Source of the DNA: Pseudomonadota bacterium
GTDB taxonomy: Bacteria > Pseudomonadota > Alphaproteobacteria > Rhizobiales > Hyphomicrobiaceae
DNA: 6,435 nucleotides
Direction: 5' to 3'
Assembly: GCA_023392135.1 (NCBI GenBank)
Contig: JAEVZQ010000499.1
Span: forward strand, 1 to 6,435
The stretch's first letter is position 1. Every line of letters starts with the position of its first letter. The position numbers and the translations under genes were made by a program. The notes under the pieces were generated by a model that was not told the DNA's origin, ran no database searches, and saw only the letters and a program-made list of their open reading frames with translations. Positions 1-6,435 of the stretch are shown piece after piece.

Positions 1-479
1 TCCCAGTTGACCTTGCCGGCGCCGCGGTAGGCGAGGCCCTTCTTGTAGAAGTCGAGAAAAAGCTTCTGCTGCTGGTGGTAGTATCCCACATCACAGGTCG
101 CGAACTCGCGCGACCAGTCGAGCGATAGCCCCATCGACTTGAGCTGCGCGCGCATGGCGGCGATATTGTCGTACGTCCACTTGGCCGGGTGCGTCTTGCG
201 CTCCATGGCCGCGTTCTCGGCCGGCATGCCGAACGCGTCCCAGCCCATGGGATGCAGCACGTTGAGACCTAGCGCGCGCTTGTAGCGGGCCAGCACGTCG
301 CCCATCGTATAGTTGCGGACGTGGCCCATGTGGATACGGCCCGAGGGATAGGGAAACATCTCGAGCACATAGCACTTCGGCCGCGTGTCCTCATTCGATG
401 CCTGGAAGACGTTGCGGCTTTCCCAGACGTGCTGCCAGTGCTTCTCTCGGGCGGGCGCGTTGTAGCGTTCGATGGCCAT
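1..479 (-). CDS. leuS: Leucyl-tRNA synthetase, N-terminal part (runs off left edge)
   Basis: Cytoplasmic class I aminoacyl-tRNA synthetase that charges tRNA-Leu with leucine. Only the first 159 residues are in the window; the full protein is usually about 860-880 residues. Reading the minus strand from the ATG at 479-477 gives a continuous frame to the window edge. It contains the class I signature as HMGH at residues 50-53, inside [19 protein letters not shown], then [24 protein letters not shown] sequence at about 72-91 and DWSREFAT at 121-128. All of these are hallmark LeuRS N-terminal blocks of the Rossmann catalytic domain. The start is fixed: an in-frame TGA lies at 491-489, only four codons upstream, and no other start codon falls between. 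The Shine-Dalgarno is weak (a GAGAG about 12 nt upstream). It is transcribed divergently from fic, so the 480-769 gap must hold its promoter. Confidence 0.96.
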
Positions 480-769
480 GGGGCGACTTCAGCTCTCAAG
501 TGTCGGATTGCGGGCGAATATCAGCCTGAAAGGGGGAGTGGGGTCAAGCTGGGGACAGTCGGCCCTTTCGCCAATCAATTCAAATCAATTGCCGCTCCCC
601 GGCCTAGCGGCTCTCTTAGCGGCCGGTGATGTCGATGCAATGGACATGTCGTCCTACACATGTCGATGAATCGCGAATTTATCGACATATGTGCAGGTTT
701 ATGGCGACAGCATCGACATGATATGGCAGATATGTCGACCAAATCAAGTTTCATCGACATATCGCCGCA
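480..769. other. Divergent leuS/fic intergenic region
   Basis: 290 bp without a credible gene. The left half (480-600) should carry the leuS promoter and leader. It includes a G-rich stretch around 532-556, a 10-nt-spaced direct repeat ATCAATT (574-580 and 584-590), and a TAGCGGC direct repeat at about 605-624. The right half (629-760) is AT-richer than the surrounding coding DNA and is dominated by ATGTCGAT/ATCGACAT motif copies, listed separately. I could not identify convincing -35/-10 hexamers for either gene. Confidence 0.7.
629..760. promoter_or_regulatory. Helically phased operator-like array upstream of fic
   Basis: Exact ATGTCGAT occurs at 629-636 and 660-667. Its exact reverse complement ATCGACAT occurs at 681-688, 712-719 and 753-760. 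A one-mismatch copy ATGTCGAC is at 732-739, and a weaker ATGTCGtc at 646-653. Leaving out the weak copy, successive starts are 31, 21, 31, 20 and 21 bp apart, close to whole numbers of B-DNA turns. Sites 660/681 and 732/753 form two inverted pairs, each with a 13-bp gap. The flanks also agree, giving a longer consensus of roughly atATGTCGATgaa. The last site ends 10 nt before the fic ATG. This is the layout expected of cooperative repressor binding over a promoter. The repeat is seen directly; the regulatory role and the identity of the binder are inferred. Confidence 0.65.
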
Positions 770-1912
770 ATGTTCGATCCCAACCGCCCCTATAACGACT
801 TGCCGCCACTGCCACCGGCCGCGGACGTCGAGACGAAGGCGGTCCTCAAGCGCTGTACGCCGGCACGCACGGCATTGGCCGAGCTTCGGCTCGCGGGCGA
901 GCTGCTGCCGGATCAGTCGGTCCTGATCAATGCCATCCCAGTCCTGGAAGCGCGCGACAGCTCCGAAATCGAGAACATAGTGACCACCAACGATGCGCTG
1001 TTCCGTGAGGCAAGCCTTTCCGATGATGGCGGCGATCCGGCAGCCAAGGAAGCCCTGCGCTACCGGACGGCGCTCTACCAGGGATTCGAGTCGCTGAAGC
1101 AGCGCCCTATTTCGACTCGAACGGCCGTCGAGATCTGCCGGACCGTGACCGGAGTGGCACTCGACATCCGCCGCACGCCAGGAACGACCCTGAAGAATAC
1201 GTTCACTGGAGAGGTCATCTATACACCACCGGAAGGAGAGGCGCGGCTCAGGGGTCTGCTTGCCAACTGGGAGGCCTTTCTCAATGCGGATTCGGACATC
1301 GACCCGCTGGTGCGCATGGCGATCCTGCACTACCAGACGGAGGCGATTCACCCATTCCCCGATGGGAACGGACGTACCGGACGCATCCTCAATATCCTGA
1401 GCTTGGTCCAGTACGGCGTGCTGGATCTGCCCACGCTCTATCTCAGCCGTCACATCCTGCGCACGAAAGCCGACTACTACCGGCTGCTGCAGCGGGTCAC
1501 GACCCATGCGGAGTGGGAGCCCTGGATCCTCTACATGCTGACGGCGGCCGAGGTCACCTCGATCTGGACCAACGCCAAGATCAGGGCTATCCGCCGGTTG
1601 ATGGATGCGACGGCGGACTACGTTCGCGCGGGTGCACCGAGGATATATTCGCACGAGCTGGTGCAGCTCATATTCGCGCAGCCCTATTGCCGGATCGGCG
1701 ATCTCGTGCAATCCGGCATCGCCAAACGCCAGGCCGCATCCGTCTATCTGAAGGCACTGGCTGAGATGGGCATTCTCGAGGAGAAGAAGGTGGGTCGCGA
1801 CAAGCTGTTCGTGCATCGCAAGTATCTTGCGCTGCTGTCGAGCGACGAGCATACGTTCGAGCCCTACGGGGTCCCCTCCCTGCCGATCAGGCCTGCCGAG
1901 CGGGTGATATGA
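770..1912 (+). CDS. Fic family protein (class II AMP-transferase with C-terminal winged helix)
   Basis: 380 residues, the typical length of stand-alone Fic/DOC N-terminal-type proteins. Fic enzymes usually transfer AMP from ATP to a hydroxyl side chain of a target protein. The N-terminal helical domain spans about residues 1-90 and contains SSEIEN at 64-69, fitting the inhibitory helix motif (S/T)xxxE(G/N), with E68 as the expected inhibitory glutamate. A flap-like strand, GEVIYTPPEG, lies at 147-156. The complete catalytic motif HPFPDGNGRTGR is at 194-205, with H194 as the catalytic base. Residues about 290-352 look like a winged helix (IGDLVQSGIAKRQAASVYLK, then a GRDKLFVHR wing), as in solved Fic proteins of Shewanella and Bacteroides. 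The ATG at 770 is the only start: an in-frame TGA sits at 719-721 and no other start codon lies between. No clear Shine-Dalgarno precedes it. The stop overlaps the yggS start. Target protein and physiological role are unknown. Confidence 0.95.
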   Translation: MFDPNRPYNDLPPLPPAADVETKAVLKRCTPARTALAELRLAGELLPDQSVLINAIPVLEARDSSEIENIVTTNDALFREASLSDDGGDPAAKEALRYRTALYQGFESLKQRPISTRTAVEICRTVTGVALDIRRTPGTTLKNTFTGEVIYTPPEGEARLRGLLANWEAFLNADSDIDPLVRMAILHYQTEAIHPFPDGNGRTGRILNILSLVQYGVLDLPTLYLSRHILRTKADYYRLLQRVTTHAEWEPWILYMLTAAEVTSIWTNAKIRAIRRLMDATADYVRAGAPRIYSHELVQLIFAQPYCRIGDLVQSGIAKRQAASVYLKALAEMGILEEKKVGRDKLFVHRKYLALLSSDEHTFEPYGVPSLPIRPAERVI

Positions 1913-2577
1913 TGACGGCCGAAGTTGCCCAGCGACTCCAAGAGATCCAGTCCCGCATCGCAGCGGCGGCCCGGGAGGCCGGCCGCGAGCCATCCGCCGT
2001 GCGCCTGATCGCGGTCTCGAAAACCTTCGATGCTCCACAAATCCTGCCCGTGATCGAGGCCGGGCAGCGGCTGTTCGGCGAGAACCGGGTGCAGGAAGCC
2101 AAGGGGAAGTGGCCGGCGCTGAAGGAACGCTTTCCTGATGTCGAGCTCCATCTGATCGGCTCCCTGCAGTCGAACAAGGCGAAGGAGGCCGTGCAGCTCT
2201 TCGATGCCATTCATTCCATCGACCGGTCGAAAATCGCCCGCGCCGTAGCCGAGGAGATGGAGAAGCAGGGCCGGCGCCTGAAGCTCTTCATTCAGGTCAA
2301 TACGGGTGAGGAGCCACAGAAGGCCGGGGTCATGCCGCGCGAGGCTGCAGCCCTGGTCCGGCATTGCCGGGAGGATCTGAGCCTCGAAATCGCGGGTCTC
2401 ATGTGCATTCCTCCGGCAGACGATGAGCCGGCCATCCATTTCGCATTTCTGGCGAAGCTCAGCTCCGAGCTCGGCCTCGATGAGCTCAGCATGGGCATGA
2501 GCGCCGATTTCCAGACGGCCGTTTCCTTCGGCGCGACGTACGTGCGTGTCGGGAGCGCCATCTTCGGCGCACGCTGA
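1909..2577 (+). CDS. yggS: YggS/PLPBP family pyridoxal phosphate homeostasis protein
   Basis: 222 residues, normal for the family. These cytoplasmic proteins bind PLP without a known catalytic reaction and keep vitamin B6 and amino/keto acid pools balanced. The protein is a single fold-type III TIM barrel. Visible landmarks are LIAVSKTF at 33-40 with K38 as the PLP Schiff-base lysine, GENRVQEA at 57-64, HLIGSLQSNK at 81-90, the FIQVNTGEEPQKAG strand/loop at 127-140, SMGMSAD at 194-200 and RVGSAIFG at 213-220, the last two forming the phosphate-binding side. The start ATG at 1909 overlaps the fic stop (ATGA); a second ATG at 1912 is equally possible and removes one residue. The overlap suggests translation coupled to fic, though a promoter inside fic cannot be excluded. 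Alphaproteobacteria often keep yggS near leuS, so fic may have entered between them. Confidence 0.95.
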   Translation: MMTAEVAQRLQEIQSRIAAAAREAGREPSAVRLIAVSKTFDAPQILPVIEAGQRLFGENRVQEAKGKWPALKERFPDVELHLIGSLQSNKAKEAVQLFDAIHSIDRSKIARAVAEEMEKQGRRLKLFIQVNTGEEPQKAGVMPREAAALVRHCREDLSLEIAGLMCIPPADDEPAIHFAFLAKLSSELGLDELSMGMSADFQTAVSFGATYVRVGSAIFGAR

Positions 2578-2585
2578 GGCTACAG

Positions 2586-2614
2586 TCGGCCCGCGTCTAT
2601 CGTCAGCAGGCCGA
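2586..2614 (+). terminator. Weak hairpin after yggS
   Basis: TCGGCC at 2586-2591 pairs exactly with GGCCGA at 2609-2614 around a 17-nt loop, starting 9 nt after the yggS stop. No T-run follows, so it is at best a poor intrinsic terminator. It may simply slow polymerase or protect the 3' end. Confidence 0.3.
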
Positions 2615-2661
2615 AAGTCTCTAACGCTGACTGATGTTTTCTGCTAGCATTCAAGAGCTTG

Positions 2662-2677
2662 GTCATATGGGTATGAC
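2662..2677. promoter_or_regulatory. Palindrome GTCATA-TGGG-TATGAC upstream of the dehydrogenase
   Basis: A perfect inverted repeat with 6-bp arms (2662-2667 and 2672-2677) and a 4-bp centre, 39 bp before the start codon of the sorbosone-dehydrogenase-like gene. The size and position suit an operator for a dimeric regulator. A single copy with short arms can also arise by chance. No regulator gene is adjacent. Confidence 0.3.
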
Positions 2678-2703
2678 TGAGCCGATCAACAATAAACCCA
2701 TGC

Positions 2704-2710
2704 GGAGGAA
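2704..2710 (+). promoter_or_regulatory. Shine-Dalgarno GGAGGAA for the dehydrogenase
   Basis: A near-consensus ribosome-binding site 6 nt before the ATG at 2717. It fixes this start, which also begins a well-formed signal peptide. Confidence 0.85.
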
Positions 2711-2716
2711 ACACTT

Positions 2717-3979
2717 ATGCGTGCCCTCTCAGTCTTTGCCGCGGCTGGCGCCGCCTTGATCGCACTTCCCGCTCTCGCGCAACAGCCCAGCGCAGGCAAT
2801 CTCGAAAAGCTTTCCAAGTTTCAGTCGACGGGGACCCCGATCGACATCCCCCAGATCCCGCAACAGGGCCCCAAGGCGGATCAACTTCGAAAAAACCTGA
2901 AGCAGATCAAGCTGCCGCCCGGCTTCAAAATCGATCTTTACGCTCTCGTTCCCGATGCCCGGCACATGGCGGTCGGTCCCCAGGGTGTCGTGACGTTCGT
3001 CGGTACACGAAAGAACAAGGTCTATGCCGTTACGGACCGCGCCAAGATGGGCGTGGCCGAGGAGGTGAAGGAGTTCGCGCCCTCCATCCAGTTCAAGATT
3101 CCGAATGGCGTCTGCTTCTCACCCGATGGCTTCCTGTTCATCGCCGAGCAGAACCGGGTGCTGGTGTTCCCCGCTGCTGAGTTCTTCTACGAGAGTCCCG
3201 ACGTGGCGGCCTTCGTGGTCGTGAAGCAGGGCGAGCTGATCCCACCGGAGGAGGAAAGCTTCAATCATACCGCCCGCGTCTGCCGGGTCGGACCTGACGA
3301 CAAGCTCTATATCACGCTCGGCCAGCCCTTCAACGTCTTCGAAAAGGAGAAGATGGATCTCTACAAGCGGGCCGGCCTCGGCGGCATTATCCGCGTGAAC
3401 CGGGAGGGACGGCAGCGGGAGGTCTTCGCGACCGGCGTCCGCAACTCGGTCGGCATGGACATCAACCCGAAGGACAAGTCGGTCTGGTTCACCGACAACC
3501 AGGTGGACGGCATGGGAGATGAAATCCCGCCGGGTGAGCTGAACCGCGCCGACAGGGCCGGCCTGCACTTCGGCTTCCCGTGGTACGGCGGTGGGAAGGT
3601 GCGCACGGTGGAGTACAAGGACAGCGAGCCACCGGCGAATGTCGTCTTCCCGCAGGTCGAGATGGACGCCCACGCCGCGGACCTCGGCATGACCTTCTAT
3701 ACGGGCAAGCAGTTTCCGGAGAAGTATCGCGGCGGCATCTTCTCAGCGCAGCATGGCTCCTGGAACCGCACCAGTCCTGTCGGCGCCCGGGTGATGTTCA
3801 CAAGCCTCAAGCCCGACGGTACGGCTGACAAGACCGAAGTCTTCGCCCAGGGCTGGCTGACGCCCGACGCGGAGTACATGGGCAGGCCGGTGGACGTGGC
3901 CCAGCTTCGCGATGGGTCGATTCTCGTATCGGATGACTTCGCAGGAGCTATCTATCGGATCAGCTATGAAGGCAACTGA
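2717..3979 (+). CDS. Sorbosone dehydrogenase family (PQQ-type beta-propeller) periplasmic protein
   Basis: 420 residues. Residues 1-21 are a Sec signal peptide (hydrophobic core, ALA/QQ cleavage site), so the mature protein should be periplasmic. The rest fits the soluble-glucose-dehydrogenase/L-sorbosone-dehydrogenase six-bladed propeller fold, in which PQQ oxidises a sugar or aldehyde. Landmarks are KLPPGFKIDLYA at 65-76, IPNGVCFSPDGFLFIAE at 128-144, NHTARVCRVGPDDKLYITLG at 183-202 (H184 is the likely counterpart of the propeller active-site histidine), FATGVRNSVGMDINP at 237-251, WFTDNQVDGMGDEIPPGELN at 257-276, FGFPWYGGG at 285-293, QHGSWNRT at 345-352 and GRPVDVAQLRDGSILVSDD at 389-407. 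The actual substrate cannot be told from sequence, and some family members may not use PQQ. The gene overlaps a cytochrome c gene by 14 nt, which points to an electron-acceptor partner. No PQQ synthesis genes are in the window. Confidence 0.92.
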   Translation: MRALSVFAAAGAALIALPALAQQPSAGNLEKLSKFQSTGTPIDIPQIPQQGPKADQLRKNLKQIKLPPGFKIDLYALVPDARHMAVGPQGVVTFVGTRKNKVYAVTDRAKMGVAEEVKEFAPSIQFKIPNGVCFSPDGFLFIAEQNRVLVFPAAEFFYESPDVAAFVVVKQGELIPPEEESFNHTARVCRVGPDDKLYITLGQPFNVFEKEKMDLYKRAGLGGIIRVNREGRQREVFATGVRNSVGMDINPKDKSVWFTDNQVDGMGDEIPPGELNRADRAGLHFGFPWYGGGKVRTVEYKDSEPPANVVFPQVEMDAHAADLGMTFYTGKQFPEKYRGGIFSAQHGSWNRTSPVGARVMFTSLKPDGTADKTEVFAQGWLTPDAEYMGRPVDVAQLRDGSILVSDDFAGAIYRISYEGN

Positions 3980-4295
3980 TCTTAGTTGCGCGGCGGCCGT
4001 CTTGGTCGCCGCCTTGCTTGCTGGCGGCCCTTCTCAAGCCGGCGGAGATGTTCAAGCCGGCCGCCAAAAGGCGCTGAAGTGCCAGACCTGCCATGGTCTC
4101 GATGGCGTCTCCAGAATTCCGGACGCACCTCACATCGGCGGGCAAAATGAGTTCTATCTCATCAACAGCCTCAAGGCGTACAAAACGGGTTTGCGTCAGA
4201 ACAATATGATGGGCCTCATGGCCGCCGATCTGAGTGATGAGGACATTGCCGACCTGGCGGCCTACTTCGCGAGCCTTGAACCGAAAAACCAGTAG
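3966..4295 (+). CDS. Small periplasmic class I cytochrome c (monoheme)
   Basis: 109 residues. Residues 1-25 form a signal peptide ending in SQA, followed by GGDVQAGR. The heme c attachment motif is CQTCH at 39-43 (C39, C42, axial H43). The second axial ligand is probably a methionine among M81, M82 and M85, followed by LSDEDIADLAAYFASL at 89-104, the typical C-terminal helix of cytochrome c553/c5-like proteins. The ATG at 3966 was chosen because it begins directly before the signal peptide. In-frame ATGs at 3912 and 3933 would add residues lying entirely inside the upstream gene and unlike a signal peptide. An AGGAG lies 18 nt upstream, too far to be a good ribosome-binding site, so translation is probably coupled to the upstream gene, with a 14-nt overlap. 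The likely role is to accept electrons from the preceding dehydrogenase and pass them to the terminal oxidase chain (inferred). Confidence 0.92.
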   Translation: MKATDLSCAAAVLVAALLAGGPSQAGGDVQAGRQKALKCQTCHGLDGVSRIPDAPHIGGQNEFYLINSLKAYKTGLRQNNMMGLMAADLSDEDIADLAAYFASLEPKNQ

Positions 4296-4330
4296 CCACG
4301 CGCACGCGCTGTCCCCGGCGCGGCCGGAAA

Positions 4331-5074
4331 TCAGCGCCAGTGCTCACCGATCCACTTCGTCGGCTTGGTGTGCTTGTATAGCTTCTCGTGCCAATGGCGG
4401 ACCGGCCATTCACCTGCGAGTGCCTCGTGCTGTTTTGGCCGTCCTGTGAACGCCACCACTTTCGTATCCAGGGGGAGCCGGGCCGGCACGAGGAAGCGGA
4501 GTGGCCATGCTGGCAATAGCGAGTGCTTGAAGCTGACGCACCACCCTTTCGGCCAGAACAGCATGTCTTCGATCGTATCTGAAATGTAATGCTGATCGGT
4601 GCGCCAGCGCTGCATTATGTTTCTAAAGTTCTGCTCGAATTGTTCGAAAATGTGTGTGTACCGCCCCACGGGAAATCGGAACACAGATGTGTTGCCGATA
4701 TGCTGGCCTTCCTGGGTCCAGTTTTCTATCACGATGTAACGCCCGGGCTCGAAATCAAACAGCGGATCGAGCGACCCGACGATCACAAGGTCCAGATCAA
4801 GGAACAGCACGTCGCCTTCGAGGCCGGCCAGCGGATATTGCCAGACCGAGATCTTGCGCCAGGTCGACCAGGCCATGCGCTCTGGAAGCGAGATATCAGG
4901 CAGGGGCGCCGTCTCGATATCCGATGAGATGCCGCTTTTGTCGTCGGTAAAGCAGAGCAATCGCGTAGGTCGGGCGACATTGCGCCGGATCATCGAGGCA
5001 AGCCGGTTGACGTATTCGGGGCCGTAGCGCGTGCCCCATTTCATGCAGATGATCGTCTGCTCGGTTCCGCTCAC
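4331..5074 (-). CDS. Glycosyltransferase-like protein (GT-A fold, DLD motif)
   Basis: 247 residues with no signal peptide or membrane span, so probably cytoplasmic. The first strand TIICMKWGTRYG (7-18) opens a nucleotide-sugar-binding fold. LLCFTDD is at 39-45. FLDLDLVIVGSLDPLF at 91-106 carries the DxD motif (D93, D95) that binds the metal and sugar diphosphate in GT-A enzymes. TDQHYIS at 159-165 and a late FTGRPKQHEA segment at 209-218 match the acceptor-side and C-terminal blocks of small bacterial glycosyltransferases with a conserved MKWG opening. Donor and acceptor are unknown. The GTG at 5074-5072 is chosen because a strong GGAGGG lies 7 nt upstream, the nearby ATG at 5079 runs into a stop in its own frame, and starting at the internal ATG (5044) would remove the first beta strand. 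It is convergent with the cytochrome gene (35-nt gap) and divergent from the following gene. Confidence 0.88.
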   Translation of the reverse strand: MSGTEQTIICMKWGTRYGPEYVNRLASMIRRNVARPTRLLCFTDDKSGISSDIETAPLPDISLPERMAWSTWRKISVWQYPLAGLEGDVLFLDLDLVIVGSLDPLFDFEPGRYIVIENWTQEGQHIGNTSVFRFPVGRYTHIFEQFEQNFRNIMQRWRTDQHYISDTIEDMLFWPKGWCVSFKHSLLPAWPLRFLVPARLPLDTKVVAFTGRPKQHEALAGEWPVRHWHEKLYKHTKPTKWIGEHWR

Positions 5075-5081
5075 CCCATTT

Positions 5082-5087
5082 CCCTCC
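5082..5087 (-). promoter_or_regulatory. Shine-Dalgarno GGAGGG deciding the GTG start
   Basis: On the minus strand, GGAGGG is followed by 7 nt and then GTG at 5074-5072. It supports the GTG start of the glycosyltransferase over the longer in-frame extension to 5281. Confidence 0.75.
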
Positions 5088-5261
5088 GGTCGCTGAATTC
5101 TGTGGAAAGTGGTTAGGCGCGGGCACTGTTCCGAGCTTAGGGGCGCGGCTCGAGCCTGGAAAGCAGCCAGATCCGGTTTTCCAGTCCAATTTTGCCTCGT
5201 GTGCCGACCCGCCGGCTTCGCGGTGGTAGTTTGACAAACTGATTCGCGTCGCATTCGAGGT

Positions 5262-5269
5262 GGGAGGGG
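5262..5269 (+). promoter_or_regulatory. Shine-Dalgarno GGGAGGGG for the 299-residue protein
   Basis: A strong purine-rich site 5 nt before the ATG at 5275. It favours this start over the GTG at 5260, which would place the site inside the coding sequence. Confidence 0.75.
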
Positions 5270-5274
5270 CTGGT

Positions 5275-6174
5275 ATGGCACAAAATTCGGCTGCTGCGGT
5301 CAGTGATCGCGTGGAGATGGCGCCAGATGTGCTCGAACGCGAGACGGCACAGGATTCCATCACCCGTACCTCCGGCAAAAGCCAGCAGCGTGGCAGTCCC
5401 GCAGCGAACAGATCAGCTGACGGTTGGCGGCGTTTCACGCTGGACGTCTGGATTACCGATCTCAACTCTTTCGAGTTCGGCATCTATCGCCATTCCCGTA
5501 ACCGGGCGAAGTCGCGTCAGTTCTCGACGGACATGGACATCTTTGCGGAGGTGAAGGAAGGCGGCCAGCGCACCGGGGTCATCGGCTATCGCGAGGACCT
5601 ATGGAAGCAGAATTCCGGCATGGACAAACGTCTGATCATCAGGCTGTTCTCTGACAGCCTGAACTGGCGCGCCACGATGGATCTGATGATGGGGCGCAGC
5701 CTGCAATTGACGCTCGGCGCGCGCGGCATCCCGGTGACGGCCTTTGCCATCAATACGCACGAGGACAAGTCCATCATTTATCTGGAGCGGTCGGCCAACA
5801 AGTGGCCGGTGCTTCCCGAGAACTTCTCGTTTTTTATCATTCGGGAGGGCAAGCCGGTTTTCTACCGCTTGCGGCACGACTTCTTCAGCGTCGGCGGTGA
5901 CTATACTCTCCTGGATGAGCGCAGCCGCAAGGTCGGGCACATCGACGGCCGCCTCTTCACGCTTGGCGGCTATTGGAACTGCAAGGTGCGTGAGGATCAC
6001 GCCGACGACAAGCTGATGACGGTGATGAAGCTCTTTGCCGGGGGAATCGGCTTCAATTCAGCTTGCCGCAGGCACATCAAGCGGCTCGCGGCAGACGTTC
6101 GCGCCGGAAAGCTGGCGCCGAAGCTGGAGCGGTACGAGGCGGAGTACTACCTCAATCCTCGGCGGGTGCGGTGA
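5275..6174 (+). CDS. Uncharacterised protein with tubby-C/LURP-one-related-like C-terminal half
   Basis: 299 residues with no signal peptide or membrane segment. Residues 1-50 are polar, low in hydrophobics and probably disordered. Residues 51-175 form an alternating beta-rich region (RFTLDVWITDLNSFEFGIY at 53-71, GRSLQLTLGARGIPVTAFAI at 140-159) that I do not recognise. Residues about 197-262 read like one half of the LURP-one-related/tubby-C-terminal-like barrel: FYRLRHDFFSVGGDYTLLDE, then KVGHIDGRLFTLGGYWNCKV, the 'slg.dytI.De.g..v..vdGk.f.l' pattern of bacterial YxjI-like proteins. The family call is pattern recognition, not a profile match. The tail is charged and ends YYLNPRRVR. The function is unknown; related folds bind phospholipids. 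The gene is divergent from the glycosyltransferase and upstream of an aminotransferase gene on the same strand, 124 nt away, so an operon is possible but unproven. Confidence 0.8.
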   Translation: MAQNSAAAVSDRVEMAPDVLERETAQDSITRTSGKSQQRGSPAANRSADGWRRFTLDVWITDLNSFEFGIYRHSRNRAKSRQFSTDMDIFAEVKEGGQRTGVIGYREDLWKQNSGMDKRLIIRLFSDSLNWRATMDLMMGRSLQLTLGARGIPVTAFAINTHEDKSIIYLERSANKWPVLPENFSFFIIREGKPVFYRLRHDFFSVGGDYTLLDERSRKVGHIDGRLFTLGGYWNCKVREDHADDKLMTVMKLFAGGIGFNSACRRHIKRLAADVRAGKLAPKLERYEAEYYLNPRRVR

Positions 6175-6182
6175 GCCGAAGG

Positions 6183-6213
6183 CTCTCCGTCAGCTCCAGA
6201 CTGTTTCGGAGAG
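6183..6213 (+). terminator. Hairpin CTCTCCG/CGGAGAG after the 299-residue protein
   Basis: Perfect 7-bp arms at 6183-6189 and 6207-6213 with a 17-nt loop, 8 nt after the stop codon. The position suits a transcript 3' end, but no T-run follows the stem, so intrinsic termination is doubtful. If it does terminate, the aminotransferase downstream needs its own promoter in 6214-6298. Confidence 0.35.
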
Positions 6214-6298
6214 GCCGAAGCGCGCCTCGCACTGGCATCTGCCGCAATCCTCGACTAGACCTCCCGTTTGCGGATCCTAGCGAGGGACGAAATCGAAA

Positions 6299-6435
6299 AT
6301 GAGTGGGACTCCCGGCCTCGAGGCCTTGGCGCAGGGCGTGATCCTGTCGCCGTTCACGCGCATTGCCCGGCTGCTCGACGGCGTGGCGCCCGGCTACGAG
6401 AAGGTCATCGAGATGACCGCGGGCGACCCGAGGGA
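6299..6435 (+). CDS. Class I/II PLP-dependent aminotransferase, N-terminus (runs off right edge)
   Basis: Only the first 45 residues are visible. Residues 16-45, LSPFTRIARLLDGVAPG followed by VIEMTAGDPR, match the N-terminal 'sPf.rl..LLdgi.pg...i.l.iGePr' pattern of fold-type I aminotransferases, including the succinyldiaminopimelate/aspartate-like group. The catalytic lysine and substrate-specific parts lie beyond the window, so substrate and pathway cannot be assigned. The start ATG at 6299 has a GAGGG 12 nt upstream, a somewhat long spacing. Confidence 0.78.
   Translation, partial: MSGTPGLEALAQGVILSPFTRIARLLDGVAPGYEKVIEMTAGDPR

Follow-up and report, generated by a model that had tools for sequence, protein, structure and literature searches.

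The nearest proven counterpart of the locus described here is CccR of Yersinia pseudotuberculosis, a Fic protein with a C-terminal helix-turn-helix (HTH) that, in the available part of its description, is an autorepressor, which binds to inverted repeats of its own promoter and needs to be dimeric (PMC9755527). Because CccR represses itself, a Fic protein with a C-terminal HTH can work as a self-repressor. In the SoFic/Sofic-AS1 proteins of Shewanella and Escherichia coli, the C-terminal domain is treated as a regulator of toxicity, and the accessible part of the same paper leaves open how SoFic toxins are restrained in healthy cells and freed on infection (PMC12249575); its text contains none of the terms helix-turn-helix, transcription and upstream. 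According to the accessible part of another source, DNA binding by SoFic had not been shown as of 2023 (PMC10628234). Structures of SoFic are available (3zcn, 3eqx), as are the further PDB entries 9tb0, 9tc4, 9tch and 9tcl. Among regulators of restriction, RptR of E. coli, as described in the accessible part of PMC12255303, is a small helical protein, not an enzyme, that represses a type I restriction island with three TAGCTA direct repeats, and the controller (C) proteins of type II systems are described in the available parts of two papers as small autoregulators that time the restriction gene (PMC3695507, PMC6237814). The presence of fic among type I restriction genes is already in print, as locus IV of Histophilus somni in the accessible part of PMC3339403.

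We analyzed a stretch of 6,435 nucleotides from an alphaproteobacterium of the Hyphomicrobiaceae (hereafter, the window), in which a fic gene is preceded by an array of short half-sites. As in the CccR operator, one half-site recurs here in inverted orientation at the beginning of the protein's own gene. The geometry, however, differs: the CccR site is described as a single pair of 10-bp boxes separated by a 26-bp spacer (PMC9755527, available part), whereas the window contains a lattice with 3-bp and 13-bp gaps. CccR also belongs to a different subfamily, with 20-21% identity between its structure (probably 7xux, judging by length) and the model of the window Fic, and control of a neighboring restriction gene is absent from the available part of its description (PMC9755527). 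RptR, as far as its available description goes, is similar in being a repressor that binds repeated palindromes where a restriction operon begins (PMC12255303); such a placement of the array is found in relatives with hsdR, whereas the window itself contains no hsd gene, and, as a further difference, Fic is unmentioned in the RptR text. The C proteins differ from the Fic array in representing another protein family and type II systems, judging by the accessible parts of PMC3695507 and PMC6237814. Neither control of hsdR by Fic nor an array at fic was found in searches of an open-access library. Thus, a self-repressing Fic regulator (CccR) and the location of fic among type I restriction genes are known already; new here are the other subfamily, a long phased lattice as opposed to one pair, a readable two-residue code and the placement before hsdR.

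The array and the Fic protein in the window

The array comprises eight half-sites within window positions 629-760, five of them exact, two with one mismatch and one with two mismatches (Table 1). These form two four-site modules, the second of which repeats the first at exactly 72 bp, and the start-to-start steps between successive sites are 11, 20, 21, 20, 11, 20 and 21 bp. Facing half-sites are thus 11 or 21 bp apart (one or two turns of the helix), with gaps of 3 and 13 bp, and back-to-back neighbors are 20 bp apart (two turns), with a gap of 12 bp. The modules are identical in 28 of 32 positions within the half-sites and in 10 of 30 outside them, and the overall match is the highest among 6,295 same-offset pairs of the window. 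Because the identity is concentrated in the half-sites, it is the sites and their spacing that are conserved; a recent duplication would show another pattern. With a helical repeat of 10.3 bp per turn, all eight sites lie at most 0.07 turn off one face of the DNA, and the phase concentration of 0.984 is equalled by none of 20,000 random eight-site sets. Half-site matches with at most one mismatch number 17 in the window against 5.5 expected, a count reached in 0 of 200 shuffles, and the six-site lattice score yields z values of 17.6 (25 shuffles) and 14.5 (60 shuffles). A chance or low-complexity origin of the array is ruled out by the shuffles, the lattice test, and the module and phase statistics.

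Table 1. Half-sites, modules and fic features, in window coordinates
Feature	Position	Strand	Description
Half-site 1	629..636	+	ATGTCGAT, exact
Half-site 2	640..647	-	ATGTCCAT, one mismatch; faces 629, 3-bp gap
Half-site 3	660..667	+	ATGTCGAT, exact
Half-site 4	681..688	-	ATGTCGAT, exact; faces 660, 13-bp gap
Half-site 5	701..708	+	ATGGCGAC, two mismatches, found by eye; half-site 1 + 72 bp
Half-site 6	712..719	-	ATGTCGAT, exact; faces 701, 3-bp gap; half-site 2 + 72 bp
Half-site 7	732..739	+	ATGTCGAC, one mismatch; half-site 3 + 72 bp
Half-site 8	753..760	-	ATGTCGAT, exact; faces 732, 13-bp gap; ends 9 bases 5' of the fic start codon
Module 1	629..690		3-bp-gap pair, then 13-bp-gap pair; 38/62 identical to module 2
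Module 2	701..762		four-site repeat of module 1
fic	770..1912	+	SoFic-type protein adenylyltransferase, 380 aa; Fic_N, Fic, SoFic-like_C (Pfam), fold match
C-terminal winged-helix domain, residues 277-352	1598..1825	+	PF21248, structure model
Recognition helix of the model, residues 320-332	1727..1765	+	third helix of the winged-helix domain

A sequence-only reading of this DNA had listed five exact copies of the half-site, one with a single mismatch and one weaker copy. The exact copies and the weak one at 701 stand, but there are two single-mismatch copies rather than one, and the site at 640 is missing from the spacing series of that reading, the complete list amounting to eight. The spacings that it gave (31, 21, 31, 20 and 21 bp) are correct, and so are the two inverted pairs with the identical 13-bp gap (660/681 and 732/753). 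Its view that the degenerate site, 20 bp after the 681 site and 11 bp before the 712 site, is in phase holds for all eight sites, and both the nearly common face of the DNA and the low probability of chance recurrence are borne out by the phase and shuffle statistics above. The 72-bp module repeat and the inverted pairs with the 3-bp gap (629/640 and 701/712) had gone unremarked. An extended nucleoprotein complex over the promoter had been proposed as well, and a multi-site complex at the start region is indeed the best reading; the likely binder (Fic), the modules and the placement at hsdR are what the present analysis adds. A sigma-70-like promoter was not found on the + strand at the array, and there is one 9-of-12 match on the - strand; with no + strand promoter, repression and activation cannot be told apart from the sequence at this place.

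The Fic protein of the window carries the Fic_N, Fic and SoFic-like winged-helix (wHTH) domains in one chain, scores 578.6 bits against NF046030, above the family cut-off of 550, and matches the PADLOC SoFic model with 382.7 bits (E 5e-115). The Fic motif is HPFxDGNGRxGR and the class II inhibitory motif is (S/T)xxxE(G/N); the translation contains HPFPDGNGRTGR and S64-S-E-I-E68-N69, respectively, and S64, E68 and N69 are invariant in 28 sequences. By homology, this protein is a predicted anti-phage toxin. The fic gene overlaps a YggS-like gene by 4 bases (window 1909-1912), and control of fic may extend to yggS. The gap between leuS and yggS looks like a landing place for fic (window 480-769; L001-L027): leuS precedes fic in all 21 of the loci L001-L021 and yggS follows in 19 of these, with no yggS within the available DNA of L001 and L006; in L023, L026 and L027, which belong to a different clade, fic lies reversed between the two genes. 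Two other long frames of the window, 4331-5281 (-) and 5275-6174 (+), have no Pfam or NCBIfam match at E 0.001.

Recurrence of the lattice beside fic and hsdR

Recurrence was assessed in 95 loci, namely, the best 80 of 274 relatives, 13 plasmid loci, one E. coli locus and the window, a sample in which distant relatives are underrepresented. When no motif was assumed, repeated 8-mers had a direct spacing of 30 bp in 35 of 81 loci, of 41 bp in 34, of 31 bp in 30 and of 72 bp in 28, whereas the shuffle control averaged 7 and never exceeded 11.4. A lattice score that leaves the letters free and permits steps of 11 or 21 between facing and of 19 or 20 between back-to-back sites reached z>=4 in 50 of 94 loci in the region upstream of fic and in none of 95 within fic; the 3 of 93 loci with such values farther upstream include two (L021, L106) in which arrays continue. 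From 1,200 bases past the start, none of 92 loci reached this value, which is a weak control that begins beyond most post-fic arrays. A control grammar with the steps shifted to other periods (c2) gave z>=4 in 0 of 94 loci; another one (c1; 14/24, 16/17), with 38 of 94, was set aside: its 31/41-bp periods are the same in a shifted register, so that it reads the same lattice and is not independent. L056, with runs of N, was left out of the 60-shuffle six-site scoring. An alignment of orthologous fic upstream regions had been suggested by the sequence-only reading, and the 50 loci above answer it: in relatives, the array is present at the fic promoter.

In a full scan of the 95 loci (446 kb), an array was located directly before fic or directly after its stop codon in 79 loci, compared with about 2.5 arrays expected by chance from 30 hits elsewhere. 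The threshold of 276 was chosen after viewing shuffles and is close to the highest scores reached by chance; L046 and L105, both among the 79 loci, are probably chance hits. The array is found before fic only in 46 loci, after fic only in 30, on both sides in 3 and on neither side, at this threshold, in 16; one of the latter (L067) has a broken fic, with an array at the expected gene end. The arrays extend over several phyla; those upstream of fic occur in, among others, Hyphomicrobiales, Gammaproteobacteria, Phycisphaerales, Actinomyces, Balneolaceae and Lautropia as well as on plasmids of Mesorhizobium, Methylosinus, Cedecea and Pantoea, and in many loci the array ends close 5' of the fic start codon. 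In E. coli, fic is present in 278 of 5,426 genomes, with about 80% identity to the Cedecea query, and its array (L106), when read with a loose pattern, has about 24 half-sites spread across about 590 bp, with a period of 70 bp; among the 233 genomes where this region was found, 215 carry it with at least 99% identity. In both E. coli and Pantoea, a 3-bp-gap pair spans the spacer of a promoter-like GTGACA-17-TATTAT (10-of-12 matches), such sites being no commoner than in shuffles, with 1.8 and 1.1 expected by chance in the respective regions.

A later set of 398 genomes yielded 30 loci, two of which (L200, L201) repeat L002 and L001. The sole new member above the family cut-off, L199, has Q321 and the letters TGTCGAT that the rule described below predicts (z6 6.3). 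Among lower-scoring relatives, a TATA-lettered lattice is present in L205, L208, L211, L214, L215 and L216 (z4 4.4-8.4), with six-site z>6 in L205, L208 and L211, and a weak lattice in L206, L209, L210, L212 and L217 (z4 2.5-4.4). The upstream-side scan detected no lattice in L202, L203, L204, L207, L218 and L219, which are 55-73% identical to a query, and there was none in L223 and L225-L228 (31-34% identity); L213, L220, L221, L222 and L224 are cut or broken loci.

Several loci have peculiarities of their own. On three plasmids (L094, L097, L098), fic overlaps a gene of a recombinase family, with repC near in L094 and L098. The enterobacterial arrays of L099, L100 and L106 alternate regularly between TCGAT and TTTAA/TTTAT. 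In Lautropia (L073), the lettering is the same on both sides of fic, and the best-scoring stretches have a 41-bp period. A second array distant from fic, possibly marking a second target, is located at about 4696 in L066, where it follows a frame that has RhuM and Fic domains, and at about 687 in L059, with the letters of the array at fic.

Within 250 bases after the fic stop codon, 25 of 90 loci have a lattice with z>=3.5. The first half-site starts one base past the stop codon in 16 of 33 downstream arrays, and the step order 11, 19, 21, 19, 11 is seen in 25 of the 33. The hsdR gene was searched for with eight HsdR proteins from the same loci, within the available DNA, which often spans about 2 kb behind fic and in L057 only 301 bases. 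It comes next after fic in 12 of the 30 loci that have a downstream array only, in none of the 46 with an upstream array only, in none of the 3 both-sided loci and in 2 of 15 array-less loci; L067, counted apart, also has hsdR behind its broken fic. Overall, hsdR follows fic in 15 loci, with the array between them in 13 of the 15, L067 included. Pfam detects HSDR_N in 9 of 20 picked downstream frames and the specificity subunit (Methylase_S) in 7 of 10 picked frames before fic; in the hsdR-bearing loci, fic sits between hsdS and hsdR, and the array lies at the start of hsdR, L074 (Janthinobacterium) being an example of this order. In 18 of the 30 downstream-only loci, hsdR was not found as the next gene, and in L041, L073 and L079, the frame behind the downstream array runs on the opposite strand or no clear start lies ahead of the array. 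In L064, the array after fic is upstream of an alanyl-tRNA synthetase frame (about 390 bp past the fic stop).

We dropped the view of the array as nothing more than a fic promoter element because upstream-negative loci carry the array after the fic stop codon. Where fic precedes hsdR, the array mostly lies between the two, so that Fic would, as a rule, control whichever gene follows the array. The common denominator would be an array just before the start of one gene, fic itself or hsdR, which the 18 downstream-only loci do not plainly fit.

Half-site letters and Fic residues 319 and 321

The half-sites share ATG (or GTG), followed by locus-specific letters: TCGA, TTCA, GGAA/GGCA, GGTA, TCCA, CGCA or CCGA. 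In a set of 75 loci, these letters follow the Fic residues 319 and 321. All 6 loci with V321 have TTCA, one of them (L019) mixed with CGCA; K321 is associated with GGGTA in 6 of 6 loci when residue 319 is Q, R or T, and with TCCA in 4 of 4 when it is E; Q321 goes with TGTCG in 43 of 46 loci; and H321 goes with ATGG in 6 of 8, the remaining two having ATGG in the gene-proximal segment of the array. L019 was scored as TTCA in this test and as CGC on the Fic-core tree. Where two arrays flank fic, the higher-scoring one was used; L105 and L046 (doubtful arrays), L104 (reversed register) and L032 were dropped from the 75-locus lettering test, and L032 and L067, in which fic is broken where read, from the protein tests. 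Five betaproteobacterial loci (L041, L058, L061, L078, L079) carry two lattices, one with TATA letters upstream of fic and one with TCGA letters downstream; the upstream arrays break the Q321 rule, whereas the downstream ones obey it.

A scan of all 380 Fic columns for association with the lettering, blind to the position of the helix, ranked residue 321 first in all sets (n 22, 55 and 75). The runners-up were 319 and 325 in the clade of the window (n 22) and 319 among the 55 loci; among the 75, residue 321 was followed by tail positions and residue 2. Residues 319, 321 and 325 map at or just before the modeled helix 320-332 of the wHTH. A partial Mantel test of lettering against residues 319/321 given the Fic-core distance yielded r 0.70 (p 0.0002, 5,000 permutations, 75 loci), whereas the Fic-core distance alone correlates with lettering at r 0.11. 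The main caution on this joint change is relatedness: the well-supported independent branch pairs, 4 for Q, 3 for K, 2 for V and 2 for H, are nearly all concordant and none is discordant, but they are too few for a sign test. The letters change together with the Fic residues, so that Fic likely binds its own array.

One pair of loci captures the change between sisters. L004 and L005, from two Hyphomicrobium MAGs with fic at the same place, are sisters on the Fic-core tree (support 98), and one has V321 with TTCA and the other H321 with GGAAC; helix and letters have switched together. In blocks of 100 columns, their flanks are 94-98% identical upstream (the end block aside) and 79-98% on the downstream side. 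The fic code is 77% identical in the first block, 82-91% in the next seven, 72-73% in the wHTH and 83-97% thereafter, and the array side is 46-67% identical. Because the most divergent stretches are at opposite ends of the gene, hitch-hiking of a single tract is an unlikely cause of the joint change.

Away from fic, the facing 13-bp-gap pair is rare. We used this pair as a probe and assigned places to fic via contig coordinates. In 12 scanned genomes, the exact TTCA pair occurs at 7 places and the exact GGAA pair at 6, every one of them at fic; the former are distributed over 5 of 5 V-class and the latter over 5 of 7 H-class genomes, and no exact class-specific pair is present in a genome of the other class. 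With one mismatch, the TTCA pair has 15 further places, 4 at fic and 11 elsewhere. In 12 other genomes, the TCGAT pair with at most one mismatch is at fic in 12 of 13 places, and places with two mismatches are many and mostly scattered. Since the exact pairs are confined to fic, no larger regulon is seen; weak sites elsewhere may exist. The genome-wide scan that the sequence-only reading had advised, run here on genomes of relatives, accordingly places exact pairs at fic only; this check and the one on orthologous promoters, two of the three by which that reading could have been refuted, both favor it. A phage origin was also considered and rejected: the exact 13-bp-gap TCGAT pair is found in 53 viral contigs against 39 for a control 15-bp gap, and with only one of the 53 adjoining a Fic-like gene (27% identity), there is no phage link for the pair.

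Function of the array and alternative explanations

We consider it probable, with some room for doubt, that the array at 629-760 is the operator of the adjacent Fic, whose dimers would bind side by side via their C-terminal winged-helix domains and repress fic. In E. coli, the Sofic dimer is described as joined by an N-terminal helix (PMC12249575, accessible part), so that a dimer would present two wHTH domains, each of which likely reads one half-site. With whole-turn steps, all sites are on one face, so that dimers could sit side by side, and Fic itself would bind the array cooperatively along that face. The putative output is repression, given that the last half-site ends 9 bp from the start codon; bound Fic would silence the gene behind the array, that is, fic in the window and hsdR in some relatives. 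Induction by phage infection is a guess from the known role of the family.

Fic may instead bind the array to activate the next gene, or the array may serve as a DNA sink that keeps the dimers harmless, a reading that we regard as unlikely. It would accommodate the location of arrays either before fic or right past its stop, the both-sided arrays in three loci, the large extent of the E. coli array, which goes beyond the needs of an operator, and the lack of a visible coding-strand promoter in the window. Against it stand the short distance from the array end to the fic start codon in many loci and the 3-bp-gap pair across the promoter-like spacer in E. coli and Pantoea, a position that fits a repressor, albeit at a site frequency at the chance level; moreover, a sink need not precede hsdR, and yet an array is there in 13 of 15 hsdR loci. 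That a different regulator reads the array and Fic is a mere neighbor appears very improbable. Fic binding is deduced here from sequence comparison, and some plasmid copies adjoin recombinase or integrase genes, but the letters track Fic residues 319 and 321 far better than they do the Fic-core distance, the exact pairs are confined to fic, and one grammar with class-specific letters recurs in distant bacteria with different neighbors.

Two further explanations dispense with a regulator altogether. The region 629-769 folds well as RNA (z -5.2), as any inverted-repeat array would, and the palindromes could be hairpins in a leader; there is, however, no Rfam match at gathering scores and no tRNA, the constant inter-palindrome distances of 19/20 bp and the 10.3-bp phasing would be superfluous for hairpins, and one lettering tends to run across the palindromes of a locus and follows a DNA-binding helix, which makes this explanation extremely improbable. 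We give almost no credence to the array being a recombination or transposition end of a mobile fic cassette: the overlap of fic with a recombinase gene on three plasmids and the occurrence of either fic orientation in the leuS/yggS gap among relatives would agree with mobility, but the array is one-sided in 76 of 79 loci, no recombinase is among the protein families of the window, and the letters follow Fic.

A more far-reaching version, which we deem unlikely, combines the operator with the sink: the array would be a DNA antitoxin on which Fic dimers polymerize along one face and are kept harmless while the gene behind it (fic or hsdR) is silenced. When a phage destroys or unpacks the host DNA, the sink would be lost, toxin and restriction enzyme would be released together, and the cell would stop; swapping of helix and lettering as a pair would avoid cross-talk. 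If this is true, one protein family has built many private address systems.

On the operator reading, the array connects an AMPylating toxin with the beginning of a type I restriction gene and offers a concrete, testable answer to the question of how SoFic is restrained, along with a target site. The several lettering classes, together with the switched sister loci, amount to a natural table of protein-DNA specificity, in which two residues of a helix are set against four bases.
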